DNA from: Pseudomonadota bacterium
GTDB lineage: Bacteria; Pseudomonadota; Gammaproteobacteria; Xanthomonadales; Rhodanobacteraceae
Length of the DNA: 64,000 bases
Assembly: GCA_021805685.1 (NCBI GenBank)
Contig: JAJZET010000235.1
Span: forward strand, 11,516-75,515
Reading direction: 5' to 3'
Position numbers and translations under genes: made by a program. The notes beneath the pieces were generated by a model that did no database searches, had not been told where the DNA came from, and saw only the letters and a program-made list of their open reading frames with translations. Below are positions 1 through 64,000 of the stretch, piece after piece; within the stretch, counting starts at the first letter, position 1, and each line of letters opens with the position of its first letter.

Positions 1-44
1 AACCCCTGGCTGATCGCCTGCAGGCCAAACTCAAGGAAGCGCCT

Positions 45-824
45 GTGCTGCATGCGGACGAGACCCCGGTGGGGATGCTCGATCCAGGCAACGGCCAGAC
101 CCGGCGGGCCTACCTGTTTGCCTACCGAACGGCGGTCGGGCCGCCGATCGTGCTGTTCGACTTTGCCACCAGCCGCAGCGGCGAGCATGCGCGTCAGTAT
201 CTGGACGGCTGGCGCGGCCATCTGATGGTGGATGACTACGGTGGCTACAAGAAGCTGTTCGGCCAGGGGATGACCGAACTTGGCTGCTGGGCGCATGCGC
301 GTCGAAAGTTCTTTGAGCAGCATGAGGCCAGCGGCAGCCCGATTGCCGCCGAAGCGTTGGCGCGCATTGCCGCCCTCTATGGGGTGGAGAAGGCGGCCAA
401 GGAGATGGACGCCGAGGCCCGTTGCGCCTGGCGTCAGCAGCAGGCGCGCCCACTGCTCACGGCCTTCAAAGCGTGGCTCGATGCGCAGCGTCTGACCACG
501 CTGGGCAATAGCGGCACGGCCAAGGCGATGGACTACACCCTCAAGCGCTGGCCGGCCTTGGTCCGCTACGTGGACGATGGCCACTACCCGATCGACAACA
601 ACCCGATCGAGAACGCTATCCGACCGATTGCGCTGGGGCGGAAGAATTGGATGTTCGTTGGCGCCGAACGCGCCGGCCACCGGGCGGCGGCGATCATGGG
701 CTTGCTGGCTACCGCCAAGGCCAATGGGCTGGAGCCGCAAGCATGGCTCACCGATGTGCTCACGCGTTTGCCGACCACGAAGGCTCGTGACATCGATACC
801 TTGCTGCCGCTGCGGGAAGACTGA
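45..824 (+). mobile_element. IS66-family transposase (C-terminal part; gene continues left of window)
   Basis: ORF with HADETPVGML, DDYGGYK, CWAHARRKFF and DNNPIENAIRPIALGRKNWMF motifs typical of IS66 TnpC; reading frame open at the window start. Confidence 0.93.
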
Positions 825-1306
825 TGGACTACAGCGCCATCCTCTCTGCGCTTTCCAAGGCGTCTGCGTTTGACCTCTATCGGCTGCGCTGTGCGATTGA
901 CCGACAGCTGGCTGATCCGGCTTGGGTGATGGCGGTGCGCCTGCGTATGAATGTGGGTATGCGTATCGCCTTCTTCGACTCGCGCGACAACGTCATGCGC
1001 GAGGGTGTCATCATCGAGTTCCGGCGCAAACATATCGTCGTGGAGGTCGCACCTCGGCAGCATTGGCTGGTCGACTACGCCGCTATCAATCTCGATGGTG
1101 CCGATGCCGATATCCGCGAGCGCCCGCAACAAGGGCTGGGACGCCATGAAGTCCATGTCGGCGATGTGGTGGGCTTCCAGGATCGTTATGGGCGCTCTCA
1201 CCGGGGTGAGATCAGCAAGCTCAATGACAAAACAGTCACCATCATGGAAGGTCATACGCGCTGGCGGGTCGGTTACAACTTGCTGCACCGCCTGATCGAA
1301 GGCTGA
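824..1306 (+). CDS. Hypothetical IS66-linked protein with SH3/KOW-like composition
   Basis: 160 aa; ATG overlaps the transposase stop (TGATG), suggesting translational coupling; repeated VGMRIAFFD / VGDVVGFQDR segments. Confidence 0.6.
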   Translation: MDYSAILSALSKASAFDLYRLRCAIDRQLADPAWVMAVRLRMNVGMRIAFFDSRDNVMREGVIIEFRRKHIVVEVAPRQHWLVDYAAINLDGADADIRERPQQGLGRHEVHVGDVVGFQDRYGRSHRGEISKLNDKTVTIMEGHTRWRVGYNLLHRLIEG

Positions 1307-1418
1307 GCGCTTCGTCAACGTGTCGCAACCAAACGCTTACCGAGCGTCAAGGTTGGACGACGACGATTGGTATAACCCGCCATCGTAGACGGCTAGGTGC
1401 TACTTTTGACTTGATTAC

Positions 1419-2279
1419 TTAGCTAATCGCTTCAGACGCCGTTGAAAAGACCTCACTTCCGTAATATGCGATTAGGTTGTTAATAGCCAAGTCGTCGTTC
1501 TTATACATATTCTCCTTGAATAGCCCCGTCGATTGCGTACCGGGCCAAAAAATAGGGTGCAGCCTGTTCCCAACTTTGACTGGAAGAAACCCATTCAAGC
1601 GAGCCATGACATACAGCCAAAGATCGTCACTACTCGGACACAATTTCATGAACAGCGCTTCGTTTGTTACATCTGAGTAAAGGCTGCCATTTGGATAGAA
1701 AACACCACCAACACCATTAGCAATGATATCTGAACTGCGGATGCGTGATTTGTTATCTTGCACGTCAAAGCTCCAATCATAATATGGAGCTAACTTGCCG
1801 CCGGACAAATAGTGGTATCTGGCAACCATGTGCGACGGAATAGATTGGCTATCATTGGTAAATCCAACGACTAGCTCATCGAGCCAATTTCTAGGGTAGT
1901 AAATGTCATCGTCGCATATAACTATGTGAGCGTGAGGAAATCTATGTATTGTAGGAATTATTTTCTTGTACGAATAAATATCTCGAGTCTGTAAAATTGT
2001 TATCTTAGAATCAAGTCTTTGAACGGACTTAGGCAATTCGTCTATTTCTTCCTTGCTCACCCACAAAATGATGGCATCAGGAATAACTGTTTGCTCCAAT
2101 AGGCTGCTTAGAGTTAGGTGGAGCCACTTAAATCGCGGCCGGTAAGAGGTCATTGAAACTATGAGCTTCTTGTCTAGGCGATGTGGCCTAGGAACAATGG
2201 GGAAAACACTCTTTTGGTTCTCGTAGGCGGCAAGCAATTTACCCATCGGAGTTTCAAAAAATTTTTTTGCTTCAGGCAT
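1419..2279 (-). CDS. Glycosyltransferase, GT-A fold-like
   Basis: 286 aa; VSMTSYRPRFKWLHLTLSSLLEQT...ILWVS and CDDDIYYPRNWL (DxD-type) motifs; clearly AT-richer than the surrounding genome. Confidence 0.7.
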   Translation of the reverse strand: MPEAKKFFETPMGKLLAAYENQKSVFPIVPRPHRLDKKLIVSMTSYRPRFKWLHLTLSSLLEQTVIPDAIILWVSKEEIDELPKSVQRLDSKITILQTRDIYSYKKIIPTIHRFPHAHIVICDDDIYYPRNWLDELVVGFTNDSQSIPSHMVARYHYLSGGKLAPYYDWSFDVQDNKSRIRSSDIIANGVGGVFYPNGSLYSDVTNEALFMKLCPSSDDLWLYVMARLNGFLPVKVGNRLHPIFWPGTQSTGLFKENMYKNDDLAINNLIAYYGSEVFSTASEAIS

Positions 2280-2434
2280 TTTCGTTGCCGAATAAATTAA
2301 GTGCCATGTTGGCGGCTTTTGTTGATCGTAAGAGTAAATCGAAGGCGTGCATGAGCGTTTAACGAGAAATTATTTGAGCGGCATTCGCAGATTCCAACGA
2401 CGCCGTCAACCGAGCTCTCGAGAAGGCTATGACG

Positions 2435-2632
2435 TTATTTTGGAAGCGTCTTTGTCACCCTTCTTTTTGCTAATTTTTTTCCATAGACAATAGAAAAGGC
2501 CGCGCCAAAAGCGGCAACCGCTCTTTGTCCTTGTACAGGCAATCCAATGTAGCCAATTAAAAAATATACAAAAACCACACATAGGAGGAAAAAAACAGTT
2601 TCATATGGAAACGGCGTGTTGCGAATGTTCAT
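2435..2632 (-). CDS. Small two-TM membrane protein with basic C-terminus; candidate immunity protein
   Basis: 65 aa; two hydrophobic stretches, then KKLAKRRVTKTLPK; upstream AGAGGAAG RBS; follows the precursor gene on the same strand. Confidence 0.5.
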   Translation of the reverse strand: MNIRNTPFPYETVFFLLCVVFVYFLIGYIGLPVQGQRAVAAFGAAFSIVYGKKLAKRRVTKTLPK

Positions 2633-2651
2633 ATTATTACTTCCTCTTAAA

Positions 2652-2679
2652 GTACGATGCGCTTAGAAGCGCATCGTAC
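2652..2679 (-). terminator. Intercistronic hairpin between precursor and candidate immunity gene
   Basis: Perfect 13-bp inverted repeat GTACGATGCGCTT / AAGCGCATCGTAC (2652-2664 / 2667-2679), 12 nt past the precursor stop. Confidence 0.7.
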
Positions 2680-2691
2680 GGATGGTAGAAA

Positions 2692-2937
2692 CTATTCCTT
2701 GTTAGGAATGCTTGAGATCGGGAAAGCCTGGTTGGGATCCACGGGCATCTCGGATGCAGCCCATCCGGCTAGCCCGCTAACAACGCCCCCAACAAACCCA
2801 AAATCTGCGATCGCTGTGCCGGCAGCGAGACCAACAGCGAAGCCGATCATACCGCCAACATCTACGGTATAGCCGCAACCCGATACCTCGTCAATCTCGC
2901 ACTGCTCCAGCTCGCGCATCGATTCTGCAAATGACAT
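2692..2937 (-). CDS. Class II microcin/bacteriocin-like precursor peptide, double-glycine-type leader
   Basis: 81 aa from the ATG at 2937 (AAGGA RBS), shorter than the 90-aa ORF, which starts at TTG; leader MRELEQCEIDEVSGC, then Gly-rich hydrophobic core. Confidence 0.75.
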   Translation of the reverse strand: MSFAESMRELEQCEIDEVSGCGYTVDVGGMIGFAVGLAAGTAIADFGFVGGVVSGLAGWAASEMPVDPNQAFPISSIPNKE

Positions 2938-3034
2938 AGACTTTTCCTTGATTTCAGTAGCCAATTTTGCGCCAAATTCATTGACGCTCCCTTGATCAAG
3001 CTATCGATTATCTTTCCAGCCTGATCAATCTTAT

Positions 3035-3066
3035 CCTCGCATGTCGACTATTTCGACATAACGAGG
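3035..3066 (-). promoter_or_regulatory. Hairpin between ABC transporter and precursor genes
   Basis: CCTCG-c-ATGTCGA-ctatt-TCGACAT-aa-CGAGG; 12 bp of stem with a small internal loop; no U-tract on the minus strand. Confidence 0.5.
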
Positions 3067-3071
3067 GAAAA

Positions 3072-5225
3072 TTAAAATCCTAGCTCATCAGAGCAGCTTA
3101 TTACTCCGCCGCGTAGAGACGTGACTTTCCTAGCCATCCTAATCGTTTCCGGCCTATGCGCGATAACGATTTTGGTAATTTTCAGCCTGTGAAGCGCATC
3201 GTTAACGAGATGCTCTCGTTCTACATCCAGATGACTTGTTGCTTCATCCAGCACAAGCAGCTTCGGACATCTATACAATGCCCGGGCCAAGATCACCCTC
3301 TGTTTTTGCCCTCCTGACAGGCTCGAGCCCATGTCACCCACTAGGCTTTGATAGGCCATCGGCATCGCCATGACGTCCTCGTGAATCGCCGCCAAACGTG
3401 CGGCGGCTTCCACCTTCACCGGCGTGACTTCTGGATCGAAGAAGCTGATGTTTTCGAGGATGGATCCGGCGAACAATTGGTCGCCCTGCATCACGGCTCC
3501 TACCCATTGTCGGTAGGTGTCCAGCCCCAGCTTGCGGATATCGATACCGCCGAAGCGCACCTCGCCGTCCGTTGGCTCCAGCAGCCCCAGTACGATCTTG
3601 GTCAGCGTGCTCTTGCCGCAGCCGCTGGGACCGGTGATTGCGATCGACTCGCCCGCCTCGATCTTTAAGTTGCAGTGGCGGAGTATCCACGGCTCACTTT
3701 CCGCATAGCGAAAGCTCACATTGCACAGCTCGATGCTGGCCTCGGGGGTCGGGCCGTTCCAGGCAGCCTCGGCACGCTCTTCGGGCACGGCCAGCGCGAT
3801 ATCCGCCACCCGCTCCGCGTGCAGCTTCAGCATGCGGAAATCCACCCATTTGTCGATCAGTCCCGCCGCGCGGCTGGTGAATTGGTCCGCATAGGCGATG
3901 AAGGCGATCAGCGCACCCGCCGTAAATTCGCTCTTGAGTGCCATGGTCGCCGTGATCCAGATCATCGCCACCCGGCCGATCCCAAAAAGAAGCTGATTGC
4001 TCAAGCCGAAAGCAATGCTCAGGCGCTGGATGCCGATGCTCCGGTTGGCGGTCGAGACCGTGGCATTCGTGTAGCGTGACAGGCGTTCGTCTTGCTTGTT
4101 GGCTAGCTTGATCGGCATCGCACCCCGGATGGCTTCCAGCAGTTCACTCTGCTGGCGTGCGGCGGATATGATTTGCTCTTCATTCGCCCGGCGCAGCGGA
4201 GCGAAGAACGCCCAGCGGATCAGACCGTAGGCCAGGAACAGGCCTGCGACGAGCACCGTCAGCCACGAGCTGTAGAACCCCATGACCACCAAGGTGATCA
4301 CAGACATCACGCCATCAAGCAACGAGCCGATGAACTGAGTCGTCAGGGTCCTCTGGATGGTCTGGATGGAACCGAACCGGGAGACCACATCGCCAATATG
4401 TCGCTTCTCGTACCAGTCCAGCGGCAAGTGCATCAGGTGGCTGAACAGGTTGCTTGCCCACTGCACGTTGAGGGTCGCGCTCAACCAAGTCACGGCCCAG
4501 GAACGTGCGGCAGTGATGAGGGCCGAAAAGACCGTGATACCGAGAAAACCCAGCCCCAACAACGTCAGCAGGTCGTGGTCGGCCGAGACCAGCACCTGGT
4601 CGAGTACCCACTGCAAGTAGAACGGCCCGGCCAGCGCAAAGACTTCCAGCGCCAACGCCAGCAGCAGGATCTGTCCCAACGCCGGCGCCAAGCCGCGCAC
4701 CTTCCCGGTGAGGGTGCGCAGCGAGATGGCCTGACGCTCCCGGGCTGGTGTGAAGTTCGCACCTGGCGCGAGTTCCAGCGCCACGCCGGTGAAATGATCC
4801 GACACCTCGCGGCGCCGCAACGTGCGGATGCCGCGCGCCGGATCATGGATCACTATGCCCCGTTTTCCGACGCGCTTGAGGACCACAAAGTGGTTGAGGT
4901 CCCAATGCAGCAGGCAGGGCGTGCGCAACTTTGCCAGTTCATCCAGATCTAGCTTGAGCGGGCGGCAGGTGAAGCCGAGTTGACCGGCCATCGCCATCAC
5001 CCGCGCCAGGGTCACGCCCTTGAGCGAGGTGGAGAAGCGACGCCGGAGGCCGGCCAGATCGACATCATGACCGTGGTAGCTGGCGATCATCGCCAGACAA
5101 GCTAGACCACATTCAGCCGCCTCCGTCTGCTGCATCATTGGTAGGCGGCGCGACCAGCCAAACTGCAGCGCTGGTCGGTAACCGGTCGCCGACGCAGGAG
5201 CCTCGATCTGGGAGCCATCAGCCAC
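3072..5225 (-). CDS. Peptidase-containing (C39) ABC transporter, CvaB/colicin V type
   Basis: 717 aa; C39 motifs QTEAAECGLACLAMIASYHG, HFVVLKR, IHDPARG; Walker A GPSGCGKST; signature LSGGQKQR; Walker B LLVLDEATSHLD. Confidence 0.95.
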   Translation of the reverse strand: MADGSQIEAPASATGYRPALQFGWSRRLPMMQQTEAAECGLACLAMIASYHGHDVDLAGLRRRFSTSLKGVTLARVMAMAGQLGFTCRPLKLDLDELAKLRTPCLLHWDLNHFVVLKRVGKRGIVIHDPARGIRTLRRREVSDHFTGVALELAPGANFTPARERQAISLRTLTGKVRGLAPALGQILLLALALEVFALAGPFYLQWVLDQVLVSADHDLLTLLGLGFLGITVFSALITAARSWAVTWLSATLNVQWASNLFSHLMHLPLDWYEKRHIGDVVSRFGSIQTIQRTLTTQFIGSLLDGVMSVITLVVMGFYSSWLTVLVAGLFLAYGLIRWAFFAPLRRANEEQIISAARQQSELLEAIRGAMPIKLANKQDERLSRYTNATVSTANRSIGIQRLSIAFGLSNQLLFGIGRVAMIWITATMALKSEFTAGALIAFIAYADQFTSRAAGLIDKWVDFRMLKLHAERVADIALAVPEERAEAAWNGPTPEASIELCNVSFRYAESEPWILRHCNLKIEAGESIAITGPSGCGKSTLTKIVLGLLEPTDGEVRFGGIDIRKLGLDTYRQWVGAVMQGDQLFAGSILENISFFDPEVTPVKVEAAARLAAIHEDVMAMPMAYQSLVGDMGSSLSGGQKQRVILARALYRCPKLLVLDEATSHLDVEREHLVNDALHRLKITKIVIAHRPETIRMARKVTSLRGGVISCSDELGF

Positions 5226-6495
5226 GTGCCGTACCTCCCCACAGGTGACGTCCCATGCCGTACAGCGGCTCGAACAACCATTCCAGTAGGCTGCGACGGT
5301 CCATTAGGATGTCCGCCTGCAGCGCCATGCCCGGCTTCACGGGCTCGTCGTGGCCGTAGGCGAGAACGAACTGTTTGTCGAGCCTGACCTGCACGCGATA
5401 CAGCGATTGCTGGCTTTGCTGGCCGATAAGTGCGGCAATTTCCGAGGCGGTCAGGGCACTGCGCGAAATATCCGTCACGCGGCCATACTGCTGGCCGAAT
5501 TTCTGGTAGGGGAAGGCTTCGTAGCGCAACACCACACGGCTACCCGGATCGATGAAGCCAATGGCGCGGCTCGGCACCAACAACTGCGCCTGCAGCGTTG
5601 AACCCGCGGGCAGGATCGAAAGCAAGGACTGGCCAGCACTCACCATCTGGCCCGGTTTGGGCAGCACGGTGGACACGATGCCATCGCTGGGCGCACGCAG
5701 CACGGTGGCACGCTGCCATTCGTTCTGGGCGATGGACTGCGCCACATTGGCTAGTTTGCGTTCGGTGTCATTGCGTTTGGCGGCGGCTTCCAGCGGCAAT
5801 TGCGCCAGTTGCTGACGGGCTTCGTCGAGTTGCTGACGAGTATCCAGTTGCTGACGCGCCAAGGTCTTGGCCTGACTTTGCGCATCCAGCACAACGCCGC
5901 GTTGCTGCTGGATCTGCATTTCGGAGACATAGCCCTTGATACCCAACGGTACGAGGCGCCCCAACAAATCCTGGTTGTCCGTGACCTGCTTCTGCTCAAT
6001 GGCCAATTGGCCGACGATCTGCACTTGCTGAGCCTGCAGCAAGAGAATCTTGTTGCGCAGTGCATCGGCCTGTTTCTGAGCGAGTTGTTGCTGGTCGGTC
6101 AGGTCGGCCTGCAGACGAGAACGCTGAGCGTCGAGTTGTTGCCCCACTAGTGCGTGGGTGTCACCGAGGACGGCACTATCCTGATTGCTGGTCAGCTCCA
6201 GCAGTACCGCCCCCGCTTTGACTCGCTGGCCGTCGCGCACATTCAACTTGGCGAGGGTGCCGGCACTGGGCGCCACAACGTTGAGCAGACCGGCGCTGGG
6301 TACCAACTCGCCGGACACGGTTTCACGCCGGGTGTAATGGCCGAAGACCAGGAACAGCACGATGGCGGTGGCTAACGCCACGGCCAAGGCGCTGAGAAGC
6401 CAGCGCGACAGCGGCGCGGCGACGATGATGGAGCCAAGCCATTCGCCTCGGCGAGCCTCCATGACCTCCTGTCTGAACAGTGGTGCTCCCGACAT
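5218..6495 (-). CDS. HlyD/CvaA-family periplasmic adaptor of a type I peptide exporter
   Basis: 425 aa; single N-terminal TM, VSGELVPSAGLLNVVAPSAGTLAKLNVRDGQRVKAG lipoyl-like half-motif, coiled coil; overlaps the ABC gene by 8 bp. Confidence 0.92.
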   Translation of the reverse strand: MSGAPLFRQEVMEARRGEWLGSIIVAAPLSRWLLSALAVALATAIVLFLVFGHYTRRETVSGELVPSAGLLNVVAPSAGTLAKLNVRDGQRVKAGAVLLELTSNQDSAVLGDTHALVGQQLDAQRSRLQADLTDQQQLAQKQADALRNKILLLQAQQVQIVGQLAIEQKQVTDNQDLLGRLVPLGIKGYVSEMQIQQQRGVVLDAQSQAKTLARQQLDTRQQLDEARQQLAQLPLEAAAKRNDTERKLANVAQSIAQNEWQRATVLRAPSDGIVSTVLPKPGQMVSAGQSLLSILPAGSTLQAQLLVPSRAIGFIDPGSRVVLRYEAFPYQKFGQQYGRVTDISRSALTASEIAALIGQQSQQSLYRVQVRLDKQFVLAYGHDEPVKPGMALQADILMDRRSLLEWLFEPLYGMGRHLWGGTARG

Positions 6496-6801
6496 CTACC
6501 GCAATCCCCACATCGCCCGTACCCTATGTTGCTCAATGCTTGTGTCCTGCGCACACGCATGGACTCCGATACACGAACCAAGACGTTCGAGACCGTAAAT
6601 TGTGAAATGGCACCCGAAAGGAATGTGCCCCCCCCGTTAACAGGGCCTGTTGGCGCTCGCGACGGATTGACCATCACGCTCGCTTTCGATTGACCACTTC
6701 AAGTGACAGCGAACCCTCGCCGCGCGCCAGGTTGGACGACGCCGACCCTGGTCAATCCATTTTCGGCAATCTGGTCAAATCCCGGCGCGGGCCAACACAT
6801 C

Positions 6802-7206
6802 ATGGCTATAAATCTTGAGTCTCTCTCCCCGGCGGAACTCCAGGCGCTCATCAAGAGCGCGGAAGCGCAGATGGATTCCGCGCGGAAGAATCACGTCAAG
6901 GAAATGCGGGCCAAGATCGATGGCATTCTCGCTGGCGCAGGGCTGACCATCGGGGAGGTGTATCCGGCACGTGGGGGTAGGTCTGCGAAGGGCCCGAAAG
7001 CCAGCGTTGCCCCGAAGTACCGTAATCCCGACAACGCTTCTCAAACGTGGTCAGGACGCGGTAAGCGGCCCCTCTGGTTCAACGAAGCGTTGAAGAGGAA
7101 GGGTGTAACTGCAGAGAGCCTGATGATTGCCAGCGCTCCTCCAAAGGCTTCGCAAACCAAGAAGGCTGCGAAGAAGGCTCCGGGCAAGAAAATCGCAAAA
7201 AGGTGA
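6802..7206 (+). CDS. H-NS-family histone-like DNA-binding protein
   Basis: ATG at 6802; C-terminal PKYRNPDNASQTWSGRGKRPLWFNEALKRKG matches the H-NS DNA-binding domain; Lys-rich tail. Confidence 0.9.
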   Translation: MAINLESLSPAELQALIKSAEAQMDSARKNHVKEMRAKIDGILAGAGLTIGEVYPARGGRSAKGPKASVAPKYRNPDNASQTWSGRGKRPLWFNEALKRKGVTAESLMIASAPPKASQTKKAAKKAPGKKIAKR

Positions 7207-7354
7207 TCCGGTAAGTCTCTTTTTTGGTGTAATTCCAGGGCGCCTGGCGTCGCATCCAGGCGCTCTCGCCATTCCTCTGCAGAGTCGCTACCGACCTATT
7301 GCAGACGTATAGGTGCACGCATCCAATAGTTCGGGCTCACCGGGAGAAAATTCT

Positions 7355-7744
7355 GTGGCTGAGGATTTCGACGTTGAGCAATTCGTCTACATCAAGATCC
7401 CAGATGCTATCCAGCCTTCGGATAGGAGCGACATCTTTGAGGGGCCCATTGATATGGCCCTGGGCTCAGGGGCCCTTGGATATGTCAGTGGCGGCGGAAC
7501 GCTTCTCGGCCGCGCCGGTTCAAACGGCACCCGCCTGATCGAATTTTGCGGAATTGACATCAATACGACCGATCGGGAGGCGGCCCTCAAGGTCCTTAGG
7601 AATTTGCTTCCCACCCTCGGCGCACCACTTGGCACGGAGCTCCACTACACCGTTGGCGGAGTCAGGCTTCAAGACTGTTATGTTGGTGTCGAGTGGCGCA
7701 CAGGTGATGCACGCAGCTTTCTGCATCCAGCGTTTGACATCTGA
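7355..7744 (+). CDS. Hypothetical protein
   Basis: Probable GTG start after GGGAGAAAATTCT; VAEDFDVEQFVYIKIPDAI...; no family recognised. Confidence 0.5.
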   Translation: MAEDFDVEQFVYIKIPDAIQPSDRSDIFEGPIDMALGSGALGYVSGGGTLLGRAGSNGTRLIEFCGIDINTTDREAALKVLRNLLPTLGAPLGTELHYTVGGVRLQDCYVGVEWRTGDARSFLHPAFDI

Positions 7745-7898
7745 CGTCGCTGGGCCCGCTGCCGACCGAGCCGGACATTTGCATTAGTGCATGCTTCCCG
7801 AGCTGCTAGGCAGGTAGCCGGCGCTTAGCAGCACCTTGCAGGGGGCCGCTTTGGGTAGGAGCCCAGAACTCGCCAGGGCGCATGTTAGCTTCCCACGC

Positions 7899-7955
7899 TG
7901 GCCAAACTATGCTTTCGAAATCTCATAGTTTGGCCAAAGCGGCCAAACTATGAGA
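7899..7955. repeat. Triple inverted/direct repeat of GGCCAAACTATG(AGA)
   Basis: TGGCCAAACTATG (7899-7911), TCTCATAGTTTGGCC (7921-7935), GGCCAAACTATGAGA (7941-7955); last two form a perfect 15-bp stem with a 5-nt loop. Confidence 0.9.
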
Positions 7956-7987
7956 GAAAGCGCAAAGGACGACGCTGCACTAGGATG

Positions 7988-8063
<76 letters not shown>

Positions 8064-8277
8064 TTGAGGATGCCGCCCGTTGCGTGGCGGCCATGCATGG
8101 TAGCGGCAGCGTGCGATATGCGCCAAGCAGATGGCGCTACCACGCGGGCCGCGACGATCGCGGCTTGCCGATGCACTTCAGAACTTGCGAACGCCTGCGC
8201 CGCGATCTGCTGCGCGCGGACGCGGCGCGATGCTCCTGCTTCAACCTTCCTTGCCCACTGCAAAAGCCCGGCGTATA

Positions 8278-8301
8278 GTTACGCGTAACGTTACGCCTAA
8301 C
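8278..8301. promoter_or_regulatory. Tandem 12-bp palindromic operator-like repeat
   Basis: GTTACGCGTAAC immediately followed by GTTACGCCTAAC (11/12 identical), 17 bp upstream of the DUF2170 ATG. Confidence 0.6.
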
Positions 8302-8317
8302 CACGCAAGAATTATCC

Positions 8318-8920
8318 ATGACCGGCAACAGGCATCTCAGCCCAGGCGCGAAGCGGCAGAAGGCCTTTCGCGAGCGGATGGGCACCATGGGCATGACGAT
8401 CCCCCGCATCTACATGACGGCGGACGAGCAGGCGATGGTGCGGACGTTCCTGCGCCAATGCCGTGGCGAGCGCACCGAGCGGCTGATCGCGGACATGGAC
8501 TTTTCGCGCCTGCACGAGAAGTGGACGGCTGCGCGCCTGTTCGAGGCGCTCAAGGCCGACGCCGCGCGGCAGGACGCGCTGACCGGCATCCGCCTTGAAG
8601 GCGCGCCGCCGGCGGTCATGCTGACGCTCTCGCAACACGGCGGCCAGACGGCGCGGCTTGCCGTAAGCGACGAGGAAATTTTCGTGACGACGGTGCTTTG
8701 CGAGAAGGGCGCGGTGAAACAGCCGGCGCGCTTCAACGAAGCCTGCCTTCGCCTGGGACCGACGCTGCCACTGTCGAACGTGGGGCTGGTCGGCAACGAG
8801 TACATCCTGTTCGGCCAGCTTTCGGCGCACTCGCCGCTGGCCAACATCGTCGAGGAACTCGACGTGTTGGGCCGCAATGCGGTGGAAACGCTGAGCGCAT
8901 TGTCCGCACTGATCCGCTGA
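8318..8920 (+). CDS. DUF2170/YjfI-family protein
   Basis: 200 aa; LSNVGLVGNEYILFGQLSAHSPLANIVEELDVLGRNAVETL resembles DUF2170; N-terminus AKRQKAFRERM...PRIYMTADEQ. Confidence 0.75.
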   Translation: MTGNRHLSPGAKRQKAFRERMGTMGMTIPRIYMTADEQAMVRTFLRQCRGERTERLIADMDFSRLHEKWTAARLFEALKADAARQDALTGIRLEGAPPAVMLTLSQHGGQTARLAVSDEEIFVTTVLCEKGAVKQPARFNEACLRLGPTLPLSNVGLVGNEYILFGQLSAHSPLANIVEELDVLGRNAVETLSALSALIR

Positions 8921-9206
8921 GGCGTGCTGCCATGCTTCGCTGCACTTTCGAGCGCTCCTTTACCCGCGATGCCGTGAAAGGCAAGCGGTGTTCCCGCCCA
9001 CAGGCGCACGGCACGGGATAACCGGCCGCTTCATCCCATGACGAACGCATGCGGCGACGGCACGACCGTCGCGATGGTTGGCATGCGTCCGTCTTCGACA
9101 AGGGCGCAGGTGAAGCCGCAGCGGTGATCGAACCGCGGCGACGCCTTGCCCCTCCACCCAGGCCCGGCATCGCGCCGGGCACCACCCGAGAAAAGGAATT
9201 GCAACC

Positions 9207-11207
9207 ATGACCTGGCTGATAGCGACGGCGATCGCCGTCATCGTGCTGGCGCTGCTGGTGTATGCCTCCAACGCCATCGTCTACATCCCCAACGACCGCG
9301 TCGGCATCGTCGAGCGGTTGTGGGGCGCGCCTTCGCTCACGGAGGGCCTGATTGCCCTGAAGGGCGAGGTGGGCTTCCAGCCGCAGGTGCTGCGCGGCGG
9401 CCTGCACTATTTCCTTCCGTTCCAGTACCGCGTGCACAAGGAGGACCTGGTCACCATCCCGCAGGGCGAGATCGGCTACGTGTTCGCCCGCGACGGCAAG
9501 GACCTGGCCGACGGCCAGGCGTTGGGCCGTTGCGTGGACGGCGGTGTCGTCGACGTCGCCGGGTTCCTGCGCGGCGGCGGCCAGAAAGGCCCGCAGCGCA
9601 CGATCCTGCGCGAAGGCACCTATGCGTTGAACCTGGCGCAGTTCGCCATCATCACCGCCAACCGCGTGCATGGCCTCCTGCTGTCGCGCGAGGAGGCCGA
9701 TACCATCGCCCGGATGGGTGCGGTGCTGACCGAGCGCCGTGGCTTCTCCCCGGTGGTGATCGTCAGCGGCCAGGCGCGCGGCGCCACCGAGGACACCACC
9801 CAGGATATGCTCGGCGTGGTGACCGTGCACGACGGCCCGGTGCTGCCGCCGGACGAGATCGTGGCGCCGCGCGTCGGCCAGGATCCGACCAACGTCGCCA
9901 CCTTCCACAACAATTTCCAGAACATCGACGCGTTCCTGCGCGCCGGCGGCAACCGCGGCCGCCAGCACCAGGTGCTGGTGGAGGGCACGTACTATATCAA
10001 TCGCCTGTTTGCCACGGTGGACTTCATTCCCAAGACGGTGGTGCCGGTGGGTTCGGTGGGCGTGGTCGTGTCCTACATCGGCCGGGCCGGCGCGGACCGA
10101 TCGGGCGAGGGCTACTCGCACGGCGAGCTGGTCGACAACGACTGCCGCGGCGTGTGGAAGGAGCCGCTGCTGCCCGGCAAGTACGCGTTCAACACCTACG
10201 CCGGCAAGATCCAGCTGGTGCCCACCACCAACTTCATCCTCAAGTGGACGCCGGAGGTGACCGACCTGCACAAGTACGACGAGAACCTCTCCGAGGTTTC
10301 GCTGATCACCAAGGATGCGTTCGAGCCGCTGCTGCCGTTGTCGGTGGTGGTGCACATCGACTACCGCAAGGCGCCGCTGGTGGTGCAGCGCTTCGGCGAC
10401 ATCAAGCGCCTGGTCGACCAGACCCTGGATCCGATGGTCAGCGCGTACTTCAAGAACATCGGCCAGACCAAGACGCTGATCCAGCTGATCCAGGACCGCG
10501 CGGCGATCCAGATGCAGGCCGGCACCGAGATGAAGGAACGCTTCGCCGCCTACAATCTGGAGCTGCAGGAAGTGCTGATCGGCACGCCGCACGGCAGCTC
10601 CGGCAACGCCTCGGGCGCACGCATCGACACCATCCTCAACCAGCTGCGCGACCGCCAGGTGGCGATCGAGCAGGTGGCCACCTACGAGCTGCAGGAGCAG
10701 TCGGCGCTGAAGGAGCGTTCGCTGCGCGAGGCCCGCGCCACCACCGAGATCCAGGCGGAGCTGACCAACTCGTCGATCCAGATCGCGATCAAGAAGAACG
10801 TCGGCGAGGCCGCCGTGGTGGAGGCCAACAAGCGCGCCGAAGTGATCGGCATCAACGCCGACGCCGAGCGTCGCCGCCTGAGTGCGGAGGGCGACGGCCG
10901 TGCCTCGGCGATCGCCGCGGTCGGCAAGGCGGAGGCCGAGGCGATCCAGGCCAAGGCACAGGCGCTGACCGGCGAGGGCGCGCGGCTGCAGCTGATCAAC
11001 ACGTTGGGCGCGCAGTTCGCCGAGGCGATCCGCGATGGCCAGATCGCCATCGTGCCGAAAATCGCACTGGGCGGCGACAGCGGCGGGCACGGCCTGGGCT
11101 CGCTGATCCAGCTGGCCAGCTCGCTGCTTGCCGAGCGGGCGGATGCAGGCCTGGCCGATCCCGCCCGGCCGTTGGCCGCCGATACGACAACCACCGTGCA
11201 GGCCTGA
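9207..11207 (+). CDS. SPFH/flotillin (YqiK-like) protein
   Basis: 666 aa; N-terminal TM, SPFH domain, long Ala/Glu coiled coil (EATTEIQAELTNSSIQIAIKKNVGEAAVVEANKRAEVIGINADAE). Confidence 0.9.
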   Translation: MTWLIATAIAVIVLALLVYASNAIVYIPNDRVGIVERLWGAPSLTEGLIALKGEVGFQPQVLRGGLHYFLPFQYRVHKEDLVTIPQGEIGYVFARDGKDLADGQALGRCVDGGVVDVAGFLRGGGQKGPQRTILREGTYALNLAQFAIITANRVHGLLLSREEADTIARMGAVLTERRGFSPVVIVSGQARGATEDTTQDMLGVVTVHDGPVLPPDEIVAPRVGQDPTNVATFHNNFQNIDAFLRAGGNRGRQHQVLVEGTYYINRLFATVDFIPKTVVPVGSVGVVVSYIGRAGADRSGEGYSHGELVDNDCRGVWKEPLLPGKYAFNTYAGKIQLVPTTNFILKWTPEVTDLHKYDENLSEVSLITKDAFEPLLPLSVVVHIDYRKAPLVVQRFGDIKRLVDQTLDPMVSAYFKNIGQTKTLIQLIQDRAAIQMQAGTEMKERFAAYNLELQEVLIGTPHGSSGNASGARIDTILNQLRDRQVAIEQVATYELQEQSALKERSLREARATTEIQAELTNSSIQIAIKKNVGEAAVVEANKRAEVIGINADAERRRLSAEGDGRASAIAAVGKAEAEAIQAKAQALTGEGARLQLINTLGAQFAEAIRDGQIAIVPKIALGGDSGGHGLGSLIQLASSLLAERADAGLADPARPLAADTTTTVQA

Positions 11208-11290
11208 ACTGCCGCGGGCGCAGGATGCGACGTCGCGCCGGGCGGATGCACGTTGCATCCCTGCCGGGCAAGCAGGCCCCGTGCGGAAAT

Positions 11291-11316
11291 CAAAAGCCCC
11301 GCCTTGCCAGGCGGGG
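11291..11316. terminator. Bidirectional terminator hairpin
   Basis: AGCCCCGCC ttgcca GGCGGGGCT between convergent genes, preceded by AAAA. Confidence 0.7.
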
Positions 11317-11352
11317 CTCTCGCTGCCCGACGCCTCGCCGACGAAGTCTTTC

Positions 11353-12048
11353 CTACACGACCTTTCCGGCGAGCAGGCCGATGCCGGCGGTGAGCGCCAT
11401 CGCCAGCGCTCCCCACAGCACCACCCGCAATGCCGGTTTCGGTACCTTGGCGCCGCCGGTCTTCGCGCTGGCCACGCCGAGCAGGATGAGGCAGAGGATC
11501 GAGCCGACCGCGACCAGCGGCACCAGCCGCGAATCCGGTGCCACCAGCACCAGCAGCAACGGCGCCGCGGCACCGACGGAGAAGGTGGCCGCCGAGGTCA
11601 GCGCGGCCTGCACCGGGCGTGCCGCCGTGAACTCGGAGATGCCCAGTTCGTCCCGCGCATGCGCGCTGAGGGCGTCGTGGGCCATGAGCTGGTCCGCTAC
11701 CTGGTGCGCCAACTCCGTGGTCAGTCCGCGCGCCACATAGATCTGCGCCAGTTCCTTCGCTTCCGATTCGGGATCTTCCGCCAGCTCGCGGCGCTCGCGC
11801 GCCAGGTCGGCGTGCTCGGTGTCCGACTGCGAGCTCACCGAAACGTACTCGCCGGCCGCCATCGACATCGCGCCGGCGATCCAGCCCGCCACGCCGGCCA
11901 GCAGCACCGCGTGCTTGCCCGATGCGGCCGAAGCCATGCCCAGCACCAGGCTGGCGGTGGAGATGATGCCGTCGTTGGCGCCCAGCACGGCCGCGCGCAG
12001 CCAACCCGCGCGGCTTGCCCGATGCGACTCCCGATGCATGCGGCTCAT
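11353..12048 (-). CDS. VIT1/CCC1-family Fe/Mn transporter
   Basis: LRAAVLGANDGIISTASLVLGMA...GWIAGAMSMAAGEYVSVSSQSDTE signature. Confidence 0.92.
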   Translation of the reverse strand: MSRMHRESHRASRAGWLRAAVLGANDGIISTASLVLGMASAASGKHAVLLAGVAGWIAGAMSMAAGEYVSVSSQSDTEHADLARERRELAEDPESEAKELAQIYVARGLTTELAHQVADQLMAHDALSAHARDELGISEFTAARPVQAALTSAATFSVGAAAPLLLVLVAPDSRLVPLVAVGSILCLILLGVASAKTGGAKVPKPALRVVLWGALAMALTAGIGLLAGKVV

Positions 12049-12611
12049 GGCCTGCCGCCGCCCATCATCCGCTTCAGCACGCCATCCTTGAGCACGTGGT
12101 GGTGAACCAGCGCGACCGCGGCGTGGAGGCCGGCCAGGATCACGATGGTCCAGCCGATGACGTCATGCAGGTTGCCGAAGAGGTGCGCCAGCGGGCCGTT
12201 CCTGACGTCGGCAAAGCGCAGCGGAAACAGGTCGAAGAACTGGAAGACCTCGGCCTGCGCCCAGCGCCAGGCAAAGCCGAGGATCACCTGCGCCACCAGC
12301 AGCAGGTAGAGCAGGTAGTGCATCGCCTTGGCCGCCTTGCCTTGCAGCCCCTCGACGGCCATCGGCAGCCGCCTGCCGCGCGTGGCGCGCCACACCAGGC
12401 GCAGCAACAGCACCGCCGCAAGCACGATGCCCAGCGAGATGTGCAGGGATTGCATCTGCTTGTGCACGTCATGGGGCATGAAGTCCCACAGCATGGCCAA
12501 CGCAAAGAGCACGAGCACCAGCACCGCGGTGAGCCAATGCAGGACGATAGTGGCGCGGTCGTAGCGGCTCGCCGCAGCCGGGGCGGCGACAGGGGATGGC
12601 GTTTGCGTCAT
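12045..12611 (-). CDS. Cytochrome b561
   Basis: [10 protein letters not shown]...[16 protein letters not shown]...HISLGIVL...[32 protein letters not shown]. Confidence 0.9.
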
Positions 12612-12789
12612 GGGTTTGCGCGCTCCTGGGTTTGCGGGTAAACGGCCTTGCGGCCGGCTGGGCCGGTTCGGCCATGCCGGCAGGCCGCCTGCCGACCGCG
12701 GGGTCGGGCTGGGCGCGCATGCTAGCTGCGGAAACTGTGGCATTTCTGAGTCGCCGGCGCCACGTGCCCGAGCGCAACCGCCGCCCATG

Positions 12790-12819
12790 CGACAACGGCC
12801 GCTTGCGCGGCCGTTGTCG
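12790..12819 (-). terminator. Hairpin downstream of rpoD
   Basis: Perfect 13-bp stem CGACAACGGCCGC-ttgc-GCGGCCGTTGTCG. Confidence 0.65.
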
Positions 12820-12864
12820 TGTCTTCTGCCCCGCCCCGCCAGGAGGGCGGGAGGTGCCGCTCGC

Positions 12865-14736
<1,872 letters not shown>

Positions 14737-14883
14737 TCACCGACCGCCGCAGGGTTCAAGAACCGGACATTATAGCGATATGCTGCTTTTTTGACCAGAT
14801 TTCAAGCTGGAAAAAATCGCTTCGCGGGACGCAAAAATCGCGCCAGAACGCGGGTTTGCGTCACACCCGAAGCGGGGTTTCGT

Positions 14884-15324
14884 TCAGCCGGTGTCGAGCC
14901 GGAACGTCACCGGCCCGTCGTTCACCAGGCTCACCACCATATGGGCACCGAAGCGCCCGGTTTCCACCCGCGGATGCGCGGCGCGGGCCAATGCCACCAA
15001 CCGCTCGAACCAGCGCCGGCCGTGCTCGGGCGACGCCGCGGCAGTGAAGCTGGGGCGCATACCGGAGCGGGTGTCGGCGGCCAGGGTGAACTGGCTCACC
15101 AGGAGCAGGCCACCGCCGATGTCGGCGAGCGAGCGGTTCATCCTGCCAGCTTCGTCGCCGAACACGCGGTAGCCAAGCAGGCGCTGCAGCAGTCGCTGCG
15201 CCTCGCGCTCGCCGTCGTGCGGCTGCACCGCCACCAGGGCGAGCAGGCCGGCGCCGATGGCGCCCACGGTTTCGTTTTCGACCTCGACACGGGCGGAAAG
15301 CACACGCTGGATCAGGGCGATCAT
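14884..15324 (-). CDS. dtd: D-aminoacyl-tRNA deacylase
   Basis: [33 protein letters not shown]...[17 protein letters not shown]...[19 protein letters not shown]. Confidence 0.95.
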
Positions 15325-15405
15325 GGCGACTCGTCGGCGAGCGGAATGCGCAGCATAGCGCGCCTCCTCGCCGGCGGAAGGACGACGATCCCGTACACTG
15401 GCCGG

Positions 15406-16290
15406 ATGCGTGCCGACATGTTCCTGATCTACCTCCTGCTGCGCCTGCTCGCCCTGCTGCCGCTGCGGGCGCTGCATGCCGCGGGCAGCCTGTTGGGCCG
15501 CCTCGCGCTCGGGCGCCGCACGCGCACCGCACGGCACGTGGCGGCGAACCTCGCCATCGCGCGCCCGGGGCTGGACGAAGCCTCGCGCAACGCGCTGCTG
15601 CGCGAGGCGCTGGAAGAAAGCGGCAAATCGGCCACCGAGATCATCAAGATATGGGGCTCGGGCGCCGAGCGCGCGCTGCGGCTGGTGCGCGAAGTGCACG
15701 GCGAGGCGCTGTTCGATGCCGCGCTGGCCTCGGGCAAGGGCGTGATCGTCGCCGCGCCGCACCTGGGCTGCTGGGAGCTCCTGAACTACTGGCTGTGCCG
15801 CAAGACACCGATGGCGATCCTCTACCGCCCGCCGCGGATCGCCGCGATGGAGGGCCTGCTGCGCAAGGTGCGCGGCGCACTGGCACCCGAACAGGTGCGC
15901 GCCGAGGGTGCGGGCGTGCGCACGCTGTACAAGCGGTTGGCCGCCGGCGGTACGGTGGGCATCCTGCCCGACCAGAAGCCGCGTGCCGGTGAGGGCGAGA
16001 TCGTGCCGTTCTACGGTCGCAACGCGCTGACCATGGTGCTGCTGCCGCGACTGGCCGCACGCACCGGTGCCACCGTACTCTTCGCCTTCGCCGAGCGCCT
16101 GCCACGGGGTGCCGGCTACCGCATCCGCTTCCTGCCTGCACCGGAAGGGCTCACCGACGCCGACCTCGCCAGCGCCTGCGGCGCGCTCAACCGGGGCGTG
16201 GAGGCGTGCATCGAGCTGGCCTTCACCCAGTACCAGTGGCAGTACAAGCGCTGGTCCGGACACGGACTCGCCAGCCCGTACGACGACTAA
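15406..16290 (+). CDS. LpxL/HtrB-family lipid A acyltransferase
   Basis: [15 protein letters not shown] (HX4D/E-like), [27 protein letters not shown]. Confidence 0.88.
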
Positions 16291-16308
16291 GGGCGCCGGC
16301 GGTGCAGC

Positions 16309-18075
16309 CTACGGATGGAACGGCCAGAACCGCGGTATCAGCCACATCGACAGGCTGCAGAACAGCGCGATCAGCGGTATGCCGACCTTCATGAAATCGG
16401 TGAAGCGGTAGCCGCCGGCGTAATAGACCATGGTGTTGGTGGGATAGCCCACCGGCGTGGCGAACGAGGTAGCCGCGGCGAACGCCACCGCCACCACGAA
16501 GGGGCGCGGATCGGCATGCATCGCGTGGGCCACGCTGGTCGCGATGCCCACCATCAGCACCACCGACGGGTTGTGCCCCATCAGTTCGGTGAGCAGGGCG
16601 GTGAGCAGGTACACCATCAGCAGCGCGGCGAGCGGGCCGTGGTCGCCGATGAGACTGAGGCCCGCATGCACCACCGCGTGCGACAGGCCGGTTTTCTCGA
16701 TCGCGGTGCCCAGCGGCAGGATCGCGCCGAGCAGGACGATGATCTTCCAGTCCATGCCTTCGTAGACGTCCTTGCGGCCGAAACAGCCGGTGATCGCCAT
16801 CGCCGCCGCGCCGCAGATCGCCGCCACCGGAATCGGCATCAGGCGCAAGCCGGACACCGCCACCACGCCGGCCATGATCCCCGCCGCCACGATCGCCTTG
16901 CGCGACATGCGCCGCGCATCGTCGCGCTCGCTGAGCACGATGAAGGCGTCGTCGCCGCGCAGCTGCGGCATGCCGTCCTCGTCCACCAGCACCAGCAGCA
17001 CGTCGCCCACCGCAAGGCTGACGTCGCTGAGCTTGTCGCGCAGCACCTGGCCGCGCCGATGGATCGCCAGCACCACCGCGCCACGCCGGGCGCCAAGGTC
17101 GGTTTCGTCCAGCCGGCGCCCCTCGGCGAGGCTGGCCGGCGCCACCATCACCTCGGCGAGCACACGCGGATGGTCGGCGTCGCGCACGTAGCGGCTTTCC
17201 GGCACGTTCTGCAGGTGCGCGCGGCGCTGGAACTCCTCGATCTTCGCCCAGTCGCCGCGCACCAGCAGCACGTCACCGGCCTCCATCTGCTGCGAACGCG
17301 GCGACCACATGCGCCGCTCGCCGCGCAACAGCTCCAGCGGATACACGCCGTAGCGCTCGCCCAGCTGCACCTCGCCGATGCTCTTGCCCACCAGCGGCGA
17401 CTGCGCGGTAAGCGCCAGCTCGGTGACGTACTTGCCGATCTCCACCTCTTCGATCTCGTCGGCGTCGATGTGCCTCGGCAGCAGCCAGCGCCCCACCAGC
17501 ATCAGGTAGACGATGCCGGCCACCGCAAGCAGCGCGCCCATGCCGGTGAACTCGAACACGCCGAAGGCGGGCAGGCCGTTCTTCTGCGCCAGCGAATCGG
17601 CCAGCAGGTTGGAGGAGGTGCCGATCAGCGTGCACACGCCACCCATCTGCGCGGCATAGGCCATCGGCATCAACACCCGCGCCGGCGACGTGCCGGTGCG
17701 CTGGCACACGCGCAGCGCCAGCGGCAGGAAAGTGGCCACCAGCGCGATGTTCTTCACGAACGCGCCCAGCGGCGCGATCGCCAGCATCAGGACGAGCGTG
17801 AGCAGCCACGGCCGGCGGATGCGCATGAGCAGGCGGCTCAGCGGCTCCAGCACGCCGGAGCGCTCGATGCCGATCGACAGCGCGAACATCGCCGCCACCG
17901 TCACCGTGGCCTCGTTGCTGAAGCCGGAGAGCGCTTCGGCCGGGCTGACGATGCCCAGCACCACCAGCGTCGTGAGCACCAGTAGCGCCACCAGGTCGAT
18001 GCGCAGCTTCTCGCTGGCGAACAGCGCCATCGCCACCACGATCACGGCCACCACCGCCCAGACCTGCCAGCTCAT
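16309..18075 (-). CDS. SLC13/DASS-type permease with TrkA-C (RCK_C) domains
   Basis: 588 aa multi-TM protein; two central RCK-C-like segments; NTMVYYAGGYRFTDFMKVGIPL C-terminus. Confidence 0.88.
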   Translation of the reverse strand: MSWQVWAVVAVIVVAMALFASEKLRIDLVALLVLTTLVVLGIVSPAEALSGFSNEATVTVAAMFALSIGIERSGVLEPLSRLLMRIRRPWLLTLVLMLAIAPLGAFVKNIALVATFLPLALRVCQRTGTSPARVLMPMAYAAQMGGVCTLIGTSSNLLADSLAQKNGLPAFGVFEFTGMGALLAVAGIVYLMLVGRWLLPRHIDADEIEEVEIGKYVTELALTAQSPLVGKSIGEVQLGERYGVYPLELLRGERRMWSPRSQQMEAGDVLLVRGDWAKIEEFQRRAHLQNVPESRYVRDADHPRVLAEVMVAPASLAEGRRLDETDLGARRGAVVLAIHRRGQVLRDKLSDVSLAVGDVLLVLVDEDGMPQLRGDDAFIVLSERDDARRMSRKAIVAAGIMAGVVAVSGLRLMPIPVAAICGAAAMAITGCFGRKDVYEGMDWKIIVLLGAILPLGTAIEKTGLSHAVVHAGLSLIGDHGPLAALLMVYLLTALLTELMGHNPSVVLMVGIATSVAHAMHADPRPFVVAVAFAAATSFATPVGYPTNTMVYYAGGYRFTDFMKVGIPLIALFCSLSMWLIPRFWPFHP

Positions 18076-18227
18076 GCGGGGGCTCCGTTAGGTGCGGTCG
18101 GCGACGGTGTCTGCATCGGCTTTTCCCTTTGGGTGCGGGGTCAGAGTGCAGTTTTCGGTGATCGCCGGCAACTTCGCGAAACCACGAACATTGCACTCCG
18201 GCCCGATCAACGGCGCAGAATGCACGA

Positions 18228-19148
18228 ATGAACACATCATCCCTCCCCGCAACCGACGGCGCGGCGCGCCAACCCACCGTGGCGCTGGCGCTGGGTTCCG
18301 GCGGCGCCAAAGGCCTGGCGCATATCGGCGTGATCGAGGAGCTGGAGGCGCAGGGCTACCGCATCACGGCGATCGCCGGCAGCTCGATGGGCGCCTTGAT
18401 CGGCGGCATCCATGCATCGGGCAAGCTCGACGTGTACCGCGACTGGGTCTGTTCGCTGGCGAAATTCGACGTGCTAAAGCTGGTGGACTGGAGCTTTTCC
18501 GGCGGCGGCCTGATCAAGGGCGAGAAGATCATCGGCACGCTGCGCGAGCTGGTCGGCGATGCGCTGATTGAGGAATTGCCGCTGGCCTTCACCGCCGTCG
18601 CGGTGGACATCGACCGCGAACGCGAGGTGTGGCTCTCGCGTGGCCCGCTGTTCGACGCGATCCGCGCCTCCATCGCCATCCCCACCGTCTTCCGCCCGCA
18701 TCACATCGACGACCGCCGGCTGGTGGACGGCGGCCTGCTCAACCCCGTGCCAGTGACGCCGCTGATCCGCGAAACGGCGGACTACCTGGTGGCGGTCAGT
18801 GTGGACGGCGTGGCCGTCGAGACCTCGCCGGGCACGCCGGTGGAGGCGGACGCAGGCGACACGCCGGGCTATCGCCAGCGCGTCGGCGCCCTCATCAACC
18901 GCCTGGTGCCGCGCGGCGGCGGCGGCGACGCGACGCGTGAGCCCGGCGCGCTCGAACTGCTCACCCAGGCGATGGACCTGATGCAGGCGAACCTGGCCCG
19001 GCTGCGCCTCTCCGCCTACGAACCGGACCTACTGATCCAGCTGCCGCGCAACATGGCCAACGCCTACGAGTTCTACCGCGCGCGCGAACTGATCGAACTG
19101 GGCCGACAGCAGGCGCGCGAGGCCTTGGCGCACTGGCCGCGCCGCTAG
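18228..19148 (+). CDS. Patatin-like phospholipase (RssA-like)
   Basis: ALGSGGAKGLAHIGVIEEL, GSSMGALIGG (GxSxG), VDGGLLNPVPV. Confidence 0.92.
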   Translation: MNTSSLPATDGAARQPTVALALGSGGAKGLAHIGVIEELEAQGYRITAIAGSSMGALIGGIHASGKLDVYRDWVCSLAKFDVLKLVDWSFSGGGLIKGEKIIGTLRELVGDALIEELPLAFTAVAVDIDREREVWLSRGPLFDAIRASIAIPTVFRPHHIDDRRLVDGGLLNPVPVTPLIRETADYLVAVSVDGVAVETSPGTPVEADAGDTPGYRQRVGALINRLVPRGGGGDATREPGALELLTQAMDLMQANLARLRLSAYEPDLLIQLPRNMANAYEFYRARELIELGRQQAREALAHWPRR

Positions 19149-19184
19149 GAGCCTGTTCGCGCCCCCTACCCGCACGGGTTTCAG

Positions 19185-19568
19185 CTAGCGCGGCCCATGC
19201 GTGCGCAGCCAGTTCTCCAGGTAGGACTTCAGCACCACCGCGTTGTTGTGCTCCTCGTCGCGGGCGCCGTAGAGCAGGGTGACGGGATGCTTCGCGGCGC
19301 GCTCGGCCAGCGGGCGCCAATGCTCGGCCCGCTTGTCCAGCTCGCCGGCGTAGCGCTGGCGGAAGCCTTCCCAGTGTGCCAGCTCGTGGCCGAACCACTG
19401 GCGCAGCGCGGCGGACGGTGCCAGTTCCTTGGCCCACAGATCCAGCGGCACGTCGTCCTTCTTCAGCCCGCGCGGCCACAGGCGATCGATCAGCACGCGG
19501 TAGCCGTCGGACTTCGCGGGCGGCTCATAGACGCGTTTCACGGCAATGCTCATGCGCACGACTCCCAC
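19185..19568 (-). CDS. DUF488 family protein
   Basis: YEPPAKSDGYRVLIDRLWPRGLKKDDVPLDLWAKELAPS...RQWFGHE. Confidence 0.93.
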   Translation of the reverse strand: MGVVRMSIAVKRVYEPPAKSDGYRVLIDRLWPRGLKKDDVPLDLWAKELAPSAALRQWFGHELAHWEGFRQRYAGELDKRAEHWRPLAERAAKHPVTLLYGARDEEHNNAVVLKSYLENWLRTHGPR

Positions 19569-19619
19569 AGCGGGATGCGCTCAGCATACGCCTGCATCTT
19601 CGCGCCGGCGTGACGCCGG

Positions 19620-20336
19620 TCAGAGCTCCTCGACCCTGGTCACCTTGCCCCGGCGCATCAACCAGGCCACGCCGCGCAGGTCGGCCAGGCCCACCCACAG
19701 GCGGTCGAGCATGCCGTACTTGGACACGCCGGCGGTGCGCGGGCGATGACCCACCGGCACGCTCTGGCTGGCGAAGCCGGCGCGCTTCACCAGCGCGGGC
19801 AGGTAGCGGTGCATGTGGTCGAAGTAGGGCAGGCGCAGGAACACCTCGCGCTCGAACAGCTTGAGGCCGCAACCGGTATCGGGCGTGGCGTCCTTGAGCA
19901 TGCGCGAGCGCACCGCGTTGGCGATCTTGGATGAGATGCGCTTGTTGAAGCTGTCGCGCCGCGTGGTGCGCCAGCCGGCGAACAGCTTCACCTCGGCCGC
20001 GGCGGCGTCGCGGGCGGCGAGCAGCTTGGGGATGTCGGCGGGGTCGTTCTGGCCGTCACCGTCCAGCGTGGCGATCCAGCTGCCGCGCGCCGCACGCACG
20101 CCGTTCCACACCGCGGTGCTCTGGCCACTGCGGGTAACGTGGTGCAGCACACGCAATTCGGGGTGCTGCACCTTTTGCGCATTCAGCACCGCGCGGCTGT
20201 CGTCGCTGGAATCGTCGTCGACGTAGACCACCTCGTAATCGACCTTGCCGCGCAGGGCCGCGGCGATTTCGGCAAGCAGCGGCGGGATGTTGTCGCGCTC
20301 GTTGAACACGGGGACGACCACGGAGAGTTGCGGCAT
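19620..20336 (-). CDS. Family 2 glycosyltransferase (polyprenyl-phosphate type)
   Basis: MPQLSVVVPVFNERDNIPPLLAEI, YVDDDSSDDS, TLDGDGQNDPADIPKLL, DTGCGLKLFERE. Confidence 0.93.
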   Translation of the reverse strand: MPQLSVVVPVFNERDNIPPLLAEIAAALRGKVDYEVVYVDDDSSDDSRAVLNAQKVQHPELRVLHHVTRSGQSTAVWNGVRAARGSWIATLDGDGQNDPADIPKLLAARDAAAAEVKLFAGWRTTRRDSFNKRISSKIANAVRSRMLKDATPDTGCGLKLFEREVFLRLPYFDHMHRYLPALVKRAGFASQSVPVGHRPRTAGVSKYGMLDRLWVGLADLRGVAWLMRRGKVTRVEEL

Positions 20337-20494
20337 GGGGCGGCCTTTCAGCGGAAACGGGGCGCCGCGACGACGGCGAACGCGCAGTTTACCGCCTGTA
20401 CCGGTTCTGCCGTGCACAACCCGGTGTAAGGAAATCCCGCGAACCCGGGTCACCTGTGGCAGCCGGGATCCTCCGGCAACCACAGGAGAAGCCC

Positions 20495-20803
20495 ATGCAA
20501 GCCCAGACCATCCTCAGCTCCGCCCTGCTCAGCCTGCTCGCCGCCGGCGCGCTCGGCGCCGCCACCAGCGCCCATGCCGCCGACAAGATGGCCGGCCACA
20601 TGAACATGCAGAAGTGCTACGGCATCAACGCAGCGCTGAAGAACGACTGCCAGAGCCCGGGCCATTCCTGCGCCGGTCAGGACAGCAAGGCGCGCGATCC
20701 GCAGGCCTTCGTGGCGGTGCCCACCGGCCTGTGCAGCAAGATCGACGGCGGTTCGCTGCGGCCGATGGCTGCGATGGCGCACGACGCCATGAAAAAGAGC
20801 TGA
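20495..20803 (+). CDS. BufA-like (DUF2282) bufferin precursor
   Basis: Sec signal peptide, four-Cys core KCYGINAALKNDCQSPGHSCAGQ...GLCSKIDGG, followed by a DUF692 gene. Confidence 0.88.
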   Translation: MQAQTILSSALLSLLAAGALGAATSAHAADKMAGHMNMQKCYGINAALKNDCQSPGHSCAGQDSKARDPQAFVAVPTGLCSKIDGGSLRPMAAMAHDAMKKS

Positions 20804-20806
20804 GCC

Positions 20807-21685
20807 GTGGGCTCTCCGCAAGCCATGCTTGCGCGGCCGATCCCGACTGCGGTCGGGATCGGGCTGCGGTCGCCGCATGTCGCCCACGTGCTGGAACAGC
20901 GGCCGGCCGTGCCGTTCTTCGAGCTGCACAGCGAGAACTTCTTCCACCCCGGCGCGTCGTGGGAGCTGCTCGATGCGGTGCGCCGCGACTATCCGCTGAG
21001 CCTGCATGGCGTAGGCCTGTCGCTGGGCTCGGCCGAGACGCTGGACGCCGGCCACCTTGCCGCGCTGCGCGCGCTGGTGCGCCACGCCGAGCCGGCGCTG
21101 GTATCCGAGCACGTATGCTGGGGCGCCATCGGCGGCCGCCACTACAACGACCTGCTGCCGCTGCCCTACACCGAGGAAGCCCTGGATGCGATGACGACGC
21201 ACGTCGACCGGCTGCAGGAAGCGCTGGGCCGCCGCGTGCTGCTGGAGAACGTCTCCAGCTACCTGCAGTTCACCCATTCCACCATGCCCGAGTGGGAGTT
21301 CCTCGCCGCGCTGGCCGCGCGCAGCGGCTGCGGCCTGCTGCTGGACGTGAACAACGTCTACGTGAACAGCGTCAACCATGACTTCGACGCGCACGCCTAT
21401 CTTGCCGGCATTCCTGCCGCCGCGGTGGGCGAGCTGCACCTGGCCGGCTTCACGAGGAAGGAAGGCCTGCGCCAGGACGACGCGGGCGGCGCACTGCTGA
21501 TCGATTCGCATAACCGCCGCGTCGACCCCGCCGTGTGGGCGCTGTACGCGCACGCGCTGGCCCTCATAGGCGCACGTCCCACCCTGATCGAATGGGATCA
21601 GGACCTGCCCGATTTTGCCGTGCTGCAGGACGAGGCGCGGCTCGCCACGGAGCACCTCGATGCCTGCGCCGCCCTCGCTGTCTGA
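20807..21685 (+). CDS. DUF692 multinuclear non-heme iron oxidase (MNIO/BufB-like)
   Basis: GIGLRSPHV, FFELHSENFF, LSLHGVGLSLGS, LSEHVCW-like, LLENVSSY, LLLDVNNVYVNSVNHDFD, GELHLAGF; GTG (20807) or internal ATG start. Confidence 0.93.
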   Translation: MGSPQAMLARPIPTAVGIGLRSPHVAHVLEQRPAVPFFELHSENFFHPGASWELLDAVRRDYPLSLHGVGLSLGSAETLDAGHLAALRALVRHAEPALVSEHVCWGAIGGRHYNDLLPLPYTEEALDAMTTHVDRLQEALGRRVLLENVSSYLQFTHSTMPEWEFLAALAARSGCGLLLDVNNVYVNSVNHDFDAHAYLAGIPAAAVGELHLAGFTRKEGLRQDDAGGALLIDSHNRRVDPAVWALYAHALALIGARPTLIEWDQDLPDFAVLQDEARLATEHLDACAALAV

Positions 21686-22415
21686 GCTGCAGCACGCCTT
21701 CGCGGGCGTACTCCAAGGTAACGAGGCGCCGGCGCTGCACACGTGGATCGCCGAGCGCGGCATCGATCCCGCCGCGCGGCTGCGCATCTACCGCCACGCC
21801 GGCTACGCCATCCACGTCGATGCGCTGGTCACCGCTTTTCCCGCATTGCGCCGCCTGCTTGGCGAGGAATGCTTCGACGGCCTGGCCACCCGCCATGCCG
21901 CCCGACGCGGCAGCTACAGCGGCAACCTGCAGGACTACGGCGCCGACTTTGCCGGCTTCCTCGCCGTGCAGGCGGAGACCGCCGCCTGGCCGTGGCTGGG
22001 CGATGTGGCGCGGCTGGAGTGGCTGCGCCAGCAGGCGGTGCTGGCCGCCGACGCGGCGCCCGCCGATGCCGCCGCCCTGCTCGTCGCGCTGGCCGGCGCG
22101 CAGGGCGCGCTGCGCCTGCGTCCCTGCGTGCGTGTGCTGCGCTCGGGTTGGGCCGTGCTGGACCTGTGGCGCCATGCGCTGCTGCCGGATATCGCCGCGC
22201 CCGATCCCGCCACGCCACAGGCCGTGCTGTTGTGGCGCGAGCACGCCCAGGTGGCGATGCGCCCGATCGCGCCCGCGCAAGCCGCCTTCGTCCAGGCCCT
22301 GTGCCGGCAGGCAGTGCTGGCCGAAGCGCTGGCCGAAGCACGGTCCGTCGATGCGATGACGCCCGCCGAGGCCCTGCTGCAACCGCTGCTGGAACACGCC
22401 CTGTTCGCCGCCTGA
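21660..22415 (+). CDS. BufC-like DUF2063 protein (MNIO partner)
   Basis: LSELQHAFAGVLQG, RLRIYRHAGYAIHVDALVTAFPALRRLLGEECFDGLA; overlaps the bufB-like gene by 26 bp. Confidence 0.88.
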   Translation: MPAPPSLSELQHAFAGVLQGNEAPALHTWIAERGIDPAARLRIYRHAGYAIHVDALVTAFPALRRLLGEECFDGLATRHAARRGSYSGNLQDYGADFAGFLAVQAETAAWPWLGDVARLEWLRQQAVLAADAAPADAAALLVALAGAQGALRLRPCVRVLRSGWAVLDLWRHALLPDIAAPDPATPQAVLLWREHAQVAMRPIAPAQAAFVQALCRQAVLAEALAEARSVDAMTPAEALLQPLLEHALFAA

Positions 22416-22443
22416 CCCATCCACCGATCACCGAGGAAACCCC

Positions 22444-22914
22444 ATGCACGCCATCATCGATCGCTGGTCGCGTCTCACCGCACGGCTGGCCGTACTCACA
22501 CCGCTCGCCCTGCTGCTGTTCCGTGTCTTCGTGGCGCTGGCTTTCTGGCGCGCCGGCGTGGTGAAGTGGAGCGACCCCAGTGGCACCGCCTACCTGTTCG
22601 AAAACGAGTACCACGTGCCCTTGCTTGCCCCGGCGGTAGCCGCCGCAGTGGGCATGTGGACCGAACTGGTGCTGCCCTGGTTCCTCGCGCTCGGGCTGGG
22701 CACGCGGGTGGTTGCGGCGGTGCTGTTCGTCTACAACATCATCGCGGTGATTTCCTATCCCGCGCTGTGGCCGAACGGCCTGTGGCACGGGCTGCTCGGC
22801 GCCGACTTCAACGACCACAAGGCATGGGGCCTGATGCTGCTTGCGCTGGTGGCGTTGGGGGCAGGGCAGTTATCGCTGGATACCCTGCTTCGGCGCGTGC
22901 TGGCCCGGCGCTGA
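22444..22914 (+). CDS. DoxX-family membrane protein
   Basis: ALLLFRVFVALAFWRAGVVKWSD...FENEYHVPLL...LGLGTRVVAAVLFVYNIIAVISYP. Confidence 0.9.
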   Translation: MHAIIDRWSRLTARLAVLTPLALLLFRVFVALAFWRAGVVKWSDPSGTAYLFENEYHVPLLAPAVAAAVGMWTELVLPWFLALGLGTRVVAAVLFVYNIIAVISYPALWPNGLWHGLLGADFNDHKAWGLMLLALVALGAGQLSLDTLLRRVLARR

Positions 22915-22927
22915 GTCCGGCCGGGGT

Positions 22928-23692
22928 TCAGGGCGCTAGCAGGCCGCTCGGCTGCACCGGCCGGTCGGCCACCCGTGCCGCGTCGCTGCCGTCGATGGCC
23001 AGCCGCCAGCCCTGCGCGACCGTGTCGAACGGTCGCGCGCCCTGGCGGTCGGTAAGCATCACCAGGGTGCCGCGCTGCAGCGGCACGATGCGGCCGTGCC
23101 AGCCGCCACGCTGGAAATCACGCGCCTGCGGCACCTGTTTGCCCGGCACGTAGAGCACCGCCACCGGCATGTCGTCGATACGACTGACCAGATGCACGGT
23201 CTTGTAGGGTCCGACCGGGCAGTCGTGCACGTAGGTGACGCCGGCAGGCAGCGGACCGCGCAGCCGTATGCCGCGATCGGCGAAGCCGGCGGCGATGGCC
23301 TGCGCGGAAATCGGCCGGACCAGGTCGAGCGAGCTGATCTCGCCGGGCATGTGCGCCACCGCCAGCGCAGGCAGCGAGCCCGCGTCGCGCCGATGCAAGG
23401 CGTAGCCGCCCATGCCCAGGGCGAGCAGCAGCGATGCCGCCAGCGCGTAACCGAAGCGATGGCGTCGCCGGGACTGCAGCCGGCGCTCGCCGGTGGCCTG
23501 GGCGAGCAGCACGCGTTCGGTCAGACCCTCGGGCACCGGCACGTCGAGCGCCGCCTGCAGTTCATGCTCGAAGGCTTGCGCACGCTCCCACGCCGCGGCG
23601 CACGCGGGACAGTCGCGGCGATGGGCAAGCAGCGCGGGATCGCGCGATTGCGGCTCGGCGCCGAGGCGGCGGCGGAATTCAAGACAGTCCAT
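22928..23692 (-). CDS. DUF3379-like membrane anti-sigma factor
   Basis: N-terminal MDCLEFRRRLG...HRRDCPACAAAW (ZAS-like), single TM ALAASLLLALGMGGYAL, periplasmic domain; overlaps the ECF gene. Confidence 0.8.
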   Translation of the reverse strand: MDCLEFRRRLGAEPQSRDPALLAHRRDCPACAAAWERAQAFEHELQAALDVPVPEGLTERVLLAQATGERRLQSRRRHRFGYALAASLLLALGMGGYALHRRDAGSLPALAVAHMPGEISSLDLVRPISAQAIAAGFADRGIRLRGPLPAGVTYVHDCPVGPYKTVHLVSRIDDMPVAVLYVPGKQVPQARDFQRGGWHGRIVPLQRGTLVMLTDRQGARPFDTVAQGWRLAIDGSDAARVADRPVQPSGLLAP

Positions 23693-24224
23693 GCTGCGCC
23701 TCCGGGCGGTCGCCCTGCAGGATGGACTTGAGCTTCTGCCGGGCACGGAACAGCTGGGTCATCACCGCGCCGGGCTGCTGGCCCAGTTCGACGGCGATCT
23801 CCTCGCAGCTCATCCCGCCCAACACCTGCAGCAGCAACGGTTCACGGTATTTGTGCGGCAGTTTCGACATGGCTTCACGCAGTTCGGCGGCATCGCCGTG
23901 GCGCTCGGGGCTGGCCCAGGCGGATTCTTCGGCGATGCCTTCGTCCAGTTCCACCGTATCCAACGGCTTGCGTTCGTGGATGCGCGCATGTTCGCGGCGC
24001 AGGATGGCGAGCAGCCAGGGCTTGGCCGATTCGGCCTCGCGCAGCGCATCGAGGCTTTTCCAGGCGCGCAGCAGGGTTTCCTGCACCAGGTCCTGCGCCA
24101 GCGCGTCCTGTCCGCACAGCCAGTAGGCGAAACGGTAGAGATCGCCGGCATGGGCGCGGGTCAAGGCTTCGAATTGCCGCTGTCGTGGATTCACGAACAA
24201 GGAGACCGGCCCGAGGCGCTTCAT
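23679..24224 (-). CDS. ECF-type sigma-70 factor
   Basis: LYRFAYWLCGQDALAQDLVQETLLRAWKSLDALRE, LPHKYREPLLLQVLGGMSCEEIAVELGQQPGAVMTQLFRARQKLK. Confidence 0.94.
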   Translation of the reverse strand: MKRLGPVSLFVNPRQRQFEALTRAHAGDLYRFAYWLCGQDALAQDLVQETLLRAWKSLDALREAESAKPWLLAILRREHARIHERKPLDTVELDEGIAEESAWASPERHGDAAELREAMSKLPHKYREPLLLQVLGGMSCEEIAVELGQQPGAVMTQLFRARQKLKSILQGDRPEAQHGLS

Positions 24225-24239
24225 CTTTCAGTCCCTGGC

Positions 24240-25100
24240 TCAGCGCAGCTTGCCGAGGATGCCTTCCAGCTCGTCGTTGCTGTGGTAGTGGATCACCAGC
24301 TTGCCGCGGCCTCCGCTGGCGGTGGCCAGCTCGACGCGGGTGGCGAAGCGCTCGCCCAGCTCGCGTTCCAGCGCGGCGATGTTGGGATCCTGCGCCGGCG
24401 CACGCTTCGCCTTGCCCTTGGGCGCGGCCTGGGCGCGGCGCGCGGCGTCCTCCAGCTCGCGCACCGACCAGCCCAGCGTCACCGCCTGGCGGGCGAGCTG
24501 CACGGCGATGGATTCCTCGAGGGTGAGCAGGCAGCGCGCATGGCCCATCTCCAGCTTGCCCTCGTCGAGCAGCTTCTTGATCGGCTCGGGCATCTCGGTG
24601 AGGCGCAGCAGGTTGGACACCGCGGCGCGCGAGCGGCCCACCGCCTCGGCGGCCTGCTGGTGGGTGAGCTCGAAGTCCTCGATCAGGCGCTTGAGCGCGT
24701 CGGCTTCTTCCAGCGGCGTGAGGTCCTGGCGCTGGATGTTCTCGATCAGCGCCATGGCGGGCACCGCTACCTCCGGCACCTCCTTCACCAAGGCGGGGAT
24801 CTCGGCGAGCTGGGCGCGCTGGGAGGCGCGCCAGCGGCGCTCGCCGGCGATCAGTTCGTACTGGTGCTTGCCGATGGCGCGCACCACCACCGGCTGGATC
24901 AGGCCCTGCGCCTTGATCGAGGCGGCCAGTTCATCCAATGCCTCGTCGTTCCAGTGGCGGCGCGGCTGGTATTTGCCGGGCTGGATCTGCTGGATCGGCA
25001 GGGTGCGCAGCTCGCCTTCCTGCTCCAGCACGGGTGCGGCGGCGCCTTCGCCGCCCAGCAGCGCGTCCAGCCCGCGGCCCAGTCCTCGTTTCTTTGCCAT
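24240..25100 (-). CDS. parB: Chromosome-partitioning protein ParB
   Basis: MAKKRGLGRGLDALLGG, GKYQPRRHWNDEALDELAASIKAQGLIQPVVVR, YELIAGERRWRAS. Confidence 0.97.
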   Translation of the reverse strand: MAKKRGLGRGLDALLGGEGAAAPVLEQEGELRTLPIQQIQPGKYQPRRHWNDEALDELAASIKAQGLIQPVVVRAIGKHQYELIAGERRWRASQRAQLAEIPALVKEVPEVAVPAMALIENIQRQDLTPLEEADALKRLIEDFELTHQQAAEAVGRSRAAVSNLLRLTEMPEPIKKLLDEGKLEMGHARCLLTLEESIAVQLARQAVTLGWSVRELEDAARRAQAAPKGKAKRAPAQDPNIAALERELGERFATRVELATASGGRGKLVIHYHSNDELEGILGKLR

Positions 25101-25102
25101 GT

Positions 25103-25939
25103 TCAATCCTGCTGTTGGGCGTCCAGAGCCGCGTCCTGCATGACGGGTTCGTCCGCCTCGTGGTGCGCCGGCGGCAGCCCGCGTTCGCGGCGGATGATCT
25201 CGCCGGCGAGGCCGATGTAGGCGATCGCGCCGCGCGAGCTGCGGTCATAGAGGTGGATCGGCTGGCCGTGGCTGGGCGCCTCGGCCAGGCGGATGTTGCG
25301 CGGGATGATGGAACGCAGCACCTTGTCGCCGAAATGCGCGGTCAACTGCGCCGAGACCTCATTGCCGAGGTTGTTGCGCACGTCGTACATGGTGCGCAGC
25401 AGGCCTTCGATCTCCAGCCGGGGATTCAGGCGCTGGCGCACGGCCTTCACCGTTTCCAGCAGGCTGGAAAGGCCTTCCAGCGCGAAGTATTCGCACTGCA
25501 CCGGAATCAGCACGCCGTCCGCCGCGGTGAGCGCGTTGAGCGTGAGCAGGTTCAGCGTGGGCGGGCAATCGACCAGGATGGTGTCGTAGCGGCCGACTGC
25601 CGGAGCCAGTTGCTCCTTCAGGCGATGCTCGCGCGCCAGCGTGTCCATCAGCTTCAGCTCGGCAGCGGTGAGGTCGCCGTTGCCGGGCAGCAGGTCGTAG
25701 TGCGCCTCGGTGGCGACGGCAGCCTCGGCGACGGTGGCTTCTTCCAGCAGCACCGCACAGCCGTTGGGCCGCGCCGCATGCTTGTCGACGCCGGAGGCCA
25801 TGGTGGCGTTGCCCTGCGGATCGAGATCGACGAGCAGCACGCGGCGCTTCGCCGCGGCCAGTGCCGCTGCGAGGTTCACTGCCGTGGTGGTCTTGCCGAC
25901 GCCGCCCTTCTGGTTGGCGACAGCGATGATGCGTGCCAT
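25103..25939 (-). CDS. parA: Chromosome-partitioning ATPase ParA/Soj
   Basis: ARIIAVANQKGGVGKTTTAVNLAAAL, LVDLDPQGNAT, LVDCPPTLNLLTLNAL. Confidence 0.97.
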   Translation of the reverse strand: MARIIAVANQKGGVGKTTTAVNLAAALAAAKRRVLLVDLDPQGNATMASGVDKHAARPNGCAVLLEEATVAEAAVATEAHYDLLPGNGDLTAAELKLMDTLAREHRLKEQLAPAVGRYDTILVDCPPTLNLLTLNALTAADGVLIPVQCEYFALEGLSSLLETVKAVRQRLNPRLEIEGLLRTMYDVRNNLGNEVSAQLTAHFGDKVLRSIIPRNIRLAEAPSHGQPIHLYDRSSRGAIAYIGLAGEIIRRERGLPPAHHEADEPVMQDAALDAQQQD

Positions 25940-25987
25940 GTCGTCGTTTTCGTGTGCCGAAAGGGGACCTAGATTAGCAGGCCAGGT

Positions 25988-26623
25988 TCAGTGGCGGGCG
26001 TGGCCGAGCACCACCAGGCTGCGCTCGGCATCCAGCCCGGGCACCGCCAGCGGATGGATCGCACGCACCGCGAAGCCCGGCGGTACGCCGGGCAACTCCT
26101 CGTCCGGCGCCTTGCCCTTCATGGCCAGCCAGGTGCCGCCCGGCGCCAAAAGGTGACCGCCCCAGCCGAGCATGTCGGCGAGGCTGGCGAAGGCACGTGC
26201 GGTGATGCAGTCGAACGTGCCCTCCACCTCCTCCACCCGCGACTGCACGGCGCGCACGCCGCCGAGCTGCAGCGCGCGGATCGCCTCGCGCAGGAAGCGC
26301 ACCTTCTTGCCGTTGGAGTCCACCAGCAGGATCTGCCGCGCCGGTGCGGCAATCGCCAGCACGATGCCGGGCAGGCCGGGGCCGGTACCGAGGTCGGCCA
26401 GGCTTTCGCCCTGGACGTGAGGCAGGATCGCCAGCGAATCGAGCAGGTGGCGAGTAACCATCTCGGCCGGATCGCGGACTGCGGTGAGGTTGTAGGCCGC
26501 ATTCCAGCGCCCCAGCAGGGCCTGATACTCCAGCAGGCGCTCCACCGCATCGGCAGGCAGGACTAGGCCGAGCGCGGCGATACCCTGTTCCAGGCGTGCT
26601 TGCAGGGCGGCGCGGGAGGTCAT
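25988..26623 (-). CDS. rsmG: 16S rRNA (guanine527-N7)-methyltransferase
   Basis: LGRWNAAYNLTAVRDPAEMVTRHLLDSLAILPHV, LADLGTGPGLPGIVLAIAAP, ITARAFASLADML. Confidence 0.96.
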   Translation of the reverse strand: MTSRAALQARLEQGIAALGLVLPADAVERLLEYQALLGRWNAAYNLTAVRDPAEMVTRHLLDSLAILPHVQGESLADLGTGPGLPGIVLAIAAPARQILLVDSNGKKVRFLREAIRALQLGGVRAVQSRVEEVEGTFDCITARAFASLADMLGWGGHLLAPGGTWLAMKGKAPDEELPGVPPGFAVRAIHPLAVPGLDAERSLVVLGHARH

Positions 26624-26742
26624 GCGGAATCCTGTGGAACGGTGGACGGACGGGCAGTATCCGGCGTCATCCGGAAAAAATCGCCTGCGGCAGGCGCGGC
26701 GGCGTAGCGGGGCAGACCGGCGGGGCGGGGCGCATAAACGAA

Positions 26743-26762
26743 AACCCGCCAACCGGCGGGTT
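26743..26762 (-). terminator. Hairpin terminator
   Basis: AACCCGCC-aacc-GGCGGGTT between the small SPFH gene and rsmG. Confidence 0.65.
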
Positions 26763-26792
26763 CGACAAGCGCGAAATCTTGTGCAAGCCGGC

Positions 26793-27248
26793 TCAGGCGG
26801 CGGCAAGCTCCAGTTCCACCCGCGTCACCATCATGCCGCGCTCGCGCAGGGTGCCGTTGAGGGTCCGCTTGACGCACACGCCAAGCTCGTGGCGGTCGGC
26901 GTGAACTCCGCCACGCAAGGCCTGCTGTGCGCCGCGGCGGATCAGCTCGTTGACCTGGTCGATCACCGCGTCCGCGCGCTCGGGTTCGAGCACCTGCCAG
27001 TACACCGTGCCGCGCAGTTCGCGGGATTCATCCAGCGGCTCGGCCAACTGCAGGGTTTGTCCTGTCAGGTCGATCTTGTGCGCCACGCGTTCGCGCCAGG
27101 GCAGGATGAAATGCGTACCTTCAGACAACACCCGCACCAGCTTGCCGCCACGATAGAGGCTGTAGACCTGCCCGGTCGGCACGCGGCGCACCGCGCTGGC
27201 GAGCAGCAGGACGGAAAGCAGGGGAAGCAGGATCAACAGCGTATTCAT
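26793..27248 (-). CDS. Short SPFH/band-7 domain protein
   Basis: MNTLLILLPLLSVLLLASAVRRVPTGQVYSLYRGGKLVRVLSEGTHFILPWRERVAHKIDLTGQ. Confidence 0.78.
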   Translation of the reverse strand: MNTLLILLPLLSVLLLASAVRRVPTGQVYSLYRGGKLVRVLSEGTHFILPWRERVAHKIDLTGQTLQLAEPLDESRELRGTVYWQVLEPERADAVIDQVNELIRRGAQQALRGGVHADRHELGVCVKRTLNGTLRERGMMVTRVELELAAA

Positions 27249-27537
27249 GGCCTTCAACAACAATGAGTTACACGCTTCTCTTGGAATGAACTGCAGCTTT
27301 GGAGTGCAGTCACATGACGAGACTGAGATTAACTGACATTTAACGACAAAGCCGAGGGCTTGACAAGTCGCCAACCCCCCGGCTTTTGCGACTTCGTTCA
27401 GGAAATCGACGCAGGACACGCCGGCTTGAGGTCGCGACAAACTCAATCGTGTGATGGACATCACATTTCCGGACACGGGTAGGGTCTGCGACCTCCCGTC
27501 AAGCCACAAGCCCGGTACCGCGGTACCGGCGTGCCGG

Positions 27538-28371
27538 TCAGAACCGGCCGGCACGGAAGTCGGCGATGGCCTCGTGGATCTGCTCGGGCGTGTTCATCAC
27601 GAACGGTCCGTAGCGGGTGACCTGCTCATGGAGCGGCCGACCGGCCACCAACAGCACGCGCGCCGGCGCCGCGCCGCCGCCGATACGCACGCTCTCGCCC
27701 GGCGACAGCACCGCCAGCTCGCTGCGGGCGAGCGTGTCGCCGGCCACCATGGCCCCGGTGCCGTCGAACACGTAGGCGAAGGCGTGGTGGCCTTCGGGCA
27801 ACGGAATCGCCACCTGCGCGCCGGGCTGGACCGCGATGTCGAGGTACACCGGCGCCGTGACGATGCCGGCCACCGGCCCGCTGGCACCGGCCAGCTCGCC
27901 CGCGATCACCTTCACCGTCACGCCGTCGGCGGGATGCACCACTGGGATGCGTTCCGGGCCGATGTCTTGGTAACGCGGCGCGGTCATCTTGTCGCTGGCG
28001 GGCAGGTTCACCCACAGCTGGAAACCCCACATCAGGCCGTTTTCCTGTTGCGGCATTTCCGAATGCAGGATGCCGCGTCCGGCGGTCATCCACTGCACGC
28101 TGCCGGCGACGAGGTCGCCGCGGTTGCCGTGGTTGTCGCCGTGCTGCATGTAGCCGGCCAGCATGTAGGTGACCGTCTCGAAACCGCGGTGCGGATGCTC
28201 GGGGAAACCGGCGATGTAATCGTCGGCGCTGTCGGAGCGGAACTCGTCCAGCAGCAGGAACGGATCGAGCATGTCCAGCCCGGGCTGGCCGATGATGCGC
28301 TTGAGCTTCACGCCCGCGCCGTCGGCGGTGTCGATGCCGCGGATGCGGCGGAGGATGCGGCGTTCGCCCAT
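27538..28371 (-). CDS. Pirin family protein
   Basis: LDPFLLLDEFRSDSADDYIAGFPEHPHRGFETVTYMLAG...GSVQWMTAGRGILHSEMPQ. Confidence 0.96.
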   Translation of the reverse strand: MGERRILRRIRGIDTADGAGVKLKRIIGQPGLDMLDPFLLLDEFRSDSADDYIAGFPEHPHRGFETVTYMLAGYMQHGDNHGNRGDLVAGSVQWMTAGRGILHSEMPQQENGLMWGFQLWVNLPASDKMTAPRYQDIGPERIPVVHPADGVTVKVIAGELAGASGPVAGIVTAPVYLDIAVQPGAQVAIPLPEGHHAFAYVFDGTGAMVAGDTLARSELAVLSPGESVRIGGGAAPARVLLVAGRPLHEQVTRYGPFVMNTPEQIHEAIADFRAGRF

Positions 28372-28477
28372 GACGATGCTCCAATGGATGGAATGCCGCC
28401 AAGATGCGCGCGCTGCACGCGATATCCAAGCGCCGCGGCAGGAACGGATTGTTTCGCTTTAGGCGACGAAACCCGGG

Positions 28478-29164
28478 TCAGTGCACCCAATGCCCGCTGC
28501 GATGGCGCGGTGCCGAGCCTTCGTGGACTTCCGGATCGCTGTGCCGCTGCACCATGGCTTCCAGTTCGCCCTCGGTGACCGGCTTGGTCTGCCAGTACTG
28601 GCCGACGGCGTCGAGTACCGCGGGGATCTGCGCGAGGCAGTCGTCGTATTCGTCGTCGCTGAGCTTCTCGAACTCGGCCTCGGCGCTGAGCACGCCGTCG
28701 TCCACCGCCAACGCCATCACCGGGCCGAGCAGCTCCATCAGCTGCGGATCGTCGGCGAGGCGGCCTTCCCACAGCGCAGCGCGCAGGTCGATGCCCCGGC
28801 TGAAGCCCTCGCACCAGCCGGCGGCGGAGAGCGCGGGGCCGGAATCGGTGTCGATCTCGCCAAGGATGGGCTCGTAGGCGTCCACGTCGAGCTCGGCGCT
28901 GATCGAGTCGTTCAGCTTGGCCAGGAGCTCCAGCACGCGGTTGCCCTCGGCCTCGTCGGCGAACGGTTCGTGCAGCACCTCGGGCAACCATTCGTCGGGC
29001 AGCACCTGCAGCGGCCCCACCGCCAGTGCGCTGAGCAACCCGTGCACGCCATCCAGCAGCAGGCGTCCGTCGCCTTCCTGTGCATGGGCGCGCAGGTAGC
29101 GATCCAGTTCGTCGAGTTCCTCGTCGGTGAGCGAACTCGGCCAGTCGGTCTTGCTTGTGCTCAT
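28478..29164 (-). CDS. UPF0149/YecA-like protein
   Basis: 229-codon ORF; LTDEELDELDRYL...LDGVHGLLSALAVGP...WCEGFSRGI; TGATG overlap with the xthA stop. Confidence 0.85.
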   Translation of the reverse strand: MSTSKTDWPSSLTDEELDELDRYLRAHAQEGDGRLLLDGVHGLLSALAVGPLQVLPDEWLPEVLHEPFADEAEGNRVLELLAKLNDSISAELDVDAYEPILGEIDTDSGPALSAAGWCEGFSRGIDLRAALWEGRLADDPQLMELLGPVMALAVDDGVLSAEAEFEKLSDDEYDDCLAQIPAVLDAVGQYWQTKPVTEGELEAMVQRHSDPEVHEGSAPRHRSGHWVH

Positions 29165-29940
29165 CAGGTATCCAGTTCCAGCATCACCGGCGTGTGGTCG
29201 GAGGGGCGTTCCCAACGGCGCGGTTCGCGATCGATGGACGCGCCGACCGCAGCAGGTTTCAGGGCCTCGCCGAGCAGGATCAGGTCGATGCGCAGGCCCA
29301 TGTTGCGCCGGAACGCGGCCTGTCGGTAGTCCCACCAGCTGAAGTGCCCGCCTTCCGGCTGGAACAGCCGGAAGCTGTCGTGCAGGCCGAGCTCGGTGAT
29401 CGCCTTGAGCGCGGCGCGTTCGGGTGGCGAGCAGAGGATGTCCTCGCCCCAAGCGACCGGATCGTGCACGTCGCGGTCGTCGGGCGCGATGTTGAAATCG
29501 CCCAGCACCACCAGCCTCGGGTGACGCTCGATCTCGCCGGCGAGGAACTCCCGCACGCGCTCCAGCCAGTGCAGCTTGTAGGCGTATTTCTCGTCGCCCA
29601 CCGCCTTGCCGTTGACCACGTAGAGGTCGACGATGCGCAGGCCGCCCACGCTGGCAGCCAGGATGCGCCGCTGCGGGTCGTCCAGCCCGGGGATGTCGGT
29701 GACCGTGTCGGCGAAATCGCCCAGCGTCTCGCGGGCCAGGATCGCCACCCCGTTGTAGGTCTTCTGCCCGGAAAACACCGTGCGGTAACCCGCCGCGGCG
29801 AGCTCGGCGGCGGGGAACTTGGCGTCCTCCAGCTTGGTTTCCTGCAGCGCCACGATGTCCGGCGTTGCATCCGCCAGCCACTGCAGAAGCTGCGGCAGGC
29901 GCACCTTCAGCGAGTTCACGTTCCACGAAGCGATCTTCAT
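29164..29940 (-). CDS. xthA: Exodeoxyribonuclease III
   Basis: [62 protein letters not shown]. Confidence 0.96.
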
Positions 29941-30119
29941 CCGGGCATTGTACGGGATGCTTTCCGGCTGAACCGGTGAAGGCCCGGGCCGTCGCCGCGG
30001 TCGTTTTCCATGTATGCTCGCTGCGGCAAGAGCCGGGGAGGACTCGGATTTCCTGCTCCATGTTGCGGCCAGCGCGTTCGCCCCGGCCGCGATTCATTCA
30101 TGTTTCAAAGGTATGTGTC

Positions 30120-30329
30120 ATGTCGGAACGTCAGAGCGGTACGGTCAAGTGGTTCAACGACGCCAAGGGCTTCGGCTTCATCACGCCGGAAAGCGGTGAA
30201 GACCTGTTCGTGCATTTCCGCGCGATCCAGGGCAACGGCTTCAAGTCGCTGCAGGAAGGCGAGCGCGTCACTTTCGTCGTCACCAAGGGCCCGAAGGGCC
30301 TGCAGGCCGAGGAAGTGCAGAAGGCCTGA
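30120..30329 (+). CDS. Cold-shock protein (CspA family)
   Basis: 69 aa [36 protein letters not shown]. Confidence 0.98.
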
Positions 30330-30380
30330 GCCTTCGGCACTCCGCCGCCTGGGGAAGCCCGCCGCGAGGCGGGCTTTTTC

Positions 30381-30400
30381 TTTGCTTTGCTTTGCTTTGC
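30381..30400. repeat. Simple-sequence repeat (TTTGC)x4
   Basis: TTTGCTTTGCTTTGCTTTGC, followed by TTTTGC, downstream of the csp terminator. Confidence 0.95.
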
Positions 30401-30403
30401 TTT

Positions 30404-30455
30404 TGCGATCGTCCTTGATCGCGAGAATCAAACGAGCGGCCATCCGTAGCCGCAC
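30404..30455. repeat. REP-like twin-hairpin repeat, copy A
   Basis: GCGATCGTCCTTGATCGCGAGAATCAAACGAGCGGCCATCCGTAGCCGCACT; near-identical to copy at 45172. Confidence 0.85.
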
Positions 30456-30470
30456 TCTGTCAGCACGGCC

Positions 30471-30527
30471 TGGCGATCATCCCCGACCAGGGCAATCAAG
30501 CGGACGGCCGTCTCCATGGCCGCACTA
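30471..30527. repeat. REP-like repeat, copy B (diverged)
   Basis: GGCGATCATCCCCGACCAGGGCAATCAAGCGGACGGCCGTCTCCATGGCCGCACTA; same layout as copies A and C. Confidence 0.7.
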
Positions 30528-30533
30528 CTAGCT

Positions 30534-32594
30534 TCAGTCCAGCAACCCGTGGCTGCGCAACAGCGCCTCCGGCTCGGGCTTGCGGCCGCGGAAGGCGACG
30601 AAGCTTTCCAGCGCAGGGCGGCTGGCGCCCACCGCGAGCACCTCGCGGCGGAAGCGTGCGCCGGTGTCGGGATCGATCACGCTGCCGCCCCGCTTCGCCG
30701 CGTCCTCGAACGCGCCGAACGCGTCGGCGCTGAGCAGTTCGGCCCACAGGTAGCTGTAGTAGCCCGCCGCGTAGCCGCCCGCGAAGACGTGCGAGAACGC
30801 ATGCGGAAAGCGCTGCCAGGCCGGCGGATGCAGCACCGCCACCTGCTTGCGCGCCTGCTCCAGCACGGCCAGCGCGCGCGCGCCCTCGGCGGGGTCGTAG
30901 CCGAGGTGCAGGCTGAAGTCGAACAGCGCGAATTCGAGCTGGCGCACCAGGAACAGGCCGGCGTGGAAATGCCGCGCGGCGAGCATGCGCTGGAACAGCT
31001 CCTCCGGCAGCTTCGCGCCGGTCTGCCAGTGGCGCGCGAACAGGTCCAGCGCCTCGCGGTTCCAACCGAAGTTCTCCATGAACTGGCTGGGCAGCTCCAC
31101 CGCGTCCCACTCCACGCCGTCGATGCCGCCGATCGAGGGCAGCGCGATCTCGGTGAGCAGGTGATGCAGGCCGTGGCCAAACTCGTGGAACAGCGTGAGC
31201 ACGTCGTCGTGCGTCAGCAGCGCGGGCCGGCCCTCGGTGGGCGGCGCGAAGTTGCAGGTGAGGAAGGCCACCGGCAACTGCTTCGCCTCGCCGTCATCGA
31301 AGCGCGCGCGGCACACGTCCATCCATGCACCGCCACGCTTGCCATTGCGCGCGTAGAGGTCGACGTAGGCACCGGCGAAAACGCGACCGTCGGCATCCAT
31401 CACGTCGTAGTAGCGCACGTCGGAGTGCCATACATCGACGCCGTCGCGGGCGGCGAGCGTGATGCCGTAGAGCTTGCGCACGATCGCCCATAGCCCGTCG
31501 ATCACCGCGGGCAGCGGGAAGTACGGCTTGAGCTGCTCCTCGTCCAGCGCATAGTTCTTCTGGCGCAGCTTTTCGGAGGCATAGCCCAAGTCCCAGGATT
31601 CGAGGTTGTCGAGCTTGAGCTCGTCGTGCGCGAACTGGCGCAGCGTGGCCAGCTCGCGCTGAGCCACCGGTTTCGCACGCGTGGCGAGGTCGTGCAGGAA
31701 CTCCATCACCTCGGCGGGCGAACCGGCCATCTTGGTGGCCAGCGATTCCTCCGCCGCATTGGCGAAGCCAAGCAACTGCGCCGCCTCATGGCGCAGCGCC
31801 ATGATCTGCTCGATGCGCGCGGAGTTGTCGTACCTGCCGGCATGCGGACCCTGGTCGGAGGCACGCGTCTGGTAGGCCCAGTACACGCGCTCGCGCAGGC
31901 CACGGTTGTCGGCATAGGTGAGCACCGCCTGCACGCTGGGCTGCTTGAGCGTGACCAGGTAGCCGTCCAGGTCCTGGTCCTTGGCGTACTGGCGCAGCAC
32001 GGCCAAGCCGGATTCCGGGATGCCGGCGAGGTCGCGCTCGTCGGTGACGTGCTCGTGCCAGGCGTCGGTGGCGTCCAGCACCGCGTTGGAGAACTCGGTG
32101 GAAAGCCTGGACAACTCCACGCCGATCTCGCGGAAGCGGGTACGCGCGGGTTCCTCCAGCGACACACCGGAAAGCTTGAAGTCGCGCAGCGCGTGCTCGA
32201 CCAGCGCGCGCCCGGGCCGCGACAGCGCGGCGAAGTCCGGCGCATCGGCCACCGCCTGCACGGCGGCATAGAGATCGCGGTTCTGGCCCTGCGCGATGGC
32301 GTGCTCGGTGAGCTTTTCCTCGGCCGGGCCATAGGCTTCGCGCAGTGCGGAGCTGTCGGCGACCGCATGCAGGTGCGACACCGGCGCCCAGGCGCGGGCG
32401 AGGCGCTGGCCCTGGCGTTCCTGCGCCAGCATCACGTGCGCGAAATCGCGCGGCGCAGCGGGGGCGGTGAGCGCGGCGATCGCCGTATCGTCATCGGCGA
32501 GGATGGCATCGATGGCCGGCGCGATGTGTTCGGGCCGGATGCGGGAAAAGGCCGGCAGCGTGTCGTCGGCCAGCAGCGGATTGTCGTGGTTCAT
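30534..32594 (-). CDS. prlC: Oligopeptidase A (M3 metallopeptidase)
   Basis: LFHEFGHGLHHLLTE (HExxH), MNHDNPLLADDTLPAFSRIRPEHIAPAI. Confidence 0.95.
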   Translation of the reverse strand: MNHDNPLLADDTLPAFSRIRPEHIAPAIDAILADDDTAIAALTAPAAPRDFAHVMLAQERQGQRLARAWAPVSHLHAVADSSALREAYGPAEEKLTEHAIAQGQNRDLYAAVQAVADAPDFAALSRPGRALVEHALRDFKLSGVSLEEPARTRFREIGVELSRLSTEFSNAVLDATDAWHEHVTDERDLAGIPESGLAVLRQYAKDQDLDGYLVTLKQPSVQAVLTYADNRGLRERVYWAYQTRASDQGPHAGRYDNSARIEQIMALRHEAAQLLGFANAAEESLATKMAGSPAEVMEFLHDLATRAKPVAQRELATLRQFAHDELKLDNLESWDLGYASEKLRQKNYALDEEQLKPYFPLPAVIDGLWAIVRKLYGITLAARDGVDVWHSDVRYYDVMDADGRVFAGAYVDLYARNGKRGGAWMDVCRARFDDGEAKQLPVAFLTCNFAPPTEGRPALLTHDDVLTLFHEFGHGLHHLLTEIALPSIGGIDGVEWDAVELPSQFMENFGWNREALDLFARHWQTGAKLPEELFQRMLAARHFHAGLFLVRQLEFALFDFSLHLGYDPAEGARALAVLEQARKQVAVLHPPAWQRFPHAFSHVFAGGYAAGYYSYLWAELLSADAFGAFEDAAKRGGSVIDPDTGARFRREVLAVGASRPALESFVAFRGRKPEPEALLRSHGLLD

Positions 32595-32694
32595 GGGCGG
32601 CTCCTTGTCGCCGGAAGCGTGGCGAGCACCCGCATCGAAATCAAGGGCAGCCGGCTCGATTCCATCCTCACCGCAACGGCGTAGCATCGGCGCC

Positions 32695-34419
32695 ATGCAG
32701 CCACCCGACCTGGCCGACCTGATCCGCCGCAGCACGATCTTCGCGCATCTCGACGATGCGAAGATCGCCATGCTGGAACGGCGGATGCAGTGGCTGTGCC
32801 TGCCCGGCGGGCAATACCTGTTCAAGGCGGACGAGCCGTCCGATGCGCTGTATCTGCTGCGCAGCGGCAGCCTGGGCGTGTTCGACGGCCCCACCAACCT
32901 GATGCACCAGCTTTCCGCCGGCGACTGCGTGGGCGAAATCAGCCTGCTGTCGGGCGGCAACCACCATCTCTCGGTGCGTGCACTGCGCGATTGCGAGCTG
33001 CTGCGGCTGGATGCCGCCGCCTTCGAGGCGCTGGTCGAGCACCACCCGACCACGATGCTGGCGGTGGCGCGTACCGCCACCCTGCGCCTGCTGCAGAACA
33101 CCCGCCGCATACCCTCGCCCAACCGCCCGCGGACCTTCGCCCTGCTGCCGGTGGATGCCGGCGTACCGGCCCGTGCGTTGGCACAGCAACTGGCCACCGC
33201 GTTGCAGGAACTCGGCAGCTGCATGGTCGTGGATGCCGAGCTGGGCAAGGATCGCGGCAGCGACTGGTTCGCCGAGCGCGAAGCCTGGGCGCAGTTCGTG
33301 ATCTACCTGGACGACACCGGCGACCCGGTATGGCGGCGGCGCTGCCTGCGCCAGGCCGACGTGCTGTTGCTGCCGGTCTTGGCAAGCCAGGCGGCCCGCG
33401 CCTGGCCAGAGGCCGAGCCGATCCACCCCGCACGGGCCTGGCATCGTCCGCGCCACCTGCTGCTGCTGCACGAGGGACGCCCGATCCGGCCTGGCCTGGC
33501 GCAACAATGGCTGGCGCAGTTCGGCGGCGCGCTGGCGCACCACCATGTCCGCGATGCGCGCGACATTCCACGCGTGGCGCGGCTGATCGCCGGTTATGGC
33601 CGCGGCCTGGTGCTCGCCGGCGGCGGCGCACGCGGGTTGGCCCACCTCGGTGCGATCCGGGCGCTGCGCGATGCCGGGGAGCCATTCGACGCCATCGGCG
33701 GCACCAGCATCGGTGCGATCATCGCGGCCGGCGTGGCCAGCGACTGGGACACCAGCACCATGCTGCGCCGCTATTTCGACGCTTTCGTGCGCCGCCGACC
33801 GTTGTCGGATTGGACGCTGCCACTGGTGGCGCTGACCCGCGGCGCACGCACCAGCCGCATGCTGCGCGAATCCTTCGGCGACATCGGCATCGAGGACCTG
33901 CCGAAGCCGTTCTTCTGCGTCTCCACCAACCTTTCCGGCGCACCGCGGGCAGTGCATCGGCACGGCCCGCTGTGGCTGTGGCTGCGCGCCTCCAGCGCCA
34001 TCCCCGGCGTGTTGCCGCCGGTGCTGCACCATGGCGAGGTGCACGTGGACGGTGCGCTGGTGGACAACCTGCCCACCGACGTGATGGTGGCCGACGGGAT
34101 TGCGCATATCACCGCCGTGAGCATCCACGGCGAATTCGCCCGGCACGCCGCCGACACCGAAGAAGTGGCCACCCCGCCATGGTGGCGCCTGCTGCTGGAG
34201 CAGCGTCGCGGTCCACGCTGGCCGGGCCTGGTTTCCACCCTGGCCCGCGCCACCATGGTCAACAGCGGGGAGACCAGCGAGCTCTGTCGCGCGCTGGCGC
34301 ACCGGCTGATCACGCCGTCGCTGGAACACGTGGGACTGCTGGACTGGAAGGCCTGGCGCCGTGCGGTGGATGCCGGCTACCGCGCCACCCTGCGCGCGCT
34401 GGAGGCCGAGCGCGGCTGA
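32695..34419 (+). CDS. Cyclic-nucleotide-binding-domain patatin-like phospholipase (NTE type)
   Basis: cNMP-binding-like N-terminus (LRSGSLGVFDGPTNLMHQLSAGDCVGEISLLSGG), GLVLAGGGARGLAHLG, GGTSIGAI, VDGALVDN. Confidence 0.92.
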   Translation: MQPPDLADLIRRSTIFAHLDDAKIAMLERRMQWLCLPGGQYLFKADEPSDALYLLRSGSLGVFDGPTNLMHQLSAGDCVGEISLLSGGNHHLSVRALRDCELLRLDAAAFEALVEHHPTTMLAVARTATLRLLQNTRRIPSPNRPRTFALLPVDAGVPARALAQQLATALQELGSCMVVDAELGKDRGSDWFAEREAWAQFVIYLDDTGDPVWRRRCLRQADVLLLPVLASQAARAWPEAEPIHPARAWHRPRHLLLLHEGRPIRPGLAQQWLAQFGGALAHHHVRDARDIPRVARLIAGYGRGLVLAGGGARGLAHLGAIRALRDAGEPFDAIGGTSIGAIIAAGVASDWDTSTMLRRYFDAFVRRRPLSDWTLPLVALTRGARTSRMLRESFGDIGIEDLPKPFFCVSTNLSGAPRAVHRHGPLWLWLRASSAIPGVLPPVLHHGEVHVDGALVDNLPTDVMVADGIAHITAVSIHGEFARHAADTEEVATPPWWRLLLEQRRGPRWPGLVSTLARATMVNSGETSELCRALAHRLITPSLEHVGLLDWKAWRRAVDAGYRATLRALEAERG

Positions 34420-34441
34420 GCGCGGCCGCTAGAATGTCCGC

Positions 34442-34972
34442 ATGAAGCCCTTGCGCACCTACCGCGGCATCGCTCCCGCCCTCGGCGAACGCGTCTATCT
34501 CGATCCTGCCGCCACCGTGATCGGCGACGTGGTGCTGGGCGACGACGTGTCGGTCTGGCCCGGCGCGGTGCTGCGCGGCGACGTGAACCACATCCGCGTG
34601 GGCGCGCGCACCAACATCCAGGACGGCGCCATCGTCCATGTGGCGCATGCCGGCCCCTACGGCCCCGGCTATCCCTGCCTGATCGGCGCCGACGTCACCA
34701 TCGGCCATGCCGCGGTGGTGCACGCGTGCACCATCGAGGACGGCTGCCTGATCGGCATGCATGCCAGCGTGCTCGACGGCGCGGTGGTGAAGAAGCACGG
34801 CTTCGTCGGCGCGGGCGCGTTGATCCCGCCGGGCAAGGTGGTGGGCGAGCGCGAGCTGTGGCTGGGCAATCCGGCGAAGCGGGTGCGCGTGCTCAGCGAC
34901 GCGCAGGTGGACCAACTGATGTATTCCGCCGCGCACTACGTGCGGGTCAAGGACGACTACCTCGCCGGTTGA
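34442..34972 (+). CDS. Gamma-carbonic-anhydrase-like hexapeptide-repeat protein (YrdA family)
   Basis: VIGDVVLGDDVSVWPGAVLRGDVNHIRVGARTNIQDGAIVHV...TIGHAAVVHACTIED. Confidence 0.95.
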   Translation: MKPLRTYRGIAPALGERVYLDPAATVIGDVVLGDDVSVWPGAVLRGDVNHIRVGARTNIQDGAIVHVAHAGPYGPGYPCLIGADVTIGHAAVVHACTIEDGCLIGMHASVLDGAVVKKHGFVGAGALIPPGKVVGERELWLGNPAKRVRVLSDAQVDQLMYSAAHYVRVKDDYLAG

Positions 34973-35216
34973 ATACCCTCGCTCCGGCGCATCCGGCTGG
35001 CGCCGCCATCACGGCGGCTTTCACGACGCGCGCGCGGCCCGGCAGCGCACACCAGGGACCGGAGAACCACCGGGCCCGACCGGGCGAGACGGACGAAGCG
35101 CGAGGGGATGGCGCCCCCTTGCCCGACCGGACCCCGGCCGCGACCGTCCCGCAAGGACGACCGCGACCAGGGCGGCGAAATGGCGATGCATCCGCCTGGC
35201 GCGATGACCCGCGGAC

Positions 35217-36962
35217 CTACCAGAACACCGGTACGTCGCCCTGATACGGCGAGCCGTCCGGACGGCTGAACCAGTACACCGCGTTCTGCCCGTCCGGGCA
35301 GCCCTTGCCGGTGGTGTACGCGGTCACCGCACCGGACGCCGAGGCCACGTCGGCGCGATAGCAACCGCCCAGCGTGTCGCGATAGCCGAAGGTCTGCGAA
35401 CTGGCCTGGCCGGTGTGGCCGGTGAAGCTGCCGCTGGCGCTGAAGTCCAGCGTGTCGGCGCTGTTCACCGTATCTGCCAGCTTGTCCGCAAACAGCGTGA
35501 AGCCGGCGAAGCCCATCGCGCGATGCAGCCGGTAACCCTGGTTCACCGTGGTGGCGACGGTCGCGCTGCCGTCCGCGGCGACCTGCTGGTCGTAGTCGAG
35601 GTGGAAGGGATAGCGCAGGTGTTGCGCGTACGACCAGCCGTCACTGCTGCGGCTCGTGCCATCCATCGAGGTGAGCTGGTCGGTGACCTGCCGGTAGGTG
35701 CTGCTGTCTATGGTGAAGTGCTGCGTGTCGGCGAAGCCCACGGTCTGTTCCACCGTATTCCGCACGCGGCCGTGCGCGGTGTCGACATAGCCCTCGATGG
35801 TGAAGTGGCGCGAGAGCGTGGTCGTGATGTCGCCGTTGCCGCTGCCGTCCAGCGTGCTGGCGATGGTCGGCACGGGCGCCTGGCCGACCAGGGTGTTGCG
35901 CGTCACGCGGCCGGTGACCTGCCTGCTGCGGCCGTCCTGGTACACCAGCAGGGTCGCCGCGGTGGAAAAGTAGTTGCTGGCCCCGGCCACGCTGACGGCC
36001 ACCGTGTGCTGCGCGCCGTCGCTGAGCACACCCGCGAACGGACTGAGGTCGACGCGGTAAGGCATGAAGTTCAGCGTCTGCACGCCGGTGACCGGCCGCC
36101 AAAGGTAAGGGTCGATGCCGCCGGTGTAGATCCACGGGTAGACCGGCGCCACGCCGGCGGGCTGGCCGTCGATGCTCACCTCGGCCTCGCGGAAATTGCC
36201 GCCGCCGCACTCCTGGACCTGGCCGGCGTACTGGTCGGGCACGCAGGTGTACCAGAACTCATCGGCGTTCTGGCTCTGCGCGAACACGTCGAGGTAGGCA
36301 TGCACCACGTTACGCGGCAAGGTCAGCGTTTTCGACAACGTGTCGGTGGACGTGGACAGGTTGGTGACGTTGCCTACCGGGTCGCTGCCCAGCGGGATCA
36401 CCTGGTTGGCCACGTGCGGCGCGGGCGCGAGCGCGGAGGCAGGGTAGAACAGCAGCCTGGCGCTGCCGTGGATCACGCCGGTGTAGGTGCCATCGACCAG
36501 GTTCCACAGGATCGCCTGGCCCTGGCCGGCATTGCGGAACAACGCGCTGTAATCGGTGAGGTCGCGCTCCACGTGCCAGCTTGGCGCCACCGTGGACGAC
36601 GGCTCCTCGGTGGTGCCGAAAAACAGGTTCACGCCGGCCAGCCAGATCGAACCGGTACGGTCGAACTGGCGGCCCGCGGTCACCGAGAAGTCCGCCTCCA
36701 GCACCACCTTGGCCCAGTGCGTGCCGCAACCGGAGGGCGGCGCGTAGCTGTAGGGACGCGTGCCGAAATCGTTGAACACGTCGTCCTGGAACAGCTGCAC
36801 CACGCACGGCTTGCCCGGCGGGCGTGGCACCGCCGGGTTGGCGGTGGTCACATTGGTCGAACCGACCGGACTGCCGCCGGCTCCGGCGGCGAAGGCATTG
36901 CAGGCAAACCACGACAGCCCGGCGATGGCCAGGCCGCGACTCAACATCCCCATGCGCACCAT
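35217..36962 (-). CDS. Secreted PNGase A-type peptide N-glycanase
   Basis: Signal peptide; PCVVQLFQDDVF, WAKVVLEADFSVTAGRQFDRTGSIWLAGVNLFFGTTEEPS, WHVERDLTDYSALF. Confidence 0.8.
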   Translation of the reverse strand: MVRMGMLSRGLAIAGLSWFACNAFAAGAGGSPVGSTNVTTANPAVPRPPGKPCVVQLFQDDVFNDFGTRPYSYAPPSGCGTHWAKVVLEADFSVTAGRQFDRTGSIWLAGVNLFFGTTEEPSSTVAPSWHVERDLTDYSALFRNAGQGQAILWNLVDGTYTGVIHGSARLLFYPASALAPAPHVANQVIPLGSDPVGNVTNLSTSTDTLSKTLTLPRNVVHAYLDVFAQSQNADEFWYTCVPDQYAGQVQECGGGNFREAEVSIDGQPAGVAPVYPWIYTGGIDPYLWRPVTGVQTLNFMPYRVDLSPFAGVLSDGAQHTVAVSVAGASNYFSTAATLLVYQDGRSRQVTGRVTRNTLVGQAPVPTIASTLDGSGNGDITTTLSRHFTIEGYVDTAHGRVRNTVEQTVGFADTQHFTIDSSTYRQVTDQLTSMDGTSRSSDGWSYAQHLRYPFHLDYDQQVAADGSATVATTVNQGYRLHRAMGFAGFTLFADKLADTVNSADTLDFSASGSFTGHTGQASSQTFGYRDTLGGCYRADVASASGAVTAYTTGKGCPDGQNAVYWFSRPDGSPYQGDVPVFW

Positions 36963-37098
36963 GCGTTTTCCCCTCGCGTCGTGGGCCCGCCAGCGACCTG
37001 CGGCTGGTCGCCTCGAGACGCTGGAGCGGGCCCGGTCATCCCCCTGTACGGCGGATGCTGGCACCGGCATTTTTAGACGGGGTCAAATGCCCGCGCGC

Positions 37099-37929
37099 TC
37101 AGCTCACCGTACGCAGCGCCTGGTAGACCGGCTCGGTGTCCGGACGCCGGCCATGCCACAGCTCGAACGCCTCGGCCGCCTGTTCCACCAGCATGCCAAG
37201 GCCATCCCAGGCGCGGTGCGCGCCGGCCGCTTCCGCCCACGCGACGAAGTCGATCGCCGCGGCGCCGTAGGCGAGGTCGTAGCAGAGCGCGCGTGCCCCG
37301 ACCAGCGACATCGGCAACTTCAGTGTGCCGCCCAGCACGCCGGCCGAAGTGGCGTTGAGGATCAGGTCGTAGCTGCCGAGGTCGGCCAGGTCGTCCCAAT
37401 AGCGGGTGTGCACGCGCGCCGGCTCGCCGATGGCGTCGGCCAGCGCATCGGCGGCTTCCGGCGTGCGATTGACGATGGTGAGCGTCTGCACGCCCGCGTC
37501 CAGCAACGACCACGCCGCGGCACGCGCCGCGCCACCGGCGCCCAGCAGCAGCGCGTCGCGGCCGCGCAGGTCCACGCCATGTCGCTCGGTAAGGTCGCGC
37601 ACCAGGCCGGCACCGTCGCTGTTGTGCGCGGCAAGCCGGCCGTCGGGCAGGCGGGTGAGCACGTTCGCCGTGCCGGCGCGTCGGGCCGCTTCGCTGCGCT
37701 CGTCCGCCAGTGCGAACGCCGCCCCCTTGTGCGGCAGCGTGACGTTGGCGCCAATGCCGCCCGCGGCGAAGAAAGCGTGTACCGCCTCGGCAAAGGCCGC
37801 TGGCGCCGCATCGATGGCGCGGTACTCCAGCACGATACCGAACTGCCGGGCGAAATCCTGGTGGATGCGTGGCGACAGCGAATGGGCGACCGGATGGCCG
37901 AACACGGCGAACGGGGAAGGCTGGCTCAT
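37099..37929 (-). CDS. aroE: Shikimate dehydrogenase
   Basis: [59 protein letters not shown]. Confidence 0.96.
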
Positions 37930-38045
37930 GCGTTGCTCCTGGAAAGGAGCGGCCATTGTAAGAGTGCGGGTCGCTTTTCCGTGGCGTCGCAACCGGTGAG
38001 ATGCGGCCTCCGCATGCTTCGTCCATCGCCCGCGAGGAAGCCGCC

Positions 38046-38282
38046 ATGCGCATCACCACCATCGACCACCGCCGCCACGAACGCCTGCTGGCCATCGCCC
38101 TGCTGTGGCTCGTGATCGGCGCCGCGTTGCTGGCAACCACCCTGGTACCGGCGCACACCACGTTGCTGGGCTGGGCGCCGCTGGTATGGCTGCTGGCGGC
38201 GCCACTGGCGCTGCTGCTGATCCTCGAACCGGGCTTGCCATGTGCACTGCTCATGCCGCGTCGCACACGGCGGCGCTGCTGA
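38046..38282 (+). CDS. Small membrane protein, hypothetical
   Basis: 78 aa, two hydrophobic segments. Confidence 0.4.
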
Positions 38283-38343
38283 TTACGACTTTCCATCTGG
38301 CAGTGGAAGGGCTCGTCGCCGCAGGGAAGCGGCGATGTTCGCC

Positions 38344-39828
38344 TCAATGGCTGACGCCTTGCCGCTTGCGTTCCATCCGGCGCAGGAATTCGCGCATCAC
38401 GCGAAGGTACAGCTCGTCGCCCAGGTGTTCATCCTCGACGCCGGCGTCGATCGACGGGTTGTCGTTCACCTCGATCACCACCGGCTTGTCGCCCACCCGC
38501 TTGATGTCGACGCCATAGAGGCCGTTGCCCACGGCCTGCGTGGCCTTGAGCGCGAGCTTCACCACGTCGGCCGGAGCCTTCTCGATGGGCAGGGTTTCCG
38601 ATTCGCCGGTCTTCGATGCGCCCTTTGCGCCATGGTTGTAGATCTGCCAGTGGCCGCGCGACATGAAGTACTTGCAGGCGTACAACGGGTCGCCGTTGAG
38701 CACGCCGATACGCCAGTCGAACTCGGTGTAGACGAACTCCTGCGCCAGCAGCAGCGCGCTGTGCTGGAACAGTTCCGCGGTGGCCTTGGCGAGCGCAGCC
38801 TCGTCCTCCACCTTCACCACGCCGCGCGAGAACGAGCCGTCGGGAATCTTCAGCACCAGCGGGTAGCCGAGTTTTGCGGCGACCTCCTTCAGGCCCTTCG
38901 CATCGTCGCGGTAGAGGATCTCGGTGCGCGGCACCGCCAGCTTGCGCGACACCATCAGGTCGTTGAGAAAGATCTTGTTCGTGCAACGCAGGATCGACGT
39001 CGGATCGTCGATCACCACCATGCCTTCCTTCTCCGCGCGATGGGCGAAACGGTAGGTGTGATTGTCGCTGGCGGTGGTTTCGCGGATGAACAGACCGTCG
39101 TATTCGGCGAGGCGCTGGTAGTCGTTCTTGCCGATGGGATCGACCTCGATGCCCAGCTCCTTGCCGGCGGCAATGAACTTGTTTTGTGCCCGCTTGTTCG
39201 ACGGCGGCATCGCCTCGTTCGGATCGACCAGCATGGCGACGTCGTAGCGGAACTGCCGGCGCGCCTTGGGCTTGCGCCAGAGCTTCTTGCTGAAGCGGTC
39301 GAGCTCCTCGGCGAAGGCGTCTTCCTGCGCGTCGTCCAGCGTATACAGGCCTACCGGCTTGATCGCGCTGATCTGCCACACGCGGTCGCGCTCGAACTCG
39401 ATGCGCAGCAACGGGCAGGGGAACATTTCGAACACCTGTCGCGCCAGGTCCTGCAGCGCCGGCAACGAGGTCTGCCCGAAGTACACCAGGATGCCGAAGT
39501 CGGTGGTGTCACGTCCGCCCGCCGGCAGGAAGCGGGTCAGCTTGGCGCTGAGGTCCTCGATCTCCAGGCCGTACAGCGAGCGACGGCGCAGGTCGTTCAC
39601 CGTACGCACCGACGGCATCACCTTGTGGCCCCGCGCCTCGGCCAGCAGCGAGACGTAGTAGCCGGTGCCGAGGTATTTGTAGCTGCGGCAGAGGTTGATG
39701 ACGTGGGTGCGCTCGTCGTCGACGCCGACGGCCTCGCGCAGGTAATCCGCGGCGGTGACCACGTCCGCAGACGGGTAATAGACGCCCCAGTCGGAGGCTT
39801 TCTCGACCACGATGACCAGACGGGCCAT
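38344..39828 (-). CDS. RimK-like ATP-grasp ligase with N-terminal RimK-associated domain
   Basis: MARLVIVVEKASDWGVYYPSADVVTAADYL...VPRTEILYRDDAKGLKEVAAKLGYPLVLKIPDGSFSRGVVKVED, VIEVNDNPSIDAGVED. Confidence 0.92.
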   Translation of the reverse strand: MARLVIVVEKASDWGVYYPSADVVTAADYLREAVGVDDERTHVINLCRSYKYLGTGYYVSLLAEARGHKVMPSVRTVNDLRRRSLYGLEIEDLSAKLTRFLPAGGRDTTDFGILVYFGQTSLPALQDLARQVFEMFPCPLLRIEFERDRVWQISAIKPVGLYTLDDAQEDAFAEELDRFSKKLWRKPKARRQFRYDVAMLVDPNEAMPPSNKRAQNKFIAAGKELGIEVDPIGKNDYQRLAEYDGLFIRETTASDNHTYRFAHRAEKEGMVVIDDPTSILRCTNKIFLNDLMVSRKLAVPRTEILYRDDAKGLKEVAAKLGYPLVLKIPDGSFSRGVVKVEDEAALAKATAELFQHSALLLAQEFVYTEFDWRIGVLNGDPLYACKYFMSRGHWQIYNHGAKGASKTGESETLPIEKAPADVVKLALKATQAVGNGLYGVDIKRVGDKPVVIEVNDNPSIDAGVEDEHLGDELYLRVMREFLRRMERKRQGVSH

Positions 39829-40034
39829 GTCACCACTCAGACGCTCGATTGTGGATCCGCCCCGCATGCAGGGCGGCGGGAGGCGCGCAGTGTCGCACAG
39901 CGTGGCCACGTCCCGGAGCGCGGCACTGAATCCCCGCTAAGCGGCGACGCCAGCGCGATTGCCGCGCCCGACGCCCCGCACTACAGTCCGCCCGGTTTGC
40001 GCCGCGCGCGTCCGATAAGAAGGAATCCATCGCC

Positions 40035-40496
40035 ATGCCGCCAGCCAACGTGCGCGTCCGCTCCGCCGAACTTTCCGATCTCGATGACCTGGTCGCGCTG
40101 GAGGAACAGAGTTTCACCAGCGACCGGCTGAGCCGCGCGCAATTCCGCCGCCATCTCGACAGCGAAAGCGCCAAGGTGCTGGTGGCCAGCACCGGCCCGC
40201 ACCGCTTCCTCGGCACCGCGGTGATGTTCTTCCGCAAGCGCAGCGGCGTGGCGCGGCTGTATTCCATTGCCACCCACCGTGCCGCGCGCGGCCAGGGCGT
40301 GGGCTCGGCGCTGCTCGACGCGGTCGAACAGCTCGCCCGTCGGCGTCGTTGCCGCGCGCTGCGGCTGGAAGTGCGCGCCGACAATGCCGGCGCGATCCGC
40401 CTCTACGAGCGCCTGGGCTACCGCCGGCTGGCTGCGCTCGCGAAGTACTATGAGGACGGCGCGGACGGCTGGCGCTACGAGAAAGTGTTGGGGTGA
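40035..40496 (+). CDS. GNAT-family N-acetyltransferase (RimI-like)
   Basis: VRSAELSDLDDLVALEEQSF, YSIATHRAARGQGVGSALLDAVE, NAGAIRLYERLGYRR. Confidence 0.92.
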   Translation: MPPANVRVRSAELSDLDDLVALEEQSFTSDRLSRAQFRRHLDSESAKVLVASTGPHRFLGTAVMFFRKRSGVARLYSIATHRAARGQGVGSALLDAVEQLARRRRCRALRLEVRADNAGAIRLYERLGYRRLAALAKYYEDGADGWRYEKVLG

Positions 40497-40566
40497 TCCA
40501 ATCTGCCGCGTCGGGCGTTGGCATCCTGCTGGCCCGCCGGCTCGGCAAGCAACGGCGAGGCCTGCC

Positions 40567-40797
40567 ATGCCATTTCTCTTGCATCTGCGGCACAACTGGC
40601 CGCTTGCAGCGGCAATAGCCGTGCTGCTCGCGTTGCTGGCGCTGGCGCTTGCCAGCGGCAGGCTGCCGACGAACCAGGGCGGCATCGAGCGTTCGAACGA
40701 GCCGGAGCGCTACTGGCGCTGGGTGCGCCGGCTGGCACTGTTGCTGGCCGTATCGCTCGCGGTGCTGCTCGGTTCGTATGGGCTGGCCGCGCGGTGA
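40567..40797 (+). CDS. Small two-TM membrane protein, hypothetical
   Basis: 76 aa; two TM segments around RSNEPERYWRWVRR. Confidence 0.5.
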   Translation: MPFLLHLRHNWPLAAAIAVLLALLALALASGRLPTNQGGIERSNEPERYWRWVRRLALLLAVSLAVLLGSYGLAAR

Positions 40798-40890
40798 AAG
40801 GCATCGCCGCGGCATGCGCCACGCCGGTTGCCCGGCCAGGCTGACGCCACAGCCGCACCGATCATGCGGATCCAGCCGTCGCGTAGCCAG

Positions 40891-41580
40891 CTAGCCGCCC
40901 AACGGCGAACTGATGCGCCGTTCGGTGGCCGCATCCGGTCGCGCCACCAGCGCACCGGTGCGCGAGAGGCTCAGGCTGTAGTGGCCGCCGTCGACCAGCG
41001 GCAGGAAAGCACCGCTGCCATAGACCGCATCCACCATCGGCAGTGCACGCGGGTAGCGGCGATGCAGGTCGAGCAGGTCGAAGCCGTCGGCTGAGCCGAG
41101 CGCGACCACCGTGCGCGGCGCGGTCTGTTCCTGCGCGACATCGTCGTAGCGGCCGTCGATGCGGTCGAGGCGGTACAGCGGTGGCAGGCCGGCAAGCACG
41201 GCGGGCAGCTTCCATTTCAGCACCACGGCTTCGACCCGCCAATCGTCGCCGGCCAGTTGCACCCGGCGCGTGGCGCCATCGGGCCAGTTCATCACGACCA
41301 GCCAGCGCTGCGGCGAGAGGATGTGCGACTCGATCTGCACCACTGGCGTCTCCTCGCCCAGCATGCGGTAGCCACGCAGGGCCCAGCCGCCGATACCGGA
41401 AAGCAGGCTGAGTGCCAGGCAGGCCACGCACAGCAGCGCGTGCCAGCCGGCGGCGAACTTCGCTCCGGCATCGAGGCGGCGGCGCAGCGTCGCCAGCTGC
41501 AGCAGGCAGCACAGCAACAGCACCGCAGCCAGCACCAGCAACAGGGTGGCGGGCAGGCGCAGCAGCTCGATCGGGTTCAT
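40891..41580 (-). CDS. Membrane protein, hypothetical
   Basis: 229 aa; two N-terminal TMs then a soluble domain. Confidence 0.6.
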   Translation of the reverse strand: MNPIELLRLPATLLLVLAAVLLLCCLLQLATLRRRLDAGAKFAAGWHALLCVACLALSLLSGIGGWALRGYRMLGEETPVVQIESHILSPQRWLVVMNWPDGATRRVQLAGDDWRVEAVVLKWKLPAVLAGLPPLYRLDRIDGRYDDVAQEQTAPRTVVALGSADGFDLLDLHRRYPRALPMVDAVYGSGAFLPLVDGGHYSLSLSRTGALVARPDAATERRISSPLGG

Positions 41581-41669
41581 CGGGGTTTCCGCGGGGAGGG
41601 CGCGCGCATCATAAGAGGTTGCGACGCGCTCGCTATACTGCGGCGTCACGTTTCCACGGGTATCCGACC

Positions 41670-41852
41670 ATGCGCCGTCTGTTGCTGCCGCCGCTTTGCC
41701 TCGCCGCCGCCCTGCTTGCCGGCTGCGGCAACAAGGGCCCGCTGTACCTGCCGCCGCCGCCGAAGCCGGCGCAATGGGTGGCGCCGGCCCAGTCAGCGCC
41801 GGCTAGCGCGCAATCGGCAGCGGCGCCGGCGGGCAGCAGCGCCACGCACTGA
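41670..41852 (+). CDS. lptM: Small lipoprotein (LptM/YifL-like)
   Basis: MRRLLLPPLCLAAALLAGCGNKGPLYLPPP; immediately upstream of dapF. Confidence 0.88.
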   Translation: MRRLLLPPLCLAAALLAGCGNKGPLYLPPPPKPAQWVAPAQSAPASAQSAAAPAGSSATH

Positions 41853-41861
41853 GCTTCGCCG

Positions 41862-42698
41862 ATGCTGCGCTTTTCCAAGATGCACGGGCTGGGCAACGAC
41901 TTCGTGGTGCTCGATTGCCGCGCGGCGCCGTTCGCGCTGGACGCGGCCGGCATCCGCGCGCTGGCCGATCGCCGCACTGGCGTGGGCTTCGACCAGCTGC
42001 TCAGCGTGGAGCCGGCGCGCGATCCATCCTGCGCCTTCTACTACGGCATCTGGAACACCGACGGTTCGCCGGCAGCCCAGTGCGGCAACGGCGTGCGTTG
42101 CGTGGCGGCATGGCTGCATCGCGCCGGCGCGTTGGCGGCGGGCGAGCCGGTGCGACTGGAAAGCCCGTCCGGCCCGGTGACGGTGCGCCTGCTGTCCGCG
42201 CATGAAGTCACGGTGGACATGGGCGAGCCGCAATTCGAACCGGCGCGGATCCCGTTCGACGCCGACGCCGAGGCGCCGCGCTACGCGATCGAAGCCGACG
42301 GCACGACGCTGTGGATCGGCGCCGTGTCGATGGGCAACCCGCATGCCGTGGTGATGGCGGACGAACTGGCCGAAGGCGACGTGGAGCGGCTGGCTCCCGC
42401 GCTCACCGCGCATGCGCGCTTCGCCGAAGGCGCGAACGCCGGCTTCGTCCGGCGCCTTGCCCCCGATCACATTGCACTGCGCGTGCACGAACGCGGCGTC
42501 GGCTGGACCCAAGCCTGCGGCACCGGCGCCTGCGCCGCGGTGGCAGTATTGCGCCAGCGCGGCGCGGTGGACGAACAGGTGCGCGTGGATTTGCCCGGCG
42601 GCACACTGCAGATCGCCTGGCGCGGCCCCGGCCACAGGCTGTGGATGACCGGGCCGACTGCCTTCGCATTCGAGGGCGAGTGGCCCGGGGTGCCCTGA
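41862..42698 (+). CDS. dapF: Diaminopimelate epimerase
   Basis: FSKMHGLGNDFVVLD, FYYGIWNTDGSPAAQCGNGVRCVA, TQACGTGACAAVAVL. Confidence 0.98.
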   Translation: MLRFSKMHGLGNDFVVLDCRAAPFALDAAGIRALADRRTGVGFDQLLSVEPARDPSCAFYYGIWNTDGSPAAQCGNGVRCVAAWLHRAGALAAGEPVRLESPSGPVTVRLLSAHEVTVDMGEPQFEPARIPFDADAEAPRYAIEADGTTLWIGAVSMGNPHAVVMADELAEGDVERLAPALTAHARFAEGANAGFVRRLAPDHIALRVHERGVGWTQACGTGACAAVAVLRQRGAVDEQVRVDLPGGTLQIAWRGPGHRLWMTGPTAFAFEGEWPGVP

Positions 42699-42804
42699 CC
42701 GTCGCCGACACGGGCCGGCCGCGTGCGGCCTTTTCCGTATCCTCGATTGATCGGACCGCGCGTCCATCGCACACTCGCCGCACGACCGCAGCCGGAAACC
42801 GCGC

Positions 42805-43491
42805 ATGAATGCCCCTTTGTCCGACGACACCATCGACGCCGTCGCCGTCGCGGCCTACCTGAAGCGTCATCCGTCCTTCCTCAACGACTACCCCGAACTG
42901 GCCGCGCAACTCACCATGCCGCGCGAGCAGGGCTCGGTCGCGTCGCTGGCCGCGTACCAGCTGCAGCAGCTGCGCGAGAAGAATGCCGAGCTGGAGCAGC
43001 GTCTCGCCGAGCTCACGACCATCGCCGCCGACAACCAGAAGCTGATGGAGCGGGTGCATGCGCTCACCGTCGCGCTGCTGCGTGCGAACACCCTGGAGGT
43101 GACCACGCGCACCCTGATCGCCAGGCTCAACGAGGATTTCCACACCGAGGTGGTGCGCCTGCTGCTGTTCGGCCGCCACGCCGACCTGCCACGCTCGGAC
43201 TGGCTGCGCCAGGTAGGTGGCGGCGCCGCGGAGCTGCCCGAGCTGGCCGACGTGCTGCAGCGGCACGACCCCGTCTCCGGCCGCCTCTCGGCCGACAAGC
43301 TGGCGCAGCTGTTCGGTGACGAAGCGGCCAGCATTCGCTCGGCGGTGCTGATACCGCTGGGCGAAGCCGGCATCCTCGCCATCGGCAGCCACGACGCAGA
43401 CCGCTTCCAGCCCGGCATGGGCACGCTGTTCCTGCGGATGATCGCCGCCACCGTCACCGCCGCGCTGGCACGCGCACGGGATCTCGCTTGA
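42805..43491 (+). CDS. DUF484 family protein
   Basis: VAAYLKRHPSFLNDYPELAAQLTMPREQGSVASLAAYQLQQLREKNAELEQRL; between dapF and xerC. Confidence 0.95.
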   Translation: MNAPLSDDTIDAVAVAAYLKRHPSFLNDYPELAAQLTMPREQGSVASLAAYQLQQLREKNAELEQRLAELTTIAADNQKLMERVHALTVALLRANTLEVTTRTLIARLNEDFHTEVVRLLLFGRHADLPRSDWLRQVGGGAAELPELADVLQRHDPVSGRLSADKLAQLFGDEAASIRSAVLIPLGEAGILAIGSHDADRFQPGMGTLFLRMIAATVTAALARARDLA

Positions 43492-43498
43492 GCCGGTC

Positions 43499-44383
43499 AT
43501 GAAGCCGCAGCAACAGGTCGACGCCTGGCTCGCCCGCCTGGCCGGCGAGCGGCAGGCTTCGCCGCACACGGTGGACGGCTACCGCCGCGACCTCGGCAAG
43601 CTCACCGCATGGATGGAGGCGCAGGGCATCGCAGGATTCGACGCGCTGGAGTCGAATCGCCTGCGCCAGTTCGTCGCCGCGCAACATCGCGCGGGACTGG
43701 CGCCGAAGAGCCTGCAGCGGCTGCTCTCGTCCTGCCGCAGCCTGTTCCGTCAGCTCAGCCGCGAAGGCGCGCTGGCCCACGACCCGCTGGCCGGCGTGCG
43801 CGGCCCCAAGGTGCATCGCAAGCTGCCCGTGGTGCTGGACACGGACGAAGCCGCCACGCTGGTGGAATCCGGCGGCGATGGTGCGTTGGCGCCGCGCGAC
43901 CGCGCGATGCTGGAACTGTTCTATTCCAGCGGCCTGCGCCTGTCCGAACTGGTCGGCCTGCGCTGGAGCGACCTCGATCTCAACGGTGGCGAAGTGCGCG
44001 TGCTGGGCAAGGGACGCAAGACGCGCATCGTGCCGGTGGGCCGCCACGCCGTGGCGGCGCTGCGCGCACTGGGCGAGACCACTGGCATGGCCGCGGAATC
44101 GCCGGTGTTCCGTGGCCGCGGCGGCGCCGCCATCAACCCGCGTACCGTGCAGCTCCGGCTGCGCAAGCTCGCGCTTGCGGGCGGCTTCGCCAAGCATGTG
44201 CACCCGCACCTGCTGCGCCACACCTTCGCCAGCCACATGCTGGAGTCCTCCGGCGACCTGCGCGCGGTACAGGAATTGCTCGGCCACGCCGACATCGCCA
44301 CCACCCAGATCTACACGCACCTGGATTTCCAGCACCTGGCCAAGGTGTACGACGCGGCGCATCCGCGGGCCAAGAGAAAGTAA
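43499..44383 (+). CDS. xerC: Tyrosine recombinase XerC
   Basis: SPHTVDGYRRDLGKL, LELFYSSGLRLSELVGLRWSDLDL, HPHLLRHTFASHML, LGHADIATTQIYTHLDFQHLAKVYDAAHPRAKRK. Confidence 0.97.
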   Translation: MKPQQQVDAWLARLAGERQASPHTVDGYRRDLGKLTAWMEAQGIAGFDALESNRLRQFVAAQHRAGLAPKSLQRLLSSCRSLFRQLSREGALAHDPLAGVRGPKVHRKLPVVLDTDEAATLVESGGDGALAPRDRAMLELFYSSGLRLSELVGLRWSDLDLNGGEVRVLGKGRKTRIVPVGRHAVAALRALGETTGMAAESPVFRGRGGAAINPRTVQLRLRKLALAGGFAKHVHPHLLRHTFASHMLESSGDLRAVQELLGHADIATTQIYTHLDFQHLAKVYDAAHPRAKRK

Positions 44384-44516
44384 ACGCGCTTCTTGCGTTT
44401 GCGCCTTCTCCCTTTGGGGAACGAGGAAGGTTGGGATGCGGGTCGGTGCTCGCGGGGGCATTTCTTTGAAGCTCGCTTCGATGAGAGTTGTCGCAAGCTT
44501 GGCCCCTCACCTCAAT

Positions 44517-44536
44517 CCTCTCCCCGAGGGGAGAGG
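44517..44536. repeat. REP/ERIC-like palindrome
   Basis: CCTCTCCCC-ga-GGGGAGAGG within GGCCCCTCACCTCAATCCTCTCCCCGAGGGGAGAGGAGG, a dispersed proteobacterial repeat type. Confidence 0.7.
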
Positions 44537-44618
44537 AGGCCAACGTGCCAGCGGGTTCGCCCCGCATTGAAGCTCTGGCAGATCGGCCCCATCTCGTCCG
44601 TTCAACCCTGGAGCTCTC

Positions 44619-45155
44619 ATGGAACCCTTCCACGCCACCACCATCGTCAGCGTGCGCCGCAACGGCAAGGTCGTGATCGGCGGCGACGGCCAGGTCACGC
44701 TGGGCAACATCGTGGCCAAGGCGAACGCGCGCAAGATCCGCCGCCTCGGCCGCAACGCCGACGTGCTGGCCGGATTCGCCGGCGCCACCGCCGATGCCTT
44801 CACCCTGTTCGAACTGTTCGAGCAGAAGCTGGACAAGCACGGCAACAACCTCACCCGCGCCGCGGTGGAGATGGCCAAGGAATGGCGTACCGACCGCCGC
44901 CTCGGCCGGCTCGAGGCAATGCTGGCGGTGGCCGACAGGGAGGCTTCGCTGCTGATCTCCGGCAACGGCGACGTGCTGGAACCCGAGCACGGCCTGATCG
45001 CCATCGGTTCCGGCGGCCCTTATGCGCAATCCGCTGCGCTGGCGCTGCTGGAGAACACCGAGCTGGATGCGCGCGGCGTGGTGGAGCGCGCCCTGAAGAT
45101 CGCCGGCGACATCTGCATCTACACCAACCACAACACCACGATCGAAGAGCTGTAG
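44619..45155 (+). CDS. hslV: HslV protease subunit
   Basis: [30 protein letters not shown]...[21 protein letters not shown]. Confidence 0.98.
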
Positions 45156-45171
45156 GCGCGCACACAGCTTT

Positions 45172-45224
45172 TGCGATCGTCCCTGATCGCGAAGATCAAG
45201 CGGGCGGTCATCCGTGACCGCACT
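45172..45224. repeat. REP-like twin-hairpin repeat, copy C
   Basis: GCGATCGTCCCTGATCGCGAAGATCAAGCGGGCGGTCATCCGTGACCGCACT between hslV and hslU. Confidence 0.85.
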
Positions 45225-45280
45225 TCTCACCCAAAGCCGCATCCTGCCGTTGCAGCTTTTCCACACAGCTGACGAAAGCC

Positions 45281-46621
45281 ATGTCCGAACTGACCCCCCG
45301 CGAAATCGTCAACGAACTCGACCGCTACATCATCGGCCAGCACGACGCCAAGCGCGCCGTGGCGGTGGCGCTGCGCAGCCGCTGGCGGCGCATGCAGCTG
45401 GCGCCGGAGATGCGCAACGAGATCACGCCGAAGAATATCCTGATGATCGGCCCCACTGGCGTGGGCAAGACCGAGATCGCGCGCCGTCTGGCCACGCTGG
45501 CCAACGCGCCGTTCGTGAAGGTGGAGGCCACCAAGTTCACCGAGGTGGGCTACGTGGGCAAGGACGTGGAATCCATCATCCGCGACCTCGCCGACGTGGC
45601 GTACAAGCTCACCCGCGAACTCGCGATGAAGCGCGTGCGCACGCAGGCCGAGGATCGCGCCGAGGACCGCATCCTCGACGCGCTCTTGCCGCGCCGGCAG
45701 ACGCCCAGCGACTGGAGCCAGGACGCATCGCCCACGCCTTCCATCGACAGCGACACCCGCCAGAAGCTGCGCAGGCAGCTGCGCGAAGGCGCGCTGGACG
45801 AGCGCGAGATCGAGCTGGATTTCGCCATGAACGTGGGCGTGGAGATCATGTCGCCGCCCGGCATGGAGGAGATGGGTGCGCAGCTGCGCCAGATGTTCCA
45901 GAACCTGGGCGGCGCCAAGACCCAGCATCGCAAGCTGGCGATCAAGCTGGCGCGCCCGATGCTGATCGAGGAGGAGGCCGGCAAGCTGCTCAACGACGAG
46001 GAAATCCGCGCACAGGCGGTGGAAGCCGCCGAGCAGAACGGCATCGTCTTCATCGACGAGATCGACAAGGTGGCGCAACGCTCCGAATGGGGCGGCGCGG
46101 GCGTCAGCCGCGAAGGCGTGCAGCGCGACCTGCTGCCGCTGGTGGAGGGCTCCACCGTCTCCACCAAGTACGGCCCTTTGAAGACCGACCACATGCTGTT
46201 CATCGCCTCAGGCGCGTTCTCGCTGGCCAAGCCCTCGGACCTGATCCCGGAGCTGCAGGGGCGCCTGCCGATCCGCGTAGAGCTCAACGCCCTGTCGGTG
46301 GACGACTTCAAGCGCATCCTGCGCGAACCGCACAACGCACTGACCAAGCAGTACGTGGCCCTGCTGGGTACCGAAGGCGTCAGCCTGGAATTCACCGATA
46401 GCGGCATCGACCGCCTGGCCGAGGTGGCCTTCCAGGTGAACGAACGTACCGAAAACATCGGCGCCCGCCGCCTGCATACCGTGATGGAACGGCTACTGGA
46501 AACAATCTCCTATGAAGCTGCGGACAAGTCCGGCGAAAAGTACCTGATCGACGCCGAACAGGTTGACAGAAGCCTCGGCACACTGGTGCAGAACGAAGAC
46601 CTGAGCCGCTACATCCTCTGA
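45281..46621 (+). CDS. hslU: HslU ATPase
   Basis: [84 protein letters not shown]. Confidence 0.99.
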
Positions 46622-46744
46622 GCGCAACCTGGCAGAAAATGTGTCGTACTGGGCAGAAGAAGTATTTTAGTCGCCTTTTCGCCGAAGATCGACGGAAACA
46701 TCCCCTGAACAAGCCGCCGGGGCCACTCTGCTAAAATGTTTCCC

Positions 46745-47359
46745 ATGGCAAAGATTCTCGAGTTCAAGACCAACGGCCTGCGCGCCCAGCTGCGCGAGGC
46801 GCAGGAACAGCAAACCATGGTGCGCCTGTGGCGTGCCGAACTGGAGCACGGCAGCTTCTGCGGCTACATCGGCGGGGTGGGCAGCGAGTTCGTGCTGCTG
46901 TGGGTGGTCGGCGACGGCATCACCGACGATGGCATCTACATCATGCGGCACCGCGACATCACCGAACTGGAATCGCCGGAGCGCCACCATGCCTTCATGG
47001 CCAAGGCACTGGCGCTCAAGGGCATTGCCCCGCGCCTGCCGCACAACTTCCCACTGGATTCGATCCGCGACGCCGTGAAGGCCGCCGCGGACCTGTCGCC
47101 GGTGATCGCCGTGCACGTGGACACCGAGGAAGAGGAAGAGGTCTGCTACATCGGCCACCTCACCAGCACCGACGATGACGGTTTCTACCTGCAGGAACTC
47201 AGCCCGGACGCGGAATGGATGCGCCAGGCCTCATTCTTCGCCTGGGACGAGGTCTCCACCCTCAGCATCGGCGACGGCTACGCCCAGTCCCTGCTCGCCG
47301 TGGCCGGCACCGCGCCTGCGCTGGAACCCGGCGACGCCGGCATCGGCCACATGCACTGA
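46745..47359 (+). CDS. Hypothetical protein
   Basis: MAKILEFKTNGLRAQLREAQEQQTMVRLWRAELEHGSFCGYIGGVG...; consistent coding frame. Confidence 0.75.
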   Translation: MAKILEFKTNGLRAQLREAQEQQTMVRLWRAELEHGSFCGYIGGVGSEFVLLWVVGDGITDDGIYIMRHRDITELESPERHHAFMAKALALKGIAPRLPHNFPLDSIRDAVKAAADLSPVIAVHVDTEEEEEVCYIGHLTSTDDDGFYLQELSPDAEWMRQASFFAWDEVSTLSIGDGYAQSLLAVAGTAPALEPGDAGIGHMH

Positions 47360-47383
47360 CAACGCGAGGCAGCGCTGCGCTCG

Positions 47384-47408
47384 ACGCCCGCCGTGATCCG
47401 GCGGGCGT
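47384..47408 (+). terminator. Rho-independent terminator
   Basis: ACGCCCGCC-gtgatcc-GGCGGGCGT then TTTCGTTT. Confidence 0.75.
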
Positions 47409-47465
47409 TTCGTTTCCGGGCACCGCAGCATTTACTCTGCGCGCATCCGCACACGGGAAAGCCGC

Positions 47466-48371
47466 ATGCCCCGCATCGTCGTCGTCGGCAGCATCAACAT
47501 GGATCTGGTCACGCTCGCGCCGCGCTTTCCCGGCCCGGGCGAAACCCTGCTCGGCAGCCGCTTCCTCACTGCCCACGGCGGCAAGGGCGCCAACCAGGCG
47601 GTGGCCGCCGCGCGGTTGGGCGCCGAGGTAACTATGGTCGGCGCGCTGGGCCGCGATGCCTTCGGCGACCAGATGCATGCAGGGCTGGCGCACGAGGGCA
47701 TCGACCTCAGCCATGTCGCCCGCCTCGACGATGAAGGCAGCGGAACGGCTTCCATCACGGTGGCCGCAGGCGAGAACCAGATCATCGTGGTGCCCGCCGC
47801 CAACGCGTGCGTTACGCCGGCGCAGGTGGAAGACGCCCGCGAAGCCATCGCCCAAGCCGACGCCGTGCTGGTGCAACTGGAGATTCCGCTCGATGCGGTC
47901 GAGGCCACCTTGCGCCTCGCGCGCAGGCTCGAGGTTCCCGTCATCCTCAACCCAGCCCCCGCGCAAAGGCTGCCGGGCGATTGGCTTAAGCTGGTCAGCT
48001 ACCTCACACCCAACCAGCACGAGCTAGCCACCGTGCTCGACCAGGGCGCGCATGCGGACTTCCGCGAACTGATGCGGCGCGCACCCTGTCCCGTGGTGCT
48101 CACCCGTGGTGGCGAGGGCGCGTGGTACCGCGACTCCGCTCGGAGCGAGCCCATGCACCAGTCCGGTTTCGCCGTGGACGTCGTCGACACCACCGGTGCC
48201 GGCGACACCTTCAACGGCGCGCTCGCCGTGTTCCTGCGGCAGGGCCTGCCGCAAGCCGTGCGCAAGGCCTGTGCCGCGGCCGCACTGTCGGTGACTCGGC
48301 TGGGCGCGCAGGGCGGGATGCCACGGCAGTCCGAGCTGGACGCCTTTATCGCGGGTCGGTCCGGCACATGA
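47466..48371 (+). CDS. PfkB-family ribokinase (possible nicotinamide-riboside kinase)
   Basis: VVVGSINMDLV, GGKGANQAVAAARLGAEVTMVGALGRDAFG, DTTGAGDTFNGALAVFL. Confidence 0.93.
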   Translation: MPRIVVVGSINMDLVTLAPRFPGPGETLLGSRFLTAHGGKGANQAVAAARLGAEVTMVGALGRDAFGDQMHAGLAHEGIDLSHVARLDDEGSGTASITVAAGENQIIVVPAANACVTPAQVEDAREAIAQADAVLVQLEIPLDAVEATLRLARRLEVPVILNPAPAQRLPGDWLKLVSYLTPNQHELATVLDQGAHADFRELMRRAPCPVVLTRGGEGAWYRDSARSEPMHQSGFAVDVVDTTGAGDTFNGALAVFLRQGLPQAVRKACAAAALSVTRLGAQGGMPRQSELDAFIAGRSGT

Positions 48372-48940
48372 GCCCGCTGGAGCTCGCAGCCAACCTGCTG
48401 GCCGGCGCGTCCATCCTGCTGGCCGGGCGCAACAGCGTGCACACCTGGTGGACCGGCATCGTCGGCTGCGGGCTGTTCGCCTTCGTGTTCCTGCACAGCC
48501 GCCTGTACGCCGACACCGTGCTGCAGGCGTTCTTCGTGATCACCAGCGTCGTCGGCTGGTGGCAGTGGCTGCACGGCAGCCACGGCGAGGCGCTCCCGGT
48601 CACCGACCTACCGGTGCGCAAGCTGTGGCTGCAACTGCTGTGCGGCGCGGCCGGCGCGATCTGCTACGGCCTGCTGCTGCGCCGTTTCACCAACGCCTAC
48701 TCGCCCTTCCTCGACTCCACCGTGCTGGCCTTCAGCATCGTGGCGCAGTTGCTGATGATGCGCCGCCATGTGCAGAACTGGCCGTTCTGGCTGCTGGTCA
48801 ACAGCATTGCCGTGCCGCTGTATGCCAGCCGCGGCCTATACCTCACCTCGGCGCTTTACGCGGTGTACTGGATCAACGCGCTGGTGTCATGGCGGCACTG
48901 GGTGAAGCTGCGCGATACGGCCATGCCGAGCGCAACCTAA
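48368..48940 (+). CDS. pnuC: Nicotinamide riboside transporter PnuC
   Basis: Multi-TM; FVITSVVGWWQWLHG, LDSTVLAFSIVAQLLMMRRHVQNWPFWLLVNSIAVPLY; ATGA overlap with the upstream kinase. Confidence 0.93.
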   Translation: MSPLELAANLLAGASILLAGRNSVHTWWTGIVGCGLFAFVFLHSRLYADTVLQAFFVITSVVGWWQWLHGSHGEALPVTDLPVRKLWLQLLCGAAGAICYGLLLRRFTNAYSPFLDSTVLAFSIVAQLLMMRRHVQNWPFWLLVNSIAVPLYASRGLYLTSALYAVYWINALVSWRHWVKLRDTAMPSAT

Positions 48941-48975
48941 GCCAGCGGCAGCGCGAACCGTAGGCGGCGCCCCAG

Positions 48976-50319
48976 TTACTTGCCGATGCAGAACGAACCG
49001 AAGATGGCACCGAGCAGGTCGTCGCTGCTGTAGCTGCCGGTAATCTCGCCCAGCGCATGCTGGGCCTGGCGCAATTCCTCGGCGGCAAGTTCGCCAGCGC
49101 GGCTGACCGCAAGGGCATGAGCGGTGCGGGCGAGGTGCTCGCGTACGGTTTCCAGCGCAAGCACGTGGCGGCGGCGCGCGCTGAAGGCACCTTCGCCGCT
49201 GCCGGCACCGGCGAGTTGCTTCAGGTGTTCGCGCAGGGCATCCAGGCCTTCGCCGGTTTTCGCGGAAGCCCACAGCCAGCGGATGCCATCGCGGGTTTCC
49301 GCGTGTGGTGCGGCGTGGGCGAGATCGATCTTGTTGACCAGCACGAGTCGTTCGCTGTCCGCTGGCAAGTGCGCGAAGAGGACGAGGTCGGTGTTCGCGT
49401 GCTGGTCATCGGTGACCAAGAGCGCGACGTCGGCGCGCTCGAGTTCACCGTGCGCGCGGCGCACGCCTTCGCGTTCGACTTCGTCGTCGGTCTCGCGCAG
49501 GCCGGCGGTGTCGGCCAACTCCAGCGCGATGCCGTCCAGCGACACGCTCTCGCGCAGCACGTCGCGGGTGGTGCCGGCGATGGCGGTGACGATGGCGCGT
49601 TCGTTGCCGGCCAGTGCATTGAGCAGGCTCGATTTGCCGGCATTGGGCCGGCCAACGATGGCCACACGCAGGCCGTCGTTGAGACGCAGTCCGCGTTGCG
49701 TCTCGCGCAGCAGTTCGTCCAGCTGCACACGCAGTGCGGCGAGTTGCGCGGCAATGGCAGGGTCGGCCAGGAAGTCGATTTCCTCCTCCGGGAAGTCGAT
49801 CGCCGCTTCGACGTGCACGCGCAGGGCCACCAGCGCCTGCAGCAAGGTCTCGACCCTGCGCGAGAACACACCTTCCATCGAGCGCAGGGCGGCACGGGCA
49901 GCGGCTTGCGAGCGCGCGGCGATCAGGTCGGCCACGGCCTCGGCCTGTGCAAGGTCGAGCTTGCCGTTGAGGAAGGCGCGCTCGGTGAATTCGCCGGGGC
50001 GCGCGAGCCGCGCGCCGAGTTCGCAGACACGGTGCAACAAGGCGTCGAGCAACACCGCGCTGCCGTGACCCTGCAGTTCGAGCACATGCTCGCCGGTGTA
50101 GGAGGAGGGTGCGGGAAAGTGCAGCAGCAGGCCATGGTCGACGGGCTGGCCCTGCGCGTCGCGGAAACTGGTGAAGTGGGCATGGCGCGGGCGTGGCGTG
50201 CGGCCCAGCAGGGCCCGCGCGATCGCCGGCACCTGCGGCCCGGATATGCGCAGCACGCCGACGCCGGCGGCGCCCGGCGCACTGGCGATGGCGGCGATGG
50301 TGTCGGTGTGCTGGTTCAT
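48976..50319 (-). CDS. mnmE: tRNA modification GTPase MnmE
   Basis: DTIAAIASAPGAAGVGVLRISGP, IVGRPNAGKSSLLNALAGNERAIVTAIAGTTRDVL, C-terminal FCIGK. Confidence 0.98.
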   Translation of the reverse strand: MNQHTDTIAAIASAPGAAGVGVLRISGPQVPAIARALLGRTPRPRHAHFTSFRDAQGQPVDHGLLLHFPAPSSYTGEHVLELQGHGSAVLLDALLHRVCELGARLARPGEFTERAFLNGKLDLAQAEAVADLIAARSQAAARAALRSMEGVFSRRVETLLQALVALRVHVEAAIDFPEEEIDFLADPAIAAQLAALRVQLDELLRETQRGLRLNDGLRVAIVGRPNAGKSSLLNALAGNERAIVTAIAGTTRDVLRESVSLDGIALELADTAGLRETDDEVEREGVRRAHGELERADVALLVTDDQHANTDLVLFAHLPADSERLVLVNKIDLAHAAPHAETRDGIRWLWASAKTGEGLDALREHLKQLAGAGSGEGAFSARRRHVLALETVREHLARTAHALAVSRAGELAAEELRQAQHALGEITGSYSSDDLLGAIFGSFCIGK

Positions 50320-50435
50320 GGCGGGAGCGTAAACGAAGACGGCCGCGGCGGTTGCCCGGCGCGGCCGCTTTGCCGACAAGAGCGGCTAACCCTGGCAGCG
50401 CGTTGAACCTTGGCGATCAGGAGTAGCCGCAAGGA

Positions 50436-52139
50436 TCAAGCCTTGGCCACAGCCTCCTCGCGCTCCACGTGATGGGTGATCCACCACTGCTGGCCGAGGC
50501 CGACCAGGCCGTTTACCGCGTAGTAGAGGCACAGGCCGGCTGGGTAGAAGGCGAACAATACCGAGAACAGCAGCGGCATCACCTTCATCATTTTCGCCTG
50601 CGCCGGATCCATGCCCACCGCCGGGTTCAGCCATTGCGTGCCCAGCATCACCGCCGCGTAGATCACCGGCAGGATGTAGTACGGGTCGTGCGCGCTGAGG
50701 TCGTGGATCCACAGGAAGGATGCCTGACGCAGTTCCAGCGAATACTCCAGCACGTAGAGCAGGGAGAAGAACACCGGCATGGTGATGAGCACCGGCAGGC
50801 AACCCGCCATCGGGTTGACCTTTTCCTTCTTGTACAACTCCATCTGGGCCTGTTGCAGCTTCACCTTGTCATCGCCGTAGCGCTCCTTGAGCGCCTGGAT
50901 GCGCGGCTGCAGCTTGCGCATCTTGGCGCTTGAGCGGTACTGCATCGCGGTGAGCTTCCAGGTGGCGCCCTTGATGAGCAGCACCAGCAGGACGATCGCG
51001 GCGCCCCAGTTCTTCACGATGGAATGCAGGAACGACAGGATGCCGTGCATCGGCACGGCGATCGCCTTGAACATGCCGTAGTCGATGGTGAGATCCAGTC
51101 CTGGCGCCACCGCATCCAGCTTGCCCTGCAGGTTGGGGCCCACGTACAGGCGCGCGGTGGCATCGACGCTCTGGCCAGGCGCCACGCTGAGCGTGGGACC
51201 AATGGCGCGGATGAGGTAACGCGGGTGCGCGCTGCCGGGGTTCACCGTGTCGGTGGCGTAGCTGGCCATCTCGTTCGCCGGCGGGATCCATGCAGCGAAG
51301 AAGTACAACCGCAGCATCGCCGCCCAGCCGCCCTTGAACTGCGCCTGCAGCTTGTCCTTGGGATTGGCGAGATCCTTGAACGACAGCTTCTCGAATTTCT
51401 CGCCGGTGTACCACGCCGCACCCTGGAAACTGCGGTTTTCCGGGTTGGACATGTTCGCCAGCCAGTTGCCGAGGTGCGGCGGCTCGGCGCGCAGCAGCTG
51501 GGTATAGGCGTTGCCTTGCCATGGCACGTTGCTGCCGTTGGCTATCTTCTGGTCGAGCGCCACGACGTAGCTGCCACGCGTGAAGCGATAGGTCTTGGTG
51601 ACCCTGAGGCCCTTGGCATCCTGCCAGGTCAACGGCACGTCGAGTTCGTTCTGGCCCGGGGCCAGCGTGTATGACGACTGCGCGCCCTGGAACACGGCGA
51701 GATGGTTGGGCTGGTCGGCGGCGGCGGCATCGCTGCTGCTGACCAGGCCGTTCTGGGCCACGAAGTAATGCGCGTCGGCGTTGTCGAACAGGGTGACCGG
51801 CGCGGGGTCCGGATCCTTCTTCGTGCGCGGCACCACCGGATAATCCAGCAACTGCGCCTTCACGATGCTGCCGCCGCGGGTGTCGATGGTGAGTCGCAGC
51901 ACATCGGTGGTGACGGTGATCAGCGACGCGGGTGCGTTGCTGCCGGTGGCGGTGGCGACAGCCGGCGCAACGGCAACGGCAGGTTGCGCACCAGGCACAG
52001 CCGAGGCGCTGGTGGCGTTCGCCGCGCTGGTGGCGCCAGCCGCGACCGGTGGCGTCATGTAGTCCTTCTGCCAGGCCGTGAACAGGAAGTAGCCCACGGC
52101 AAGCAGGGCGAACAGGAGGAAGTTGCGTGTTTGGTTCAT
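50436..52139 (-). CDS. yidC: Membrane protein insertase YidC
   Basis: MNQTRNFLLFALLAVGYFLFTAWQKDY; YGMFKAIAVPMHGILSFLHSIVKNWGAAIVLLVLLIKGATWKLTAMQYRSSAKMRKLQP. Confidence 0.98.
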   Translation of the reverse strand: MNQTRNFLLFALLAVGYFLFTAWQKDYMTPPVAAGATSAANATSASAVPGAQPAVAVAPAVATATGSNAPASLITVTTDVLRLTIDTRGGSIVKAQLLDYPVVPRTKKDPDPAPVTLFDNADAHYFVAQNGLVSSSDAAAADQPNHLAVFQGAQSSYTLAPGQNELDVPLTWQDAKGLRVTKTYRFTRGSYVVALDQKIANGSNVPWQGNAYTQLLRAEPPHLGNWLANMSNPENRSFQGAAWYTGEKFEKLSFKDLANPKDKLQAQFKGGWAAMLRLYFFAAWIPPANEMASYATDTVNPGSAHPRYLIRAIGPTLSVAPGQSVDATARLYVGPNLQGKLDAVAPGLDLTIDYGMFKAIAVPMHGILSFLHSIVKNWGAAIVLLVLLIKGATWKLTAMQYRSSAKMRKLQPRIQALKERYGDDKVKLQQAQMELYKKEKVNPMAGCLPVLITMPVFFSLLYVLEYSLELRQASFLWIHDLSAHDPYYILPVIYAAVMLGTQWLNPAVGMDPAQAKMMKVMPLLFSVLFAFYPAGLCLYYAVNGLVGLGQQWWITHHVEREEAVAKA

Positions 52140-52231
52140 CGGCTCACGGATCCGGACGTCGCCACGCGGCACGCGGCCACAAGGGAAGGAAAAAGGTCAA
52201 CGCACGATTGTGGCGGCGGCGTCCGTCGGCA

Positions 52232-52633
52232 TCAATGGCGCAGGAGGGAATCCGCCCCGGCAGCGGCCGATGCGGGTGGTTCCAGCCGGATCATGGCAAG
52301 CCGGCGCCAGAGCGCTTCGGCCTCGGCCAGCAATTCCACGTTGGACAGGCTGACGGCCTGGTCGCGCGCCATCACCACCAGATCCACCGATGGCAACTGG
52401 TTGCGGAAGCGTCGGAACGACTCGCGAAGCAGGCGCTTCAGCCGATTGCGCTCGACCGCGAGTTTGGAGGCCCGCTTGGAGATTGCCAGGCCCAGTCGCG
52501 CATGCGACAAGCCGTTTGGCCGGTAGCGCAAATGAAAACAGCGGCCACCGAGGCGGCCGCTGCTTGTACGCAACGCTGCGAAGTCACCGGCCTGACGCAG
52601 CCGCAAGTCGCGCGGCAAGCCGGCAGGGCGCAT
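52232..52633 (-). CDS. rnpA: Ribonuclease P protein component
   Basis: LRLRQAGDFAAL...RLGLAISKRASKLAVERNRLKRLLRESFRR. Confidence 0.95.
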   Translation of the reverse strand: MRPAGLPRDLRLRQAGDFAALRTSSGRLGGRCFHLRYRPNGLSHARLGLAISKRASKLAVERNRLKRLLRESFRRFRNQLPSVDLVVMARDQAVSLSNVELLAEAEALWRRLAMIRLEPPASAAAGADSLLRH

Positions 52634-52647
52634 GGCTGTCGTCCCGA

Positions 52648-52782
52648 TTACGGGATCAGGCGCTTGCGGCCCTTGGCGCGGCGGGCGTTGAGAACTTTGC
52701 GACCGTCGGCGGTGGCCATGCGGGCACGGAAGCCGTGGGTACGGGCGCGCTTGAGCTTGCTGGGCTGATAGGTCCGCTTCAT
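52648..52782 (-). CDS. rpmH: 50S ribosomal protein L34
   Basis: 44 aa [44 protein letters not shown]. Confidence 0.99.
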
Positions 52783-53002
52783 GGCGTTGCTCCGAAGGGA
52801 ATGAATGATGGGAAAAAGGCCGCAAAGTATGCAGTGCATTGCGGGACCTTGTCAAATCAACACCTTTCGCATCGATCTGGATGTCCCGTACCAACTTGTG
52901 GGTCGCCATGTGGATGGTTTGGGGACGATGCGCCGGAGCCTGCTGCTAGACTTGTCGATCCACCCTGCGCGCAAGCGCCCCTGCCTGTGGACGAGAGACT
53001 TC

Positions 53003-54343
53003 ATGAGTGAGTTGTGGCGGCGCTGCCTGGAGCGTCTGGAAGGCGAGTTGAGCGCCGAGGATCTGCACACCTGGCTGATGCCGCTGCAGGCCCGCGAAGA
53101 CGAGACCGGACTGTCGCTGTTTGCGCCCAACCCCTACACCCTGGACACGGTGCGCGAACGCTACCTGCCGAAGATCGGCACGTTGCTGGCGCAGCTGGCC
53201 GGTCGCGAACTGCCGGTGCGGCTGGACGTCGGGTCCAGCGCGCCACGCAGTCCTGCCAAACCGGCAACCAAGGCCGCTGCTGGCGGAATGGCCGAACCGG
53301 CGGCCGCACCCGCACAGGCGTTCAATCACAACCTCGATCCGCACTACACCTTCGAGACGTTCGTGGAAGGCAAGTCCAACCAGCTTGGCAAGGCCGCGGC
53401 GATGCAGGTGGCGCAGAACCCCGGGCGGGCCTACAACCCGCTGCTGCTCTACGGCGGCACCGGCCTGGGCAAAACCCATCTGATGCATGCCGCCGGCAAC
53501 CTGATGCGGCAGAACAATCCCGCCTGCAAGGTGCTGTATCTGCGCTCGGAACAATTCGTGGGCGCAATGATCGAGGCGTTGCGCACCAAGAGCATGGACC
53601 AGTTCAAGCTGCGCTTTCGCTCGGTGGATGCGCTGCTGATCGACGACATCCAGTTCTTCGCCGGCAAGGACACCACGCAGGAAGAGTTCTTCCATACTTT
53701 CAACGCGCTGTTCGAATCCAAGCAGCAGATCATCCTGACCTGCGACCGCTACCCCAAGGAAGTGGACAAGCTGGAGCCGCGCCTGAAGTCGCGCCTTGGC
53801 TGGGGTCTTTCCGTGGCAATCGAGCCACCGGATTTCGAAACGCGTGCGGCCATCCTTCTCTCGAAGGCGCAGGACAAGGGTGTGGCGGTGGACGAGCACG
53901 TAGCGATGCTACTGGCCAAGCGCATCCGTTCGAACGTGCGCGACCTCGAGGGTGCCCTGAACACGCTCGCGGCACGCGCCAACTTCTACGGCAAGCCGAT
54001 CACCACCGATTTTGCCGAGGAAACCCTGCGCGACCTGCTGGCCACCCACGCACAAGCGGTGACGGTCCCCAACATCCAGAAGATGGTGGCCGAGTACTTC
54101 AATATCCGCCTGCAGGATCTGCTCTCCACGCGTCGCGTGCGCTCGCTGGCCAGGCCTCGACAGATCGCGATGGCGCTTTCCAAGGAGCTCACCGACCACA
54201 GCCTGCCCGAAATCGGCGAGGCCTTCGGCGGCCGCGACCACACCACGGTGCTGCACGCCTGCCGCACCATCAAGAAGCTCTGCGAGGCGGACACCCGCAT
54301 GCGGCAGGACTGGGAGCAACTGATCCGGATCCTTACCGGTTGA
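53003..54343 (+). CDS. dnaA: Chromosomal replication initiator DnaA
   Basis: [65 protein letters not shown]. Confidence 0.99.
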
Positions 54344-54595
54344 GTTTTTCCGCGAGCACAAGCACAAGTTCTTGATAAGCTGGAAGGGAAGCTGTGGATA
54401 ATGCGTGGATGAGTGCGGCGGCAAAGTTATCCACAAATGACCCACCTTGCGGCCACCGCTTTCCGCACACCCTGAAGTCAATGCAAGCGATTGATTTCAA
54501 ATGTATAAATGGCGAAATCGAGTTATCCACGCCATCTACAGCAACTACCAACCTTCTTTTAAAGACAGAACAGCAGGCATAGGGGACGCGCAGAC
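54344..54595. other. oriC: Putative oriC (dnaA-dnaN intergenic region)
   Basis: DnaA-box-like TTATCCACA at 54393-54401 (reverse), 54427-54435, and TTATCCACG at 54523-54531; AT-rich TGATTTCAAATGTATAAATGG and CTTCTTTTAAAG stretches. Confidence 0.75.
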
Positions 54596-55696
54596 ATGCA
54601 ATTCAGCATTCAACGGGAAGCTCTGCTCAAGCCGCTGCAGCAGGTCGTGGGCGTGGTGGAGCGCCGTCAGACCCTGCCGGTTCTGGCCAACCTGCTGGTG
54701 CGGGTCGCCGACGGGCAACTGTCGTTGACCGGTACCGATCTCGAGGTAGAGATGATTGCCACGTCCATCGCCGACAAACTGGTCGATGGCGAAGTCACCA
54801 TTCCTGCGCGCAAGCTTTTCGACATCGTGCGTGCGCTGCCCGATGGCGCCACCGTCGAGCTGAAGCTCAACGGGGATCGCGTGGCCCTGAATGCGGGACG
54901 CAGCCGGTTCACCTTGACGACGTTGCCTGCCAGCGAGTTTCCGACGATCGACTCGATTGAACTGGTCGAGAAGGTCAGCCTTCCGGAGGAGGCGCTGCGT
55001 GACCTGATGGAACGCACGGCTTTTGCCATGGCGAACCAGGACGTGCGTTACTACCTGAACGGCATGTTGCTTGATCTGCAGGAGCACAGCCTGCGTTGCG
55101 TGGCAACCGATGGGCATCGGCTGGCGATGAAGGAAACCAGTCTTGCCACTTCAGTGAAGACGCGGCGGCAGATCATCATTCCGCGCAAGGGCGTCAACGA
55201 ACTGGTTGGACTGTTGGAACCGGGCGAGGGCGAGGTCGAGCTGGAATTCGGACGCAATCATCTGCGGGTTCGCCGTGGTGGCGTCACCTTCACGTCCAAG
55301 CTCATTGATGGCCGTTTCCCCGATTACGAGGCGGTGATCCCGTTGGGCGCCGACAAGACGGCTACGCTGGATCGCGAAGTCCTGCGTGGCGCCTTGCAGC
55401 GCGCGGCGATCCTCTCCAACGAAAAATACCGTGGTGTGAAGCTCGAGCTGTCGCCGGGCAAGCTGCGCATCGTGGCGCACAACCCCGAACAGGAAGAAGC
55501 CGTCGAAGAGGTCGAGGCGGATACGCATGTGTCTGATCTTGCGGTCGGTTTCAACGTCGGATACCTGCTGGATGCACTCTCCGCGCTGCGCGGCGATCAG
55601 GCGCGCCTGAGCCTGCGCGACGCGCAGTCCAGCTGCCTGATACAGGAACACGACAACGAGCAGGCTCGTCACGTCATCATGCCGCTGCGTCTCTGA
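54596..55696 (+). CDS. dnaN: DNA polymerase III beta subunit
   Basis: MQFSIQREALLKPLQQVVGVVERRQTLPVLANLLV...VIMPLRL. Confidence 0.99.
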   Translation: MQFSIQREALLKPLQQVVGVVERRQTLPVLANLLVRVADGQLSLTGTDLEVEMIATSIADKLVDGEVTIPARKLFDIVRALPDGATVELKLNGDRVALNAGRSRFTLTTLPASEFPTIDSIELVEKVSLPEEALRDLMERTAFAMANQDVRYYLNGMLLDLQEHSLRCVATDGHRLAMKETSLATSVKTRRQIIIPRKGVNELVGLLEPGEGEVELEFGRNHLRVRRGGVTFTSKLIDGRFPDYEAVIPLGADKTATLDREVLRGALQRAAILSNEKYRGVKLELSPGKLRIVAHNPEQEEAVEEVEADTHVSDLAVGFNVGYLLDALSALRGDQARLSLRDAQSSCLIQEHDNEQARHVIMPLRL

Positions 55697-55785
55697 CGCA
55701 TGCCGTTCGTCGGTGGCACCAGGACCTGGCAACGCCGGAGACGTCAGCAGACGCTCCGGCGTTCTTGCTTTGGCGCTCGTGCGTC

Positions 55786-56865
55786 ATGAGGTTGGAGCGT
55801 CTGCGCATCCAGGGTTTGCGTTGTCTTCGAGATGTCGACATCGCCCTTGCGCCCGGCATCAATGCCTTCGTGGGCGACAACGGTGCGGGCAAGACCAGCG
55901 TATTGGAAGCCGTCTTCTTGTTGTCGCACGCACGTTCGTTTCGCAGCGGCGCACGGGAAGCCTTGCTGGCCCGCGGATGGTCGCGCTTTTCCGTGTTTGC
56001 AGAACTGCGACAGAGCCATGATCGCCTGGTGCGGTTGGGCCTGGGCCGCGAGTCGTCCCGGTGGGAGGCGCGCATCGAGGGTGAAGGTTCGAGCCTGGGC
56101 GAGCTGATCGCGGAATGTGCCGTCACCTGTTTCGAGCCTGGTTCGCATGCACTCATCGCAGGAGCCGCTGACGAAAGGCGGCGCTTCCTGGATTGGGGGG
56201 TGTTCCACGTGGAACATGCGTTTCTGGATGGCTGGCGTCGTTACCAACGCGCCCTGAAGCAGCGCAACAGCTTGCTACGTGCCGGCATGGAATCGGCTTC
56301 GCCCTTGTATGCGCCGTGGGAAGGTGAGTTGGCTGGCCTCGCTGTCTGGATCGATGACCTGCGGAGCAGCTACCTGCAGCGGCTTCAGCCTATCCTGCAG
56401 GACTACATAAGCGCCCTGCTGCCTGAGCTCGGCGCGCCTGAGTTGCGCTATCGGCGCGGCTGGGCCGAAGACAAGGATTTGCGCGAGCAGCTTGAGACCC
56501 AAAGGAGCAGGGATCTTGCGCGCGGGCACACGAGTTTGGGTGCCCATCGTGCGGACTGGTCGCTGGCGTTCGAGCATGCACCCTTGCGTGAACATCTTTC
56601 CCGCGGCCAGGAGAAGCTTGCCGCTCTTGGCTGCATGCTGGGGCAGGCACGGCTGTACGCCGAGGAGCTCGGGCAATGGCCCATCATTTGTCTTGATGAC
56701 CTTGCATCGGAGCTGGACGAGAGTCACCAGCGAGCGGTCATCGACCAATTGGCGACCTGCGAAGCCCAGGTGCTGCTAACAGGAACCGCCGAGCCGGCCG
56801 CCTTGCACGGCTTGCCGTACCGCATGTTCCACGTGGAACAGGGGTGTTTGGTACCCCTGCTATAA
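55786..56865 (+). CDS. recF: DNA replication/repair protein RecF
   Basis: MRLERLRIQGLRCLRDVDIALAPGINAFVGDNGAGKTSVLEAVFLLSHARSFR; GAHRADW; LDDLASELD. Confidence 0.97.
   Translation: MRLERLRIQGLRCLRDVDIALAPGINAFVGDNGAGKTSVLEAVFLLSHARSFRSGAREALLARGWSRFSVFAELRQSHDRLVRLGLGRESSRWEARIEGEGSSLGELIAECAVTCFEPGSHALIAGAADERRRFLDWGVFHVEHAFLDGWRRYQRALKQRNSLLRAGMESASPLYAPWEGELAGLAVWIDDLRSSYLQRLQPILQDYISALLPELGAPELRYRRGWAEDKDLREQLETQRSRDLARGHTSLGAHRADWSLAFEHAPLREHLSRGQEKLAALGCMLGQARLYAEELGQWPIICLDDLASELDESHQRAVIDQLATCEAQVLLTGTAEPAALHGLPYRMFHVEQGCLVPLL
56201..56216. promoter_or_regulatory. parS site 1 (inside recF)
   Basis: Perfect 16-bp palindrome TGTTCCACGTGGAACA, matching the ParB parS consensus type. Confidence 0.95.
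56825..56840. promoter_or_regulatory. parS site 2 (3' end of recF)
   Basis: Perfect 16-bp palindrome TGTTCCACGTGGAACA. Confidence 0.95.
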
Positions 56866-56880
56866 TCAAAAATCGCATAG

Positions 56881-59358
<2,478 letters not shown>

Positions 59359-59551
59359 GGCCACGGGACCTCGAGCAGGCATACGCCACCACGCAATGCG
59401 GCGGCGTATGGAGGATGTCAGCGCAAACCCTTGATCTGAAAGGCAGTTTGTTGCCGCGCTGCAACTTGTCATTCACATGCCGCTCAGGGTAGTCTCAGCG
59501 ATCCCCTACGCACGATGCATCGCGTAAAACTCCTGACACCCGAGGATCGTC

Positions 59552-60832
59552 ATGAAGCACACGACCCTGTTCACGATGCTGGCTGGTGCCGCGTTGGCCT
59601 TCACCGTCGCCGCAGCGCCTGTCCATGCGACCGATACGTCGAAGGAAAAGCCTGCGGCGCTGTACCCGAACGCTACGCGCGCCGAGCCAAAGCTCGACCT
59701 GACCAGCACGAAGGAGCAGAAGGCGCTCAACGAGGGCTTGGACGCGGTGAACAGCGGCGACAAGGCCAAGGCGCAGCAACTGCTGCAGCCCATCGTCGAC
59801 AACAGCAAGAGCAAGTACGCGCAGGCCATCGCACTGCAGGGTCTGGCCAACGTCGCCTACAACTCGGGTGACATCAAGGGCGCCATTCCGCTGTTGCAGA
59901 AGGCGATCGCCAACGGCGTGATGCCGAACGACACCTACTTCCAGCTGATGTACGAACTGGCGCAGATGTACGCCGCCGATCAGCAGTACCAGGCTTCGCT
60001 GGATACGATCGCCAAGTGGCGTGCCGAGGGCAAGCGCGAGACGGCGGACTCCTATGGTCTGGCTGGCATGGACTACTACCGGCTCGAGAAGTATCCGGAG
60101 GCGATAGCTGCCATCCAGAAAGCCAAGTCCCTTACCGACAAGCCGCAGGACTCCTGGAACCAGATCCTGATGGCCAGCTACGCCGAATCCGGCCAGGGCG
60201 CCGACGCGGCCAAGATGGCGCAGGCGGAGTACGAAAAGAACCCCACCGACAGCAGCATGCTGCACAACGCCAGCGCGGTCCTGCTGCAGCAGCAGGATTA
60301 TGCCGATGCGATCAAGGTGCTCGAGCAGGGGCGTGCCAACGGTGCGCTGAAGGACGAAGGCGACTGGATCAACTTGGTCAAGGCCTACCTGCTGCAGGCA
60401 CAGAACGGTGGAGACACCAAGAGCGGCGGTGCCAAGGCGCTGGCCGTGTTCGACGACGGTGTGGCCAAGGGTGCGATCAAGCCCAGCGCCTCGAACTACA
60501 AGCTGGCCGGCGATGCCGCCATGATCGGCGAAGACGACGCCAAGGCCATCGGCTATTACCGGAAGGGCTCACCCTTGGCCACGGACGGAGAGCTGGACGT
60601 CTCGCTGGGTGCCGCCTATTTCCAGGAACAGAAGTTCTCCGACGCGCGCAAATATCTGACCCAGGGCATCGCCAAGGGCGTCAAGCACAAGGGCCGGGCC
60701 TACATGATGCTTGCCGAGTCGGATCGCCAGCTCAAGGACAAGCCTGCGGCAGTGGCTGCGATGAAGCAGGCGGCGAAGGATCCCGAAACTGCGGCCAAGG
60801 CCGAGGACTGGCTGCGCAAGGCTGGCAAGTAA
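59552..60832 (+). CDS. Exported tetratricopeptide-repeat protein
   Basis: Signal peptide MKHTTLFTMLAGAALAFTVAAAPVHA; TPR-like helical repeats throughout; upstream of tonB. Confidence 0.85.
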   Translation: MKHTTLFTMLAGAALAFTVAAAPVHATDTSKEKPAALYPNATRAEPKLDLTSTKEQKALNEGLDAVNSGDKAKAQQLLQPIVDNSKSKYAQAIALQGLANVAYNSGDIKGAIPLLQKAIANGVMPNDTYFQLMYELAQMYAADQQYQASLDTIAKWRAEGKRETADSYGLAGMDYYRLEKYPEAIAAIQKAKSLTDKPQDSWNQILMASYAESGQGADAAKMAQAEYEKNPTDSSMLHNASAVLLQQQDYADAIKVLEQGRANGALKDEGDWINLVKAYLLQAQNGGDTKSGGAKALAVFDDGVAKGAIKPSASNYKLAGDAAMIGEDDAKAIGYYRKGSPLATDGELDVSLGAAYFQEQKFSDARKYLTQGIAKGVKHKGRAYMMLAESDRQLKDKPAAVAAMKQAAKDPETAAKAEDWLRKAGK

Positions 60833-61025
60833 CTGGTAAGCAAGGATTAGTGCGGCAGATGGACGTCTATTCGTCTGCCTCGCAAGCGCTATACAAAAGC
60901 CAGATGCTGTTGTACCGTTGAAACCTTCCCTGCGTAACCTCAGCGGCGTGTTTCGTCCATATGCCAGACGGAACATGCCGACCCTGCGGCGACGCTTTCT
61001 CCGTCCCAGCTTCAGATAGTGACAG

Positions 61026-61688
<663 letters not shown>

Positions 61689-61725
61689 TTCCCCAGTTCA
61701 CGCTTGACTTCCCAAGGGTAGCGTT

Positions 61726-62481
61726 ATGTTCCTACAGACTCCTGCACCGACCGATGCCGCCGCCCAGGTGGCGGGCAATTCCAACGCCGAAGCCATGAAG
61801 CAGATGGGCTTCGCCAACCTCGTCACCCATTTCAACTGGGTGGGCTGGGTGGTGTTCATCACCCTCGTGGTGATGTCGTTCCTGTCGTGGTACTTCATCA
61901 TTGCCAACGCCATCCGCAACTCGATGGTGCGCGGCCGTGCCGATGGCGTCATCAACGGCTTCTGGAACAACCCCTCGACCCAGGATGCCATCCGTGAGCT
62001 GGAAGCCCAGCCCAAGGGCGAACCCTTCTCGAAGATCGCGCTGGACGCTGCTTCCGCGGTGGCCCACCACCAGCAGGCCAACAAGGGTGGCCTGGCCGAG
62101 TCGCTGACCCGCTCCGAGTTCGTCGACCGTGCCCTGCGTCAGGCCGTGGCTCGCGAAAGCCTGCGCCTCGAAGGTGGCCAGACCCTGCTCGCAACGGTGG
62201 GTTCGTCGGCGCCGTTCGTCGGCCTGCTCGGTACCGTGATGGGCATCTACGGCGCGTTGACCGGCATCGCCGCCAGCGGCAACGCTTCGATGACCGCGGT
62301 GGCCGGTCCGGTGGGCGAGGCGCTGATCATGACCGCCATCGGTCTGGGTGCCGCTATCCCGGCGCTGCTCGCCTTCAACTTCTTCAACCGCTCGAACCGC
62401 ATCATCTTCGCCCGTTTCGACGAATTCGCGCACGACCTGCACGACTTCTTCGCGACCGGTTCGCGCGTCGAAGGCAAGTGA
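61726..62481 (+). CDS. exbB: ExbB proton-channel protein
   Basis: LATVGSSAPFVGLLGTVMGIYGALTGIAASGNASMTAVAGPVGEALIMTAIGLGAAIPALLAFN. Confidence 0.96.
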   Translation: MFLQTPAPTDAAAQVAGNSNAEAMKQMGFANLVTHFNWVGWVVFITLVVMSFLSWYFIIANAIRNSMVRGRADGVINGFWNNPSTQDAIRELEAQPKGEPFSKIALDAASAVAHHQQANKGGLAESLTRSEFVDRALRQAVARESLRLEGGQTLLATVGSSAPFVGLLGTVMGIYGALTGIAASGNASMTAVAGPVGEALIMTAIGLGAAIPALLAFNFFNRSNRIIFARFDEFAHDLHDFFATGSRVEGK

Positions 62482-62492
62482 GGGCCTGACCC

Positions 62493-62921
62493 ATGGCAAT
62501 GAGCGTCGGAGGCAATACCGGCGGTCCGGTTTCGGAAATCAACGTCACGCCGCTTGCCGACGTGATGTTGGTGCTGCTGATCATCTTCATGATCACGGCA
62601 CCGCTGATGTCGCATCCGGTCACGATCACGGTGCCGGTTGCGGCTCCCAAGAGCGATGACAAGGCACCCGAAACCCCGCCGCTGGATCTCGCCATCAAGG
62701 AAGACGGTTCGATGTACTTCCAGGATCAGCCGGTTACCGAGGCCTCGCTGAAGGCACAGCTTGCGGTGGCTGCACAGAAGGCGCCGCAGCCGGAGCTGCA
62801 GATTCGTGCCGACAAGGCGATCGAGTGGAAGGTTGTCCGCAAGATCATCAGCGACGCCAAGGGCCAGGGCATGGTGCACGTCGGCTTTATGACCACCGCC
62901 CCGACCCCGGGGAGGGAGTAA
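62493..62921 (+). CDS. exbD: ExbD-family protein 1
   Basis: VSEINVTPLADVMLVLLIIFMITAPLM. Confidence 0.96.
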   Translation: MAMSVGGNTGGPVSEINVTPLADVMLVLLIIFMITAPLMSHPVTITVPVAAPKSDDKAPETPPLDLAIKEDGSMYFQDQPVTEASLKAQLAVAAQKAPQPELQIRADKAIEWKVVRKIISDAKGQGMVHVGFMTTAPTPGRE

Positions 62922-62927
62922 CAAGTC

Positions 62928-63347
62928 ATGGCTTTCTCCACCAAGAGCACAGGCGGCCCGATGGCCGACATCAACATCACGCCGCTGATCGACGTGATGC
63001 TGGTGTTGCTGATCATCTTCATGGTGACGGCGCCGATTCCGCTGCTGAAGATCAAGATCGACCTGCCGCAACCGAATCCCAATCCTCCGACGAATCTGAA
63101 TCCGCCGGAGCCGATCAATCTCAAGATCGATCAGTCGGGAGCGTTGTACTGGAACGACACGCCGGTGGACGAGCTGGGCCTCAAGGCGCAGTTCGCGGTG
63201 ATCGCCCAGCAGGCACAGGACAAGCAGCCGGAAATCCAGATCAAGGCGGCTGATGCCGTGGCCTACCAGTACGTTGCCACCGTGCTGGCGGACGCCAAGC
63301 AATACAACCTGGTCAAGATCGGGTTCACCGACAGCAACAGTCAGTAA
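62928..63347 (+). CDS. ExbD-family protein 2
   Basis: MADINITPLIDVMLVLLIIFMVTAPIPLLKIKIDLP; tandem paralogue of exbD1. Confidence 0.96.
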   Translation: MAFSTKSTGGPMADINITPLIDVMLVLLIIFMVTAPIPLLKIKIDLPQPNPNPPTNLNPPEPINLKIDQSGALYWNDTPVDELGLKAQFAVIAQQAQDKQPEIQIKAADAVAYQYVATVLADAKQYNLVKIGFTDSNSQ

Positions 63348-63373
63348 CCGCAATAGTCACACCGCGTTACCCG

Positions 63374-63404
63374 CGCCAACCCCCGCCCAGTGCGGGGGTT
63401 GGCG
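63374..63404 (+). terminator. Terminator after the tonB-exb cluster
   Basis: Perfect 13-bp stem CGCCAACCCCCGC-ccagt-GCGGGGGTTGGCG then TTT. Confidence 0.85.
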
Positions 63405-63495
63405 TTTCTGGATCCGACATCCTGGCGCAGCGTGGTCGCCGCATCGCCTCTCGACCGCTTCACCTGCCGTCGGTTGGCGGTCCAGCCTGCGGAAC

Positions 63496-64000
63496 TCAGC
63501 GCAGTATCTGCAGGTAGTGGCGCACGGTGGTTGCGAGGCCTTCGTACAGTGCCTCGCCGATCAATGCGTGGCCGATCGACACCTCGGCCAATCCGGGAAT
63601 GGCTGCCTTGAAGGTGCCGAGGTTCGCCTGGCTGAGGTCGTGGCCGGCATTCACGGCAAGACCGGCCTGCTGCGCCAGCCGCGCAGTCGCCGCGCAGCTT
63701 GCCAGCAGCGCATCCGGTTCGCCCCTGGCAAAGGCTGCCGCATATGGCCCGGTGTAGATCTCGACGCGCTGCACACCGATGGCTTTCGCTGCCGCGAAGT
63801 CCTGCGGACCGGCATCGACGAACAGGCTGACCCGACAGTCGATGGCGCGAAGCTCGTCCACCAGCGGACGCAGCCGCTCGAGGTCGTGCCGCAGATCGAA
63901 GCCATGGTCGGAGGTGATCTGGCCGTCGCTGTCGGGCACCAGCGTCACCTGGGTCGGCCGCACTTCGCGGGCGAGTTCGATCAGGCCAGGATAATCGCCG
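63496..64000 (-). CDS. pdxJ: Pyridoxine 5'-phosphate synthase (partial, runs off window)
   Basis: [58 protein letters not shown]. Confidence 0.96.

Follow-up and report, generated by a model that had tools for sequence, protein, structure and literature searches.

The locus described here (Table 1) contains, in order and on one strand, the genes for a periplasmic adaptor, a C39-type exporter, a microcin-type precursor and a small membrane protein of 65 residues, with the exporter and adaptor reading frames overlapping by 8 nt. These four genes had been noted in a preliminary description of the window (the whole 64,000-nucleotide stretch of DNA analysed, which lies within contig C244 of a Rhodanobacteraceae genome of 3.07 Mb in 294 contigs), and their order, strand and coordinates were borne out. 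That description was incomplete in limiting the cassette to four genes, since it left out a fifth on the same strand, encoding a glycosyltransferase (GT), beyond which the window contains an IS66 transposase. The cassette had also been placed in an AT-richer block, which holds for the gene of the 65-residue protein (39% GC) and for the GT gene (43%) but not for the adaptor and exporter genes (61–62%). A similar contrast, with an AT-rich small gene and GT gene, is seen at two related loci, L013 and L015. A whole-genome search gave no precursor match in other genomes of the same genus, so the cassette is regarded as accessory. The possibility of a contaminating contig was rejected, the closest exporters being from the same family and one of them from the same genus. 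Scans for consensus promoters and terminators gave scores little above those of shuffled sequences.

Table 1. Features of the putative microcin locus, in window coordinates
Feature	Position	Strand	Evidence
HlyD/CvaA-type periplasmic adaptor (membrane fusion protein), 425 aa	5218..6495	-	Pfam HlyD_3 2e-19
C39 peptidase-containing ABC exporter, 717 aa; triad C39, H112, D128	3072..5225	-	Pfam domains, PCAT1 match
Microcin-type precursor, 81 aa from ATG	2692..2937	-	Leader motif, sub-threshold Pfam MccV match
Precursor parts: leader (ends SGC); core	~2875-2937; ~2692-2874	-	Leader motif
12-bp RNA hairpin, gap between precursor and 65-aa genes	2652..2679	-	z -5.6
65-aa membrane protein, putative cognate immunity protein	2435..2632	-	Hydrophobic segment; L014 relative
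Glycosyltransferase (GT), 286 aa, KfiA-like GT-A type	1419..2279	-	Profile match to KfiA 2.9e-9

The exporter houses Peptidase_C39 (4e-36), ABC_membrane (5e-33) and ABC_tran (4e-31) Pfam domains, and matches PCAT1, a peptidase-containing transporter of solved structure (4ry2), over its full length. The triad is invariant across five aligned exporters, and its spacing (C-73-H-16-D) is that of CvaB, where the corresponding residues are C32, H105 and D121 (PMC9746304). Adaptor homologues are found in 69 of the 232 genomes of the family, and those in L013, L014, L015 and L017 are 61–76% identical to the adaptor of the window and occupy the same position. TolC had been expected to be encoded elsewhere, and two TolC-type proteins scoring above the TIGR01844 cut-off are indeed specified by other contigs (C293 and C121). 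Assignment to an NHLP/Nif11 system was rejected because the exporter and adaptor fall far under the cut-offs of the NHLM NCBIfam profiles (TIGR03796, 464 bits against 853; TIGR03794, 70 bits against 156).

The precursor begins with the leader MRELEQCEIDEVSGC, which contains the only match, at position 2913, to the pattern ELx(2-4)E[ILVM]xx[VI][SAG]G[GACS] when all 64 kb are translated in six frames, so its occurrence beside an exporter is not a chance find. The leader is 15 residues long when counted from an inner methionine and 21 from an outer one. Leaders of class II microcins comprise 15–18 residues and end in GG or GA (PMC10233263); the motif and length here fit, but the end is Gly-Cys rather than Gly-Gly or Gly-Ala. 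The sibling leader in L013 ends in GG, and leaders elsewhere in the family end in GG, GA or GS. In two other genera 20 of 23 and 19 of 23 leader residues are identical, while synonymous changes are many (pS 0.71–0.78) and non-synonymous changes few (pN 0.07–0.12); judged by this retention of residues and by the excess of pS over pN, the leader is genuine coding sequence. Cleavage after SGC would leave a core of 60 residues (5.9 kDa, 18% glycine, pI 4.1) that contains no cysteine and falls within the size range of class II microcin cores (about 60–90 residues and 5–10 kDa). A match to a known non-secreted family had been named as evidence against a microcin; none was found, the sole Pfam match of the precursor being to MccV (PF17508; 19.8 bits, E=0.0012), under the gathering cut-off of 27 bits. 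Searches with short peptide patterns gave no precursor relatives in genome contigs or on plasmids; relatives were recovered by whole-genome search, and weak matches (L005–L011), several of them in long frames or in frames with stops, were set aside. Identification as a class IIb siderophore microcin was rejected because the C-terminus (PISSIPNKE) is without the Gly/Ser-rich motif for siderophore attachment, as was a toxin–antitoxin pair, given the export leader of the precursor and the exporter beside it.

In many of the sister cassettes examined (L013, L014, L015, L017 and L164–L180), small open reading frames with a double-glycine-type leader adjoin the exporter gene and the gene of a small membrane protein often comes next; both the cores and the membrane proteins vary between loci. 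Relatedness of cores and of neighbouring proteins was scored as z against shuffles for seven loci, giving 21 pairs. The cores are clearly related in only two of these, the window with L014 (z 16.7) and L022 with L023 (z 12.8), and the neighbouring proteins are related in the same two pairs only (z 15.6 and 14.2, respectively); the best of the remaining pairs reach z 3.5 for the core and 1.9 for the neighbour. A third pair, L015 and L169, shows 59% identity over 61 residues in the core and 35% over 157 residues in the neighbour. The carriers of related core/neighbour pairs do not group as sisters in trees of the exporters: grouping of the window with L014 is rejected for the adaptor (p=3e-9) and for the exporter (p=0.049), that of L015 with L169 at p=6e-5, and that of L171 with L182 (from the genomes of L022 and L023) at p=2e-5. 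The nearest exporter relatives of the window (L015, L164 and L013) carry different cores and neighbours, and L014 provides the sole relative of the core and of the 65-residue protein. The point of switching lies inside the precursor gene, the leader in the window being of the L013/L015 type (14 of 15 residues) and the core of the L014 type. Because relatedness of core and of neighbour coincides in the same pairs, and shared descent of the exporters is rejected for them, the two are, on the evidence of these comparisons, inherited as one module that passes from exporter to exporter, the behaviour expected of a toxin with its immunity protein.

This joint movement is the main evidence for assigning an immunity role to the 65-residue protein. 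It had been described as having two transmembrane segments; one strong hydrophobic segment is present (about residues 6–36), but the second is weaker and does not secure a two-segment topology. Immunity proteins of class II microcins are encoded adjacently, have 51–216 residues and are usually located in the inner membrane, and the 65-residue protein resembles them in size, adjacency and hydrophobic segment as well as in travelling with the core, so that it is predicted to be the cognate immunity protein. Weak matches to it (G058 and G369) were set aside. E. coli and Klebsiella are the source of most verified class II microcins, whose immunity proteins, to our knowledge, are not recognisable by sequence. 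Covariation of core and neighbour against the exporter tree offers a criterion, applicable from sequence data alone, for likely cognate toxin/immunity pairs, of which three are found here.

The locus is thus very probably that of a class IIa-type microcin, uncharacterised so far but of a kind already known. For the export/immunity cassette that had been proposed for an unrecognised microcin-like peptide, the parts that can be judged from sequence are in place: catalytic triad, adaptor, leader (with its Gly-Cys end as the single departure), glycine-rich core, small membrane protein and TolC on other contigs. In the mechanism envisaged, the C39 domain of the exporter would recognise the precursor leader and remove it, cleavage being predicted, with some uncertainty, after SGC. 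The glycine-rich core would then cross the inner membrane and enter a channel formed by the adaptor together with a TolC protein whose gene lies elsewhere. Once outside, it would be taken up by closely related bacteria and kill or inhibit them, probably by acting at their inner membrane, and the 65-residue membrane protein would protect the producer. Core and immunity gene would form an exchangeable specificity module placed between the leader/exporter side, which is conserved, and a GT that is conserved in this lineage. We infer secretion, cleavage site, killing, immunity and the target of the peptide from these genes, and the steps up to export are predicted because MccV-type systems are established (PMC10233263) and from the gene anatomy seen here.

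The preliminary description spoke of a new system, which is an overstatement, because the architecture is already known from MccV and from mcbABCI of Moraxella. According to the portion of the report on the Moraxella catarrhalis mcbABCI operon drawn on here (PMC2761928), bacteriocin and immunity have been proven experimentally, and genes for an adaptor, a C39-type exporter, a double-glycine precursor and a small immunity protein follow one another in order, as in the window. The immunity protein there has 74 residues rather than 65, mcbC and mcbI overlap where the window has a hairpin-bearing gap, and that portion mentions no GT, such as is present in the window; the likeness is one of architecture, and no similarity of core or immunity protein is claimed. 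The class IIa microcin V of E. coli (CvaA, CvaB, CvaC and Cvi) resembles the window in its export components, its triad spacing and the sub-threshold MccV match, whereas the core of the window is not recognisably the same, its leader ends in GC, and the immunity proteins are unrelated by profiles. Ten class II microcins have been verified (PMC9746304). MccV-like peptides are described from the neighbouring family Xanthomonadaceae: Xylella fastidiosa has MccV-like cvaC/cvi microcins, with three copies of cvaC (PMC11885251), and microcin candidates from Xanthomonas were tested in 2026 (PMC13174018). The likeness to these is by description, and their gene arrangement differs from that of the window. 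The family of core and immunity protein, and the GT-linked type of leader, were not found described in the literature searched.

It might be argued that the exported peptide is not a weapon but a signal or an autolysis peptide, with the 65-residue protein as its receptor or regulator. C39 exporters carry signals too, and the Nap autolysis peptides of the gonococcus, which act on the producer, illustrate that processing by a C39 exporter does not necessarily make a peptide a killer of competitors (PMC11798529). Yet closely related exporters are accompanied by almost wholly different cores, which are exchanged jointly with the neighbouring protein, a pattern that fits toxin/immunity diversification, and the cassette contains no gene for a regulator or kinase. 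We consider a signalling or autolytic role very unlikely, and retain that of a microcin with its immunity protein.

Within the microcin interpretation, the role of the GT has to be considered. Its gene is present in three of the 232 family genomes, always adjoining the cassette, the two other copies being 67–70% identical; among exporter loci collected from genome contigs none was found except in L019, which is the L013 record, and there was none in viral contigs. The gene is under purifying selection (pS 0.90, pN 0.21), and its product retains a DDD motif and a distal DD pair; a profile built from it matches heparosan synthase B as well as KfiA, both GT-A glycosyltransferases. An AlphaFold2 model built from two sequences had a mean pLDDT of 39 and was discarded. 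In loci with the GT, 14 of 15 leader residues are identical, and the leaders also share an N-terminal MSF extension and GY after the expected cut, while no GT-less locus with a similar exporter has more than 8 of 15 residues in common with the window. The GT could act through the leader, and it is tempting to suggest that it recognises this shared sequence and attaches a sugar to the peptide ahead of its export, in the manner of the glycocin enzymes of Gram-positive bacteria; this would supplement the class IIa explanation rather than replace it. The confinement of the gene to cassettes in so few genomes, the common leader, the purifying selection and the KfiA-like fold family all favour such a glycosylated class II microcin, but we judge it unlikely. 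The tests did not reject a common origin of the three GT-associated exporters (p 0.13 and 0.10), and the pairing of leader and GT may therefore reflect no more than co-inheritance; a TAG stands in frame in the Rhodanobacter copy; and the core has no cysteine to bear an S-linked sugar. An O-linked sugar may be carried on the core. Also against it, the kin of the GT at 28–38% identity are located in capsule/LPS (surface-polysaccharide) clusters. Their location favours the alternative that the enzyme alters a surface glycan of the producer, for instance so as to mask a receptor, or is an unrelated neighbour, the peptide being left untouched as an ordinary class IIa microcin, and the IS elements that lie beyond the GT in both the window and L015 point the same way. 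To this we would give an even chance; it is opposed by the finding of the GT only beside the cassette, since an unrelated surface enzyme should also occur elsewhere in the family.

Glycocins, such as enterocin F4-9 (PMC8620827), likewise have a bacteriocin precursor and a GT in one locus, but their producers are Gram-positive and the GT here is KfiA-like; the glycocin core is rich in cysteine, with disulfides and a glycosylated residue, while the core of the window has no cysteine and its sugar is hypothetical. The broader proposal, that a leader-guided GT decorates class II microcins of the Rhodanobacteraceae, with conserved leader and GT serving interchangeable toxin/immunity modules, is in our view unlikely. 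If true, it would mean that glycosylated microcins exist in Gram-negative bacteria, and the GT link makes glycosylation of any Gram-negative class II microcin open to test.

A minor feature of the locus is the hairpin between the genes for the precursor and the 65-residue protein. Hairpins of differing sequence are found at the same position in L014 (z -7.8), L013 (z -4.5) and L015 (z -3.6), and could possibly serve as an attenuator or 3' stabiliser that holds precursor mRNA above immunity mRNA.

The module of precursor core and neighbouring membrane protein is met in more than one arrangement. In Fulvimonas soli (locus L171, the same as L022) both genes are placed between adaptor and exporter (1986-2764), with an additional leader peptide past the exporter; this is an alternative layout of the same module. 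In Rhodanobacter sp. L36, two consecutive short double-glycine-type peptides are followed by an 82-aa two-segment membrane protein (L021:8241-8898), a peptide tandem that resembles a two-peptide bacteriocin. Two of the family's exporters are adjoined by a membrane protein (L168:4727-5608 and L173:4578-5285) that resembles MauE/thioredoxin fusions and bears CxxC-like stretches, KCPICM and RCQVCM, at its C-terminal end. The complete genome G017 carries on C1 three adaptor copies with identical scores within less than 50 kb (at 2581249, 2611057 and 2628799), possibly marking a repeated cassette.

Locus L169 houses a precursor akin to the core of L015 (L169:4925-5344), from which most of the leader is gone; a transposase-like fragment adjoins it, and the precursor therefore looks to have been disrupted by insertion. 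Its neighbouring membrane protein is intact. The Rhodanobacter glycosyltransferase is divided between two contig ends of genome G170 (L013:1-480 on C136 and L117:3-338 on C124) and contains a TAG codon in frame, so this copy may be a pseudogene, or else the assembly may be at fault. The L117 fragment is followed by a gene whose product resembles M16-type peptidases.

The genes flanking the window's cassette on the side opposite its glycosyltransferase are listed below, and together may represent an island border.

Features flanking the cassette opposite the glycosyltransferase
Feature	Window position
H-NS-like protein gene	6703-7206
tRNA-Met	7988-8063

The part of the same contig that precedes and adjoins the window start (L012:1-12500, G000:C244) contains IS66 genes interrupted by a run of N, together with RHS-type repeat fragments and further transposase-like ORFs. 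Elsewhere in this genome, a second C39 domain is encoded within a 276-aa frame (G000:C293:27429-27833), on the contig that also carries the best TolC candidate.
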